Positions 1-64,000 of a DNA stretch of 64,000 bases are shown one piece after another. The notes beneath the pieces were generated by a model. The model had not been told where the DNA came from and did not search any database. It worked only from the letters and a program-made list of their open reading frames with translations. The DNA comes from Porticoccaceae bacterium (GTDB lineage: Bacteria > Pseudomonadota > Gammaproteobacteria > Pseudomonadales > Porticoccaceae), in NCBI GenBank assembly GCA_029238255.1, contig JAQWGK010000061.1, positions 1 through 64,000 of the forward strand. Direction: 5' to 3'. The stretch's first letter is position 1. Every line of letters begins with the position of its first letter. A program made the translations under genes and the position numbers.

Positions 1-336
1 GATCATATGGCCGAACAGATCGTCAAACAGCTGCACAAGCTGATTGATACGATTAAGGTGGTTGATTTGACTGTGGGTTCACATATTGAACGTGAACTGA
101 TGTTGGTTAAAATTAAAGCCACAGAAAATGATATTCGCACAGAGTTAAAGAGCTGTGTGGAAATCTTCCGGGGACACATCGTTGATGTGACTCCACAGAC
201 CTATACCGTCCAGTTGGCTGGTGACAGTGAGAAGCTGGATGCCTTTATCGAGGCAGTGCGTGATATGGGTATTATGGAAGTGGTGAGAAGCGGTGTTTCA
301 GGCATCTCCCGCGGCGATAAATTTTTACGGGTGTAA
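1..336 (+). CDS. ilvN: Acetolactate synthase small subunit (5' end outside window)
   Basis: C-terminal IlvH/IlvN-like sequence (SHIERELMLVKIKA...GVSGISRGDKFLRV), open to the window start, followed by ilvC. Confidence 0.9.
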   Translation, partial: DHMAEQIVKQLHKLIDTIKVVDLTVGSHIERELMLVKIKATENDIRTELKSCVEIFRGHIVDVTPQTYTVQLAGDSEKLDAFIEAVRDMGIMEVVRSGVSGISRGDKFLRV

Positions 337-394
337 ATTTTAATACAGGCTTCTTAAACAGAAGCTTTTAATGATTAGTTTTTTTAAATATTAG

Positions 395-1420
<1,026 letters not shown>

Positions 1421-1444
1421 GCATTACTGTTAGTTGATTCATCT

Positions 1445-1474
1445 AAAACGGCTCGCTTTTCAGTGAGCCGTTTT
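1445..1474 (+). terminator. Rho-independent terminator after ilvC
   Basis: AAAACGGCTC gcttttcagt GAGCCGTTTT. Confidence 0.85.
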
Positions 1475-1534
1475 AGCATGGGTCACGTAGAAAATTTATA
1501 CTTAAAACCTATTGATAACGAGCGGCAGAAAACC

Positions 1535-2317
1535 ATGGAAAACAGCATGACCAGAGTCGTCGACCTGGATGGCGGAATTAACTTTCGCGATATAGGCGGC
1601 TATACCAACAGTCAGGGGCGCACAGTTAAGTGGCGCAAGATTATGCGCTGTGGCCACCTTGCTGCACTCAGCGATAATGACTTGGATAGGCTCGAGCAGA
1701 TTGGTATCAACCGGGTGCATGATTTTCGCCGTAGTGAAGAGCAGGTGCAGTCACCGAGCTGTGCTATCCGCGCCGAGTTTATCGATGATTATCAAATTCT
1801 GATTGGCGATATCTCGCGCTTTTGGGAATTTCTATTTGAAGGTGAACTGACCGCGGAGTCCTCCCATCAGCTGGTGGTTAATTCCTATAAAACCTGTATC
1901 GAAGCGGTGATTCCGCCCTTTAGTCGCTTTATGCGTCATATTGTCGACAACGCCGACAATGCTTCGGTATTTCACTGTTCAGCAGGTAAAGATCGCACTG
2001 GTATGGCCGCGGCTTTAATTCTGTCGGCGCTGGATGTACCCCGCGAGACTATTATTGAAGACTATATGCTGACCATTGAGCACTACGATTCAGATAAGTT
2101 AATTGGCATTGTGGAAGGCCATCTGCGCGCCGCTAAGGTTGAGAGCTGGGATCGGGAATGGCTGATGCCATACTGCTCTGTTCATCAGGACAATATTGTT
2201 GCTTTCCTCGATGGCATTGAGGAGAGCTATGGTGATGTTAAAAATTACCTGATTGCTGGGCTGGGTCTATCTCAGGCGGACCTGAATAAAATGCATGATT
2301 GTTACCTGGAAGGTTAA
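1535..2317 (+). CDS. Tyrosine-protein phosphatase family protein
   Basis: PTP signature HCSAGKDRTG; start moved to 1535 because the 1463 start lies inside the terminator. Confidence 0.85.
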   Translation: MENSMTRVVDLDGGINFRDIGGYTNSQGRTVKWRKIMRCGHLAALSDNDLDRLEQIGINRVHDFRRSEEQVQSPSCAIRAEFIDDYQILIGDISRFWEFLFEGELTAESSHQLVVNSYKTCIEAVIPPFSRFMRHIVDNADNASVFHCSAGKDRTGMAAALILSALDVPRETIIEDYMLTIEHYDSDKLIGIVEGHLRAAKVESWDREWLMPYCSVHQDNIVAFLDGIEESYGDVKNYLIAGLGLSQADLNKMHDCYLEG

Positions 2318-2320
2318 GCT

Positions 2321-2512
2321 GCTTTCTTATAGGGCTAAAGGCTTTCTTATAGGGCTAAAGGCTTTTTATAGAGCTAAAGGCTTTTTATGTGGCTAAAGGC
2401 TTTTTATGTGGCTAAAGGCTTTCTATAGAGCTAAAGGCTTTTTATGTGGCTAAAGGCTTTTTATAGGGCTAAAGGCTTTTTATAAAGCTGAATGCTTTTT
2501 ATAGGGCTAAAG
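2321..2512. repeat. Tandem repeat, 10 copies of a 19-20 bp unit (consensus GCTTTTTATAGGGCTAAAG)
   Basis: Units read at 2321, 2341, 2361, 2380, 2399, 2418, 2437, 2456, 2475 and 2494, with a partial 11th copy grading into GCTTATAATGCGCC. Confidence 0.97.
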
Positions 2513-2562
2513 GCTTATAATGCGCCACTAAGTACTTGTGGCTAATCCTAAAGGGTAACAGC

Positions 2563-3342
2563 ATGATTGATAAGGTAGAGCAAACAGAGAAGGTAGTAGA
2601 CCTTAAGCCGACCGCGGCAGGGGATACGCCGACTCCGCGCAAAGGTATCTACCTGCTGCCCAATATACTCACCACCGGCGCTCTGTTTGGTGGTTTTTAC
2701 GCGGTACTCTCCGGTTTTAGTGGTCACTTTGAATTTGCTGCCATGGCTATTTTTGCGGCTATGATTTTTGATGGTCTGGATGGTCGCGTTGCACGGATGA
2801 CTAATACCCAGAGTGATTTTGGCGTTCAGTATGACAGTCTCTCGGATATGGTCTCCTTTGGTGTGGCGCCAGCGGTGGTTGCCTACGGCTGGGGTGTTAG
2901 CGATCTCGGCAAGCTGGGTCTGGCGGCAGTATTTGTCTATGCCTCCTGTGCGGCACTGCGTCTTGCGCGCTTTAATGTTCAAGCTGAAGTGGCCGATAAG
3001 AAAACCTTTACCGGTTTGCCTAGCCCTGTTGCGGCGGCACTGGTGGCAGGCTTTATCTGGTCTACCTATCAGATAGAAGGCTCGTTGGGGCTTTCGATAA
3101 CCGGTGCAATACTCACCGCCACGGCTGGCCTGTTAATGGTTTCCAATTTTAAGTATCCGAGCTTTAAAGAAGTTGATCTGCGCGGCAAGGTTCCCTTTAT
3201 TGTTATCCTGTCGATTGTGATGGGCTTTGTGGTGATTACCATTGATCCACCGCGTATTCTTTTTGCGCTGGCGCTGATCTTTAGTTTTTCTGCACCGGTA
3301 ATTTGGTTATGGAAAAAGTTAATGGTCAATAAGCCGAGCTGA
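2563..3342 (+). CDS. pssA: CDP-diacylglycerol--serine O-phosphatidyltransferase
   Basis: CDP-alcohol phosphotransferase motif DGLDGRVARMTNTQSDFGVQYDSLSDMVSFG. Confidence 0.93.
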   Translation: MIDKVEQTEKVVDLKPTAAGDTPTPRKGIYLLPNILTTGALFGGFYAVLSGFSGHFEFAAMAIFAAMIFDGLDGRVARMTNTQSDFGVQYDSLSDMVSFGVAPAVVAYGWGVSDLGKLGLAAVFVYASCAALRLARFNVQAEVADKKTFTGLPSPVAAALVAGFIWSTYQIEGSLGLSITGAILTATAGLLMVSNFKYPSFKEVDLRGKVPFIVILSIVMGFVVITIDPPRILFALALIFSFSAPVIWLWKKLMVNKPS

Positions 3343-3381
3343 TTTTAGCGCTTGGAAAAGTGCTAAAACTCTGTTTGAATA

Positions 3382-3519
3382 ATGACTATGAATAATCCAA
3401 CTCAAAATAATGTCGCTAATATCAGTCTTGGTACTGATATTTCTGCGCCTTTATTTTCTGGCTCTTTATTTACTGCCTCTTTATTTACTTTCTCTGGATT
3501 ACTTCTTCTCCTGCCCTGA
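3382..3519 (+). CDS. leuL: Putative leu operon leader peptide (45 aa: MTMNNPTQNNVANISLGTDISAPLFSGSLFTASLFTFSGLLLLLP)
   Basis: Short ORF below the track length cutoff, immediately upstream of leuA, ending TTA CTT CTT CTC CTG CCC TGA (five consecutive Leu codons). Confidence 0.75.
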   Translation: MTMNNPTQNNVANISLGTDISAPLFSGSLFTASLFTFSGLLLLLP

Positions 3520-3554
3520 GGGGCATCTATCGTTATACCTCATCCAAATTTTCG

Positions 3555-3575
3555 TTTATTGCCTTTGGCAATAAA
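3555..3575 (+). promoter_or_regulatory. Perfect 9-bp stem hairpin in the leuA leader (candidate attenuator element)
   Basis: TTTATTGCC TTT GGCAATAAA between the leader peptide stop and leuA. Confidence 0.6.
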
Positions 3576-3660
3576 ATTCTAGCCCCATCGTGGGTGAATC
3601 CGTTTTACAATGTGGGCTGTTAAAAAAAGAATACGGCTCCAATCAGGAATAGAAGAGACC

Positions 3661-5214
3661 ATGAATACCCAGTCTAAAGAAAAATTAGTTATTTTTGATA
3701 CCACCCTGCGCGACGGTGAACAGAGTCCCGGCGCATCAATGACCAAAGATGAAAAAGTGCGCATTGCTATCGCGCTGGAAAAACTCCGCGTCGACGTTAT
3801 CGAGGCCGGTTTTGCGATTTCCAGCCAGGGGGATTTTGAGGCTATACAGGCAATCGCCAACACCGTGACCGAAAGCCGTATTTGCAGCCTCTCGCGTGCA
3901 GTTAGAGGTGATATTGAACGCGCTGCAGAAGCCCTGCAGGGTGCCAATGCCGGTCGTATTCATACCTTTATCGCCACTTCTCCAATCCATATGAAACACA
4001 AGCTGCAAATGCAGCCGGACGAGGTTCTTGAGCAGGCAGTCGGGGCGGTAAAGATTGCCCGCGGCCTGATCGATGATGTTGAATTTTCTCTGGAAGATGC
4101 CAGCCGTACAGAATTTGAGTTTATGTGCCGAATTACCGAAGCGGTGATTAAGGCCGGTGCACGAACCATTAATCTGCCCGATACGGTCGGTTATTCCGAT
4201 CCCGGTGAATACGGTTCCATGGTCAAGCGTCTGTTAAATACAGTACCCAATGCCGATCAGGCGATCTTCTCGGTCCACTGTCACAATGACTTGGGTCTGG
4301 CGGTAGCCAACAGTCTCGCCGCTGTGCAGAACGGTGCGCGACAGGTTGAATGTACGATTAATGGTTTGGGTGAGCGAGCCGGCAACGCCTCTCTTGAAGA
4401 ACTGGTGATGGCAGTGCGCACACGCAAGGATGTGTTTCCGGTTGAAACCGATATAGACACGGTTCATATAGTGCCGACCTCACGTCTGGTCTCTGGTATT
4501 ACCGGATTCCCTGTGCAACCCAACAAGGCGATTGTCGGTGCCAATGCCTTTGCCCATGAGTCGGGCATTCATCAGGACGGTATTTTAAAATTCCGTGAGA
4601 CCTACGAAATTATGAAAGCCGAAGATGTTGGCTGGAGTACCAATAAGTTATCTCTGGGCAAGTTATCCGGCCGTGCGGCACTCTCGTCACGCCTTGACGA
4701 ACTGGGCATCAAATTTGATAGCAAAGAAGAATTTAACGCTGTGTTTGTGCGCTTTAAGGCACTGGCGGATAAGAAGCGTGAGATCTTTGACGAAGACTTG
4801 CAGGCGCTAGTTTCTGAAGCGCAGATGGGCACTGAAACTGATGCCCTGACACTGGTTGATCTTGAAGTTCTATCCAAGTCTGGACAGGCTCCGCAGGCAA
4901 AAATTGCTATCGCCTATCAGGGTAAGGAACACCGTGCCGAAGCCTCCGGTGATGGTGTTGTCGATGCAATCTTTAATGGGATTGAAAAGCTGGTGAGCAG
5001 CGAAACAACCTTACAGCTCTACTCGGTTAATGCAGTGACTGAAGGCACTGATTCTCAGGGTGGTGTTACTGTGCGTCTGGAGAAAGATGGGCGGATTATT
5101 AATGGCCAGGGTGCCGATACAGATATTTTGGTGGCCAGTGCTAAAGCCTATTTAAATGCGCTGACCCTAATGCGCAATCCCGGTCGTCTGCACCCCCAGT
5201 TGGGCGGTGTGTAA
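3661..5214 (+). CDS. leuA: 2-isopropylmalate synthase
   Basis: [28 protein letters not shown]..., long LeuA with C-terminal regulatory domain; start at ATG 3661. Confidence 0.96.
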
Positions 5215-5999
5215 TGGATCACAGCCTGCAGCATCAATATTTACAGACTTTGGGCATATTGCAATATGTGCCCAAAGATACTGTTTATGAAGAAGCTGTT
5301 TATGGCGAAGCGGTTGGTGAAAAGGCTGACACTAGATCTGATTCAGTGGCCAAGATTGAGATGCCAGCCACTACGGTTGAAGGGGTAGATGTAAGCAAGC
5401 CCGATAGTGGTTTTGGTCAGAGCACAAATAAAAAGTCTGTAGATATAGCCGCTCTGGTTAATCTTGGGCTGGATGATAATCCGACTGCACCGGCTAAGGC
5501 CAAAGTGGCTGCAAGCAAACCCTCGGCGGCCGTGAATAGCGAACCGGCAGCGGTGATAGAGGTTAAATTTTCACTCTGGCAGATCACTGACGAGCTACTG
5601 GTTTGCAGTGCTATTGAGGGTGCTCTGGCAGAGACTGCCGAGATGCAACTATTAACCAATATCCTAAATGCCATTGGCTGTGGAATTGGCCGACTGCCGC
5701 AGATGGATTTGATTGAGTGGCCACCCTATCCCAATGCGCCAAATGATGAGGCTGAGGCAAGGGAATATCTCGCCACTCTGCTAGCTGCAAAGCTGGCCGA
5801 TAAGCCAGTTAAAACGGTTTTAATGTTTGGTGATAGTTCGGGTGATAGCGGGGCTGATTGGCTGGTATGCCCGGATTCTGAGCAGGCAACAGCGCTGCGA
5901 TTACCCTCACTGGCAACTATGATAGAAAAACCACAGCAGAAAGCGGTGGCCTGGCAGGCGCTGCAAGTTTTACTTCCCCCTAAACCTTCCGCTGTTTAG
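5214..5999 (+). CDS. Divergent DNA polymerase III psi subunit (HolD)-like protein with long acidic/Ala-rich linker
   Basis: N-terminal YLQTLGILQYVPKD resembles HolD LQQLGITQWSLRR; C-terminal LRLPSLATMIEKPQQKAVAWQALQVLLP resembles the HolD C-terminus; located immediately 5' of rimI as in E. coli holD-rimI. Confidence 0.5.
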   Translation: MDHSLQHQYLQTLGILQYVPKDTVYEEAVYGEAVGEKADTRSDSVAKIEMPATTVEGVDVSKPDSGFGQSTNKKSVDIAALVNLGLDDNPTAPAKAKVAASKPSAAVNSEPAAVIEVKFSLWQITDELLVCSAIEGALAETAEMQLLTNILNAIGCGIGRLPQMDLIEWPPYPNAPNDEAEAREYLATLLAAKLADKPVKTVLMFGDSSGDSGADWLVCPDSEQATALRLPSLATMIEKPQQKAVAWQALQVLLPPKPSAV

Positions 6000-6017
6000 C
6001 TCTCCACAGGTGCTGCA

Positions 6018-6515
6018 GTGACTTCCCTAACAGAACCGCCCTCAGAAACACGAATACGACCTATGTGCAGAGATGATCTGCTGCAGATTGTTGCGATTGA
6101 GCTAGAGGCAACGCCATCTCCCTGGAGCGGGGTACAGTTTGAGCAAAGTCTCGAGCAGCACAGTTGTCTGGTGCTCTATGATACTAAGGGCGATGCTGAG
6201 GGCGATTCAAAGGTGGTTCTTGGCTACGCGGTAGTCTCGACAATACTGGATTGTGCTGAGCTGCTGAATATCTGCATTAGCCCGAAGTTTCAGGGCAGGG
6301 GCTTAGGCTCCCAATTACTGACCCATACCCTAAAGCAGCTAGCCGATAATATTGAGGTGGTTTATCTGGAAGTGCGAGTTTCAAATTTTCGTGCCATACA
6401 TCTTTATCACAATCAGGGTTTTCGGGAAGTGGGCCAGCGGCGTGATTACTACCCCACCGAGTTTGGCCGCGAGGATGCTATCTTGATGAATCTGGCACTG
6501 CCCCAATCTAATTAA
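6018..6515 (+). CDS. rimI: Ribosomal-protein-S18-alanine N-acetyltransferase
   Basis: GNAT fold: ICISPKFQGRGLGSQLL, LEVRVSNFRAIHLYHNQGFREVGQRRDYYP. Confidence 0.9.
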   Translation: MTSLTEPPSETRIRPMCRDDLLQIVAIELEATPSPWSGVQFEQSLEQHSCLVLYDTKGDAEGDSKVVLGYAVVSTILDCAELLNICISPKFQGRGLGSQLLTHTLKQLADNIEVVYLEVRVSNFRAIHLYHNQGFREVGQRRDYYPTEFGREDAILMNLALPQSN

Positions 6516-6649
6516 AATAGTCTAGGCACTTTATAGGTACGAAGAGGAGTCAGGCTTTTCTTAAACAGTTGGATTATTAGGCTATTATGTATCCATCAAT
6601 ATTGTGTTCTAATTTATTACTGAATAGTGTGATTTAACGAGGGAAGATT

Positions 6650-7102
6650 ATGGATTTCGAACTGTTGTATTGGCACTGGTTAGTGTTTGGTATGTTGTTG
6701 GTGGCGGCTGAGATATTTATCCCCAGCTTTACGGTTCTCTGGTTTGGCCTTGGTGCCCTGGTTGTCGGGCTGTTAATGCTGGTGCTCGAGCTTAATTTTC
6801 CCGCGCAGATATTAATCTGGACAGTTTCCTCCGTGCTCTGCACGGTGCTCTGGTTTAAATATTTTAAGCCCAAGATGATCGATAGAACCACAGCCGGTAT
6901 CAGTCGCGATGCTGCGATTGGCGAATCCGGGCAGGTGATTAAAGTTCCCACCGAGCACAGCCGTGGGCAGGTGCGTTTTACCACACCAGTACTGGGTGAT
7001 GATGAGTGGGATTTTATCTGCGATGGCGAGGTTGCACTTGGCGATCGTGTGCATATTAAAGAGATATCGGGCAATACATTAATTGTTGTTAAGTTGAGTT
7101 AA
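6650..7102 (+). CDS. NfeD family membrane protein
   Basis: Short-form NfeD: TM segments then OB-like domain; adjacent to SPFH protein. Confidence 0.85.
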   Translation: MDFELLYWHWLVFGMLLVAAEIFIPSFTVLWFGLGALVVGLLMLVLELNFPAQILIWTVSSVLCTVLWFKYFKPKMIDRTTAGISRDAAIGESGQVIKVPTEHSRGQVRFTTPVLGDDEWDFICDGEVALGDRVHIKEISGNTLIVVKLS

Positions 7103-7158
7103 TCTAGCAGCAATGTTTAAACAGAAAGACTAAATAAGGTGTTAAGGGAGAATATAAG

Positions 7159-8010
7159 ATGGAAGGTTCTATTGTAGTCGTAGTTTTTTTACTACTGGTT
7201 TTAATCACCCTACTAAAGGGGATAAGACTGGTACCTCAGGGTTCCAAATGGGTTGTTCAGCGACTGGGGAAGTACCACACATCCCTTAAGCCAGGTTTGA
7301 ATATTATTGTCCCCTATATCGACAGCGTCTCCTATAAGGTGACCACCAAAGATATAGTTCTGGATATCCCCTCTCAGGAAGTGATTACGCTGGATAACGT
7401 GGTGATTGTTGCCAATGCGGTGGCCTATATCAATATTGTTGCGCCAGAGAAAGCGGTTTATGGCGTTGAAGATTATGAGCTGGCCATTCGCACACTGGTT
7501 CAGACTTCGCTGCGTTCAATCGTGGGTGAAATGAAACTGGATGATGCACTTTCATCCAGAGACCAGATTAAAGCCAAGCTAAAAGCCTCAATTTCAGATG
7601 ATATCGCCGACTGGGGTATCACCCTCAAAACTGTCGAAATTCAGGATATTAACCCCTCTGGAACCATGCAGGAGGCGATGGAAGAGCAGGCCGCTGCAGA
7701 GCGTCAGCGACGCGCTACAGTGACTCGTGCCGATGGTGATAAGACCGCTGCGATTCTAACCGCAGATGGCCGTTTGGAAGCCTCGCGTCGAGATGCTGAG
7801 GCTCAGGTAGTTCTGGCGGAAGCGACCAAGGCAGCACTGACCAAGGTCAATGAAGCGATTCAGGATAAAGAGCTGCCGGCGATGTATCTGCTCGGTGAAA
7901 AGTATGTCGAGGCGCTGAGTGAAATGGGTAACTCGGATAATGCCAAGCTGGTGGTGCTGCCTGCGGATATCCCGGCAGCGGTGCGTGGAATTATGAATAA
8001 CACCAAATAG
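7159..8010 (+). CDS. SPFH/band 7 (stomatin-like, QmcA-type) protein
   Basis: RLVPQGSKWVVQRLGKYHTSLKPGLNIIVPYIDSVSYKV. Confidence 0.92.
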   Translation: MEGSIVVVVFLLLVLITLLKGIRLVPQGSKWVVQRLGKYHTSLKPGLNIIVPYIDSVSYKVTTKDIVLDIPSQEVITLDNVVIVANAVAYINIVAPEKAVYGVEDYELAIRTLVQTSLRSIVGEMKLDDALSSRDQIKAKLKASISDDIADWGITLKTVEIQDINPSGTMQEAMEEQAAAERQRRATVTRADGDKTAAILTADGRLEASRRDAEAQVVLAEATKAALTKVNEAIQDKELPAMYLLGEKYVEALSEMGNSDNAKLVVLPADIPAAVRGIMNNTK

Positions 8011-8084
8011 ATTTAGAAGGGCGTCAACCGAATGACTCGGTTGACGTTTGCTTTTAGCAACTTCACTGGTTAAGGAAAATACCC

Positions 8085-8477
8085 ATGTCTAAACTCCTCT
8101 CTTCGTTATTAATGCTCGTCTCAATAGTCCTGCTCTCCAGTGGCTGTGCCAACGGTTATGGCGGTTACGGTGCGCCCAAGCAAATTATTATCGATACCCA
8201 GGGTGTCAATATGAATGCCTATTATCAGGATCTTGCGGACTGTGAAAACTATGCGCGACAGATAGATGTGGCCAGTGAAACCACAGAAGGGGTTGTCGAG
8301 GGTGCGGTTGTCGGTGGTGTAATCGGTGCAGTTTTAGGCAATCATAAAACCGCTGAGAAAAGTGCCGGTGCCGGTGCAGTACTCGGGGGTGTAAAAGGTA
8401 ATAAGCGTGCCCGTCATGAGCAGGAGCGTATTGTTCGACGCTGTTTGGGCGGGCGCGGTTACAACGTTTTAAATTAG
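8085..8477 (+). CDS. Glycine-zipper lipoprotein
   Basis: Lipobox LLSSGC; Gly-rich EGAVVGGVIGAVLG...AGAGAVLGGVKG. Confidence 0.75.
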   Translation: MSKLLSSLLMLVSIVLLSSGCANGYGGYGAPKQIIIDTQGVNMNAYYQDLADCENYARQIDVASETTEGVVEGAVVGGVIGAVLGNHKTAEKSAGAGAVLGGVKGNKRARHEQERIVRRCLGGRGYNVLN

Positions 8478-8500
8478 CCGCTCCTCGTTACTGGCTATAA

Positions 8501-8640
8501 AGCACCGTCATGCTGGCGAAGGCCAGTACCTTTATGGCTCGTAGCGTAATTTATTAGGTCCCAGCCCCAGCCTTCGCTGGGGTGGCGTTCCTGCGCTGGG
8601 GTGACGTTCCTGCGCTGGGATGACGTTCAGGTGACGAGCA
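8501..8640. repeat. Dispersed palindromic element, copy A, with internal direct repeats
   Basis: CCGTCATGCTGGCGAAGGCCAGTA...ATGGCTCGTAGCGTAA...ATTAGGTCCCAGCC matches the reverse complement of 18036-18116; followed by repeated GACGTTCCTGCGCTGGG(G/A)T. Confidence 0.9.
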
Positions 8641-8644
8641 TTCA

Positions 8645-9163
8645 TCAATTTCTAACCGGTCGCTTCTGTAACTTCCTCTGCAATGTCCTCCGATGCATCC
8701 CCAAACTTCTTGCGGTGGCTGAAATATTGCCATCGTTCTCGTTTAGCACCCGCTGAATATGCTCCCATTCAAGTCTATTTACCGACGGCGGTGAATCCTG
8801 AACCTCAACCACAGCCTCACTGTCGTCAAAGGCAGCAATAATCTCATCGGCGCCGGCGGGCTTACAGAGATAGTTAGTGGCCCCCATTTTGATCGCTTCA
8901 ACAGCGGTTGAGATACTTGAGTAACCGGTCAGAATAACCACCTCGAGATCCGGTTTTACCGCGCGCAATTGTTGCAAAATAGATAGGCCGGATTCCCGCT
9001 CGAGCTTTAAATCCAGAACTACTCGATCAATGGTTGCATCAGTGCACTGGGCTACAGCCTGTTGGCCATTTATCGCAGTAATCGCACTATTGCCGCGACG
9101 AACCAACACCTTGGCTAGAACCGAGCTAAACACTGCATCATCATCGACCAGTAAATAATTCAT
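8645..9163 (-). CDS. RegA/PrrA/ActR-type redox response regulator
   Basis: Receiver domain plus C-terminal HTH NDGNISATARSLGMHRRTLQRKLQKRPVR. Confidence 0.9.
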   Translation of the reverse strand: MNYLLVDDDAVFSSVLAKVLVRRGNSAITAINGQQAVAQCTDATIDRVVLDLKLERESGLSILQQLRAVKPDLEVVILTGYSSISTAVEAIKMGATNYLCKPAGADEIIAAFDDSEAVVEVQDSPPSVNRLEWEHIQRVLNENDGNISATARSLGMHRRTLQRKLQKRPVRN

Positions 9164-10446
9164 TCTGCGCTGTTCTCCAAGGGTAAGAGAATACGCGTTA
9201 GGGTGCCGCCCCGTGGGTCGCTAGCGGCGACATTTTGCAGGCTTACGGAACCGCCAAAGCGCGTGAGGGTGGCCTGAGAGAGGAATAGTCCAAGGCCCAT
9301 TCCATCAGCTTTATCGGTGACAAAGGCTTGCCCCAAACGATCTAGTGTTTGCGGATCTAGCCCGGCGCCATAATCACGGATAGCAATAGCTGCACTGTCA
9401 CTGTCCCAGCTAAGCTCAACATCCACCGTTTCACTGGCATCTGCTGCATTGTTTAGCAGGTTGAGTATTGACTGGGCAATAGTGGGGTGAAAGATGGCCG
9501 AGCTATCAGTGCAGTCTTTGAAGTTAATATTGGCCTTAAGGGTTGGCCGCATCAGCTGCCAGCGCTCGACAACCGTTGCAAAATAGGTTTTTACAGACTG
9601 CGCTTCGAGTCTGCTGGATTGGGATTCCTCCGCCGTGGTTAGCAGCTGCTTTAAAGTGGTTTTACATTGATCTATCTGTTGGTTAAGCAGCGCCAAATCT
9701 GAGTCATCGACTGGCATCTTATCAACTAGCATCTCATCCACTAACAGTTTCATTGTGTTGAGAGGGGTGCCCAGCTCGTGGGCTGTACCTGCGGCAAGAG
9801 TGCCTACAGCGAGTAACTGTTCATCGCGCAGCTGCGCTTCACGCTGCAGGGCAATTTCCTGCTGCTGAATTTTTAAGGCCGAGGCCATACGGCTAATAAA
9901 ATAGATAATAATCGCTGCGCTGATCGCGAAATTTGCCCACATCCCCAATATATGCAAACTGTTATCGCCAGCCCCGTGATGATGGCTGGGAGCCAGTGCA
10001 GCGATCGGCATATAATATTTGAGCAGTAGGCTGTAGGCGACCATGGCCGTTAGTGCGACAAAAATACTGTAGCGCCGTGACAGAGTGATAGCGGCGATAC
10101 TTATCGGGATTAGATAGTAGGAAATAAATGGATTCGATGCGCCACCGCTAAAATACAGCAGCAGTGAAAAGAACAGTATATCGGCGAGCAGGTGGGTAAA
10201 AAACTCATTGTCTGTGATCGGTACCTGCATACGGCTGCGCTGCCAAGTTGCAGCGGTGACCGATGCATAGACGGCCAGAATCAGGGCAATGGCCGAAGCG
10301 GGCAGTCCAATGGGACTGATCTGGGTAAAGTAGATCAGTGCCGCAATTTGCCCGAGTAGAGCAACAGCTCTAATTGAACTGAGGCGAATAAGGTTTTGTC
10401 TGACCGCCGAATGGGTCTGCTGGTATGCGTCTTTTGTCATCCGCAA
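9160..10446 (-). CDS. RegB/PrrB-type redox sensor histidine kinase
   Basis: GGASNPF motif (matches RegB GGxxNPF), H-box AAGTAHELGTPLNTMK, HATPase domain; overlaps the regA-like gene by 4 nt. Confidence 0.92.
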   Translation of the reverse strand: MRMTKDAYQQTHSAVRQNLIRLSSIRAVALLGQIAALIYFTQISPIGLPASAIALILAVYASVTAATWQRSRMQVPITDNEFFTHLLADILFFSLLLYFSGGASNPFISYYLIPISIAAITLSRRYSIFVALTAMVAYSLLLKYYMPIAALAPSHHHGAGDNSLHILGMWANFAISAAIIIYFISRMASALKIQQQEIALQREAQLRDEQLLAVGTLAAGTAHELGTPLNTMKLLVDEMLVDKMPVDDSDLALLNQQIDQCKTTLKQLLTTAEESQSSRLEAQSVKTYFATVVERWQLMRPTLKANINFKDCTDSSAIFHPTIAQSILNLLNNAADASETVDVELSWDSDSAAIAIRDYGAGLDPQTLDRLGQAFVTDKADGMGLGLFLSQATLTRFGGSVSLQNVAASDPRGGTLTRILLPLENSAE

Positions 10447-10570
10447 ATGGTATCAGAAATAGCTTATAAAATTGCTCGCAGCGTTGTTAATCGCCTAAAA
10501 AACGTTACTATGTGCGCCTTAAAGTACCAATGCTAAAACACTAATATTAAAACACTAATGAGTAAATTCT

Positions 10571-10936
10571 ATGCAGCCACTCTCTGAAGATCTACAAGAA
10601 AACCTCGACCGCATGATTGTCGAATGTTTGGAAAATGGTTGTGTCTGGGGTTTGCAGGACAGTCAGGAAAACTGGGCACTGGTAGGTTCAACGGACAATG
10701 AAACTATTGATGTTATTCCTTTCTGGTCCGATCGGGAGCTGGCTCAGGCACTCTGTAATGGCGACTGGGAAATCTACAAGCCTGTGGCTATTGAGATGGA
10801 AGAGTTTCTCGATGACTGGTTGCCCGGCATGCACAGCGATGTGTTGATGGTCGGTGTTAACTGGTCTGAGGAGCTTGAAGGTCAGGAATTTGAGCCACTG
10901 GATTTACTCGAAGAGTTTGAAGCTGAGCTGGATTAA
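10571..10936 (+). CDS. DUF2750 family protein
   Basis: GCVWGLQDSQENWALVGSTDNETIDVIPFWSDRELAQALCNGDWEIYKP. Confidence 0.8.
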   Translation: MQPLSEDLQENLDRMIVECLENGCVWGLQDSQENWALVGSTDNETIDVIPFWSDRELAQALCNGDWEIYKPVAIEMEEFLDDWLPGMHSDVLMVGVNWSEELEGQEFEPLDLLEEFEAELD

Positions 10937-11148
10937 TCCGGCGAATAGCTAAACACCTCTTCCAGTGGCAGCTGAAATTCCTGGGCAATTCTAAACGCCA
11001 GTTCCAGAGAGGGGGAGTAGCGACAGGCTTCCAAAGAGAGGATCGTCTGTCGGCTGACACCGACCCGGGTGGCCAGTTCTGATTGAGTCATCTGCCCCTG
11101 TTCAAAGCGCAGTTGCCGGATCTTATTTCCCATTTTATTGTTTGCCAC
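10933..11148 (-). CDS. Small XRE-family HTH regulator
   Basis: MGNKIRQLRFEQGQMTQSELATRVGVSRQTILSLEACRYSPSLELAFRIAQEFQLPLEEVF. Confidence 0.9.
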   Translation of the reverse strand: MANNKMGNKIRQLRFEQGQMTQSELATRVGVSRQTILSLEACRYSPSLELAFRIAQEFQLPLEEVFSYSPD

Positions 11149-11152
11149 AGAG

Positions 11153-11599
11153 CTATCCTCGTCGATAGAAGAACAGTTGGGTGGCCTGCTTGATCAGGGC
11201 AGCTATCATCAGTGCAATCAATAGCAGATGCATGACTACCGGGCCATTTATGGCACTGGTTTTACCCAGCAAAAAAATTCCCTCACTGAGCATAATGGTG
11301 CCAATCAATAGGCAGCAGAGTACGGTTAGAGAGTAATAGGCAAAGGCGTTACCTCTGGACTCAATGGCGCTATCTCGCTCATCTTTTTGTTCTGGGTTCT
11401 CACGGGCAAACAATGCATAGAGAGCAATGCTGGCCACTATCGAGAGGATAATGACATCTCTTACCAGCAGGCCCATTTCATAGCTCGCTATCTCTGTCCA
11501 GCCAGAGAGTCTAAAACTGTTGTAGAAATAATAAACTGATACCACCCCAGTGATGGCCAGTTCAATCCAGATATTTTTTTCCCGTGCTGAGATATCCAT
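11153..11599 (-). CDS. Multi-pass membrane protein, operonic with XRE regulator
   Basis: Hydrophobic segments; 5 nt upstream of the XRE gene on the same strand. Confidence 0.75.
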   Translation of the reverse strand: MDISAREKNIWIELAITGVVSVYYFYNSFRLSGWTEIASYEMGLLVRDVIILSIVASIALYALFARENPEQKDERDSAIESRGNAFAYYSLTVLCCLLIGTIMLSEGIFLLGKTSAINGPVVMHLLLIALMIAALIKQATQLFFYRRG

Positions 11600-11655
11600 G
11601 TCAGAGCTTCCTTTATTAAAACAATAAGAAATTGAAATGTACGAAATATATTACT

Positions 11656-11679
11656 TAATGTAAAGTATTTCTTACATTA
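11656..11679. promoter_or_regulatory. Dyad TAATGTAA-N8-TTACATTA, candidate operator
   Basis: Perfect 8-bp inverted repeat between the XRE/membrane operon and the DUF3581 gene. Confidence 0.6.
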
Positions 11680-11772
11680 TATTTTCATCTTCCAATAGCC
11701 TGCCTTGACCTTGCCTCAAAACTCATTAGTATGCGCGACTTATTCAGCCCACTACCTACTAAGCAGATTTTT

Positions 11773-12486
11773 ATGTTTCTCGAGCAGTTTCACAGTTCAA
11801 ACAACAACATGGTGTCAATTAGTGCCGAGCAGGGCAGCAGTTTTGCAAAGGACATCAGCAATGATTTTAATCCGATTCACGATCCCGAAAGCAAGCGCTT
11901 TTGTGTTCCCGGTGATCTGCTATTTGCACTGGTATTAGGGCGTTACGGTATCAGCGAGGAAATGACTTTTAATTTTGCCGGTATGGTTTCGGCAGATACA
12001 GAGTTGTTATTTCCTGAAGGGCCGGGCGAGCATTTTGAGATTTTGGATGGCCGTGAAAAGTCTTATTTGAAAGTCTCACGCAGTGGGCAGGTATTTGAAA
12101 ATGCTTCTGCTGTCGAGAGCCTGATTAAAAATTATGTCTACTTCTCCGGTCAGAATTTCCCTCATCTTCTTGTGCCGATCATGGCTGAAAACAATATTAT
12201 GATTAATCCCCAGCGCCCGCTGGTGATCTATGACTCTATGTCATTGCGGTTTGATACTCTCGATCTTGTGGCGCCGACTGTTGAGCTCGCCGGTACCAGC
12301 TTTAAAGCGGAAGGCAAGCGCGGTGATGTGCAGTTTGAACTGCGTCTGATGGATCAGGGCAAGCAGGTTGGCAGTGGCGTAAAGACGTTGATTCTCAGTG
12401 GTCTGCGTGAATACCAGCAGGAAGCTGTAGATGGCATGGTGACCGGCTATCTGGCCAGTAAAGATCGCTATTTAGAGCCCGCATAA
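11773..12486 (+). CDS. DUF3581 family protein
   Basis: MFLEQFHSSNNNMVSISAEQGSSFAKDISNDFNPIHDPESKRFCVPGDLLFAL. Confidence 0.75.
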   Translation: MFLEQFHSSNNNMVSISAEQGSSFAKDISNDFNPIHDPESKRFCVPGDLLFALVLGRYGISEEMTFNFAGMVSADTELLFPEGPGEHFEILDGREKSYLKVSRSGQVFENASAVESLIKNYVYFSGQNFPHLLVPIMAENNIMINPQRPLVIYDSMSLRFDTLDLVAPTVELAGTSFKAEGKRGDVQFELRLMDQGKQVGSGVKTLILSGLREYQQEAVDGMVTGYLASKDRYLEPA

Positions 12487-12522
12487 GAGGCTTCTTATCA
12501 ATAGCGATCTTTATTCAGGTTG

Positions 12523-15339
12523 CTAGAGCAGCTCTTTTAAGAAGCGGCCGGTATGTGAGGCTTTAATCGATGCCACCGTCTCCGGCGTACCCTCGGCGAT
12601 AATCTGTCCACCGCCAGAGCCACCCTCGGGACCGAGGTCGACAATCCAGTCGGCGGTCTTAATCACATCCAGATTATGTTCAATCACCACCATGGTATTG
12701 CCCTGATCACGCAACCGATGTAGTACAGCCAATAGCTGTTCAATATCGTGGAAGTGCAGGCCGGTGGTTGGCTCATCGAGAATATACAGGGTTTTACCCG
12801 TATCTCTTTTTGACAGCTCCTTGGATAACTTGATTCGCTGGGCTTCACCACCGGAGAGGGTGGTCGCAGACTGTCCGAGTTTAATATACGAGAGGCCCAC
12901 ATCCATTAAGGTCTGCAGTTTTCTGGCCACCGCTGGAATAGCATCGAAAAATTCACGGGCATCTTCCACCGTCATATCCAATACCTGATGAATATTTTTT
13001 CCCTTAAAGTGAATATCCAGCGTTTCGCGGTTATAGCGCTTGCTCTTGCAGACATCACAGGGCACATAAATATCAGGTAAAAAGTGCATCTCAACTTTGG
13101 TTACACCATCACCCTGACAGGCTTCACAGCGCCCACCCTTAACATTAAAGCTAAAGCGGCCAGGGTTATAACCCCGCGAGCGAGCTTCCTGAGTGCCGGC
13201 AAACAGTTCGCGAATCGGGGTAAAGATACCGGTGTAGGTGGCCGGGTTTGAACGCGGTGTTCGGCCTATCGGACTCTGGTCTATATCGATACATTTATCC
13301 AGCTGGTTAAGGCCGGTAATCTCTTTGTGGGGCGCCGACTTTAAGGTCGTCGCCTTGTTGAGGGTGACCGCGGCCGCCGGGTAGAGGGTCTCGTTGATCA
13401 GCGTTGATTTACCGGAACCGGATACACCGGTAATACAGGTAAACAGGCCAATCGGAATCTGCAAATCTACATTCTGAAGATTATTGCCACAGGCGCCGGT
13501 GACATTGATAAATTTACCTTTATCTTTGTTGCGCTCAGTGGGAACAACAATACCCCGTTTGCCGGAGAGGAATTGACCGGTCACCGAGTTGGGATTTTTT
13601 TGAATCTGCTTGGCGGTGCCCTCGGCAACCACCTTGCCGCCGTGGACACCGGCACCCGGCCCTATATCCACTATATAGTCTGCGGCGGCAATCGCCTCTT
13701 CATCGTGCTCGACAACAATCACTGTATTACCCAGATCGCGCAGGCGTACCAGGGTTTTTAAGAGTCTCTCATTATCGCGCTGATGGAGCCCGATAGAGGG
13801 TTCATCGAGAATATACATAACGCCTACTAAACCGGCACCAATTTGGCTGGCCAGACGAATACGCTGGGCTTCACCGCCAGACAAGGTGTCTGCACTGCGG
13901 TTGAGGGAGAGGTAGTTCAGGCCCACATCGACCAGAAAGCGGAAGCGCTGGCGAATCTCTTTGATAATTTTTTCAGCGATCTCGCCCTGTCGTCCTTCGA
14001 GTTGGATCTGGTCGAAATAATCGCAACATTCACCGACCGGCATACTGACGATATCTTCAATACGGCGCTCATCGATAAATACATGGCGGGCGGATTTACG
14101 CAGTCTGGTGCCTTCACATTCCGGGCAGTGGGAGCTGGTCATATATTTGGCCAGTTCTTCGCGCACTGACGTAGACTCGGTCTCGCGGTAGCGGCGCTCC
14201 ATATTATTGATCACACCTTCAAAGGTATGTTCGCGGCGGAACATGGTGCCGCGGTCATTCACATAGCTAAAGGTAATCTCTTCATCGCCACTGCCGTAGA
14301 GCACTTTTGACTGATGCAGCTCGGAGAGCTCCTGCCAGGGAGAATCTATATCAAAGTCGTAATGGGCAGCTAGCGAGGAGAGCATATTGTAGTAATACAG
14401 CGTGCGTCGATCCCAGCCGCGAATTGCGCCCTCGGAGATAGAGGCCTCTGGATGCTGAATCACCCGATCCACATCAAAGAACTGCTTCATACCCAAACCG
14501 TCACAGGTGGGGCAGGCACCGACTGGGTTGTTAAAGGAAAACAGTCGCGGTTCCAATTCATTAAGGCTGTAATTACAGACCGAGCAGGCAAACTTGGCGG
14601 AAAACATTTGGTCCGGCTTGTCTTCATCCATATAGCTTATTGCCGCCAGCCCTTCGGCTAGAGTCAGTGCGGTTTCAAAAGACTCGGCTAGTCGCAGGCC
14701 CATATCGGCTTTTACTTTGAAGCGGTCAACTACCACTTCGATATCGTGTTTTTGCTTTTTATTCAGTGCCGGTGCTTCATCCAGATCACAGACCAGACCA
14801 TCGATTCTGGCGCGAATAAATCCCTGACGACGAAGGCTTTCAAACAGGTGCAGATGCTCGCCTTTGCGGCCTTTGATAATCGGTGCCAGTAACATCAGCT
14901 TGGTGTTTTCCGGCATCGCCAGTACCTGATCGACCATCTGGCTGACAGTCTGTGCCTTTAGAGCCTGATTGTGGTCGGGGCAGCGCGGTTCGCCGGCACG
15001 GGCAAATAATAGACGCAGGTAATCGTAAATCTCAGTAATGGTACCCACGGTGGAGCGCGGATTGTGAGAGGTGGACTTCTGTTCAATAGAGATGGCCGGA
15101 GAGAGCCCTTCAATATGATCCACGTCGGGCTTTTCCATCATCGACAGGAACTGTCGAGCATAGGTCGACAGAGACTCTACATAGCGGCGCTGTCCTTCGG
15201 CGTAGAGCGTATCAAAAGCCAGAGATGACTTGCCAGAACCAGAGAGGCCGGTGATCACAATGAGCTTATCCCGCGGAAGGTCGAGGTCAATATTTTTGAG
15301 ATTGTGGGTTCGTGCGCCCCGTACCTGAATGGTATCCAT
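12523..15339 (-). CDS. uvrA: Excinuclease ABC subunit A
   Basis: [44 protein letters not shown]; two ABC domains, zinc fingers. Confidence 0.98.
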
Positions 15340-15553
15340 TGAGAAGTCTTTTGCTCAGATTAAACGGCCAATTATAGAGGGCAGTTAGCCCAATCGCCAA
15401 AGTGAATTTGTAAAACCTATCCAGTCATACGGTTGCACCAGTTTTACAGACTGAAATCCAGAAAAAATAGATGAATTAAAGCTAAACCCGGCGATAACTA
15501 ATTGCACTGATGCTTATCGCTGTTACTATATTGGCCTTAAAAAATAATCTGAA

Positions 15554-16918
15554 ATGACCTTGAATAATTCCCCTATATTTTCCGCCATCGAAAAGCGCGC
15601 CACAGTCTCTCTAGCCACCCTCTACGGCTTTAGAATGCTCGGCCTGTTTATGGTGCTGCCGGTTCTCGCGCTGTATATAGATGACTACAGCGGTGCCTCG
15701 CCGCTATTACTGGGAGTCACTTTGGGTATCTATGGTTTGACTCAGGCACTGTTGCAAATACCGCTGGGATTACTGTCGGACAAAATCGGTCGTACTCCGG
15801 TGATTGTCGGCGGCTTGGTGGTGTTTATTATCGGTAGCCTTATTGCCGCTAACGCAGACAGTATAGGCGGGCTGATTATTGGTCGCGCAGTGCAGGGTGC
15901 CGGCGCTATCGCCAGTACATTGATGGCACTGGTCAGTGATTTGACCAGTGAAGAGAATCGAACAAAATCTATGGCCGCCATAGGCGCAAGCATAGGCCTA
16001 TCATTTATGTTGGCGATGATTTTCGGGCCGATTATTTCCGCAGCCATGGGGCTCTCAGGTATCTTTTGGGTAACCGCACTGCTCGGGTTGATCGGAATAG
16101 TGGTGTTTCTCGGGGCGGTGCCGCGGGCGATTTCCGTGCAGCGCAATCGCGAAACCCTGACCGATCTAGGGCAGATTGGACGACTGTTATACGAGCCAAA
16201 CCTGTGGCGACTCAATATAGGTATTTTTATCCTCCATCTGGTTTTGATGGCGGGCTTTGTGGTGATTCCAACTATCCTTACTCAGGAGATGGGCATTGCC
16301 GGTGATAATCTGTGGTGGGTTTATCTGTTGCTGATTGGTGGTGGTTTCTTTGCCATGTTGCCAGTGATGATTTTGAGTGAAAAATACCGTCGCCAGAAGA
16401 TCAGTTTTGTTGCCGCAGTGGGCTCTATGGCAGTATTAATGTTGTTGCTGGGGCTATTTCGCGGCAGCCTGCTAACCGGTTTTATGCTGTGGTTATTTTT
16501 TGCCGCCTTTAATCTGCTCGAAGCGATGTTGCCCTCCTGGTTGAGCAAGGTCTGCCCCGCCGGTCGCAAGGGTACGGCAATGGGTATCTATTCCACCAGT
16601 CAATTTCTCGGCGCCTTCGCTGGCGGTATCCTTGGCGGCTGGAGTTTGCAGCAGTTCGGTATCGATGGGCTGTTTATTTTGCTGTCCGCGATTCTGGCTA
16701 TTTGGTGTCTGGTGGCATTGGGTTTAAAGACCCCGAGAGGGTTGCAGACGGTAGTTTTAAATGTCGGCGATATGGCTCATGAGAAATTTGCGAAATTAAT
16801 CTTAAATGTTCCCGGCGTAGAAGATATACTCGTCGTCAAAGGGGAGCAGTTGGCCTATGCCAAAGTCGATAAAAAGACCGTGGATATGTCGAGTCTAAAA
16901 CCTTACTTTAATCGTTAA
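15554..16918 (+). CDS. MFS transporter, YajR-like with C-terminal ferredoxin-like domain
   Basis: 12-TM MFS (GIYGLTQALLQIPLGLLSDKIGRTPVI) plus C-terminal LNVPGVEDILVVKGEQLAYAKVD. Confidence 0.88.
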   Translation: MTLNNSPIFSAIEKRATVSLATLYGFRMLGLFMVLPVLALYIDDYSGASPLLLGVTLGIYGLTQALLQIPLGLLSDKIGRTPVIVGGLVVFIIGSLIAANADSIGGLIIGRAVQGAGAIASTLMALVSDLTSEENRTKSMAAIGASIGLSFMLAMIFGPIISAAMGLSGIFWVTALLGLIGIVVFLGAVPRAISVQRNRETLTDLGQIGRLLYEPNLWRLNIGIFILHLVLMAGFVVIPTILTQEMGIAGDNLWWVYLLLIGGGFFAMLPVMILSEKYRRQKISFVAAVGSMAVLMLLLGLFRGSLLTGFMLWLFFAAFNLLEAMLPSWLSKVCPAGRKGTAMGIYSTSQFLGAFAGGILGGWSLQQFGIDGLFILLSAILAIWCLVALGLKTPRGLQTVVLNVGDMAHEKFAKLILNVPGVEDILVVKGEQLAYAKVDKKTVDMSSLKPYFNR

Positions 16919-16934
16919 ATAACAGGGGAATAAA

Positions 16935-17429
16935 ATGGCGCGCGGAATTAACAAAGTTATCATCGTTGGTAACTGTGGTCAGGATCCAGAGACCCGCTAT
17001 CTGCCTTCAGGTGGTGCTGTAACCAATATCAGCCTAGCTACCTCGGAAGCATGGAAAGATAAGAATACTGGTGAGCAGAAAGAACGTACCGAGTGGCACA
17101 AAGTGGTGTTCTTTAATCGTTTGGGTGAGATTGCCGGTGAATACCTTAAAAAGGGTTCAAAGGTTTATATCGAAGGCTCGCTGCGTACTGAAAAGTATCA
17201 GGGGCAGGACGGTTCAGATCGCTACACCACCAAAATTGTTGCCAGCGAAATGCAGATGCTGGACAGTCGCGGTCAGGAAGGCGGTGGATACCAGCAGCAG
17301 GCGCCACGTCAGAATCAAGCGCCACAGCAGCAGAACCAAGCGCCTCAGGCACAGCAGAATCAGGCACCTTCACAACAGCAGCAAGCGCCTCAGGATATGG
17401 GCGGTTTTGATGACGATATTCCTTTCTAG
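16935..17429 (+). CDS. ssb: Single-stranded DNA-binding protein
   Basis: [38 protein letters not shown]; Gln-rich linker; acidic tip DDDIPF. Confidence 0.98.
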
Positions 17430-17483
17430 GTATTGCCGGACGTCGATAGAAAATAATTTAAACAATAAAAATTTGAGGCAGTT

Positions 17484-17960
17484 ATGACAATTCAGGTTGG
17501 CGATAAAATTCCCGAAGGTATGTTTACGGTGATGGGTGCAGAGGGTCCTACGGGCATCAGCACTGGAGAAATTTTCGAGGGCAAAAAAGTCGTTCTATTT
17601 GCTGTTCCCGGTGCGTTTACACCAACCTGTTCAGCAGCTCATCTGCCGGGCTTTGTGGTTCATGTTGACGATATTAAAGCTAAGGGCGTAGACACTGTGG
17701 CCTGTATGTCAGTCAATGATGTGTTTGTAATGGATGCTTGGGGCAAGGGTTCCAACGCTGAGCATATTGTGATGCTCGCCGATGGCAATGCTACTTTTAC
17801 ACAGGCTCTGGGTCTTGAGCTGGATGGCTCTGGTTTTGGTATGGGTACACGCAGCCAGCGTTTTGCGATGATCGTTGATAACGGTGTCGTCACTCTGCTG
17901 AATGTGGATGCAGGTGCGCTTGAAGCCTCCAGTGCGGAAGCTATCTTAGCGGCACTGTAA
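17484..17960 (+). CDS. Peroxiredoxin (Prx5-like)
   Basis: VVLFAVPGAFTPTCSAAHLPGFV. Confidence 0.92.
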   Translation: MTIQVGDKIPEGMFTVMGAEGPTGISTGEIFEGKKVVLFAVPGAFTPTCSAAHLPGFVVHVDDIKAKGVDTVACMSVNDVFVMDAWGKGSNAEHIVMLADGNATFTQALGLELDGSGFGMGTRSQRFAMIVDNGVVTLLNVDAGALEASSAEAILAAL

Positions 17961-17982
17961 AAAGTTAGTTTAGGTTATATCC

Positions 17983-18014
17983 AAAGGGAGCTGATTTCAG
18001 CTCCCTTTTTTTTT
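17983..18014 (+). terminator. Rho-independent terminator after peroxiredoxin
   Basis: AAAGGGAGCTGA tt TCAGCTCCCTTTTTTTTT. Confidence 0.9.
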
Positions 18015-18035
18015 GGCATCGTCACCCCCAACGAA

Positions 18036-18116
18036 GCACCGTCATCCCAGCGTAGGCTGGGACCTAATGAGTTACGCTGCGAGCCATAGAGATACTGGCC
18101 TTCGCCAGCATGACGG
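18036..18116. repeat. Dispersed palindromic element, copy B
   Basis: Terminal inverted repeats CCGTCATCCCAGCG...CGCCAGCATGACGG; reverse complement matches 8505-8566. Confidence 0.9.
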
Positions 18117-18142
18117 AGCGCTGTAGCAAAATGGTGGGGTAC

Positions 18143-18170
18143 AAAAAAGGCGACCGAAGTCGCCTTTTTT
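18143..18170 (-). terminator. Terminator after fabB (bidirectional-looking)
   Basis: AAAAAAGGCGAC cgaa GTCGCCTTTTTT. Confidence 0.85.
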
Positions 18171-18192
18171 ACTGGGTTATCACAAGCGCCTA

Positions 18193-19407
18193 TCAGCCCT
18201 TATAACGCTCCATAATCAATGTTGCATTAGTACCACCGAAGCCAAAGCTATTCGACATAATACGGTCGAGCTGCTTCTCTTTGGTCTCCAACAAAATAGG
18301 CAATCCTGCAGCGCCTTCATCGACCGTATCGATATTGGCAGAGCCGGCAACAAAGTTATTTTCCATCATCAGCATGCAGTAAATCGCTTCATGGACACCA
18401 GCCGCACCGAGACTGTGACCAGACAGAGACTTAGTTGAGCTGATATCGGGACAGCTGTCGCCGAAAGTATTGCGGATAGCACCCAGTTCAGCGAGATCGC
18501 CCACTGGCGTACTCGTACCGTGGGTATTGATATAGTCGACTGGGCCTGAGGCAGTTGCCATGGCCATCTTCATGCAGCGCTCAGCGCCTTCGCCAGAGGG
18601 AGAAACCATATCCGCACCATCGGAAGTAGCACCGTAGCCGGTAACCTCACAGATAATATTGGCACCACGGGCCAGTGCGTGCTCAAGCTCTTCAACAACT
18701 ACTGTCCCGGCACCCAGACCTGGCGCAAAACCATCCCGGTGTGCATCATAGGCACGGGAAGCGATCTCAGGGGTGTCGTTGTATTTGCTAGTTAGTGCGC
18801 CCATAGCGTCAAACATGCCGGCCATAGACCAGTGCATATCTTCAGAACCACCGGCGAGAAGAACGTCCTGCTTGCCCAACTGAATTAATTCAACGGCGTG
18901 ACCAATACAGTGAGCACTTGTGGCACAGGCAGAGGCAATAGAGTAGTTAACACCCTTAATTTTGAACGGTGTTGCGACACAGGCAGAAACCGTGCTCGCC
19001 ATAATCTGGGTTACGCGGTAGGGGCCAGCGCGTTTGATACCGCGGGCACGCATAACATCGATAGATTCGGTAAACATCTCACCGGAAACGCCACCAGAAC
19101 CCATCACCAGACCCGTGCGGTGGTTGGAAACCATCTCTTCACTAAGGCCGGCATCGGCAATAGCTCGTTCAGTAGCTATATAGGCGTAGGAGGCAGAGGG
19201 GCCCATAAAGCGAAGGATCTTGCGATCGATATGCTCTTTGGGATCCAGGTCAAGAACCGCGCCAACATTACAGCGCAGTCCCATTTCAGCAAAATCTTCA
19301 CGACGGCGAATGCCAGAGATGCCCTCTCTTAGTGAGCGGGTCACAGACTGTCTGTCGTTGCCGAGACAGGATACAACACCAAGGCCCGTAATTACTGCAC
19401 GTTTCAT
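18193..19407 (-). CDS. fabB: Beta-ketoacyl-ACP synthase I
   Basis: [34 protein letters not shown]; adjacent to fabA. Confidence 0.96.
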
Positions 19408-19455
19408 CGGTAATCCTCTTAAATTAGATATAGGTAGAGTTAGTTATACTGAGCT

Positions 19456-19977
19456 TTAGAAGTTTTCAGTGCTCTCGAAGAGACCCACTTTGAGGTCTTC
19501 TGCGGTATAAATCTCTCTTCCATCAACTTCAACTGAACCATTGGCGATACCCATAACCAGCTTGCGCTGAATAAGGCGGGTCAGTTCGAGTTTGTAAGTG
19601 ACTTTTTTGGCGGTAGGCAATACCTGGCCAAAGAATTTAACATTGCCGGCACCCAGCGCACGTCCGCGACCCGGGTTGCCATTCCAAACTAAGAAGAAAC
19701 CCACTAATTGCCACAGGGCATCCAGACCCAGACAGCCGGGCATAACGGGATCGCCTTCAAAGTGACAGCCGAAAAACCACAGGTCCGGAGTGATATCCAG
19801 TTCTGCAATGATCTGTCCTTTGCCAGCGACACCGCCAGTATTGTTGATTTCAACAATACGGTCTGCCATCAGCATGTTAGGGGCCGGCAGTCTGGCATTG
19901 CCAGGTCCGAATAGTTCGCCGCGGGAACAGGCGAGGATTTCTTCACGGTTATAAGATGACTGGGGTTGGTGTGTCAT
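19456..19977 (-). CDS. fabA: 3-hydroxydecanoyl-ACP dehydratase/isomerase
   Basis: [27 protein letters not shown]-type motif ([28 protein letters not shown]). Confidence 0.96.
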
Positions 19978-20198
19978 GGGGTCCTTAATTAATGCTGTTT
20001 TAAAGGCGTGCATCGTACCCAGTTATGGCCAAAGCGGCAACTTTTAAGCGTTAAAATCACTCTAAAAGCAGTCTAAAATCATAATAAAAGCCGTTTAATT
20101 GACAAGACTTTAGGGTGCTTAAACTAATATCGGTTGACAGCATAGCAGTGGCTCCCTAGCATTCGCCGTTATTAACTACTGTAGATAACGACACATCC

Positions 20199-21152
20199 AT
20201 GCTTTCATTCCATAAAGCTGTTGAACAAGACTTTTCAGCGGTCAACGATCTGATTATCAACAACCTTCATTCGAAAGTGGGTCTGGTCGAAAATATTGGC
20301 CACTATATAGTCGATTCCGGCGGTAAACGCCTGCGTCCGGTGGTTGTGTTGCTCAGCGCTCTGGCCAATGGTTACAGAGGCAAAGAGCATCTCTCCGTGG
20401 CTGCAGTGATTGAATTTATTCACACCGCAACCCTGCTTCACGATGATGTGGTCGATGTCTCTGCACTGCGCCGTGGGCGCGAGACAGCCAACCAGCAGTG
20501 GGGCAATGCACCCAGTGTTCTGGTAGGCGACTTTCTCTATTCAAGAGCCTTTCAAATGCTCGTCGAACTCGGTGATATGGATATTATGGGTGTTATCGCC
20601 GATGCTACCAATGTTATCTCTGAAGGCGAAGTTCAGCAGATGGCCAATGCCGGCAATTCGGATATTGATGAAAAGATCTACTTCGAAGTGATCTACCGTA
20701 AAACAGCTAAGCTATTTGAATCTGCGGCACAGATTGGCGCTATTCTGGCCTCGGCTGATCCCCAGCCTATGGCCGATTATGGCAAGCATCTGGGTATGGC
20801 ATTTCAAATCATTGATGATGTGCTGGATTATCAGGGCGATGTGAGTTCGATCGGAAAAAATGTTGGCGATGATCTCGCCGAGGGCAAGATGACCTTACCT
20901 CTGGTTCATGCCCGTGATCATCTTACGGGTTCTGAGCGAGAAATAATCTGTCAGGCGATTGAGAATAAGAGTGCAGATAACTTTGCCGCTATTCTCAGTG
21001 CCGTAAAGTCCTGTGGAAGTTTGGAGTATTCCATAGAGCAGGCAAAAATGCAGGCAGAGCTTGCCAAAAAAGCACTTGTCGGCCTTCCGGAAAGTCAGTT
21101 TAAAACGGTTATGGCAGATCTTGCGGACTTCTCGGTTTCGCGTCTCTTATGA
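20199..21152 (+). CDS. ispB: Octaprenyl diphosphate synthase
   Basis: GGKRLRPVVVLL, LLHDDVVD, QIIDDVLDYQGD motifs. Confidence 0.93.
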   Translation: MLSFHKAVEQDFSAVNDLIINNLHSKVGLVENIGHYIVDSGGKRLRPVVVLLSALANGYRGKEHLSVAAVIEFIHTATLLHDDVVDVSALRRGRETANQQWGNAPSVLVGDFLYSRAFQMLVELGDMDIMGVIADATNVISEGEVQQMANAGNSDIDEKIYFEVIYRKTAKLFESAAQIGAILASADPQPMADYGKHLGMAFQIIDDVLDYQGDVSSIGKNVGDDLAEGKMTLPLVHARDHLTGSEREIICQAIENKSADNFAAILSAVKSCGSLEYSIEQAKMQAELAKKALVGLPESQFKTVMADLADFSVSRLL

Positions 21153-21272
21153 TCGGAGTGCTAGTTTAGTATTGTGATTTACAGATTCGAATTATTGACA
21201 AGTACCCAGCTTTGGTACCATTCTTTACTACCCCTAAAAATAATTATATTCACTAAAAATAAGGAGAATTGA

Positions 21273-22484
21273 GTGATAATCGGGATTCCCAAGGAAATCA
21301 AAACCGGTGAGCAGCGGGTCGCTATGACTCCCGCCAATATCGAGTTTTTAACCAACAGAGGATTGCAGGTACTCTTTCAATCCGATGCCGGCACCGCAGC
21401 TGGCTACCCCGATGCAGAATATACCGCTGCCGGGGCAACCCTAAGTTCAGAGCGCGCCGAGATATTTGCCAGTGCAGATATTATTTTGCAGGTGCAGTCT
21501 TTTGGTTCTAACAATGAAAACAGTGACGATGACCTGGCTCGCCTGCGCAGCGGACAGTTAGTGATCGGCATGATGGATCCACTGGCCTCCCCCAGTGCTG
21601 CTCAGGCAGTGGCTGATAAGGGTGCCACCGCAATCGCCCTTGAATTAGTCCCGCGTATCAGTCGCGCCCAGAGTATGGATGTACTTTCATCTATGGCCAC
21701 TCTGGCTGGCTACAAAGCGGTTCTGATGGGTGCCTCTGCGGCGCCGCGAATTTTCCCTATGCTAATGACCGCTGCAGGCACATTACAGCCCGCCCGAGTA
21801 TTGATTATGGGTGTGGGTGTTGCCGGTCTGCAGGCCTGTGCCACCGCCAAACGTCTGGGTGCTGTGGTTGAAGCCTACGATGTGCGTCCCGCCGCTCGCG
21901 AACAAATTATCTCGGTCGGTGCCAAGCCGGTAGAGCTGGATTTGGATACCGGTGAGTCTGAAGGCGCTGGTGGCTATGCCAAAGAGCAGGGCGAAGATTT
22001 TCTCCGCCGTCAGCGCGAGCTGATGACAGCAGTAGTGGCCGAGCAGGATATTATTATTACCACCGCCGCGATTCCCGGTGCCAAGTCCCCGATTCTGGTG
22101 ACCGAAGATATGGTTGTGGCCATGAAGCCGGGTTCGGTGATTGTCGATCTGGCTGCTGAGCGCGGCGGTAACTGTGACCTTACAGAGCAGGGTAAAACCG
22201 TAGTTGCTCACGATGTAACTATTCTCGGTCCCGAAAACGTGCCTTCCGATCTCGCCTATCACGCCAGTCAGATGTACGTCAAAAATATGCAGACGCTGTT
22301 GGAGTTAATTCTCGATGAACAGGGCAACCTCAATCTCGACTTCAATGATGAAATTGTCGCCGGCACTGTGGTCGCCCATCAGGGAAATATTCCCCATCCC
22401 CATATGCGTAAATTACTGGGTCTGGCCGAGCTGTCTAAAGAACAGCAAGCTGTCACCGCTGAAAGCAACCAAGAGGAAAAATAA
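21273..22484 (+). CDS. pntAA: NAD(P) transhydrogenase subunit alpha part 1
   Basis: MIIGIPKEIKTGEQRVAMTPANIEFL; NAD-binding Rossmann domain. Confidence 0.94.
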   Translation: MIIGIPKEIKTGEQRVAMTPANIEFLTNRGLQVLFQSDAGTAAGYPDAEYTAAGATLSSERAEIFASADIILQVQSFGSNNENSDDDLARLRSGQLVIGMMDPLASPSAAQAVADKGATAIALELVPRISRAQSMDVLSSMATLAGYKAVLMGASAAPRIFPMLMTAAGTLQPARVLIMGVGVAGLQACATAKRLGAVVEAYDVRPAAREQIISVGAKPVELDLDTGESEGAGGYAKEQGEDFLRRQRELMTAVVAEQDIIITTAAIPGAKSPILVTEDMVVAMKPGSVIVDLAAERGGNCDLTEQGKTVVAHDVTILGPENVPSDLAYHASQMYVKNMQTLLELILDEQGNLNLDFNDEIVAGTVVAHQGNIPHPHMRKLLGLAELSKEQQAVTAESNQEEK

Positions 22485-22486
22485 AA

Positions 22487-22768
22487 ATGGAAATTTTGAT
22501 TTTACTGCTGGCGCTATTTGTCCTGTCTCTATTTCTTGGTGTCGAGCTAATTACCAAAGTACCGCCGACGCTGCATACACCACTGATGTCTGGTACCAAC
22601 GCAGTCTCCGGCATTACGCTGGTGGGTGCGCTGCTGGCCGCCGGTAGTGATGGGTCGCCGATGCTGGTTAATGTACTCGGCTTTATTGCGGTAACTCTGG
22701 CGACAATTAATGTTGTCGGTGGCTATCTTGTGACCAATCGCATGCTTGCGATGTTTAAAAGGAAGTAA
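22487..22768 (+). CDS. pntAB: NAD(P) transhydrogenase subunit alpha part 2
   Basis: FLGVELITKVPPTLHTPLMSGTNAVSGITLVGALL. Confidence 0.94.
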   Translation: MEILILLLALFVLSLFLGVELITKVPPTLHTPLMSGTNAVSGITLVGALLAAGSDGSPMLVNVLGFIAVTLATINVVGGYLVTNRMLAMFKRK

Positions 22769-22771
22769 GCG

Positions 22772-24217
22772 ATGAATCCAAATATTGTAAATTTTGTTTA
22801 TCTGATTGCCGGTATTTTATTTATTCTCGGCATTAAAGGCCTGACCAAACCCAAGACAGCAGTGCGTGGCAATATGCTCTCGGCACTGGGAATGTTGTTG
22901 GCTGTGGTGGTTACCCTACTCAATATCAATACCGTCGACTACAGCTATATCATCGCCGGTGTAGTGGTGGGTGGAATCGTTGGCTCGGTGATGGCACTGC
23001 GAATTCAAATGACCTCTATGCCGCAGATGGTAGCCCTGTTAAATGGCTTTGGCGGTGGTGCATCCCTGACTATTGCGCTGGCAGAGTTCTTCACCGTGCT
23101 CGGTGTTGCCCCGCAATCTTTTGGCGATCTATTTGCCACTCTGGCTATCGATAGCAGCGCCTTTGGTGTAGGTGTCGAGGGCACAATTGCTCTGGTGGCT
23201 ATTGGTCTGACTGTGCTGATTGGTGCAGTCACCTTAACTGGCAGTCTAATCGCCTTTAGCAAGCTGCAGGAATTGATGAAGAAAAGCTACGGACTGCCTG
23301 GTGGCCCGATTGGCAACGCACTGTTTTTGGTAGCCGCTCTGGCAGCGGTAGTCTGTATGGTGATCAATCCGGGTAATCTGGTGGCAATGGTGACCATTGT
23401 CGCTCTGGCATTATTGCTTGGTCTGTTTTTGGTTATGCCGATTGGCGGTGCAGATATGCCGGTGGTTATTGCCCTGCTCAATTCCTATTCAGGTATAGCC
23501 GCAGCGCTGGCCGGTTTTGTGCTCGGTAATACAGTATTGATTATCGCCGGTTCGCTGGTCGGTACCTCAGGGTTAATCCTTACCCAGATTATGTGTGTGG
23601 CGATGAACCGTTCGCTGGCCAATGTGCTGTTCGGCAAGATGGCTGCCGGCGGTGAGAAAATTGATGCCGATGAAATCTATGCCGGCAAAGTGACCAGTGC
23701 CCAGCCAGAAGAAGTGGCGATGATGCTCGAAGTAGCTCAGCGGGTAGTTATTGTGCCCGGTTACGGGATGGCAATGGCTCAGGCTCAGCACGCGGTGCGC
23801 GAGTTGGCCGATGCGTTGGAAACGCGTGGGATAGAGGTTGAATATGGTATTCACCCAGTAGCCGGACGTATGCCCGGGCACATGAACGTACTACTGGCTG
23901 AAGCCGAGGTTCCCTACGATAATCTGGTTGAAATGGACAGAATCAATCCGACCTTTGAAGATACCGATGTGGTGATTGTGATTGGTGCCAATGATGTGAC
24001 TAACCCCATGGCACGAGAGGCAGAGGGCAGCCCAATCTACGGAATGCCAATTCTGAATGTCGATAAAGCGAAGAACGTGGTGGTGATTAAGCGATCCTTG
24101 AGTCCGGGTTTTGCTGGACTACCGAATCCGCTGTTTGCGATGGATCACACCTTGATGGTCTACGGAGATGGTAAGAAAGCGGTTGTTGAAATGACCACGG
24201 CGCTCAATCAAGCTTAG
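22772..24217 (+). CDS. pntB: NAD(P) transhydrogenase subunit beta
   Basis: LLNGFGGGASLTIALAEF; VVIVPGYGMAMAQAQHAVRELAD. Confidence 0.95.
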   Translation: MNPNIVNFVYLIAGILFILGIKGLTKPKTAVRGNMLSALGMLLAVVVTLLNINTVDYSYIIAGVVVGGIVGSVMALRIQMTSMPQMVALLNGFGGGASLTIALAEFFTVLGVAPQSFGDLFATLAIDSSAFGVGVEGTIALVAIGLTVLIGAVTLTGSLIAFSKLQELMKKSYGLPGGPIGNALFLVAALAAVVCMVINPGNLVAMVTIVALALLLGLFLVMPIGGADMPVVIALLNSYSGIAAALAGFVLGNTVLIIAGSLVGTSGLILTQIMCVAMNRSLANVLFGKMAAGGEKIDADEIYAGKVTSAQPEEVAMMLEVAQRVVIVPGYGMAMAQAQHAVRELADALETRGIEVEYGIHPVAGRMPGHMNVLLAEAEVPYDNLVEMDRINPTFEDTDVVIVIGANDVTNPMAREAEGSPIYGMPILNVDKAKNVVVIKRSLSPGFAGLPNPLFAMDHTLMVYGDGKKAVVEMTTALNQA

Positions 24218-24257
24218 CTTTTAGAAAGGAGCTTTTAGAAAAGAGTTTTTGAAAAAG
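24216..24257. repeat. 3 x 14 bp tandem repeat downstream of pntB
   Basis: AGCTTTTAGAAAGG / AGCTTTTAGAAAAG / AGTTTTTGAAAAAG. Confidence 0.85.
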
Positions 24258-24276
24258 CTCATAAAAAGGCAGGCAC

Positions 24277-24305
24277 AAAAAAACCGGCGTTAGCCGGTTT
24301 TTTTT
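24277..24305. terminator. Bidirectional terminator between convergent pntB and rpsT
   Basis: AAAAAAACCGGCgttaGCCGGTTTTTTTT. Confidence 0.92.
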
Positions 24306-24320
24306 ATTCACAACGAAAAA

Positions 24321-24590
24321 TTACTTTTCGCCGAGAGCTTTAACCTGAGCATTCAAGCGGCTCTTATGACGGGCAGCTTTATTCTTATGAAGAATGCCTT
24401 TGTCCGCCATACGGTCTAAAACTGGAACTGCTGATGTGTATGCTGCTTGAGCATCGGCTTGAACACCAGTCTCTATAGCTGCATCAACTTTTTTCAAATA
24501 GGTGCGAACCATTGAGCGCAGGCTGGCATTATGCTGGCGGCGTTTCTCGTTCTGGCGTGCGCGTTTCTTAGCTTGGGCTGTATTTGCCAC
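24321..24590 (-). CDS. rpsT: 30S ribosomal protein S20
   Basis: [35 protein letters not shown]. Confidence 0.97.
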
Positions 24591-24821
24591 TTGTTTGTAC
24601 TCCTCTCAAAGGGTCTCACTGAAGGCGCGGAAATATACAGGGTTTAACAATCACATTCAACTCAATTTTCACGGTAATTTCGGATACGGGCAAAGTCCTG
24701 AAAGGTGGTGCTGAGAAGGCAATTAATTCCCCGGATAAAGCCGCATTTGCATATTCACTTGGAGATGTTCATGCAGGTCGTTAAACTGCGCTGATTAATC
24801 CTCTGAAAGTAGAGTAGTGAA

Positions 24822-26465
24822 TTGACTCAAGAGCCGACGCAGATAAAGCAGCAACCGACTAAAAAGTCGGATGGCGGATTACTGCGCTCCAGCGGTGTGG
24901 TCAGTTTCTTTACTATGCTGTCGCGTTTTCTGGGGTTGGCACGAGATATTATCTTTGCCCGGGTGATTGGCGCTGAAGCCCTTGCGGATGTTTTCTTTGT
25001 CGCCTTTAAGATTCCGAACTTCTTTCGTCGGCTGTTTGCCGAGGGTGCCTTTGCTCAGGCATTTGTGCCAGTGCTTGGGGAGTATCGAGAGAAGGGCAGT
25101 CAGGCCGCCTTGAGGGAACTGACCAATCGGGTCTTTGGTACCCTCGGTTTATCGCTACTATTACTAACACTGGTTGTTGTGCTTGCCGCGCCTGCATTGG
25201 CAGCTCTATTTGCGCCAAAGTGGTATTTAAACGATCCATTTAAATTTAATGCTACCGCAGAAATGCTACGGATTACCTTTCCCTACCTGCTGTTTATTTC
25301 CATGACCGGTGTTGCCGGGGGAATATTAAATAGCTATGACCGTTTTGCCGTGCCGGCATTTACGCCGCTACTGCTCAATATGTCGATGATCTTCGCCGCA
25401 CTAATTGCCGCGCCTTGGTTTGATCAGCCAACCTATGCACTGGCCTGGGGAGTATTCGCCGCGGGTATTATTCAGTTTGTTTTTCAGCTGCCATTTCTGG
25501 CGCGTATTCATATGCTGCCGGTGCCAGTGGTCGACTGGAAGCATCCCGGGGTTAAAAAGATACTGGCGCTGATGGGGCCGGCGATCTTCGGTGTTTCGGT
25601 CAGCCAGATCAATCTATTGTTAGACACTATGCTAGCGACCTTTTTGCCCACCGGCAGTGTCTCCTGGCTCTACTATTCGGATCGTCTTTCAGAGTTGCCG
25701 TTAGGCGTTTTCGCAGTGGCGATTGCGACCGTTATTCTGCCCAATCTATCTCGCCATCACTCTGCCAGTTCCACGGAAGCCTATTCCCAAACATTGGACT
25801 GGGCATTGCGAATGGTGTTGCTGATTGCGGTGCCTGCGGCCGCGGCACTTATGCTGCTTGCGGAGCCAATTTTGGCGACGTTGTTTTTGTACGGCGATGT
25901 TATGACCGCGCGAGATATCTCTATGGCGACCTATAGTCTCCGCGCCTACTCTCTGGGTCTTGTCGCCTTTATGCTGATCAAGGTTTTGGCGCCGGGCTTT
26001 TTTGCCCGTCAGGATATGCGCACACCGGTGCGTATCGGTGTGATTGCGATGGTCGCCAATATGTTTCTAAATCTATTATTTGTGCTGCCATTGCATCACT
26101 ACTGGCAAGTGGGTCATGTGGGTTTGGCTCTGGCGACCTCGGTATCGGCGTTTTTAAATGCCGGACTGCTATTTTATGCGCTGCGCAAAAAGGCGATTTA
26201 TGCGCCAAGTCGCTCATGGCTGCGCTTTATGCTGGGTTTGCTAGTGGCTGTTGCCGCTATGTTGGCGGTGCTGATGCTGAGCGCTGCTCAATTTGATGCG
26301 CTGAATGTCAGTGTATGGCAGCAGCTGAGTTGGTGGCAGCGCAGTGTCAATATCGGCTTTATCTGTGGGGCGGGTTTTGGTGCCTATCTGGCTATTTTGT
26401 GGCTTAGCGGTATGCGTCCTTCGGATTTGCGCGGTCCGGCCAAGGCAACCAGTCGCGAGCATTAA
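24822..26465 (+). CDS. murJ: Lipid II flippase
   Basis: MurJ/MviN: LARDIIFARVIGAEALADVFFVAFKIPNFFRRLFAEGAFAQAFVPVL; TTG start. Confidence 0.95.
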   Translation: MTQEPTQIKQQPTKKSDGGLLRSSGVVSFFTMLSRFLGLARDIIFARVIGAEALADVFFVAFKIPNFFRRLFAEGAFAQAFVPVLGEYREKGSQAALRELTNRVFGTLGLSLLLLTLVVVLAAPALAALFAPKWYLNDPFKFNATAEMLRITFPYLLFISMTGVAGGILNSYDRFAVPAFTPLLLNMSMIFAALIAAPWFDQPTYALAWGVFAAGIIQFVFQLPFLARIHMLPVPVVDWKHPGVKKILALMGPAIFGVSVSQINLLLDTMLATFLPTGSVSWLYYSDRLSELPLGVFAVAIATVILPNLSRHHSASSTEAYSQTLDWALRMVLLIAVPAAAALMLLAEPILATLFLYGDVMTARDISMATYSLRAYSLGLVAFMLIKVLAPGFFARQDMRTPVRIGVIAMVANMFLNLLFVLPLHHYWQVGHVGLALATSVSAFLNAGLLFYALRKKAIYAPSRSWLRFMLGLLVAVAAMLAVLMLSAAQFDALNVSVWQQLSWWQRSVNIGFICGAGFGAYLAILWLSGMRPSDLRGPAKATSREH

Positions 26466-26556
26466 TAATCGATTGCGGTGGTGGATTTAGACTGTTGTCT
26501 TTTTGGCTGCCCCAATTGCCTCTCTTTATTCGCTCACTGAGTTCTTTCTATTCATT

Positions 26557-26600
26557 CTAGGTCTTTCTGCGCCTTTCTAGGGCTTTCTAGGGCTTTCTAG
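26557..26600. repeat. About 4 degenerate copies of a 10-bp repeat (GGCTTTCTAG) upstream of ribF
   Basis: CTAGGTCTTTCTGCGCCTTTCTAGGGCTTTCTAGGGCTTTCTAG. Confidence 0.85.
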
Positions 26601-26678
26601 GTTACCTTTCAGGCTTGGGCTAGGTATACTCACCCATCAGTTTAAAGAGTGAAAAATACGGTTGTGCAGCAGGGTAAA

Positions 26679-27611
26679 ATGACCTTTATTCGCGGACTGC
26701 ATAACCTGCAGCCGGGTAACCAAAAATCCGTGGTCACCATCGGCTCTTTCGATGGTGTACATATTGGTCATCAGGCAATTTTGCAGCAGGTCAAAGAGGC
26801 CGCTGAGCGTTTGCAACTGCCGTCGGTGGTGATGACGTTTGAGCCGCAACCGAGAGAGTATTTTTCCTCTGAACGGGCCCCAGCCAGACTGATGCGTCTG
26901 CGGGAGAAGATTGACGCGCTGTTGGATTTTGGTATTGATCATGTGGTTTGCCTGAAATTTAATCGTCAGCTGCGAACTCTCTCTGCAATGGATTTTATCG
27001 ACCGAGTACTGGTTGATGGTTTGGCTGTAGAGCATTTGATTGTCGGTGATGATTTTCGTTTTGGCTGTGATCGCAGCGGTGACTTTGCGATGTTGACCGA
27101 GCGCGGTAAACAGAGCGGATTTGAGGTTATGGATACCGCGACTGTCGAGATTGAAGGTCAGCGGGTTAGCAGTACGCTGGTGCGAGAATTTGTTCAGCGG
27201 GGAGATTTCCCGAGAGCTGCCGAGCTATTGGGGCGACCTTTTTCCATCAGTGGGATTGTCGGTTATGGCCAGCAGTTGGGACGCGAGTTGGGATTTCCCA
27301 CCGCCAATGTGCAGCTAAACCGTTTTAGCGCGCCGCTGTCAGGGGTTTTTGCAGTCAAGGTTAAGGTGGCGGGAAAGGTTTATCAGGGTGCCGCCAATGT
27401 GGGTGTGCGGCCAACAGTAGGTGATTTATTAAAGCCTATTTTAGAGGTGCATCTGCTCGATTTTGATAAGGATTTGTACGGTCAGCGAATTGCTGTGGAG
27501 TTTGTGCACAAGATTCGCGATGAAGAAAAATTTATCAGTCTGGAGAAACTGATCGCTACCATTCAGCGTGACGTAGAAGTAATCAGGCTGTGGTTTAACA
27601 ACAACACTTAA
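26679..27611 (+). CDS. ribF: Bifunctional riboflavin kinase/FAD synthetase
   Basis: VVTIGSFDGVHIGHQAIL; C-terminal riboflavin kinase domain; ATG 26679 preferred over GTG 26649. Confidence 0.95.
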   Translation: MTFIRGLHNLQPGNQKSVVTIGSFDGVHIGHQAILQQVKEAAERLQLPSVVMTFEPQPREYFSSERAPARLMRLREKIDALLDFGIDHVVCLKFNRQLRTLSAMDFIDRVLVDGLAVEHLIVGDDFRFGCDRSGDFAMLTERGKQSGFEVMDTATVEIEGQRVSSTLVREFVQRGDFPRAAELLGRPFSISGIVGYGQQLGRELGFPTANVQLNRFSAPLSGVFAVKVKVAGKVYQGAANVGVRPTVGDLLKPILEVHLLDFDKDLYGQRIAVEFVHKIRDEEKFISLEKLIATIQRDVEVIRLWFNNNT

Positions 27612-27647
27612 GATAAGGCAGGCCTGCAAGGCCCATAAAAGAGACTA

Positions 27648-30470
27648 ATGACAGACTATAAAGCAACACTGAATCTGCCAAAGACGGCTTTCCCAATGCG
27701 AGCAAATCTGGCGCAGAGAGAACCGGGAATATTAAAAGAATGGCAAGACACAAATCTTTATCAGCAAATTCGTCAGGCTCGCGCCGGTTGTGAGAAGTAT
27801 ATTCTTCACGACGGTCCTCCCTACGCCAATGGTGAAATTCACCTCGGCCATGCGGTCAACAAAACCCTTAAAGATATAGTTGTTAAGTCCAGAACTCTAA
27901 GTGGTTTTGATGCCCCCTATATTCCCGGCTGGGACTGTCATGGTCTGCCTATTGAACACAATGTAGAGAAAAAGATTGGCAAGGCGGGCGTTAAAGTCGA
28001 GTACTCCGCTTTCCGCAAGAAATGTCGCGATTATGCGATGAAGCAGGTTGATGGTCAGCGTGAAGGCTTTGTGCGCATTGGTGTATTTGGCGATTGGGAG
28101 CGACCCTATCTGACCATGAATTACCATGTCGAGGCCGATACTATTCGCGCGCTTGGCAAAATCGCCGCCAACGGTCATCTGGTCAAAGGTTACAAGCCGG
28201 TCTACTGGAGTGTGGTCGGTGGTTCGGCGCTGGCCGAAGCTGAGGTTGAGTATCAGGATAAAACTTCCTACAGCATCGATGTTGCCTACCCGGTGGTTGA
28301 CCCACAACAGCTCGAAAAGCTAACAGCCGCCTTTGCTGGCGCACCCGGCGAAGGTGAGATTAATATGTTGATCTGGACCACCACGCCCTGGACTATCCCC
28401 AGCAGTCAGGCTATTTCGGTGGGTGCCGAGCTGACTTATGTACTGGTACAGATTAATACCGAGAATGGCCCGATGCGATTGGTCTGCTCTGAGCTGTTGC
28501 TTGAGTCAGTGATGCAGCGTCTGGAGATTGAAGACTTTCAAAAACTGGCGACCTGTGAGGGTCAGCAGTTGGAAAATATTGTTGCCAGACATCCGTTTTA
28601 CGATCGTGATATTCCTGTGTTGCTCGGCGAGCATGTGACTACAGATGCAGGTACTGGCTGTGTGCATACAGCGCCTGATCACGGTATGGAAGATTTCGTA
28701 GTGGCCAAACAGTATGGCATCGAGACCCTTAACTACATTTTGGATAACGGTGTTTTCCACGATAGCGTTGAGCTATTTGCCGGTCAGCATGTCTACAAGG
28801 TCGATGATTCGGTTCTTGAAGTGTTGCGCGAACAGCAGCGTCTGCTGAGCTGTGGAAAGTTTGTTCACAGCTACGCCCATTGCTGGCGTACTAAAACACC
28901 GCTGATTTACCGCGCCACTCCCCAGTGGTTTATCTCTATGGACAAAAATGGCTTGTTGGAAAAAGCCAAAGCGGCGATTAAAGATGTTAGCTGGCACCCG
29001 GATTGGGGGCAGGCACGAATCGAAGGTATGCTCGACAATAGTCCGGACTGGTGTATTTCCCGCCAGCGTACTTGGGGTGTTCCCATTGCCCTGCTTGTTC
29101 ACAAGCAGACCGGTGAGCTCCATCCCAACACCTCAGAGCTGGTTGAGCAGGTTGCTCAGTTGGTCGAGAAGGATGGTATCGATGCCTGGTTTGAACTGGA
29201 TGCAGCGGATTTAATTGGCGCAGAGACCGCTGACTATCAGAAAGTCACCGACACGCTGGATGTCTGGTTTGACTCCGGTGTGACTCACGAATCAGTGGTC
29301 AATGCCCGCGAAGAATTACGCTATCCCGCAGACCTCTATCTGGAAGGCTCGGATCAGCATCGTGGCTGGTTCCAGTCATCCCTTAAAACAGCGATTGCCA
29401 TCAATGGCAGCGCTCCCTACAAGGCAGTTCTTACCCACGGCTTTACCGTGGACGAGCACGGTCGCAAGATGTCCAAGTCGGTGGGCAATGTAATCTCGCC
29501 GAAAAAGGTGATCAATGATATGGGTGCAGATGTTCTGCGTCTGTGGATTGCCTCGGCAGATTTCAGCGGTGAGATGACCGTATCTGATGAGATTTTAAAT
29601 CGCGCAGGGGATTCCTACCGTCGAATCCGCAATACGGCGCGCTACTTTCTCTCCAATCTGGATGGATTTGATCCCGCTCAGCATGCGGTTGAACACAGTG
29701 ATCTGCTGGCTCTGGATCGCTGGGCAATTGATTGTGCGGCGCAGCTGCAAGAAGAAATTATCAGCGCCTATGAACAGTTTCAGTTTCATCTGATTTACCA
29801 GAAGTTACATAACTTCTGTGTTCGGGATATGGGTGGTTTCTATCTGGATATTATTAAAGATCGAATCTATACCTGTCCTGAAGACAGCCTGCCGCGACGT
29901 TCGGCACAGACGGCTCTGTACCATATTGCCGAGGCGTTCACGCGTTGGATCTCACCTATTCTGAGCTTTACCGCCCATGAGATTTGGGGCTTTATGCCCG
30001 GCAAGCGTGAGTCTTCTGTATTCCTTGCGGAATGGTATCCACTGCCGCGACTGATGGCCGATGAGGTGATCAATCAGCAGGATTGGGCGGCGATACTGCA
30101 GGCCAAAGAGGCGATCAATAAGGTGATTGAAGATCAGCGTAATCAGGGTGTTGTCAAAGGTTCTCTGGGAGCGGATATACAGCTGTTTGCCTCGCCAGAA
30201 TTGCAGCAGTCACTGGCTAAGCTGGGCGATGAATTGCGTTTTGTCACCATTACTTCAAAGGCTAGTCTGTTACCACTAGCCGAGGCGAAAGATGCCAGCG
30301 ACTCTATGCTGGAAGGCTTAAAAGTTGCGGTGCAGCGATCTACGGCGGAGAAATGTGTGCGCTGTTGGCACTTTATTGACGATGTGGGAAGCAGTGCAGA
30401 GCACCCTGAAATCTGTGGTCGCTGTATCAGCAATCTGGATGCTGGAGGAGAAGTTCGTCACTATGCTTAA
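27648..30470 (+). CDS. ileS: Isoleucyl-tRNA synthetase
   Basis: [33 protein letters not shown]. Confidence 0.98.
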
Positions 30471-30969
30471 ATTTATCAATATTCGCACATTGTGCTGGTT
30501 TGCTCTTGCGGCGACGGTTCTGTTGCTCGATCAGGTCACCAAGCTGTGGGTTGTGACTGAGTTTACCCTTGGCGACAGCCGCTATATCACTGGATTTTTT
30601 AATCTGGTTAGAGTCCATAACGAGGGCGCGGCATTTAGTTTTCTCAGCGATGCCGGTGGATGGCAGCGTTGGTTTTTTACTTTCTTATCCATCACCATCA
30701 GTCTGATAATTGTTGTCTGGTTGGCGCGTCTGCCGCGGCAGAAAATTATTGAGGCCATAGCGCTCTCGTTGATTCTCGGTGGCGCACTGGGTAATTTATA
30801 CGATCGCGTCACTCTGGGTTATGTGGTCGACTTTTTGGACTTCCACTGGGCCGGTTGGCACTTTGCGGCATTTAATGTTGCCGATATGGGCATCTCCATT
30901 GGTGCCGCTTTAATTATTATCGAAGCACTGTTTTTTGCTGATAATACTGAAGCTGAAAAGTCAGAGTAA
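30463..30969 (+). CDS. lspA: Lipoprotein signal peptidase
   Basis: [57 protein letters not shown]; start at ATG 30463, overlapping ileS. Confidence 0.95.
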
Positions 30970-31038
30970 AAGTTACAATAAAAGTAAAATAGTCCAGTTA
31001 AGGCTGGCATTCAAAAGCATTTAGAAACGAGTTTATAT

Positions 31039-31479
31039 ATGACTATCCCGATAGATAAAGGCACCACCGTCACTCTGCACTTTGCGCTGCTGCTTGAAGA
31101 TGGCGCGGTGGTGGATTCCAACTTCGAAGGAAAACCGGCAACCTTTTCAATCGGCGATGGCAATCTGCTGCCGGGTTTTGAAGAGACTTTGCTCGGGCTG
31201 CACAAAGATGATCAGCGCGAGTTTGTGGTTCCTCCGGAAAAAGCCTTTGGTCAGCACAACGAGCAGAACCTTCAGCGCGTGGCGATGGATAATTTCTCTG
31301 AACTGGAGATTGAGCCCGGTGCGATGTTTTCATTCCAGAACGGCGACGGTGAACTGCCCGGTGTGATCACTGAGATTCTGGACGGCGAGGTAATGGTCGA
31401 TTTTAATCATCCACTGGCGGGCAAAAAAATTATTTTTCAGGTCAAGATTATGGATGTGATACCAGAGAATCTGCACTGA
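31039..31479 (+). CDS. fkpB: FKBP-type peptidyl-prolyl isomerase (SlpA/FkpB)
   Basis: [44 protein letters not shown]; position between lspA and ispH. Confidence 0.92.
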
Positions 31480-31495
31480 GAATGAGTGGTTATTA

Positions 31496-32431
31496 ATGGA
31501 TATTAAATTAGCTAATCCCCGCGGCTTTTGTGCCGGTGTCGACCGCGCTATCGATATTGTCAATCGTGCCCTTGAAGCCTTTGGCGCGCCGATCTATGTG
31601 CGCCATGAAGTAGTACATAATAAATTTGTGGTCGATGATCTGCGCGCACGGGGTGCGGTATTTGTCGATGAGTTGGATGAAATTCCCGATGATGTGATTG
31701 TTATTTTTAGTGCTCACGGCGTCTCTCAGGCAGTCCAGAATGAAGCTCAGCGCAGAAGTTTAAAAGTTTTTGATGCCACCTGTCCGCTGGTTACCAAGGT
31801 GCATCTGGAAGTGGCTAAGTACAGCGATGAGGGCATGGAATGTGTGCTTATCGGTCATCAGGGCCACCCGGAAGTGGAAGGCACCATGGGTCAGTATGAC
31901 CAGTCTCGCGGTGGCGAGATCTATCTGGTTGAAGATGTCAAAGATGTCGCCAATCTGGCTGTTAAGAACCCTTTAAAGCTCGCCTTTGTCACCCAGACAA
32001 CTTTGTCTATGGATGATACTGCGCGGGTGATAGATGCCCTTAGGGAAAGGTTTCCGGCGATTGAAGGGCCGCGCAAAGATGATATCTGCTATGCCACTCA
32101 AAATCGCCAAGATGCGGTTAAGCAGTTGGCCATAGAGTCGGATCTGGTATTAGTGGTTGGCTCGGTAACTAGCTCCAATTCAAATCGACTTCGCGAGCTG
32201 GCAGAGCACTGTGGCTGTGACGCCTACCTGATTGATGGCCCGCAAGATATTCAGCCCCAGTGGCTGGAGAAGAACCCATCCATAGGTATAACCGCGGGCG
32301 CTTCAGCACCGGATATTCTGGTGCTTGATGTTATTAGAAAGCTAGTTGATATGGGTGCCAACGCCCCTCAGGAATTGGATGGCGTGGTTGAGAATGTCAG
32401 ATTTTCTCTGCCCAAAGAGCTGCGCGCTTAA
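31496..32431 (+). CDS. ispH: 4-hydroxy-3-methylbut-2-enyl diphosphate reductase
   Basis: [23 protein letters not shown]; Fe-S cysteines. Confidence 0.97.
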
Positions 32432-32521
32432 ATTCTTGCCCTTTTGCTTCTCGGCATCACTCTCAATACAAAATCACTGGCTTGGCTCGATTGTGCCAAG
32501 CCAGTATTTCTTATCTTCTTT

Positions 32522-34123
32522 TTACTGGCAGGACTCGATAAAGGCGGACAATGCCTGAGTTGAAGCATCCAACTGTGTGGATGAGTCGCTGTTATCTGCC
32601 AATAACTGATTGGCCATTTTCTTGCCCAGCTCAACGCCCCACTGATCAAACGAGTTGATATTCCAGATGCAGCCCTGAACAAATACCTTGTGTTCGTAGA
32701 GCGCAATCAGGCTGCCAAAGTTTTTCGGCGAAAGCTCTTTTAATAGCAGCACATTGGAGGGCTTGTTGCCCGGGTAGTAGCGGTGCGGTTCGCCGGTCGG
32801 TGCTTCCTGACCACACATCAGTGCGGAGGACTGAGCAAGCATATTGCCGAGCAGTACCCGATGGTGTTCTTCATTGCTCATGCTGTCTTTAGCCAGAGCA
32901 ATAAAATCAACCGGTGCCAAACGGGTACCCTGATGCAATAACTGGAAGAAGGCGTGCTGTCCATTGGTGCCGGTCTGGCCCCAGAGGATTGCGCCGGTAT
33001 CGTAATCTACCGGTTGCCCATCCGCGGTGGTTGATTTGCCGTTACTCTCCATATCCAGCTGTTGCAGGTAAGAGGGCAGTAGCAGTAGTCGCTCGCAATA
33101 GGGAATCACGGCGATAGATTGGGCGTTTAGGAAATTGTTGTACCAGATACCCAGCAGAGCCATGATCACTGGCATATTTTTTTCTGCTGGTGCCGACTGG
33201 AAGTGAATATCCATCTCTCTGGCGCCGTCGAGCATCTCTTCAAATCTCTCGTAGCCAATGGATATGGCAATCGACAGTCCAATACTTGACCACAGTGAAT
33301 AGCGACCGCCGACCCATTCGGCAAATTCGAGAATCTGATCGTTTGGAATGCCGTAGGCCAGAGCATTTTCGCGGCTGGCAGTTAGGCCAACAAAGTGACT
33401 GGTGGTCTGTGCCTCTTTAAGCCCCAGCTCCTGTTCAAACCAGTTGAGTGTGGTCTTGGCATTCAGCAGGGTTTCCTGAGTGGTAAAAGTCTTGCTGGCC
33501 AGTGCCACCAAGGTTGTCTCAGGGTTGAGCTTTTTAAGGGTGCTAAGAATTTCCGCACCATCCACATTGGAGATAAAGTGCAGGTTAATACTTGGGTGGG
33601 CGAATTCCTGCAGAGCGCTACAGGCCAGCTTGGGGCCGAGATCGGAGCCGCCAATACCAATATTGATTACATCGGTAATCCCTTTGCCGGTGCTGCCAAC
33701 CCAGTCGCCACTGCGAATTTTTTCGCTGACCAGTTTTACCTGACTTAGCTGCTGTTTAACCAGCGTCACTCGCTGATCAGATTCCTCGACCGCGGCGGCA
33801 ACTTTTTGATCGCCAATCTCTGCGCGAAGAGCGGCGTGAAGTACCGCACGATCTTCGGTGCCGTTAATGGTTTCACCGGAGAACATCGCTGCTCGCAGTG
33901 TCTCAAGAGGGGATTGATCCGCCAGGGCTAATAGCGCCTGCCAGGTTTGATCACTGACCAGATTCTTTGAAAAGTCCAGATGAAGCTGACCACAGTCCAC
34001 TGACATTTCATTGCTGCGATTGGGGTTTTTAGAGAAAAAATCTGTAATCCGTTCGGCGTTAGCTGACTCGGCCTGTTGTTGCAGACTGTTCCATGCGCTG
34101 GTCGCCTTGGGTGAATAGGTCAT
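32522..34123 (-). CDS. pgi: Glucose-6-phosphate isomerase
   Basis: VINIGIGGSDLGPKL; WVGGRYSLWSSIGLSIA; start at ATG 34123. Confidence 0.96.
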   Translation of the reverse strand: MTYSPKATSAWNSLQQQAESANAERITDFFSKNPNRSNEMSVDCGQLHLDFSKNLVSDQTWQALLALADQSPLETLRAAMFSGETINGTEDRAVLHAALRAEIGDQKVAAAVEESDQRVTLVKQQLSQVKLVSEKIRSGDWVGSTGKGITDVINIGIGGSDLGPKLACSALQEFAHPSINLHFISNVDGAEILSTLKKLNPETTLVALASKTFTTQETLLNAKTTLNWFEQELGLKEAQTTSHFVGLTASRENALAYGIPNDQILEFAEWVGGRYSLWSSIGLSIAISIGYERFEEMLDGAREMDIHFQSAPAEKNMPVIMALLGIWYNNFLNAQSIAVIPYCERLLLLPSYLQQLDMESNGKSTTADGQPVDYDTGAILWGQTGTNGQHAFFQLLHQGTRLAPVDFIALAKDSMSNEEHHRVLLGNMLAQSSALMCGQEAPTGEPHRYYPGNKPSNVLLLKELSPKNFGSLIALYEHKVFVQGCIWNINSFDQWGVELGKKMANQLLADNSDSSTQLDASTQALSAFIESCQ

Positions 34124-34263
34124 TATGTGGTTAATCCTGTGAGTCGGTAGATCATTTGATTCGCTGTCTGGAGCGCGTAAACTGTGTAATTTCAACGGCT
34201 ACAACGCCAAATTGGTGCAAACAATAACGTATTTTTCGGTCAGTTACTGTAGCAAACAAATAT

Positions 34264-34278
34264 TGTAATAAAATTACA
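34264..34278. promoter_or_regulatory. HexR-like palindrome 1 (TGTAATAAAATTACA)
   Basis: Matches the described HexR motif type TGTARTWWWATTACA from memory; in the pgi/edd divergent spacer. Confidence 0.75.
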
Positions 34279-34316
34279 TTAATATACGGAATAATACATT
34301 ATTTATAGCTAAATTT

Positions 34317-34331
34317 CGTAATTTTGTTACA
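34317..34331. promoter_or_regulatory. HexR-like palindrome 2 (CGTAATTTTGTTACA)
   Basis: Reverse complement TGTAACAAAATTACG; 29 bp upstream of edd ATG. Confidence 0.65.
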
Positions 34332-34359
34332 ATTTCACCTTCGTCAAAGCGGAGCCATT

Positions 34360-36183
34360 ATGGGCCAGTTAAACACTACAGTCGCTGAAGTTACTCAGCG
34401 CATTATTGAGCGAAGCAGCAGCCTGCGAGCTGATTACCTGCGTCAATTAAAAGAAGATCACAACAACCGTCCAGAGCGCGGCAAACTGAGTTGCGGCAAT
34501 CTTGCCCACGGTTTTGCGGCCTGCGGTAAAGAGGATAAAGACAGTCTGCGTTTGATGGAGGCGAGCAATATCGCCATCGTTACCGCTTACAACGATATGC
34601 TCTCTGCCCACCAGCCCTACGCGGTCTATCCGGACAAAATTAAGCAGGCGATGCGCGAAATTGGTTCCACGGCACAGGTTGCTGGTGGCGTACCTGCCAT
34701 GTGCGACGGTGTTACTCAGGGTCAGGACGGTATGGAGCTAAGTCTTCTGAGTCGTGACCTGATCGCCCAGTGCACGGCAATGTCTCTGTCTCATCAGATG
34801 TTCGACGGTGTTTTGGCTCTGGGTATCTGTGACAAGATTGTTCCTGGTCTGTTGATGGGTGTGCTCAGCTTTGGCTATCTGCCTGCGCTGTTTATTCCCG
34901 CCGGTCCTATGGAGTCGGGATTACCGAATAAAGAAAAGCAGCGTATTCGCCAGCTGTTTGCCGAAGGCAAAATTGGTCGCGATGAGCTACTTCAGGCAGA
35001 GTCTGATTCTTATCACAGTGCGGGTACCTGTACTTTCTACGGTACTGCTAACAGTAATCAGGTAGTCCTTGAAGCGCTGGGTCTGCAGTTGCCGGGCAGC
35101 TCTTTTGTCAATCCTGAAAATCCACTGCGCGATAAGTTAACTACTGAGGCTTCTCACCAGTTGGCCCGTATTACTGCTCTGGGCAATGACTATCGTCCGG
35201 TCGGGGAAATTGTTGATGCCCGCGCTATGGTTAATGGCACCGTGGCCTTGTTGGCTTCTGGCGGCTCTACTAACCACACCATGCATCTGGTCGCTATTGC
35301 CCGTGCTGCTGGCATCGTTATGAACTGGGATGATATTTCCGAGCTCTCTGCCGTTGTACCACTGCTGGCCAAGGTCTATCCAAATGGCCATGCCGATGTA
35401 AACCATTTCCATGCTGCGGGCGGCACCAGTGCTATGTTCCGACAGCTGCTTAAGGGCGGCTTTATGCACGGCGATGCAAAAACCTCATGGGGCGAAAACT
35501 TTGCCGACTTTACTCAGGAGTCATTCTTGGATGGCGACAAAGTGGTATGGCGCGAGTCTCCGGAAGTTCCTTTAGATTTAGAAGTTCTTACCACTTTGGA
35601 CAAGCCGTTTTCACCTGAGGGTGGCCTGCGTCTGTTGGCGGGTAATCTCGGTCGCGGTGTGATTAAAGTTTCTGCGGTAGCGCCTGAGCACCGTATTGTT
35701 GAAGCCCCTGCGGTAGTGATTGATGATCAGGATCAGCTGGCTGGACTGTTCCAGTCTGGTGAACTAAACCGCGACTGTGTTGTTGTGGTTCGCTATCAGG
35801 GCCCCAAGGCTCTGGGTATGCCTGAACTGCACAAGCTAACACCTATGCTTGGTATTCTTCAGGATAAGGGTTACAAGGTGGCTCTGGTCACTGACGGACG
35901 TATGTCTGGCGCATCGGGTAAGGTTCCCGCTGCTATCCATCTGGTGCCGGAAGCCGCGAAAGGCGGAATCTTAGCCAAGATAGTTGATGGCGATATTATC
36001 CGTATCGATGCAGTAACTGGTGATCTGCTGTTTATGGGTGATATGCAAGAACTTGAAGCCCGCGAACCCGCAGCTCAACCGGATGCCGGTCAGCGCGGCT
36101 GTGGCCGCGAGTACTTTGGTGTAAACCGTGACAATATCAGTAACGCAGAGCAGGGCGCTTCGTACCTGTTTGGTGGAGAGTAA
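34360..36183 (+). CDS. edd: Phosphogluconate dehydratase
   Basis: IlvD/Edd family; [24 protein letters not shown]; next to glk, eda and zwf. Confidence 0.95.
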
Positions 36184-36186
36184 ACA

Positions 36187-37161
36187 GTGGCTGAACCATC
36201 CTGGAATCTGGTCGCTGATATTGGTGGAACCAATGCGCGCTTCTCGGCTCTTTTAGAGGGCCAGCTTGAGAGTGAGTTTGAATTCCATCACTCGGTGGAA
36301 GAGTACCCACTGTTCAGTGATCTGATTGTTAAATTGAGAGCTGAAATAGCCATTGCAACCGGACTTAAAGAAGCCCCTCGGGCTGTCTGTCTGGCGGTGG
36401 CCTGTCCTGCAGATGTTGAGCATATAGCCTTTACCAACAGTCACTGGGAATTTACCAAGACTCAGTTGCTGGAGTGGTTTGATTGTCAGCAGCTGGAAGT
36501 GATCAATGATTTTGAAGCGGTTGCCCACGGTATTACCGAGTTGGGTGAAGATGACTGTCTGCAGATTGGTGGTCAGTCTCCCCAGACTCACAAGCCGGTG
36601 GGTATTCTCGGTGCGGGTACCGGTCTTGGAATGGCTGGATTGGTTAGCCATAACAAGGGTTACACCGTTCTGGATACCGAGGGTGGTCACGCCGACTTTG
36701 CGCCCGTGGATCAGCGTCAGATGGAAGTTCTAGGCTGCTTGCGTGAGACCTATAAGCGAGTCTCTCTGGAGCGTGTTCTCTCCGGCAAGGGCATAGTGAA
36801 TATCTACAAGGCAATCTGTTCTATTGAGAAGGCCGAAGAGCTGTTGGAAACCCCACCAGAGGTAGTTGCCGCGGCGTTGGATAACAGTAATCCACAGGCG
36901 CTGACTGCGCTGAATACATTCTGTGAATCTATGGGTGCGGCGGCCGGTAATCTGGCGCTCACGCTAGGTGCTAAAGGCGGTATTTATATCGCTGGTGGTG
37001 TTGTGCCGCGCTTTAGCGAGTTCTTTGCCAACAGTGGATTCCGAAATAAATTCGAAGATAAGGGGCGCTTTGTTTCCTACCTTCAACCTATACCAGTTTA
37101 CCTAGTTATGCGCAGCAATCTTGGGCTGCTGGGTGCTGCAAAAAAATTACAAAAGATTTGA
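36187..37161 (+). CDS. glk: Glucokinase
   Basis: LVADIGGTNARFSAL; GILGAGTGLGMAGL. Confidence 0.93.
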   Translation: MAEPSWNLVADIGGTNARFSALLEGQLESEFEFHHSVEEYPLFSDLIVKLRAEIAIATGLKEAPRAVCLAVACPADVEHIAFTNSHWEFTKTQLLEWFDCQQLEVINDFEAVAHGITELGEDDCLQIGGQSPQTHKPVGILGAGTGLGMAGLVSHNKGYTVLDTEGGHADFAPVDQRQMEVLGCLRETYKRVSLERVLSGKGIVNIYKAICSIEKAEELLETPPEVVAAALDNSNPQALTALNTFCESMGAAAGNLALTLGAKGGIYIAGGVVPRFSEFFANSGFRNKFEDKGRFVSYLQPIPVYLVMRSNLGLLGAAKKLQKI

Positions 37162-37171
37162 GGAGATAAAT

Positions 37172-37789
37172 GTGCGAAATTTACTAGCCGGTAATACGGT
37201 TATCCCGGTAATTGTTTTAGATCGAGAAGAAGATGCTGTTCCTTTAGCCCGTGCACTGGTTGCCGGTGGCTTAAAGGTTCTAGAGATTACCCTGCGCACT
37301 CCAGCTGCTGTTGGCGGTATTAAACAGATTATTGAACAGGTTCCAGAGGCCATTGTCGGCACTGGTACCGTATATACCCCGGAGCAGGTTCAGCTGTCTG
37401 AAGATCTGGGTTGCCAGTTTATGGTTTCACCGGGCGCAACGGATAAGCTTTTGGAAGCGGCTCAGAAATCATCTGTTGGCCTACTGCCCGGCGTATCCTC
37501 TGTTAGTGAGATGATGCGTTGTATGGAATACGGCTATCAGGACTTTAAATTTTTCCCCGCTGAAGCTTCTGGCGGTGCGGCCAAAATTAAAGCGCTGTCT
37601 GGTCCTTTTGCCGATGTTAAATTCTGCCCCACTGGCGGTATTGGATTGGGCAATGTGATGGATTACCTGTCCCTGCCAAACGTTATGTGCGTAGGTGGCT
37701 CATGGATTTGCCCGGCAAATCTGGTCAAAGAGCAGCGTTGGGACGAAATTGAGCAGTTAGCTCGTGAAGCTAGCGCACTCGGACAATAA
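37172..37789 (+). CDS. eda: KDPG aldolase
   Basis: VIPVIVLDREEDAVPLARALVAGGLKVLEITLRT; FFPAEASGG; GTG start at 37172. Confidence 0.95.
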   Translation: MRNLLAGNTVIPVIVLDREEDAVPLARALVAGGLKVLEITLRTPAAVGGIKQIIEQVPEAIVGTGTVYTPEQVQLSEDLGCQFMVSPGATDKLLEAAQKSSVGLLPGVSSVSEMMRCMEYGYQDFKFFPAEASGGAAKIKALSGPFADVKFCPTGGIGLGNVMDYLSLPNVMCVGGSWICPANLVKEQRWDEIEQLAREASALGQ

Positions 37790-37829
37790 TAAAAATTTTA
37801 CAGCAGATGGTTAATCCATCCTGAGGTTT

Positions 37830-39290
37830 ATGATGAACAGTAATATCGATTTGGTAATTTTTGGCGCTCGCGGCGATCTCGCTGAGCGCAAACTGCTTCC
37901 AGCTCTCTATCAGTTGGACCGCGCCGGTCTACTCGACGATAGCATGCGCATTGCAGGCTTGGCTCGTCAGGAAGTCACCACTGAAGAGTTTGTCGGCACT
38001 ACCCATGAAAATCTTAGCAAGTATGTGCCCGCCTCGGATTGGGATGAGCAGTGCTGGGCGAGATTTAGCAGCCGACTGACCTACGTAAAAGTGGATTTTT
38101 CCAAGCAGGAAGAATATCAAAATCTGAAAGATTGGCTGAATGAAGAGCGCACGCAAATCTATTATATGGCGACGCCACCGAGCATCTTTGGCTTAATCTG
38201 CGAGAACCTGGATGGCTCAGGCTGTGTATTTGACTCTTCGCGTATTGTTCTGGAAAAGCCCATTGGTCACGACCTAAAGAGTTCCAAAGAAGTGAATGGC
38301 ACTGTGGGTGCATTCTTTCCCGAGCGCAATATCTACCGTATCGACCACTATCTGGGTAAAGAGACTGTTCAGAATTTGCTGGCCCTGCGTTTTGCCAACC
38401 GTATGATCAATTCCCAGTGGGACAATACCTGTGTTGATCATGTTCAAATTACTGCCGCTGAAACTGTGGGTATTGAGGGGCGCTGGTCGTACTACGATAA
38501 GGTCGGTCAGCTTCGCGATATGGTTCAGAATCACCTGCTGCAACTGCTTTGCATGGTGGCGATGGAGCCGCCAAATTCACTGCAGGCGGATGAGATTCGT
38601 GCGGAGAAAGTAAAAATCTTGCGCGCTTTAAGCCCAATTACTGAAGACAATGTTGTCGAGCAGTCTGTACGCGGTCAGTATGCCGCTGGCTGGATCGATG
38701 GTGAGCCGGTAGTTGGCTATATGGAAGAAGAGGGCAGTGAGCGCAATACCAGCGACACTGAAACCTTTGTTGCCCTAAAGACCTATGTTGATAACTGGCG
38801 TTGGGCTGGTGTTCCTTTCTATCTGCGCACCGGTAAGCGTATGAAGACCAAGGGCACTGAAGTTGTTATTACCTATAAAGAACATCCCCATGCGATTTTC
38901 CCGGACAGCGACGATCAGGCTAACAACCGTTTGATTATTCGTCTGCAGCCAAATGAAGGTATTGAGCTTGAAATGTTCTCGAAAAAACAGGGCCTTAAAG
39001 AGCGCTCTAGTTTGGAAAAACGCACTCTCAATCTGGACTTTTTTGACTCCTCTGGCGAGTCGCGTATTGCCGATGCCTACGAGACATTGTTACTAGAGGT
39101 TATCAAAGGCGACCAGTGGTTGTTTGTTAGCCGCGACGAAGTTGAAAGCTCTTGGGAATGGTGTGACACATTATTGGATGCCTGGCACAACAAAGGGATC
39201 AGCACTAAGCCCTATGGCTCAGGTACCTGGGGACCTTCCAAGTCAGAAATGCTGATCGAGAAAGATGGTCGCAGCTGGCGCGAAGGCTAG
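37830..39290 (+). CDS. zwf: Glucose-6-phosphate 1-dehydrogenase
   Basis: VIFGARGDLAERKLLPALYQL; RIDHYLGKETVQNLLALRFAN. Confidence 0.97.
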   Translation: MMNSNIDLVIFGARGDLAERKLLPALYQLDRAGLLDDSMRIAGLARQEVTTEEFVGTTHENLSKYVPASDWDEQCWARFSSRLTYVKVDFSKQEEYQNLKDWLNEERTQIYYMATPPSIFGLICENLDGSGCVFDSSRIVLEKPIGHDLKSSKEVNGTVGAFFPERNIYRIDHYLGKETVQNLLALRFANRMINSQWDNTCVDHVQITAAETVGIEGRWSYYDKVGQLRDMVQNHLLQLLCMVAMEPPNSLQADEIRAEKVKILRALSPITEDNVVEQSVRGQYAAGWIDGEPVVGYMEEEGSERNTSDTETFVALKTYVDNWRWAGVPFYLRTGKRMKTKGTEVVITYKEHPHAIFPDSDDQANNRLIIRLQPNEGIELEMFSKKQGLKERSSLEKRTLNLDFFDSSGESRIADAYETLLLEVIKGDQWLFVSRDEVESSWEWCDTLLDAWHNKGISTKPYGSGTWGPSKSEMLIEKDGRSWREG

Positions 39291-39298
39291 ATTAAAAG

Positions 39299-39328
39299 AG
39301 AGTTAACAAGAGTTAATAGAGAATTAGT
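39299..39328. repeat. 10-bp tandem repeat (AGAGTTAAYA) upstream of pgl
   Basis: AGAGTTAACA/AGAGTTAATA/GAGAATTAGT. Confidence 0.7.
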
Positions 39329-39329
39329 T

Positions 39330-40022
39330 ATGAGTGAAATGCTTGAATTTGAAAATGCCTCGGCTCTGGATGTTGCCTTGAGCGAAAAAGTCGCGGCTCT
39401 TCTCAGTGGCTCTATTGAAGCGCGAGGCGATGCTTCTCTGGTAGTCTCTGGTGGTCGCACGCCGATGGGTTTTTTCCATCTGCTATCTCAGCAGTCACTG
39501 GATTGGTCAAAGGTCACTATTCTGCTAGCGGACGAGCGCTGGGTAGATGCTGATCACGCCGACAGCAACGAAAAATTGGTACGTGAAAATCTGCTGATTA
39601 ACGAAGCCAGCAAGGCCACTTATCTAGCACTTAAAAATAGTGCTGATCAGGCCGTTGATGGTGAAGCTGAGTGCGCATCCGCACTGGCTGAGCTGGATAC
39701 CTTTACCGTGGTTATTTTGGGTATGGGTGACGATGGTCACACGGCATCGCTATTTCCCGGTTCTGACGCTCTGGCTGCAGGTCTGGCGATGGATTCTGGT
39801 CGTGACTGTATTGCGGTAACTCCATTGCACGCGCCACATCAGCGTATGAGTCTTACTCTGCCAAGGTTGTTAAACAGCCAGCAGATTGTGATTCATATCA
39901 GTGGTGCCAGTAAGCAGCAGGTATTAAGCCAGGCTGAGGCTGGTGATGATGTTATGGAATTGCCAATTCGCTCAATACTTCAGCAACAGCAGGCGCCGCT
40001 TTCAATCTATTGGGCAAAGTAA
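39330..40022 (+). CDS. pgl: 6-phosphogluconolactonase
   Basis: LVVSGGRTPMGFFHLLS; ILLADERWVDADHADSNEKLVRENLL; GMGDDGHTASLFPG. Confidence 0.95.
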   Translation: MSEMLEFENASALDVALSEKVAALLSGSIEARGDASLVVSGGRTPMGFFHLLSQQSLDWSKVTILLADERWVDADHADSNEKLVRENLLINEASKATYLALKNSADQAVDGEAECASALAELDTFTVVILGMGDDGHTASLFPGSDALAAGLAMDSGRDCIAVTPLHAPHQRMSLTLPRLLNSQQIVIHISGASKQQVLSQAEAGDDVMELPIRSILQQQQAPLSIYWAK

Positions 40023-40063
40023 GCTGGGCTCTTGTTTAGCTGAGCTCGTTTAAAAAAGCATAT

Positions 40064-40091
40064 AAAAAAACCGGCGTTAGCCGGTTTTTTT
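40064..40091. terminator. Bidirectional terminator between convergent pgl and pyk
   Basis: AAAAAAACCGGCgttaGCCGGTTTTTTT, identical core to 24277-24305. Confidence 0.92.
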
Positions 40092-40125
40092 ATGTCTGCT
40101 GCTTTTAACTAAAAGTTGCTAGCAG

Positions 40126-41571
40126 TTACTGAATAGCATCACCAACACGAACAACTTTCAGGGTATTTGTGCCGCCCTGTACATTGACGAAGTCACCTTT
40201 AGTAATCAGTACCAGATCACCGTCTTCGACGACGTTGTGCTCGCGCAATGTCTCTACAGCTGAGTGATTGACCTGCTTTGGATCCATGGTTGAAGCGGGG
40301 AAGGGAACTGGAATTACACCTTTATAGAGGGCTGTAATTTCACAGGTACCATGCTTCTCGGCCATCGCATAAATCGGCAGTGAAGAGGTAATTCTCGACA
40401 TTATCAATGGCGCAAAACCGGTTTCAGTCATACAGATAACCGCTTTAACACCCTCTAGGTGGTTGGCAACATACATGGCTGCCAGTGCCAGAGATTCATC
40501 AATACGGGCAAACGACTGATCGATTCTATGCTTTGAACGCTGAACCAATGGGTGACGTTCAGCACCTTCGATAACGCGAGCCATTGCCTGTACGGTCTCT
40601 ACAGGATAGTCACCAGCGGCAGTTTCCGCCGAGAGCATTACTGCATCAGTACCGTCCAATACGGCGTTGGCTACGTCAAAGACTTCCGCTCTAGTTGGAG
40701 TAGGTGCGGTAATCATCGACTCCATCATCTGAGTCGCGGTAATAACCACTTTGTTAGCGTTGTTAGCGGCTTCAATCAGCTGCTTTTGTACGGCTACCAA
40801 GTTGGCATCGCCAATCTCTACACCCAAGTCACCACGGGCAACCATTACACCGTCGGCGCTTTCGATAATACCGGGTAGGAACTCTTCGGTAATGGCTTCG
40901 GCGCGTTCAACTTTAGCAATAATATGCGCACCGCTGTTTTCTGCGGCTAATAGTTCGCGAGTCTCTTCGATATCTTCAAAGGAGCGAACAAATGAGATCG
41001 CCAGATAATCGGTCTTTAGAGCAGCAGCGGTTTTGATATCTGCCTTATCTTTTTCGGTCAGAGCCGGTGCAGACAGGCCGCCACCAAATTTGTTGACGCC
41101 TTTCTTACTTGAAAGAGGGCCGCCCTGAGTGACACGGCAGGTTACTGAGTGATCATTGCGCGACTCAACGGTGAAGGTCAGACGACCGTCATCCAGCAGC
41201 AAGATATCATCTACGCCAATATCGTTAAGCAATTCGCTGTCGATAAATACGCCGTCCTGATTGCCGTCTTGAAGACCGATTTGGCTGTCGAGGCGGAACA
41301 TATCACCGTTAGCCAGGCTGATCTTCATATCGTTGGCAAAGCTGCCGATACGAATCTTTGGTCCCTGCATATCGCAGAGAATACCTACGGGTGTTTTCAG
41401 TTCGCTGGCTACTGCACGGATTGTTTCAGCGCGCAGGGTGTGCTCTTCAGCACTGCCGTGGGAGAAGTTGAGACGAAAAACGTTTACACCAGCTGTAATC
41501 AGCTGGCGTATGGTTTTTTCATCGTTACTGGCTGGGCCAAGTGTCGCGACAATTTTGGTTCTACGCGGCAT
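40126..41571 (-). CDS. pyk: Pyruvate kinase
   Basis: [48 protein letters not shown]. Confidence 0.97.
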
Positions 41572-42589
41572 TATTTTGCTCCGCAGCTGCGCCTAAAAGT
41601 ACCAGCGTGTTGTCGAGCATACGGTTTGAGAAGCCCCATTCGTTGTCGTACCAAGCCATAATTTTCACCAGATTTCCATTGACGCGTGTTTGAGTAGCGT
41701 CAAAGTTACAGGAATAAGCGATATGGTTAAAGTCGACAGATACCAGCGGCTTGTCATTGTAGGAGAGAACTTCTTTCAAGTTGCCATCGGCCGCCTTGCG
41801 CAGTAGTTCGTTCACTTCTTCAACTGAAGTCTCACGACCAGCGTTAAAGGTTAGATCAACCAGAGAAACGTTGATGGTTGGTACACGAACGGCCATGCCG
41901 TCGAGTTTGCCAGTCAGTTCTGGAATTACCAGAGCGATAGCGGCGGCAGCACCAGTTTTCGTTGGGATCATCGACATGGTTGCCGAGCGCGCGCGGTACA
42001 CATCGGAGTGACATACATCGCTGAGCTGCTGATCGTTGGTGTAGGCGTGAATGGTGGTCATATAACCACTCTCAATGCCCATCGCGTCTTGAAGCGGCGC
42101 AACCATAGGTGCCAGGCAGTTAGTCGTACAGGAAGCATTGGAGATAATGTCCTGAGTGCCATCAATAACGTTGTCGTTAACACCGTATACAACGGTAGCA
42201 TCAACTTCTTTACCTGGAGCCGAGATAATGACTTTCTTAGCACCGGCTTCGATATGCAGAGCGGATTTTTCACGAGTAGTGAAAACACCAGTACATTCGC
42301 AAACCAGATCAACGTCCAGATCAGACCAGGGCAGATCGGCAGGGTTGCGTTCGCTTGACCAATTGACAACATCGCCATTGATGATAATTGAGTTATCAGT
42401 CACCTGAACATCCTGATTGAAGCGGCCATGAACCGTATCAAACTGAAGCAGGTGAGCATTGATTTCGAGGCTACCAAGATCATTGATAGCGACTAATTTG
42501 ATTTTGTCTTGAAGTTCTGGGCGTTCGTAGAGTGCACGAACAATATTGCGACCGATACGGCCAAAACCGTTAATGGCGATTCTGTACAT
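41561..42589 (-). CDS. gap: Glyceraldehyde-3-phosphate dehydrogenase
   Basis: [32 protein letters not shown]; overlaps pyk start by 11 nt. Confidence 0.96.
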
Positions 42590-42606
42590 GATAGAGCCTT
42601 AATTTA

Positions 42607-42621
42607 TGTAGTAAACTTACG
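42607..42621. promoter_or_regulatory. HexR-like palindrome (TGTAGTAAACTTACG)
   Basis: Directly upstream of gap in the gap/hexR divergent spacer. Confidence 0.6.
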
Positions 42622-42721
42622 AAATTATAGGCTTAAACTGCTTTTTTGGCAATCATAAGCCGCTTTCGGTGGGTAAAATTACCTATTTAGATCATATTGA
42701 TGTAACTTAATGACATCTTTA

Positions 42722-42736
42722 TGAAATTTTCTTACA
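42722..42736. promoter_or_regulatory. Weaker HexR-like site (TGAAATTTTCTTACA)
   Basis: Reverse complement TGTAAGAAAATTTCA; upstream of hexR. Confidence 0.4.
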
Positions 42737-42839
42737 AATTTGCTTGGTAAATGCCAATTTGTTGACTATAAATCCAGAATGTATGAGGGCTTATAGTTAG
42801 AACTTAGGAAGAGTCCATAATAATAAAAAGGGTTATACG

Positions 42840-43697
42840 ATGCACACTCAGAACTTGATTAACATCATTGCCGACCAGTTACCTGAGCTGAATAAGTCTG
42901 AAAGCAAAGTGGCTCAGGTTATTCTGGCTGATCCGGATCGCGCGACCAGTTCGAGTATCGCTGCACTGGCTAAAGCCGCCGGGGTAAGCGAGCCTAGCGT
43001 CAATCGTTTTTGTAAGCGCTTTAATGCTGCCGGATTTCCCGATTTTAAACTTAAACTGGCCAAGGCTCTGGTTAGCGGTGTGCGCTTTGTTAATCGCAAT
43101 GTAGATCCAGAGGACGATGTCAGCAGTTATACGCCAAAGATTTTCGATAGCACGATTAATAATCTAGCTATGGTTCGTGATCGAATAAGTCATAGCATTG
43201 TTAATCAAGTAGTTGATAAGTTAATTCAAGCCAAGCGAATTTACTTTTTTGGGCTGGGTGCCTCTGGCTCAGTAGCGCGAGATGCTGAGAATAAATTTTT
43301 CCGTTTTAATCTACCAGTCTCATTTCACGATGATGTTTTGATGCAGCGCATGCTGGCATCCACTGGTGGCACTGGCGATGTATTCTTTTTTATCTCCCAT
43401 ACAGGCCGCACCAAAGAGGTTGTTGAAGTTGCCGAAATTGCCAAGGCCAACGGTTCTACGGTTATAGGTTTAACCGCGCCAGATTCACCCTTGGCTTCTA
43501 TCAGCAGCGTGACTCTGGAAGTAGAGGTTCCGGAAAATACCGATGAATATATGCCAATGACATCGCGTATTGTGCACCTTGTTATTCTCGATGTACTGGC
43601 GACTGGCGTTACCTTGCGTCGTGGTCCTGACTTCCTGCCCCATCTGGAAAAAATCAAAAACAGTCTGAAATCGACTCGCTATATAAAAGATAGTTGA
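42840..43697 (+). CDS. hexR: RpiR-family regulator HexR
   Basis: HTH_6 plus SIS domain (YFFGLGASGSVARDAENKFFRFN; FFISHTGRTKEVVEVAEIAKANG); divergent from gap. Confidence 0.92.
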   Translation: MHTQNLINIIADQLPELNKSESKVAQVILADPDRATSSSIAALAKAAGVSEPSVNRFCKRFNAAGFPDFKLKLAKALVSGVRFVNRNVDPEDDVSSYTPKIFDSTINNLAMVRDRISHSIVNQVVDKLIQAKRIYFFGLGASGSVARDAENKFFRFNLPVSFHDDVLMQRMLASTGGTGDVFFFISHTGRTKEVVEVAEIAKANGSTVIGLTAPDSPLASISSVTLEVEVPENTDEYMPMTSRIVHLVILDVLATGVTLRRGPDFLPHLEKIKNSLKSTRYIKDS

Positions 43698-43818
43698 GTC
43701 AAGCTAAGCGTTCTTCCGAGCTGAGGCGCTAACCCTTTGGCTCGGATAGACTTAGGCGTAGCTAGGGATTTACACTAGACTACTGGTAATAAAATTATCC
43801 CTTTTGAGGCTTTTCCCT

Positions 43819-45756
43819 ATGTCCGATTTCCCTGCGCACCCTGTACCCCAGCAATGGGCCAACTCCGCCTGGATTGATGATTCGACATATCAGGCTATGT
43901 ACCGCCAGTCCGTTGAAAACCCGGAGCAGTTCTGGGGTGATCAGGCAGCGCAGTTTTTAACCTGGGAGAGTCCCTGGGACAGGGTTTGCGAAACAGATAT
44001 CTCAAAGGGTGACGCAGCATGGTTTGCCGGCGGTAAGCTCAATGTCGCCGTCAACTGTATAGATCGACACCTGCATTCGAGATCCGACCAAAAGGCGATT
44101 ATTTGGGAAGGTGATGAACCCTCCGATGATCTGCAAATCAGTTATAAAGAGTTACACGAAAACGTTTCTCGTCTAGGCAATGTTCTCCGTGATCGCGGGG
44201 TAAAGAAGGGCGATCGGGTCTGTATCTATATGCCGATGATTCCCGAAGCTGCCTATGCAATGCTGGCCTGTGCGCGAATTGGCGCAGTTCACTCGGTCGT
44301 GTTTGGCGGTTTTTCTCCAGAGGCGCTAAAGGATCGTATTCTCGATTCCGACTGTCAGGTGGTGATTACCGCCGACGAAGGGGTTCGTGCCGGCAAGCCT
44401 ATTCCCCTAAAAGCCAATACAGATAAGGCGCTGGCCAACTGTCCCAATGTTCATACCTCTGTGGTTGTAAGGCGCACCGGCGGCGCCATCGATTGGACTG
44501 AGAATCGCGATATCTGGTACCAGCAATCCATAGAAGCTGTATCCGCGGATTGCCCGCCAGAAATGATGGATGCAGAAGACCCGCTGTTTATTCTCTATAC
44601 CTCCGGTTCCACCGGCAAGCCCAAGGGCGTGGTGCACAGTACCGGTGGCTACTTGCTAATGGCCGCCATGACCCATAAATATACCTTTGATTATAAAGAT
44701 GGCGATGTTTTCTGGTGCACCGCCGATGTTGGCTGGGTGACCGGCCATAGCTATTCGCTCTACGGCCCTCTGTGCAATGGCGCTATTACCCTGATGTTTG
44801 AAGGTGTGCCTACCTATCCTGATGCTTCAAGATTCTGGCAGGTGATAGACAAACATCAGGTCAGCCAGTTTTATACAGCGCCAACCGCCATTAGAGCGTT
44901 GATGGGTAGCGGCGATAACTGGGTTAACTGTACTTCGCGAAGCTCCTTAAAACTTTTGGGCACAGTGGGTGAGCCGATTAACCCAGAGGCTTGGGAGTGG
45001 TACTACCGAGTGGTTGGCGACTCTCGCTGTCCGATTGTTGATACCTGGTGGCAGACCGAGACCGGTGCCCATATGTTGACGCCTCTTCCCGGAGCAACTG
45101 CTCTAAAACCCGGTTCTGCAACGCGCCCATTCTTTGGTGTGCAGCCGGTATTACTCGATGCTGAAGGCGCTGAGATTGAGGGGGAAGGTGAGGGGCTGCT
45201 GATGATTAAGGCTTCCTGGCCAAGTCAGATACGAACTATTTACGGTGACCATCAGCGTTTTATTGATACCTATTTTGGTGCTTATCCGTATTACTACTTT
45301 ACCGGCGATGGTGCGCGGCGTGATAAGGATGGTTATTACTGGATAACCGGTCGCGTTGATGATGTGTTGAATATCTCTGGCCACCGAATGGGTACAGCCG
45401 AGGTTGAGAGTGCGCTGGTACTGCACAGGGATATTGCCGAGGCCGCTGTTGTGGGTTATCCCCACGATATAAAGGGGCAGGGCATCTATTGTTATGTCAC
45501 GCCTATGACTGGTATTGAGCCAGATCAGGCACTGCGTGATGAGCTAGTGGCACTCTGTGCTAAAGAGATCGGCCCAATTGCCAAGCCCGATATTATTCAG
45601 TGGGCACCGGGGTTGCCTAAAACCCGCTCTGGAAAAATTATGCGGCGGATACTGCGCAAAGTTGCGGCCAACGAATTAGATAGTTTAGGTGATACATCGA
45701 CACTGGCAGACCCTTCGGTTGTCGAAGAGTTGATTGCCAAGCGGATTAATAAGTAG
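43819..45756 (+). CDS. acs: Acetyl-CoA synthetase
   Basis: [56 protein letters not shown]. Confidence 0.97.
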
Positions 45757-45770
45757 CGGGTTAATAAATA
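45741..45770. repeat. 2 x 15 bp tandem duplication across the acs stop codon
   Basis: GCGGATTAATAAGTA / GCGGGTTAATAAATA. Confidence 0.85.
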
Positions 45771-45800
45771 AACATCCATTACTGTGTATAAGGTTTCACT

Positions 45801-46679
45801 ATGAGGAAGTTAATCTTTTCTCTACTGGTTGTTGTGCTGGTTTATATCATTTTATTGATTTGGCCGACCGATAATCGTGTAGCGGATATCCCTTTTTACG
45901 GGGATAACACTTTCAATGTTATCGCCCATGGTAATGGGCGCGCTCTGCAGCCGGGAAATACCCTGGAGGCTGCGGCCAATGCACTGGCTGTTGGAACTGA
46001 TATTCTTGAGCTAGATGTCCATTTGACGGCCGATAATATATTGGTTGTGCGCCACGATGAAACCATCGACTCAACAACTAATGGCAGCGGCAGGATTGCC
46101 GATATGACGCTAGCTGAGTTATCATTGTTCGAAGTGGGATTTAATGAGTACGACTACCCAGATAAAGTTGCTAAAAAAGGCATTCGCATTCCGACTCTGG
46201 AGTCGCTGTTTGTTGCTTTTCCGACCAATCGATTTTTAATTGAGATAAAGCCTGAGATTTCCAAAACGGGCCACAAGCTATGTCGCTTGGTTAAAGATTA
46301 CGGATTGATGGACCAGGTAATAATTGGGTCTTTTTATTCGTCCGTTTTAAAGTCTTTTCGGCAGTACTGCCCTGAGGTTCCAACTTCACTGGGTGAAGAG
46401 GAAGCGAGATGGATGGTTATACTGAGCTGGCTTGGATTAGGGCATCTCTATAATCCGCCGGGTTACTCAGTGCAGTTACCTCTTGAGGAGGATGGCATAA
46501 GAATCGTTTCAGAGTCATTGGTTGAAGCCATTCACGGGCTTAATTTAAAGCTTGATGTCTGGACGGTTAATAATGTGAATGAAATGGCAGGTCTTATCGA
46601 GTTGGGCGTTGATGGTATTATTACTGATCGGCCTGATTTACTTGATGGGGTTTTAGAGAATAGAAGAGCAATTTTTTAA
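45801..46679 (+). CDS. Glycerophosphodiester phosphodiesterase, N-terminal membrane anchor
   Basis: VIAHGNGRALQPGNTLEAAANALAVGTDILELDVHLTADNILVVRHDETIDSTTNGSG. Confidence 0.9.
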   Translation: MRKLIFSLLVVVLVYIILLIWPTDNRVADIPFYGDNTFNVIAHGNGRALQPGNTLEAAANALAVGTDILELDVHLTADNILVVRHDETIDSTTNGSGRIADMTLAELSLFEVGFNEYDYPDKVAKKGIRIPTLESLFVAFPTNRFLIEIKPEISKTGHKLCRLVKDYGLMDQVIIGSFYSSVLKSFRQYCPEVPTSLGEEEARWMVILSWLGLGHLYNPPGYSVQLPLEEDGIRIVSESLVEAIHGLNLKLDVWTVNNVNEMAGLIELGVDGIITDRPDLLDGVLENRRAIF

Positions 46680-46701
46680 TTGTTGAACAATAATAAACTG
46701 G

Positions 46702-46746
46702 CAATCCAATGAAATATTGCCTAAAAATTGTTACATCATTGGATTG
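46702..46746. promoter_or_regulatory. 11-bp perfect inverted repeat CAATCCAATGA-N23-TCATTGGATTG upstream of XRE gene
   Basis: Direct reading; both arms lie in the spacer 5' of the 46778 gene. Confidence 0.65.
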
Positions 46747-46777
46747 TAAATAACAGTATCGAAGATGAGTGATAAAC

Positions 46778-47095
46778 ATGGGTAAAGAACTAGCACGCCT
46801 AATGGCAAAAGAAGGTATCTCCCAGAGTGGGCTGTCCAGAGCCACTGGGGTTCCGCAGCCAACTATTAACCGTATCCTTAGTCAGGTTACCCAGGATCCG
46901 CGCCGTGATTCCATGGCGGCACTGGCCAATTATTTTGGTGTGCCTATAGATTCTCTCTATTCCAACGCGTTGCCTAAAAAGGGTTCCAACAAAAAGATTA
47001 ACTCCGTTGAAGAGATCTACAGCAGAATTTTAGGTCTATCCAAAACTGAGCGTTCAAAACTTTTTTCAAAAGTCGCCGACAGGTTTAATCAGTAA
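46778..47095 (+). CDS. XRE-family HTH regulator
   Basis: LARLMAKEGISQSGLSRATGVPQPTINRILSQVTQDPRRDSMAALANYFGVPIDSLY. Confidence 0.88.
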   Translation: MGKELARLMAKEGISQSGLSRATGVPQPTINRILSQVTQDPRRDSMAALANYFGVPIDSLYSNALPKKGSNKKINSVEEIYSRILGLSKTERSKLFSKVADRFNQ

Positions 47096-47112
47096 TTGAC
47101 TCAAATTACGGC

Positions 47113-47280
47113 TTATTTTTGAGTAAATTGCTCCAGCAGATCAACCAGCTGCAATTTTCTATCATCGCTAACGCTATGAATCAGGGCTTCAAATTCCATG
47201 AGGCCCGCAGCAAACTTCTCTTCCAATACCTTTTGATTAATAAGGTTCTCGCTTTTAACGCTTGTATCAAGATTTAACAT
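47113..47280 (-). CDS. Putative small protein, 55 aa (MLNLDTSVKSENLINQKVLEEKFAAGLMEFEALIHSVSDDRKLQLVDLLEQFTQK)
   Basis: Uninterrupted ATG-to-TAA ORF below the track cutoff, in an otherwise empty gap; amphipathic, acidic; weak Shine-Dalgarno. Confidence 0.5.
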   Translation of the reverse strand: MLNLDTSVKSENLINQKVLEEKFAAGLMEFEALIHSVSDDRKLQLVDLLEQFTQK

Positions 47281-47620
47281 AAAGGGTCTCGTTTGGGGCT
47301 CTTGGTGTTTAGTTTTAGCCTTTATAAATAGCTTTTAATAACAAGTCCGTTTGTATATTAGTCCTGATTTACGGCGTTTATTCTTATTGATTTCTGAACC
47401 CCAGGGAATAGCCTTTGCGTACTAATACTTTAGTATTAGATTAGTTTGCCAGTTTTGATCGGGTATCTTGGCTGTTCAATTGAAATACAACGACTGATTT
47501 TTTAATCGTTTGATAGCCACTGAATGCAGGTTAGATTGTTGCTTTCTATAGATATGCCTGTATAAAAGAGTATTCTGAGTACATTATTTCTAAAAAACTG
47601 ATAAATCTGAGGATGCTGAA

Positions 47621-48253
47621 TTGGATACTGGATTTTGGTTTTCTGTCACTCTGGCCTGTCTGCTCGGCGCTATGTCACCGGGTCCCAGTCTTGCGGTAAT
47701 TGTTAATTTATCCATAGCTCAGGGTCGGATTGCGGGCATCATAGCGGCAATCAGCCACGGCTTGATGATAGGTTTATTTGCCTTTGCTACAGCTTCCGGA
47801 TTAGTGGTTATTGTCGATCGCAATCCGTTGATTTTCAATGCAGTGCAAATAGCCGGCTGTGTATTTCTCATCTGGATGGCGCTTAAATTGCTGTTCGCAA
47901 CCCCTAGCCGTGAAAACTATTCAGTAGTTACAGCCCAATCTTCCAAATGGTTGGCCGCGCGGGACGGGCTATTGATCGCTCTGGTTAACCCGAAGATTAT
48001 TATTTTCTTTAGCGCGCTATTCAGTCAGTTTGTCGATGCCAATAGTCAGCTCTGGGAGAAAACACTGCTGGCGCTGATTGCTGGCACTGTTGATATGCTC
48101 TGGTATATGTTGATGGCTGTGGTTATTTCAAGCGCAACGTCCAACTCTGCTTCACTGATGGCATACCAGATATATGGTCACTGGCTGGATAAACTGTTTG
48201 CACTTGTATTATTAGTGATAGCTGCAGGTTTTATTATTCAAATTATTGGCTGA
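47621..48253 (+). CDS. LysE/RhtB-family exporter
   Basis: LLGAMSPGPSLAVIVNLSIAQGRIAGIIAAISHG; TTG start. Confidence 0.88.
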   Translation: MDTGFWFSVTLACLLGAMSPGPSLAVIVNLSIAQGRIAGIIAAISHGLMIGLFAFATASGLVVIVDRNPLIFNAVQIAGCVFLIWMALKLLFATPSRENYSVVTAQSSKWLAARDGLLIALVNPKIIIFFSALFSQFVDANSQLWEKTLLALIAGTVDMLWYMLMAVVISSATSNSASLMAYQIYGHWLDKLFALVLLVIAAGFIIQIIG

Positions 48254-48301
48254 ACAGGCTATATACTAAGGCTTACCTGATATTTTTAACGAGATTAATC
48301 T

Positions 48302-48973
48302 GTGACGACTTCCTATAAACAACTTTATAAATTGGCCGCGAAAAATCGTGGGGGTGCCGATCAGCTTGAGGCAATACTGCCGCGGGCAAAGACTGCTAAA
48401 GAGCTGGCTTCTCAGGCGGATAGTCGCTATCTGTCGATGATGACCCGCTGTGTTTTTCGCGCCGGTTTTGTCTGGCGGGTGATAGATAATAAATGGCCGG
48501 GTTTTGAGGCGGCCTTTGCTGAATTTAACCCTTTGGCTATTGCCCATTTTAGCGATGAAAAACTGGAAGAGTTGGCTAAGGACACAAGGATTGTTCGCAA
48601 CTTCACTAAAATTGTCTCGGTCAGGCACAACGCTATGTATGTGCTGGATAAGCAGCATAGCCATGGCAGCTTTGCCCAGTTTATTGCCGATTGGCCAGAG
48701 GATGATTTGATTGGTCTGTGGCTGGAGCTGAAAAAAAATGGCTCAAGGTTGGGGGGCAACTCTGGGCCGATGATGTTGCGCAGCATGGGCAAGGATACTT
48801 TTCTGCTTAGCAAAGATGTCTGTGATGCGTTGATCAATCAGGGTCTGATGAAGAAATTTAGCCCGACAGCGCAGCGGGATTTGCGTCTGGTGGCCCAGGT
48901 TTTTGCCGATCTGCGTGAGCAGTCGGGTCGATCTCTGTGTGAGATTAGCCGGATTCTTGCCTGTACGGTCTAA
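48302..48973 (+). CDS. DNA-3-methyladenine glycosylase I family protein
   Basis: YLSMMTRCVFRAGFVWRVIDNKWPGFEAAFAEFNP; LGGNSGPMMLRSMGKDTFLL. Confidence 0.8.
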   Translation: MTTSYKQLYKLAAKNRGGADQLEAILPRAKTAKELASQADSRYLSMMTRCVFRAGFVWRVIDNKWPGFEAAFAEFNPLAIAHFSDEKLEELAKDTRIVRNFTKIVSVRHNAMYVLDKQHSHGSFAQFIADWPEDDLIGLWLELKKNGSRLGGNSGPMMLRSMGKDTFLLSKDVCDALINQGLMKKFSPTAQRDLRLVAQVFADLREQSGRSLCEISRILACTV

Positions 48974-49065
48974 CTGCAATAACGCTTGTAGATAGTCTCT
49001 GATTTATCTCAATTTGAGCGTATTTTTTATACCTTCTCAGCAGTGCAGTGTTATCATGCCTGCGT

Positions 49066-49140
49066 TTCCTAAGGGGCGGCCGAGCAATTGGGCCTGAGAT
49101 GTACCCTTTGAACCTGATCCGGATTATACCGGCGTAGGAA
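49066..49140 (+). ncRNA. TPP (THI-element) riboswitch
   Basis: TTCCTAAGGGGCGGCC...GGGCCTGAGATGTACCCTTTGAACCTGATCCGGATTATACCGGCGTAGGAA; conserved CUGAGA and ACCUGAUCYGGAUYAURCCGGCGUAGGAA cores. Confidence 0.95.
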
Positions 49141-49223
49141 TAGGACTATTAGCAAGTTTGCCTTTCACCACGTCTTTTGACTCCGGGTCTCCTTAACTTT
49201 CATTAATGTTACTGAGGCTCAAT

Positions 49224-51344
49224 ATGAATTTTTATCTCACCATTCTGAATACTGCCCTAAATACCGCCCGCGGGGCTCTCTTTGCAGCTATTGCTGCGAC
49301 AGTTTTTCTTGGTTCTTCTGCTTTCGCCATTGAAGAAGCGATCAACGAAGTTATCGTCAGCGCAGATTTCCGCGATACTAACCTACTGAGTACTGCTGCC
49401 AGTATCAGTGTAATCGACGGCCAGACCATAGATCGCCGACAGGCGCGCCACCTTGGACAGCTGCTCAATCTGTCACCCAATGTAAACTTTGCCAGTGGCG
49501 CTTCACGTGGTCGTTTTGTGCAGATTCGCGGTATCGGTGAGCGCAGTCAGTTTATTGAACCCCTGAATCCGTCGGTGGGTATCCTTGTTGATGGTATTGA
49601 TTTTACTGGTATCGCTGGCGCAGCTACGACTCTGGATATCCAGCAGGTTGAAATACTGCGTGGGCCTCAGGGTACTCTTTATGGTGCCAATGCTCTCGCC
49701 GGTCTGATTAACCTTAAGTCCAATCAGCCCACTGAGCAGACTCAGGGTAACTTTGAGGTCTCTCTGGGTGACTACAATACTCAGACAGTCAGTGCTGCTG
49801 TTGGAGGGATGCTAACTAAGGATTTGGGTGCCCGAGTCGCAGTGCAGCAGCACAGCAGCGATGGCTATATCAGCAATGATTTTCTTAAGCGCGACGATAC
49901 TGACAATATTGATGAGCTCAGTCTGCGTTCAATTCTGGACTGGCAAGCCAGTGCAGTTTTGGCCCTTAAGCTAACGGTTTTCCATGTTAATGCAGACAAT
50001 GGTTACGATGCTTTTTCTCTGGATAATACCCGCCAGACCCTCTCCGATACTCCCGGCCATGATCGCCATAAGTCCACGGCCTTTGCTGTTGAGAGTAACT
50101 GGCAGGCCAACGATAGTTTTGAGCTGGTAGGTCTACTCAGCTTTGCCGATAACGATCTTGAGTACGGCTACGATGAAGACTGGGCATTCCCGGATATCTG
50201 TACGGGTGAGCCCTGTGAAGGCTGGGAGTACAACTCAGTGGATAACTATATTCGCGAGCGCAAAAACGCCACCGTTGATCTCAAGCTGGTTTCTACGGAA
50301 GGCGGCAGAATCCTCAATAACAGCAGTGACTGGGTGCTAGGTGCTTACTGGCGTGATCAGGATGAACAGCTGCTGCGTCAATACACATACGCGGATGGCG
50401 ACTTCACCAGCGATTTTGAAACGGATAATCAGGCTGTTTATGGGCAGCTTGATACGCAGCTCTCAGACAGGCTGACATTGACCTCAGGCCTGCGTTTTGA
50501 GCAGCGTAGAGCCAATTATGTGGATAGCCAGAACATTGCTCACGGCGTTGATGAGAGCCTCTGGGGTGGTCGTCTTGCGCTTAATTACCAGCTCTCTGAT
50601 CAGAATATGGTTTACGGGTTAATTTCCCGTGGCTACAAAGCGGGTGGCGTAAACAGTGACCCGGCTCTTAGCGCGGAAGATCGCGAGTTTGATACGGAGA
50701 TAATGTGGAACCTTGAAACCGGTGTTAAGGGGCTGTGGTTAGATAATCAATTGCAGGCTCAGGTATCTGCTTTCTATCAAAAGCGCGATGATATCCAGAT
50801 TAAGCAGTCGCTGGTTCAGTCGCGAGAAGACAGCAGCGCCTCTGATTTCACTGATTATTTTGGCAACTCAGCAAATGGCAGTAACTATGGTCTTGAGGTT
50901 GAGTTGAACTGGTTTGCCAGCGAGACTGTGGCGGTTTTTGCCAGCCTAGGCTGGTTGGAAACCCAGTATGATATTCCTCTTTCGGAAGATCTGGACAGTC
51001 GTCAGCAGGCCCATGCGCCAAACTACCAATTTGCTCTGGGTACCAGCTTTCAGATCAATCAAAATCTGGCATTAACTGTTGATATAGAGGGTAAAGATCA
51101 ATTTTTCCTCTCGTCCAGTCAAAATAAAAAAACTGAGTCTTATGAGCTGTTAAATGCCAACTTAGCCTATAGGTTGGGTGATTGGCAGCTATCCCTATGG
51201 GGTCGCAATTTAACCGATGAAGATGTGATTGTGCGCGGCTTTGGTGGTTTTGGTAATGACCCGCGCAAGTTCTATGAGACTGAAGCCTATTACCAATACG
51301 GTGAGCCGCGAATGTACGGTGTTAGCGGTAAGTACGATTTTTAA
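49224..51344 (+). CDS. TonB-dependent receptor, probable thiamin transporter
   Basis: Plug and barrel (QIRGIGERSQFIEPLNPSVGILVDGIDF, VEILRGPQGTLYGANALAGLINL); located directly behind the TPP riboswitch. Confidence 0.88.
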   Translation: MNFYLTILNTALNTARGALFAAIAATVFLGSSAFAIEEAINEVIVSADFRDTNLLSTAASISVIDGQTIDRRQARHLGQLLNLSPNVNFASGASRGRFVQIRGIGERSQFIEPLNPSVGILVDGIDFTGIAGAATTLDIQQVEILRGPQGTLYGANALAGLINLKSNQPTEQTQGNFEVSLGDYNTQTVSAAVGGMLTKDLGARVAVQQHSSDGYISNDFLKRDDTDNIDELSLRSILDWQASAVLALKLTVFHVNADNGYDAFSLDNTRQTLSDTPGHDRHKSTAFAVESNWQANDSFELVGLLSFADNDLEYGYDEDWAFPDICTGEPCEGWEYNSVDNYIRERKNATVDLKLVSTEGGRILNNSSDWVLGAYWRDQDEQLLRQYTYADGDFTSDFETDNQAVYGQLDTQLSDRLTLTSGLRFEQRRANYVDSQNIAHGVDESLWGGRLALNYQLSDQNMVYGLISRGYKAGGVNSDPALSAEDREFDTEIMWNLETGVKGLWLDNQLQAQVSAFYQKRDDIQIKQSLVQSREDSSASDFTDYFGNSANGSNYGLEVELNWFASETVAVFASLGWLETQYDIPLSEDLDSRQQAHAPNYQFALGTSFQINQNLALTVDIEGKDQFFLSSSQNKKTESYELLNANLAYRLGDWQLSLWGRNLTDEDVIVRGFGGFGNDPRKFYETEAYYQYGEPRMYGVSGKYDF

Positions 51345-51371
51345 AACAGCAGATTAAAAAGGAGTTTTACT

Positions 51372-51620
51372 ATGCAGGTGACTATCGATATCAGTATGTA
51401 CCCCAACCGGGAGGATTTTATTCCTCCCATTAACGGCTTTATTGAAAAGATTAACCAGTTTGAGAATCTTAAAATCACCACATTTCCCACCAGCACCGTA
51501 GTGCAGGGTGAGTTTGACTATGCCATGCAGGCGGTGCAAAGCACTATAGCCGCCTGTTACAAAGAGTTTAATATGGCCGTCTATGTGGCGAAGATTATTC
51601 CCGGTTACGAGGCACTATAA
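51372..51620 (+). CDS. YkoF-like/MTH1187-fold thiamin-binding family small protein
   Basis: MQVTIDISMYPNREDFIPPINGFIEKINQFENLKITTFPTSTVVQGEFDYAMQAVQSTI; position in the TPP operon. Confidence 0.7.
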   Translation: MQVTIDISMYPNREDFIPPINGFIEKINQFENLKITTFPTSTVVQGEFDYAMQAVQSTIAACYKEFNMAVYVAKIIPGYEAL

Positions 51621-51623
51621 ACA

Positions 51624-52235
51624 ATGTTTGATTGGGTTAATCTTGAAACAGTGGCGGTAGTCCTATCTATCGCCTACCTGCTTCTGGCAATGAAAGAGAA
51701 CAGTCTGTGCTGGTACTGCGCCTTCTTCAGCACAGCTATCTATGTGTGGATTTTTGGTGATGTCAGCCTCTATATGGAGTCGGCACTGAATATCTACTAT
51801 ATGGTGATGGCGGTTTATGGCTGGTATCAGTGGCAGCGGGGTGGTCAGGATCATAGCGGGCTGAAGATTTCCCGTTGGTCGCTTTCCAATCACGCTACGG
51901 CTATTGTGGTTATACTGATAGCCACTTTGGTTTCAGGTTATTTATTGACTGATAATACCGATGCGAGATTGCCCTATCTGGACTCTTTTACCACCTGGGC
52001 CAGCGTGCTTACAACGCTAATGGTGGCGCGCAAGATTATTGAAAACTGGCTGTACTGGGTGGTGATAGATTTTGTCTCGATCTTCCTTTATCTGGATCGG
52101 GGGCTCTACCAAACTGCTGCGCTGTTTGTGCTGTATATAGTGCTTGCCGTAGCCGGTTATATTATTTGGACAAAAAAATATCGTGAGCAACTCACCACAG
52201 AATCCTCAACAGATACTCCAAAAAGCGCTATCTAG
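51624..52235 (+). CDS. pnuT: PnuC-family transporter, probable thiamin transporter PnuT
   Basis: PnuC-like TM protein (AMKENSLCWYCAFFSTAIYVWIFGDVSLYMESALNIYYMVMAVYGWYQW) in a TPP-riboswitch operon. Confidence 0.85.
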   Translation: MFDWVNLETVAVVLSIAYLLLAMKENSLCWYCAFFSTAIYVWIFGDVSLYMESALNIYYMVMAVYGWYQWQRGGQDHSGLKISRWSLSNHATAIVVILIATLVSGYLLTDNTDARLPYLDSFTTWASVLTTLMVARKIIENWLYWVVIDFVSIFLYLDRGLYQTAALFVLYIVLAVAGYIIWTKKYREQLTTESSTDTPKSAI

Positions 52236-52986
52236 TTGGCAGGGCTGGCAGACTGGCGAGGCAGTTCTCAACTGCCAGCCTGAAGTTCTGCAGGAGCTGC
52301 TGGGCGGTAAAACCAACCGCTCTTTTTTGGTCGCTAGCGGCTCTTTTAAGGCAGTGGTTAGAGTCAATGCCGCCAACAGCGAAAGTCTGGGCATTAATAG
52401 AGCGCGAGAGCAAAAAATACTTCAGTTGCTACAGCCCACAGGATTTGTCCCTAAGGTTCTGTTTACAAGTGATCAGCTATTAGTCACTGCTTATTGCGAA
52501 GGCCGGCAGTGGACTCAAACTGACCTCAATAATGCGGATAATCGCCGTGCAGTTAATTCTATGCTTGAGCGGATACAGTCCATTGCAGCCCCCAATCTAA
52601 AAGCGCGTAACTATGTTGATTACTGCACTGATTATATTAATCAGCTAGGCCATAACCCAAAGCAACTGAAAAGCCCTAAGCTGATAGAGACAATTCTATC
52701 CGCCGCCGCAGAGATCGATAAGACGGTCTGGAAGCCGGTTATATGCCACCATGATCTGGTACCAGAAAATATTATTGTCACAGCTTCGGGGTTGATTCTA
52801 CTGGACTGGGAATACGCCGCCATGGGCCATCCGGCACTGGACTATATCCGACTCTACAAAAGCGATCTAACATCCACTAATCTGGCGTATGACAGAGTTA
52901 CCATCGAGAAGTTGGCAACGGTGCAGGACGGGATGGATGATCTCTGGTCATTGGTTCAGGAAGTGGTACAGGTGTCACAAGAATGA
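52183..52986 (+). CDS. Choline/thiamine kinase-like phosphotransferase
   Basis: APH-fold: [40 protein letters not shown]; overlaps pnuT by 53 nt. Confidence 0.82.
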
Positions 52987-53002
52987 TTTTAAGGGGAAGC
53001 CT

Positions 53003-53368
53003 ATGAGCAAGCAGTTGAATCAATTAACACCGCAAGAGAAGTACGTTATTCAAGGCAAGGGTACTGAGCAGCCTTTTACCGGTGAATATACCGATAAAAC
53101 TGACGGCGGACTGTACCTTTGCAAACAGTGCGACAGCCCCCTGTACAACTCGGAACATAAGTTTCTCTCCCATTGTGGCTGGCCGAGTTTTGATGATGAA
53201 ATACCCGGAGCGGTAAGGCGTGAGCCCGATGCCGATGGTCGGCGTGTAGAGATTGTCTGTGCAAACTGCGGCGGCCATCTGGGCCATGTATTTGAAGGTG
53301 AGGGTCTGACCGAGAAAAATATTCGCCACTGTGTGAATTCTATTTCGATGAAATTTGTTGCCAGCTAA
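53003..53368 (+). CDS. msrB: Peptide-methionine (R)-S-oxide reductase
   Basis: [61 protein letters not shown]. Confidence 0.95.
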
Positions 53369-53531
53369 TCATATTCCCCCGCTGCTATAAGCCGATAAGC
53401 GCCTTTTCGGCTTTCTAGCTGCGCTTCCCAAAACCCCAAAAAATGGCTTTTACAGCCTATTTCCTGTAGGCTGCGCGCCATTCTCCAGGTCCACTCAATT
53501 TCGAGTGGCACCAAGCACAAAAAGACACCTT

Positions 53532-55043
53532 ATGACCTTTAAAGAACTGGGCCTGTCAGCCCCGATACTCAAAGCCATTGCTACGCAGGGCTACGAGACA
53601 CCGTCACCGATTCAGGCGAAAGCCATTCCGGCCGTTTTGGATGGCCGCGATGTTATGGCCGCCGCGCAAACCGGTACAGGTAAGACCGCTGGTTTTACCC
53701 TGCCGATACTTGAAAATTTAAGTACCGGCCGCCGAGCTAAGGCCAACCATGTGCGTACTTTGATCCTGACTCCAACTCGCGAGTTGGCGGCTCAGGTGGG
53801 TGAAAATGTTGCGCTCTACAGCAAGCATATGTCACTGACATCAGCAGTTGTATTTGGGGGTGTAAAAATTAACCCGCAGATGATGAAACTGCGCAGGGGT
53901 GTGGATATTCTTGTGGCGACTCCCGGTCGTTTGATGGATCTTCACAGCCAGAATGCGGTTAAGTTTACCGACCTCGAAGTGTTGGTTCTCGATGAAGCTG
54001 ACCGTATGTTGGATATGGGTTTTATTCACGATATTAAGCGTATTATTCAGCTGCTACCCAAGCGTCGTCAGAACCTGATGTTCTCGGCAACCTTCTCTGA
54101 TGATATTCGCACACTGGCCAAAGGGCTGGTTAGAAACCCGATTGAGATCTCTGTAACACCGCGCAATGCAACGGCGCCGACAGTCACTCAGTCGGTTTAC
54201 ACGGTTGATAAAAAACAAAAGGCAGCGGTATTAACCCGTTTGATTCACGACAACAGTTGGAGTCAGGCGCTGGTCTTTACCAAAACCAAGCACGGCGCCA
54301 ACAAGCTGACTAAGCACCTCGATGCCGAGGGCATAGTTGCCGCAGCGATTCACGGCAATAAAAGCCAGGGTGCTCGCACCAAAGCGCTGGCTGGTTTTAA
54401 AGCCGGAGAAATTCGTATTCTGGTAGCCACCGATATCGCCGCTCGCGGTCTGGATATTGAGCAGTTGCCCCAGGTAGTTAATTTCGATCTGCCCAATGTT
54501 GCGGAAGACTATGTTCACCGTATAGGCCGCACAGGTCGTGCCGGTTCCACTGGTATGGCAATCTCGCTGGTCAGTGCCGACGAAGTAGATCTGCTCTCGG
54601 ATATTGAGCGTCTGACTCAGAAGTTATTGCCCCGCGAAGTGATGGATGGTTTTGAGCCTGTGCACGATGTGCCAGAAACTACCTTAAATCGTCCGGTACG
54701 AGCGAAGAAGCCTAGAAAGCCTCTGAAAAGTGAGTCTAATAGCCGAGGTAATAGCAGACATAACCCTAAAGCCAAGCGCACCAATAGCTATTCTCACGGG
54801 CCCAAGGCGGGTGCCAAGAAAAAGAATGGTGGCCGCGATGGCTCTAGTGAAGGTTCTCGTCAAGGCAATCGAGACGGCAATCGAGCGGGCAGTTCAGAAG
54901 GTCGGTCAGATGGCCGTTCAGAGGGGAATCGCTCCAATAGCCCCTATGGCAGAAGTGCCAACGGCAATGCCAAGCCCGGTGGTCAGGGTCGCAGAAACCC
55001 CAATAGCAATTCCAGACCTCAGCAAAGAAATTCCCGAGGCTAG
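53532..55043 (+). CDS. DEAD-box RNA helicase, RhlE-like
   Basis: [40 protein letters not shown]; basic/Gly/Ser/Asn-rich C-terminal tail. Confidence 0.93.
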
Positions 55044-55189
55044 TTAATCCCCAACAGCTGTGGAGTTTTTCACCGCTGTTGTTTGATGGACGATCCCTAA
55101 ATTAGCAGCACAGTTATTCGGCACTTATTGAGTAGCCTTTAAACGTTTTGCTGTAGATATATTCATATTAGTTATTTGAGAGTTTTTAA

Positions 55190-56755
55190 ATGTTTGAACT
55201 TCGCGCCAGTCGAGTTATATCCTACAAAAATGATTTATTGTCCGGTTTAACAGTAGCCTTGGCTCTGGTGCCAGAGGCAGTCGCTTTTGCCTTTGTCGCA
55301 GGTGTGGAGCCGCTGGTCGGTCTCTACGCGGCATTTATGGTCGGTTTGATCACCGCCTGTATCGGCGGTCGTCCGGGAATGATTTCTGGTGCCACGGGTG
55401 CGCTGGCAGTAGTGATGGTGTCACTGGTTGCCCAGCACGGGGTTGAGTACCTGTTTATCACTGTGGTGTTGATGGGTATCTTGCAGATCACCGCTGGTGT
55501 TTTAAAGCTCGGTAAGTTTATTCGTATGGTTCCCCATCCGGTAATGCTCGGTTTTGTAAATGGTCTGGCAATTGTGATCTTCCTCGCCCAGTTAAGTCAG
55601 TTTGGCGTGGCTGGAGAGCCGGGCTGGTTGGCAGGAACATCACTGCAGGGTTCGATTATTGATGTTGCCTGGCTGCAGGGCGAACAGCTTTATATGCTGC
55701 TCGGTCTGGTTTTTCTGACCATGGCAATTATTCATTACTTGCCACGCTTCACTAGAGTTATCCCTTCATCACTGGCGGCGATTGTCTGTGTGACACTGAT
55801 TGTGATGGGCTTTAATCTGGATACCCGTGTGGTTGGTGATGTCGCCTCTATTGCCGGTGGCTTGCCTAGCTTCCATATTCCAATGGTGCCCTTTAACTTT
55901 GAGACACTGATTATTATTTTCCCTTACGCGATTATTCTCGCTGCGATTGGTTTGATTGAGTCACTGCTGACACTGCGTCTAATTGATGAGATTACCGAAA
56001 CGCGCGGTCGCGGCAATCGCGAATGTATTGGTCAGGGTGTGGCCAATACAGTTACTGGATTCTTTGGCGGTATGGGTGGTTGCGCAATGATCGGCCAGAG
56101 CATGATCAATGTGAACTCCGGTGGTCGTGGTCGTATGTCTGGTATTACCGCAGCCCTGTGTCTGCTGCTGTTTATTCTGGTGGGTTCTTCATTGATTGAG
56201 AAGATTCCTCTGGCGGCCCTGATTGGCGTTATGTTTATTGTTGTTATTGGTACCTTTGAGTGGAGTAGCTTCCGCATTATGGGCAAGGTTCCGCGCAGTG
56301 ATGCGTTGATTCTGGTGATGGTTTCCGGTGTCACGGTGTTAACTGATCTGGCGGTTGCTGTAGTGGTGGGTGTGATTGCCTCTGCACTGGTGTTTGCCTG
56401 GGAGCACGCTAAATTTATTCGTATTGAAGCCCGTGAAGATCACAAGGGTTCAACGGTCTATGCAGTGACAGGGCCGCTGTTCTTTGGCTCGGTAACATCA
56501 TTCTTGGAGCGTTTTGATCCACAGGCTGATAACGATGATGTGGTAATTGATTTTGCTCGCTCAAGAGTGGCGGATCACTCTGGTTTGGAGGCGATTGATA
56601 CTCTGGCGGAGCGCTATCTAAATGCCGGCAAAACCCTGCACCTTGTGCACCTGAGTGATGAGTGCCGCAAGCTACTGACCAAGGCGGGTAGTCTGGTTGA
56701 GGTCAATGTGATTGAAGATCCTAAATACTTTGTTGCGGAAGATAGCCTGGCTTAA
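55190..56755 (+). CDS. SulP-family anion transporter with STAS domain
   Basis: [56 protein letters not shown]-terminal STAS. Confidence 0.93.
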
Positions 56756-56964
56756 TAGAGGGTTTTGAATTAGAGAGCCCTGCCAAGGGTTCTCTGTACC
56801 TTCCTTATCTTCTTTTCAGGCCCTGCAAGAGACTCTATCATCGCTGACTAAGATCTGTCAGGTGCTTGATTAGACCGCTCAATAGGCTTCTATCTAGACA
56901 GTTTATTACTGACTGTTACCCACTGCCCTTACTGGCAGATTATAAGTAGACAAAAAAGCGAACG

Positions 56965-56998
56965 AAAAAAAGGGCAACTCAATGAGTTGCCCTTTTTA
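56965..56998. terminator. Bidirectional terminator between SulP and TonB receptor
   Basis: AAAAAAAGGGCAACTCAATGAGTTGCCCTTTTT. Confidence 0.9.
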
Positions 56999-57033
56999 GT
57001 TTTAGCTATTTGTAACTATTAGGTTTTAGCTGC

Positions 57034-59523
57034 TTAGAAATTCTTGCGCAGTGTTAAACCATAGGTACGAGGAGCGTTCGGGTAAGCACTAAAGCTGCCC
57101 GGTGCTGCAGTCGTTGGGAATGCAGAAATCAACGTCTCGTGATCAGTGATATTACGTGCCCAGAACATTGCTTCCAGACCGCTGGCATCGTGATTTAAAC
57201 CAAGGCTCAGATTAACATTCTTGGTGCCACGGCTGGCCAGTGATACAGGTACGTTGTCTACTAATGGAACTTCAGTTTCGTAGATGTACTCAGCACGGAA
57301 GAAGCCAGAGACAGAATCATTTAGATCGAAGGAGTAAACTGCGTTAGCATTGATGCTCCAGTCGTGAACACCAGCAGGGATAGTTCCGCTGAGGTCTCTA
57401 GTCGATTTGCCTTCATCACATTCCAGACCTTCAAAGTCGCCACATGAACCGTTCATGAACGAAACATATTCAGCATCAACTTTGATACCGGATACATTCA
57501 CAACCAATGACTCAGACAGAGCTACCATGGCGTCAAACTCAAAGCCTTTGTGGTTCTGTTCACCAGCATTAACCAGGGCAAAACCGTTACCGATAAAGGT
57601 ATTTGACTGGAAGCCATCGATAGACTGGTCGAAGTAGGCAATGTTTAGGTAGCCATTACCAAATACATGCTTAACACCCAGTTCAAAGTTTTCAGACTCT
57701 TCTGGATCTGCTGCGCGTCCGATCTGTGCATTGTTGGCATTCACTGACAGGTTTACCGAAGTAGGCTTAAATCCTGTTGAGTGAGCTACGTACATCTTAG
57801 TGTCTTCCGAGAAGTCGTAGGCAAGACGTAAGGTGTGAGTCAGATCATCTGAGTTAAAGATTCCATCTTCATCAGTATTTGGAAAGTTGACGAAGGGAGG
57901 GAAGAACTGCACGCTTGCAAGCGCAGCAGGTAGTGGCAGAGTCGAGAAGAAGTCTTGAACAATAACATCGGTCACTACAGTCTTTTCGTCTTCTGTGTAG
58001 TTAAAGCCAACAGTGGCTGTCAGGTCTTCAGCTAGCTGGTAATCAACATTGGCAAACAAAGATAGAGTCTTTGCATTCATTTCGAAACCTTCGCCAACTG
58101 AACCGCTGCCTGGAATAAAGAACTGAGATTCCATCTGCGTGCTAGTCATTACTGGAGCACCAGCAGCCTGAGCATCAGCCAAGGCAGCATCAACCATCGC
58201 TGGTGTCATATTAGCTACTACTGATGGGTCTCCGCCCTGTGCGCCAATAACCTGTGCCAGAGCACCTGCAGCTACCAGCTCGGCAATACCCAGTAGATTC
58301 GTGCCAGCACCTTGCAGCAAGAAGTTTACATAGGGCTTGATATCATCACCGTAACGAACGGTACGGTTAGTGGTGGTATCTTCTTCAGCATAGAATGCAC
58401 CGAGCATCCACTGAGTTGAGGCGTCGCCGTTAGAGGTCAGACGTAATTCCTGAGTGAAGGTATCGAATTCATATTGAACCAGATTTTCACTGATCAGTTT
58501 GGCAGCAGAGAAATCGGCATCAAAGTTTGAATCCAACGTCGTTTGTCTCTGGGAGGTGATAGAGGTCAGGTCAGCAAAGTCCATCTCGTAATCGACCTGT
58601 ATAGAAACACCATCATTATCAACAACATTGCTAGCAGGGTGGTTCATATAAATTGCACGGCTCCATGGATCACCATCGGTAGTGCCGAAACCTTGCATTG
58701 CTGCGATACCGTCGCTAACGCCAGATGCTGGACCTTTAAGCAGGGCACCAGCAACACAGCACTCTTCATCAATGCTGTCCTGATCGACAATAAAGCGAAC
58801 AGATAAGTCTTCAGAGGGTTCCCAAAGCAGCTGGCCACGCAGTGCGCTACGGTCTCTGTTGTTAACACCAGAATCGTCTTCCGAGCCAGGAGATGTTCCC
58901 AGATTAGTTGCTGTGCCGTCAGATTGGTTGGTGCTGCCAGATAAACGATAAGAGAGAGTATCTGAAATTCCACCAGTTACTGTGCCCTTAACAATTTGAG
59001 TGCCGTAGTTGCCAGCAGTTGCTTCAACCATACCGCCGAGTTCTTGCTCAGGAAGCATAGTCGAAACGCTGATAACACCAGCGGATGCGTTTTTACCAAA
59101 GAGAGTTGACTGAGGGCCACTAAGAACCTCAACACGCTCAATCGTTGGTAAATCAGAAAGTGATGATGCGGAACGTGATCGTGAAACACCGTCAATAACT
59201 ACGGATACCGCAGGTTCAATACCCGGGTTATTTGCGCCGTTACCAAAGCCACGAATAGTGAAGTTGGTCTGGGCAGAACTCTGTAGCTGATTAACTCGTA
59301 GAGAAGGTACAGCTGACTGCAAATCAATAAGATCGACAATGCTTGATTGCTGAATAGTTTCGCCACTGGTCACACTGACAGTAAGTGGAATGTCCTGTAG
59401 TGTCTGCTCTCGTTTGTTTGCTGTAACAACAATTTCGTCAATGGCTGCATAGGCTAAACCAGAAGACATTACTCCGGCTATAGCAACAGACAGGCACAAC
59501 TTTTTTGTATGAAAATGATTCAT
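57034..59523 (-). CDS. TonB-dependent receptor
   Basis: Signal peptide, TonB box-like IDEIVVTANKREQTLQDIPLTVSVTSGE, C-terminal YGLTLRKNF. Confidence 0.95.
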   Translation of the reverse strand: MNHFHTKKLCLSVAIAGVMSSGLAYAAIDEIVVTANKREQTLQDIPLTVSVTSGETIQQSSIVDLIDLQSAVPSLRVNQLQSSAQTNFTIRGFGNGANNPGIEPAVSVVIDGVSRSRSASSLSDLPTIERVEVLSGPQSTLFGKNASAGVISVSTMLPEQELGGMVEATAGNYGTQIVKGTVTGGISDTLSYRLSGSTNQSDGTATNLGTSPGSEDDSGVNNRDRSALRGQLLWEPSEDLSVRFIVDQDSIDEECCVAGALLKGPASGVSDGIAAMQGFGTTDGDPWSRAIYMNHPASNVVDNDGVSIQVDYEMDFADLTSITSQRQTTLDSNFDADFSAAKLISENLVQYEFDTFTQELRLTSNGDASTQWMLGAFYAEEDTTTNRTVRYGDDIKPYVNFLLQGAGTNLLGIAELVAAGALAQVIGAQGGDPSVVANMTPAMVDAALADAQAAGAPVMTSTQMESQFFIPGSGSVGEGFEMNAKTLSLFANVDYQLAEDLTATVGFNYTEDEKTVVTDVIVQDFFSTLPLPAALASVQFFPPFVNFPNTDEDGIFNSDDLTHTLRLAYDFSEDTKMYVAHSTGFKPTSVNLSVNANNAQIGRAADPEESENFELGVKHVFGNGYLNIAYFDQSIDGFQSNTFIGNGFALVNAGEQNHKGFEFDAMVALSESLVVNVSGIKVDAEYVSFMNGSCGDFEGLECDEGKSTRDLSGTIPAGVHDWSINANAVYSFDLNDSVSGFFRAEYIYETEVPLVDNVPVSLASRGTKNVNLSLGLNHDASGLEAMFWARNITDHETLISAFPTTAAPGSFSAYPNAPRTYGLTLRKNF

Positions 59524-59899
59524 GATAGCCCCTCAAATTTTTATAGTTTGATCACATTTATCAGTGATTCTTTATATAGTGTTTCGTTTCTAGTTTAGTA
59601 CTTAATTAGTATCTTGCTTTTATTCTAGTTTGAAATCACATCAGCTTCCGTAAAACACAAGTGGATATAACTCTGACTCGCCTAGCTTAAAAGGCCTTTA
59701 CGCTTATATCAACTGCTATTTACCGGATATTGGTAATCAGATTGGACAGCGATTTGGCGGTTTTACTCAAATAAATTTTCCCTATTCGACGAACGGTAGA
59801 AATACAACAGTATTAAGAGAGCGATTTCAGCTGTAATATTCTCCTACTTTATAGGTGACTGTATGTTCAATTCTGGTAAACAGAGGCTTGTTGACGTTA

Positions 59900-61249
59900 A
59901 TGACGGTTGAAAAAAATAATCGAGCAATCATTGCTGTAAATCGTTTTGGTCTCGGGGCGACGGGCGCAGAGCTCTCTGCTGCCCAGCATGATCCTGAACA
60001 GTGGCTATTGCAGCAATTGGTCAGTCCGGTGTTTGACAAAAAGCTCGGCGATACTGAGTCGGCTTTTAATATGATTGCAGATATAAAAGCACTGAAACAA
60101 CAGTCTCGACAGAAAAGCATGAAACTTCCCGATATTGGCCGGACGCTTATCAGGCCTTATAGGCAGGCTCTGATAATGGATAGTCTGGAACAGTCTGTGC
60201 AGACAAATACTCCCCTTGCAGTGCGTTTATTGGATTTCTTTTCAAATCATTTTAGTGTCTCTGTTTCCACTCAGACAATGACTCTTTTAGCGCCTATTCT
60301 AGAGCGTGAAGCAATCGCACCAAATCTATTCGGCAGCTTTGCGAATTTATTAATAGCTGTTGAACAGCACCCGGCCATGCTTGTTTATCTCAACAATGAA
60401 AAATCAGTGGGCCCAAATTCAAAGGCCGGTAAAAGAGCGCGAGGTTTAAATGAGAATCTTGCCAGAGAAATTCTGGAGCTCCACACCCTAGGTGTAGATG
60501 GGGGCTATTCACTGGCTGATATTAGACAGTTGGCCATGGCCATCAGTGGTTGGAGTATTACCGATGAAGGTGATGCTGGGCCCAGTGGCTTTAAATTTCG
60601 CGATAACTATCATCAGCCGGGGGCAAGAACTATTCTCGGTAAAGTCTATCCTGATAGTGGCGAAGTGCAGGGGCGGGCTGTTCTGGAGGATTTAGCCCGT
60701 CACAGAAAGACTGCAGAATATATCTCTTATAAGTTGGCCCAGCATTTAATTGCTGATCAGCCGCCTAAAAAATTGGTCTCGGCAATGGTAGAGACATGGG
60801 TTAAAACTGAGGGCAATATTAAGGCGGTGGTCACTACAATGGTTAAGCATCCCGAGAGTTGGGATAGTCAGCGGAACAAATTTAAAACACCCAGAGAATT
60901 TGTACTCTCCGCTTATCGAGCGGTTAATTATCCGGAGGATGTTGATCAGGGTTTATTAAATATAGCCATGCGCGGCCTTAATTTTATGGGTCAAAAGCCT
61001 TTTGCCTCCGGTTCACCTGCCGGCTATAGTCAGCTAAATGTCGCCTGGTCGGGTTCTGATGCATTAATGAAACGTATTGACTGGATTAGCTTGCTGAGCA
61101 AGAAAACCAGAGAAACACCATCGAATGTTGCGGCCCGTATATTTGACTCGCAACTCTCTCCATTAACGGTGAAATTATTAGCCGGTGCAGAGAGTCGTGC
61201 GCAGGGATTGGCGATGCTCTTATTAAGCCCTGAATTTCAGCGCCGCTAG
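59900..61249 (+). CDS. DUF1800 family protein
   Basis: AVNRFGLGATGAELSAAQHDPEQWLLQQL; LNENLAREILELHTLGVDGGYS. Confidence 0.88.
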   Translation: MTVEKNNRAIIAVNRFGLGATGAELSAAQHDPEQWLLQQLVSPVFDKKLGDTESAFNMIADIKALKQQSRQKSMKLPDIGRTLIRPYRQALIMDSLEQSVQTNTPLAVRLLDFFSNHFSVSVSTQTMTLLAPILEREAIAPNLFGSFANLLIAVEQHPAMLVYLNNEKSVGPNSKAGKRARGLNENLAREILELHTLGVDGGYSLADIRQLAMAISGWSITDEGDAGPSGFKFRDNYHQPGARTILGKVYPDSGEVQGRAVLEDLARHRKTAEYISYKLAQHLIADQPPKKLVSAMVETWVKTEGNIKAVVTTMVKHPESWDSQRNKFKTPREFVLSAYRAVNYPEDVDQGLLNIAMRGLNFMGQKPFASGSPAGYSQLNVAWSGSDALMKRIDWISLLSKKTRETPSNVAARIFDSQLSPLTVKLLAGAESRAQGLAMLLLSPEFQRR

Positions 61250-61257
61250 GAAAGACA

Positions 61258-62457
61258 ATGAACGATCAAAACAATAAAAATATAGCTCGTCGCGATTTGT
61301 TAAAAGCCGCCGCCGGTAGTTTTATTGCATGGCACAGTCCTGCGGCTCTATCGCTTACGGATATCCCGTCTGATAATTTAAAACCCAAACTGGTCTGGGT
61401 GATATTGCGTGGGGCTATGGATTCATTGCATGCAATTTTGCCGCTCTCTGATCCAAGTCTAATGGAGCATCGCAAGCGCCTTGTAACGCCGGTCAAAAAC
61501 AGTGCTTTTGATCTGGGCGACGGATTTGCCCTGCACCCTGCGTTTAAAGAGTTGAGTCGACTCTATAAAGAGAAGCAGTTAATTCCTGTGGTAGCCACAG
61601 AGTCAGGGGCAAATTCACGCTCGCATTTTCAGGCTCAGGATATGCTTGAGTCAGGCTTACCCGAGGTGGATACCGAAAGTGGTTGGTTAAATCGTGCCGT
61701 AGAAGCTTATAGAGGTGATTCGGTGGCGGTGGCACATACATTGCCGATTGGCTTGCGAGGTAAGCATCTGGCAAAAACCTGGTACCCGGATTTACTTCGC
61801 CCCGCCAGTGATGATCTCTTTCAACGTCTTAAAGTTTTATATAAAGATGACCAGTTACTCTCAGAGCGGTTGGATGAGGGACTGGAAAATCGTCAGCTAC
61901 TGTCGGGTATGGAGGAGGTCGAAAATAAATATAAGTATAACTTTTCCTCATTGGCCGCTTCCTGTGCGGTGATGCTTGCAGATAAGAATGGTCCTGACTG
62001 TGCGATGTTAGAGATGAACGGTTGGGATACCCATCAAAATCAATTGGGCCGGCTTGATCGCAAGTTTAAGCAGCTCGATCAGGGTATTGCCATCCTTCGA
62101 GAAAATCTTGCCGAGCAGTGGGATAATACCGTGGTCGTGGTAACCACTGAATTCGGTCGAACCGTTGCTGAAAATGGCACCAGAGGCACAGATCATGGCA
62201 CTGCTAGCGCCATGTTTATTACCGGGGGTGCAGTGGCTGGCGGTCAGGTTCAGGGTCGCTGGCCGGGGCTTGCAGAGGCCAACTTATATCAGGGTCGTGA
62301 TTTGATGCCGACCAGTGATACACGTCAGTGGATCAGGGCAATTTTAAGTCAGCACTGGAAGCTAAGCGCCGCTCAGCTCGACTATGTTTTCCCGACCATA
62401 AAAACTATGGACAGCCAGTTAATCAGACCCTATTCCAAGTCAAATACAGCTACTTAA
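61258..62457 (+). CDS. DUF1501 family protein with Tat-like N-terminus
   Basis: ARRDLLKAAAGSFIAW; VVVVTTEFGRTVAENGTRGTDHGTASAMFITGGAV. Confidence 0.88.
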   Translation: MNDQNNKNIARRDLLKAAAGSFIAWHSPAALSLTDIPSDNLKPKLVWVILRGAMDSLHAILPLSDPSLMEHRKRLVTPVKNSAFDLGDGFALHPAFKELSRLYKEKQLIPVVATESGANSRSHFQAQDMLESGLPEVDTESGWLNRAVEAYRGDSVAVAHTLPIGLRGKHLAKTWYPDLLRPASDDLFQRLKVLYKDDQLLSERLDEGLENRQLLSGMEEVENKYKYNFSSLAASCAVMLADKNGPDCAMLEMNGWDTHQNQLGRLDRKFKQLDQGIAILRENLAEQWDNTVVVVTTEFGRTVAENGTRGTDHGTASAMFITGGAVAGGQVQGRWPGLAEANLYQGRDLMPTSDTRQWIRAILSQHWKLSAAQLDYVFPTIKTMDSQLIRPYSKSNTAT

Positions 62458-62555
62458 CTGCTCGTCAGGATTTTTTAGCAGAGCTTGCGCGGTACCTCAA
62501 AATTCGGTCTATAGTTAAGATTTAGCTGTTTTTAAATCTAAGGTTTTGGTTACTT

Positions 62556-63956
62556 ATGGCGATCAGTACATTTGATTTGTTTTCCGTGGGTATAGGTCCT
62601 TCAAGCTCTCATACGGTTGGGCCAATGCGCGCCGCACGACAGTTTGCCGAGTCGCTTCGCGAGGCGGGACTGCTGGCCGATGTATTTAGGATTAAGGCTG
62701 AAATGTATGGCTCTCTGGGGGCGACCGGAAATGGTCATGGTACGCCACGAGCTGTTCTATTAGGTCTTGAGGGCGAACAGCCAGAGACCGTCGATGTAAC
62801 ATCAATTGAGCAGAGGATTTCGCGGATCAGCGCAGGAAACTCCCTCAATCTCGCGGGTACCCACAGCATTGAATACAACCCTAAGACAGATATCGTTCTG
62901 GAGCGAAAAAAAGTTTTGCCGTTTCACTCCAATGGGATGGTCTTTAGCGCCTTCGATAAAGACAATAAGATTCTTAGCTGCAAGACTTTTTATTCAGTTG
63001 GTGGTGGCTTTGTTATTGATGAGACCGCTGAGGGCAGTGACTATCTGATTGAAGATTCCCGCACTCTTGCCTACCCCTTTGAATCAGCCGACCAACTTCT
63101 TAAACAGTGCAAAGAGCATAATCTATGTATTTCCCAACTTATGCTTGAGAATGAAAAGTCCTGGCGCAATGAAGAGCAGATTAGAGAGGGGCTGTTAAAT
63201 CTCTGGTCAGTTATGCAAGCCTGCGTGGCAAATGGTATTGCCAATGGCGGAACACTACCCGGAGGCTTAAATGTTCAACGCCGCGCCAAAGAGCTGCATC
63301 AGCAATTATTGAGCCGTTCCGACGCTGCCGCGGCCGATCCCTTATCAGTGCTCGACTGGGTAACGCTCTATGCGTTGGCCGTTAATGAGGAGAACGCTGC
63401 CGGTGGCCGTATAGTCACCGCACCGACCAATGGTGCGGCAGGCATCATTCCCGCCGTATTACTTTATTATATGCGCTTTGTTCCCAACGCCAACAACGAA
63501 GGGGTGATCAAATTTTTACTGACGGCGGCAGCCATTGGTATTTTATACAAAAAAAATGCCTCAATAAGTGGTGCTGAAGTCGGCTGTCAGGGTGAGGTGG
63601 GTTCCGCCTGTTCTATGGCTGCCGGTGCGCTGACAGAGGTGCTTGGTGGCACTCCATCACAGGTTGAGAACGCCGCTGAAATTGGTATGGAGCACAATCT
63701 TGGGCTCACCTGTGACCCGGTCGGTGGGCTGGTACAGATTCCTTGTATTGAGCGCAATGCGATGGGTTCAGTAAAGGCGATTCATGCGGCACGTATGGCT
63801 TTGCGCGGCGATGGCTCGCACTTTGTGTCTCTCGATAAGGTGATTAAAACTATGCGCAAAACCGGTGAAGATATGCATGAGTGCTACAAGGAGACCTCGC
63901 GTGGTGGATTGGCCACCAATGTACTGGAGATACCCGTTAATATTATTGAATGCTAA
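62556..63956 (+). CDS. sdaA: L-serine ammonia-lyase
   Basis: [50 protein letters not shown]. Confidence 0.96.
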
Positions 63957-64000
63957 GAAATAGCGAGTAGTAATCGAAAGATTAAATGGACGATAAATTT

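Follow-up and report, generated by a model that had tools for sequence, protein, structure and literature searches.

A conserved leucine-codon leader peptide upstream of leuA in the SAR92/Porticoccaceae group that may act by translational attenuation

The leuA gene in the 64,000-nucleotide stretch of Porticoccaceae DNA analysed here (the window) is preceded by a short leader reading frame that ends in a run of leucine codons, a proline codon and a stop codon enclosed in an RNA hairpin. The recurrence of this leader in the family and across the class strongly supports a leader peptide controlling leuA, which is what the initial annotation of this previously unannotated ORF had claimed. On the comparisons that follow, leucine-responsive control of leuA is very probable; that it is exercised by attenuating the translation of leuA is the reading that we favour, with less assurance. 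The leuA enzyme is probably made only when leucine runs short. The features that carry the argument, all on the forward strand, begin with these:

3352-3380, forward strand: predicted leader promoter TTGGAA-N17-TTGAAT, recognised from the TTGGCA-N17-TTGAAT that relatives have just before the leader start.
3388-3519, forward strand: leader ORF from its probable true start, MNNPTQNNVANISLGTDISAPLFSGSLFTASLFTFSGLLLLLP and then stop, on an mRNA that is probably leaderless; supported by a spacing between the -10 box and the ATG as in relatives and by the conserved frame, Leu run and stop.
3499-3513, forward strand: the five putative regulatory Leu codons, TTA CTT CTT CTC CTG, which would double as an anti-Shine-Dalgarno sequence.
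3661-5214, forward strand: leuA, 2-isopropylmalate synthase, the regulated gene, with full-length matches at 81-97% identity to LeuA of same-genus genomes.

The identities of its LeuA (97% to the nearest relative compared, 88% to an HTCC2207-labelled bin, L033, and 83-91% to other Porticoccaceae/SAR92 bins) point to assignment of the window to the SAR92/Porticoccaceae group; the same protein scores under the TIGR00970 LeuA family cut-off. With names taken from reading the translations, the genes run from ilvC through a phosphatase-like ORF, a pssA-like gene and the leader to leuA. Ten tandem copies of a 19 bp repeat (GCTTTTTATAGGGCTAAAG) occupy 2321-2516, between the phosphatase-like ORF (1463-2317) and the pssA-like gene.

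Read directly, the sequence contains an ORF of 45 codons at 3382-3519, upstream of leuA, in which the Leu run is followed by Pro (CCC, 3514-3516) and TGA (3517-3519). The ending in five Leu codons, Pro and stop had been described exactly; frame, end and Leu run stand, and the start probably moves. ATG 3388 lies 7 nt past the -10 box, a spacing matching that in relatives, and ATG 3382 lies 1 nt past the same box; because the distance to this conserved box is as in relatives, translation of the leader probably starts at the second ATG, 3388, rather than at 3382. The extreme C-terminal position of the Leu run, taken at first for an oddity, is the norm for this leader type. Within the leader ORF a 15-bp repeat (3.5 copies, 3438-3489) runs in frame and encodes SLFTA/SLFTF; a near-identical sister, L003, has fewer copies than the window, so that leader length evolves through repeat change.

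Loci of leuA were collected from 92 family genomes, from 80 named genome contigs and by two pattern scans of 369 genomes of the class, and a leader was scored where Leu codons, Pro and a stop follow in one frame upstream of leuA. Complete with Leu run, Pro, stop and hairpin, the leader precedes leuA in 73 of the 84 family loci whose upstream DNA is usable; the Leu run that the initial annotation proposed to look for is thus kept by relatives, and alternative RNA structures at leuA are predicted as well (see below), so that the leader withstands the refuting conditions which that annotation had set on relatives and on RNA structure. The same leader type was found, through leuA alone, at about 22 of 77 usable more distant named loci, a count in which a few entries duplicate family genomes and one (L092) is spurious. 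Its carriers include Nitrincola, Motiliproteus and bins of Moraxellaceae and Chromatiaceae; it was not found in the Pseudomonas loci examined, nor, L092 being spurious, in those of Marinobacter. The class-wide pattern scans yielded 58 further loci with the element before leuA; found via the hairpin itself, these are not independent evidence for the hairpin, and they do show the link to leuA. Among the control matches examined, in which TGG replaces the stop, none lay near leuA except for one match at a remote paralogue (L198); several stop-bearing matches also lie away from leuA, as chance hits would give. In the window's own genome (G000) the A-form pattern (CTGCCCTRRNGGGCA) has its sole match at the leuA leader locus, and three B-form strings lie elsewhere. 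That the leader is a chance ORF without function has in its favour the general commonness of short ORFs and nothing more; conservation of position, frame and sequence across 145 distinct elements refutes it, and we give it practically no credence.

The leader's promoter recurs in relatives too. Its boxes in the window are at 3352-3357 (-35) and 3375-3380 (-10); relatives have TTGGCA-N17-TTGAAT, or else TATATT or TATAGT as the -10 box, and the 122 strong promoters have TTGGCA as the -35 box in 73 cases and a spacer of 17 in 102. Transcription usually starts about 7 nt past the -10 box. Of 142 elements, 64 have an in-frame start at precisely 6 or 7 nt past the -10 hexamer and 74 have one at 6-9 nt, to be set against 3 of 284 for out-of-frame starts (two frames) at the 6-9 nt spacing; in others the AUG lies 20-45 nt downstream. 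Because the AUG sits where transcription normally starts, the window and about half of the elements probably have a leaderless leader mRNA. A palindrome (TTTTAGCGC-TTGGAAAA-GTGCTAAAA, 3343-3368) follows the pssA-like gene, whose terminator it could be, and overlaps the -35 box of the leader.

At the other end of the leader, the stop codon lies inside a structure that all distinct elements share:

3512-3525, forward strand: hairpin 1:2, UGCCC-UGAG-GGGCA, wrapping the leader stop codon; the stem has 4 bp or more in 145 of 145 distinct elements.

The TGCCC-tgag-GGGCA said to overlap the stop codon is present as described. Over the 145 elements the hairpin occurs in the registers UGCCC-(UGAG)-GGGCA and CUGCC-(GUAA)-GGCAG, with swapped pairs: C-G (92) or G-C (53) at pair 3, and G-C (92) or U-A (52) at pair 4. 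Reading by eye, we find three relatives that have lost the stop and kept the hairpin (UGC in L133, UGU in L097, UGG in L125), their leaders reading on for several codons past the lost stop, and a fourth, L066, whose leader ends ..RPLL-stop, that has lost the terminal Pro and likewise kept the hairpin. Since the hairpin outlasts both kinds of loss, the RNA, and not the peptide alone, is under selection; selection on the peptide Pro as the main driver was rejected on the same four relatives. The retention of the hairpin in the three without a stop codon would also suit the view, proposed by Seliverstov and colleagues for the actinobacterial LEU element, that the structured leader is the binding site of a regulatory protein and the Leu ORF secondary, and the conserved stop-codon hairpin together with a candidate pseudoknot (see below) does resemble a recognition site. 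Against this stands the joint conservation, over the class, of Leu run, frame and AUG-promoter spacing, which argues for a leader that is translated and makes a protein-binding site a very improbable explanation.

What points to translation as the controlled step is the relation of the Leu codons to the start of leuA:

3644-3660, forward strand: leuA Shine-Dalgarno region CAGGAATAGAAGAGACC, predicted partner of the Leu codon run (pairing probability 0.98).

In the window CUUCU (3502-3506) pairs with AGAAG (3651-3655) and UCCUG (3509-3513) with CAGGA (3644-3648). The Shine-Dalgarno core is predicted to be paired with the Leu run at 0.98, and its predicted probability of being unpaired rises from 0.01 in the free leader to 0.38 with the Leu run masked; over 97 representatives, masking the Leu run lifts mean predicted Shine-Dalgarno openness from 0.28 to 0.44 (Wilcoxon p=1e-9). 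Because pyrimidine-rich Leu codons and purine-rich Shine-Dalgarno regions pair somewhat anyway, each Leu run was compared, in the 97 representatives, against its own leuA start and against those of other genomes. The mean longest perfect complement is 4.91 nt for own and 4.40 nt for swapped starts (0 of 20,000 permutations; z=5.3), and four control stretches flanking the Leu run gave no significant own-versus-swapped difference in the same representatives. With swapping confined to 14 groups of similar LeuA the difference persists by complement length (p=0.001) and is borderline by duplex energy (p=0.05 at the strictest cut). Long perfect complements are formed from codons that differ between lineages (11 nt in L262, 9 in L140, 8 in L016, L036 and L223, 7-8 in L070 and L169); the L115, L105 and L236 lineages have no convincing one. 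The average effect is modest, with a pairing probability of 0.41 for own and 0.33 for swapped leaders, the latter still pairing to that extent because Leu codons are pyrimidine-rich.

This matched complementarity, which like the leader, its conservation, the stop hairpin and the promoter-AUG spacing comes out of comparing sequences, allows a course of events to be proposed. The promoter would start the mRNA at the leader AUG or within about 1 nt of it, and a ribosome would read some 40 codons before reaching the Leu run, Pro and stop. Given ample leucyl-tRNA the ribosome would clear the Leu run and depart, after which the stop-codon hairpin or its downstream alternative partner would fold; the bare Leu codons would then mask the Shine-Dalgarno region of leuA and little LeuA would be made. 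With leucine short, the ribosome would stall on the Leu codons and cover the anti-Shine-Dalgarno sequence, and the site would be open for synthesis of LeuA. That control runs in this direction, and acts on translation and not on transcription, is what we infer; the translational scheme is favoured by the pairing between Leu codons and the Shine-Dalgarno region of leuA and by the absence of a terminator from the window, and it has a precedent in the base stem that Leu run and Shine-Dalgarno box form in the actinobacterial LEU element (PMC1262725).

The RNA between leader and leuA has further structure, which bears on the main rival to this scheme:

3520-3586, forward strand: alternative pairing 2:3, GGGGC (3520-3524) with GCCCC (3582-3586); the expected number of pairs when the free leader folds is about 5.5.
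3555-3575, forward strand: hairpin P3, TTTATTGCC-ttt-GGCAATAAA; arms rewritten yet complementary in relatives, mean z -2.3 over 22 sequences.
3582-3611, forward strand: CCCC..GGG dyad followed by CGTTTTACAAT (3601-3611) at a near-fixed distance; conserved in SAR92 relatives.
3614-3639, forward strand: hairpin P4, GGGCTGT..ACGGCTC, immediately ahead of the Shine-Dalgarno region of leuA; its mean z, -1.4, is weaker than that of P3.

Classical transcription attenuation would make 1:2, 2:3 (GGGGC:GCCCC) and 3:4 (CCCC:GGG then CGUUUU) mutually exclusive, with stalling on the Leu codons favouring 2:3 and blocking a weak terminator, 3:4. The segments are correct in order and complementarity, and the folding that had been suggested as a check does return alternatives: 1:2 versus 2:3, and the pairing of the Leu run with the Shine-Dalgarno region. 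The best predicted fold of the window takes 2:3 instead of the conserved 1:2 stop hairpin, a point against the translational scheme, and the CCCC of 2:3 is invariant in 19 aligned SAR92 sequences, so that no covariation signal is possible. Of 97 elements, 24 carry terminator-like sites, where shuffles give 5.2; some of these sites are a CCCC/GGGG dyad with GTTTT after it. Most of that excess, however, is the stop hairpin with pyrimidine-rich sequence after it in some relatives; without the 1:2 hairpin it is small (10 versus 4.65), and a general intrinsic terminator was rejected. In lineages with such pyrimidine-rich sequence the stop hairpin could also be where transcription pauses or terminates. 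The window itself has no terminator-like site and, between leader and leuA, no intrinsic terminator with a U-tract (weak candidates occur in some relatives); a U-tract is missing altogether from many distant members; and the 3:4 dyad shows neither pair covariation above control nor pair counts better than those of shuffles, so that as a conserved terminator it was rejected and survives only within this rival. Transcription attenuation would, moreover, leave unexplained why Leu runs are complementary to the Shine-Dalgarno regions of their own leuA, and we consider it unlikely.

The perfect TTTATTGCC/GGCAATAAA hairpin that had been noted before leuA, without a strong U-tract, is exact at 3555-3575. 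Compensatory changes in close SAR92 relatives (AAACGCAGT/GCTGCGTTT in L008, TCATTGCA/TGCAATGA in L027) support P3 as a real structure; no terminator follows it in the window. At the position of P4, which is less certain, most SAR92 relatives have GGAGCC..GGCTCC-like stems. The dyad with CGTTTTACAAT may be a weak terminator, a second promoter or an operator. CGTTTTACAAT is invariant in 22 SAR92 relatives, and the AT-rich sister lineages L036, L118, L037 and L122 have GCGTTCTACAATG-like blocks that GGGACA or AAGACA precedes by 17 nt; the site is possibly a second, unregulated leuA promoter.

Downstream of the leader stop, 28 distant elements (most of L237-L258, plus L060, L070, L076, L083, L204, L206, L215, L216, L223 and L224) have a second hairpin, CCUG[G/A]CGAGG, and then ACG[C/U]. 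Loops with A are followed by ACGU in 4 of 4 (the first ACG being taken as partner), loops with G by CGC in 22 of 24 and by CGU in 2 of 24. This association, with a Fisher p of 0.011 under an open search rule for a pattern noticed before testing, suggests a candidate 3-bp pseudoknot, GCG:CGC or ACG:CGU, and is offered as a lead; it is not seen in the window, which has the 2:3 pairing in its place.

Control of transcription might also be exerted through Rho, proposed for terminator-less actinobacterial cys leaders (PMC1262725): a C-rich, G-poor stretch past the leader stop would load the factor, and the position of the leader ribosome would gate access to it. G is indeed depleted directly past this hairpin at the stop (17.3% G, 26.9% C) by comparison with the last 60 nt before leuA, but the skew is mild, the logic under starvation is unclear, in that a stalled ribosome would leave the site exposed, and the Shine-Dalgarno complementarity again goes unexplained. 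Rho-dependent attenuation therefore strikes us as improbable, and translational attenuation is retained as the preferred reading.

Gammaproteobacterial attenuation in response to amino acids is taught as termination of transcription. If translational attenuation is the right reading for leuA in many other lineages of the class, the textbook mechanism is one of at least two solutions inside it, and the actinobacterial LEU element, left without a settled mechanism in 2005, acquires a second and testable home. That the Leu codons would serve two ends predicts that synonymous changes in them shift regulation, and it would account for the constrained choice of codons in the run. A broader proposal, which we hold tentatively and with more doubt than conviction, is that of a widespread gammaproteobacterial switch with leaderless Leu codons as both sensor and anti-Shine-Dalgarno sequence and the stop hairpin as release signal, homologous to the LEU element: an ancient translational attenuator coexisting with transcriptional ones of the E. 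coli type. No gammaproteobacterial report of this element turned up in the open-access literature searched; an earlier mention is possible, for example in Vitreschak 2004, reportedly the main survey of proteobacterial attenuators.

Among known systems, the leu attenuator of E. coli and Shewanella (leuL) likewise has a Leu-codon-rich leader peptide before leuA. It operates through an intrinsic terminator and an antiterminator, as described for the Shewanella leu operon (PMC2659441), whereas the window has no U-tract terminator, its Leu run lies at the extreme C-terminus and its leader mRNA is probably leaderless. The search for the Rfam Leu_leader family that the initial annotation had recommended gave no match: Rfam as a whole has none in 2800-4200 of the window even at E<=1, and none at the gathering threshold in eight related loci. 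With no Leu_leader match, no terminator in the window, and pairing of the Leu run with the Shine-Dalgarno region favoured instead, the E. coli leuL mechanism first suggested for this leader is not supported.

A leaderless leader peptide with consecutive codons for the amino acid that it senses is found in Sinorhizobium trpL (PMC7298713), which differs by its transcription terminator, and mycobacterial polycysteine leaderless ORFs control downstream translation (Canestrari 2020, as cited in PMC9031893). Both resemble the leuA leader in having the peptide start at the mRNA 5' end (here predicted) and a codon run; amino acids, genes and RNA structures are other.

The nearest relative appears to be the LEU element rather than E. 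coli leuL. Described before leuA in Actinobacteria, this element has a Leu-run leader, a base stem of Leu run and Shine-Dalgarno box, a pseudoknot and no Rho-independent terminator (Seliverstov et al. 2005, PMC1262725), and the S. lividans leuA leader LeuL1 has a leaderless transcript (PMC8079986). The Leu-run leader and the base stem recur here, the stem not convincingly in every lineage, and the reported pseudoknot has a candidate counterpart in the 28 elements; the phylum is another, and here Pro and stop directly follow the run, inside the hairpin (LeuL1 is MRFGLLLLSCRGEGL). The authors of the LEU element doubted that its leader is translated because published Streptomyces leuA leader mutants, as cited there, did not behave as in classical attenuation (PMC1262725), a result that also speaks against the scheme favoured here. 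If one sequence serves both uses, codon mutations alter the lid too, and this may explain the ambiguous Streptomyces results.
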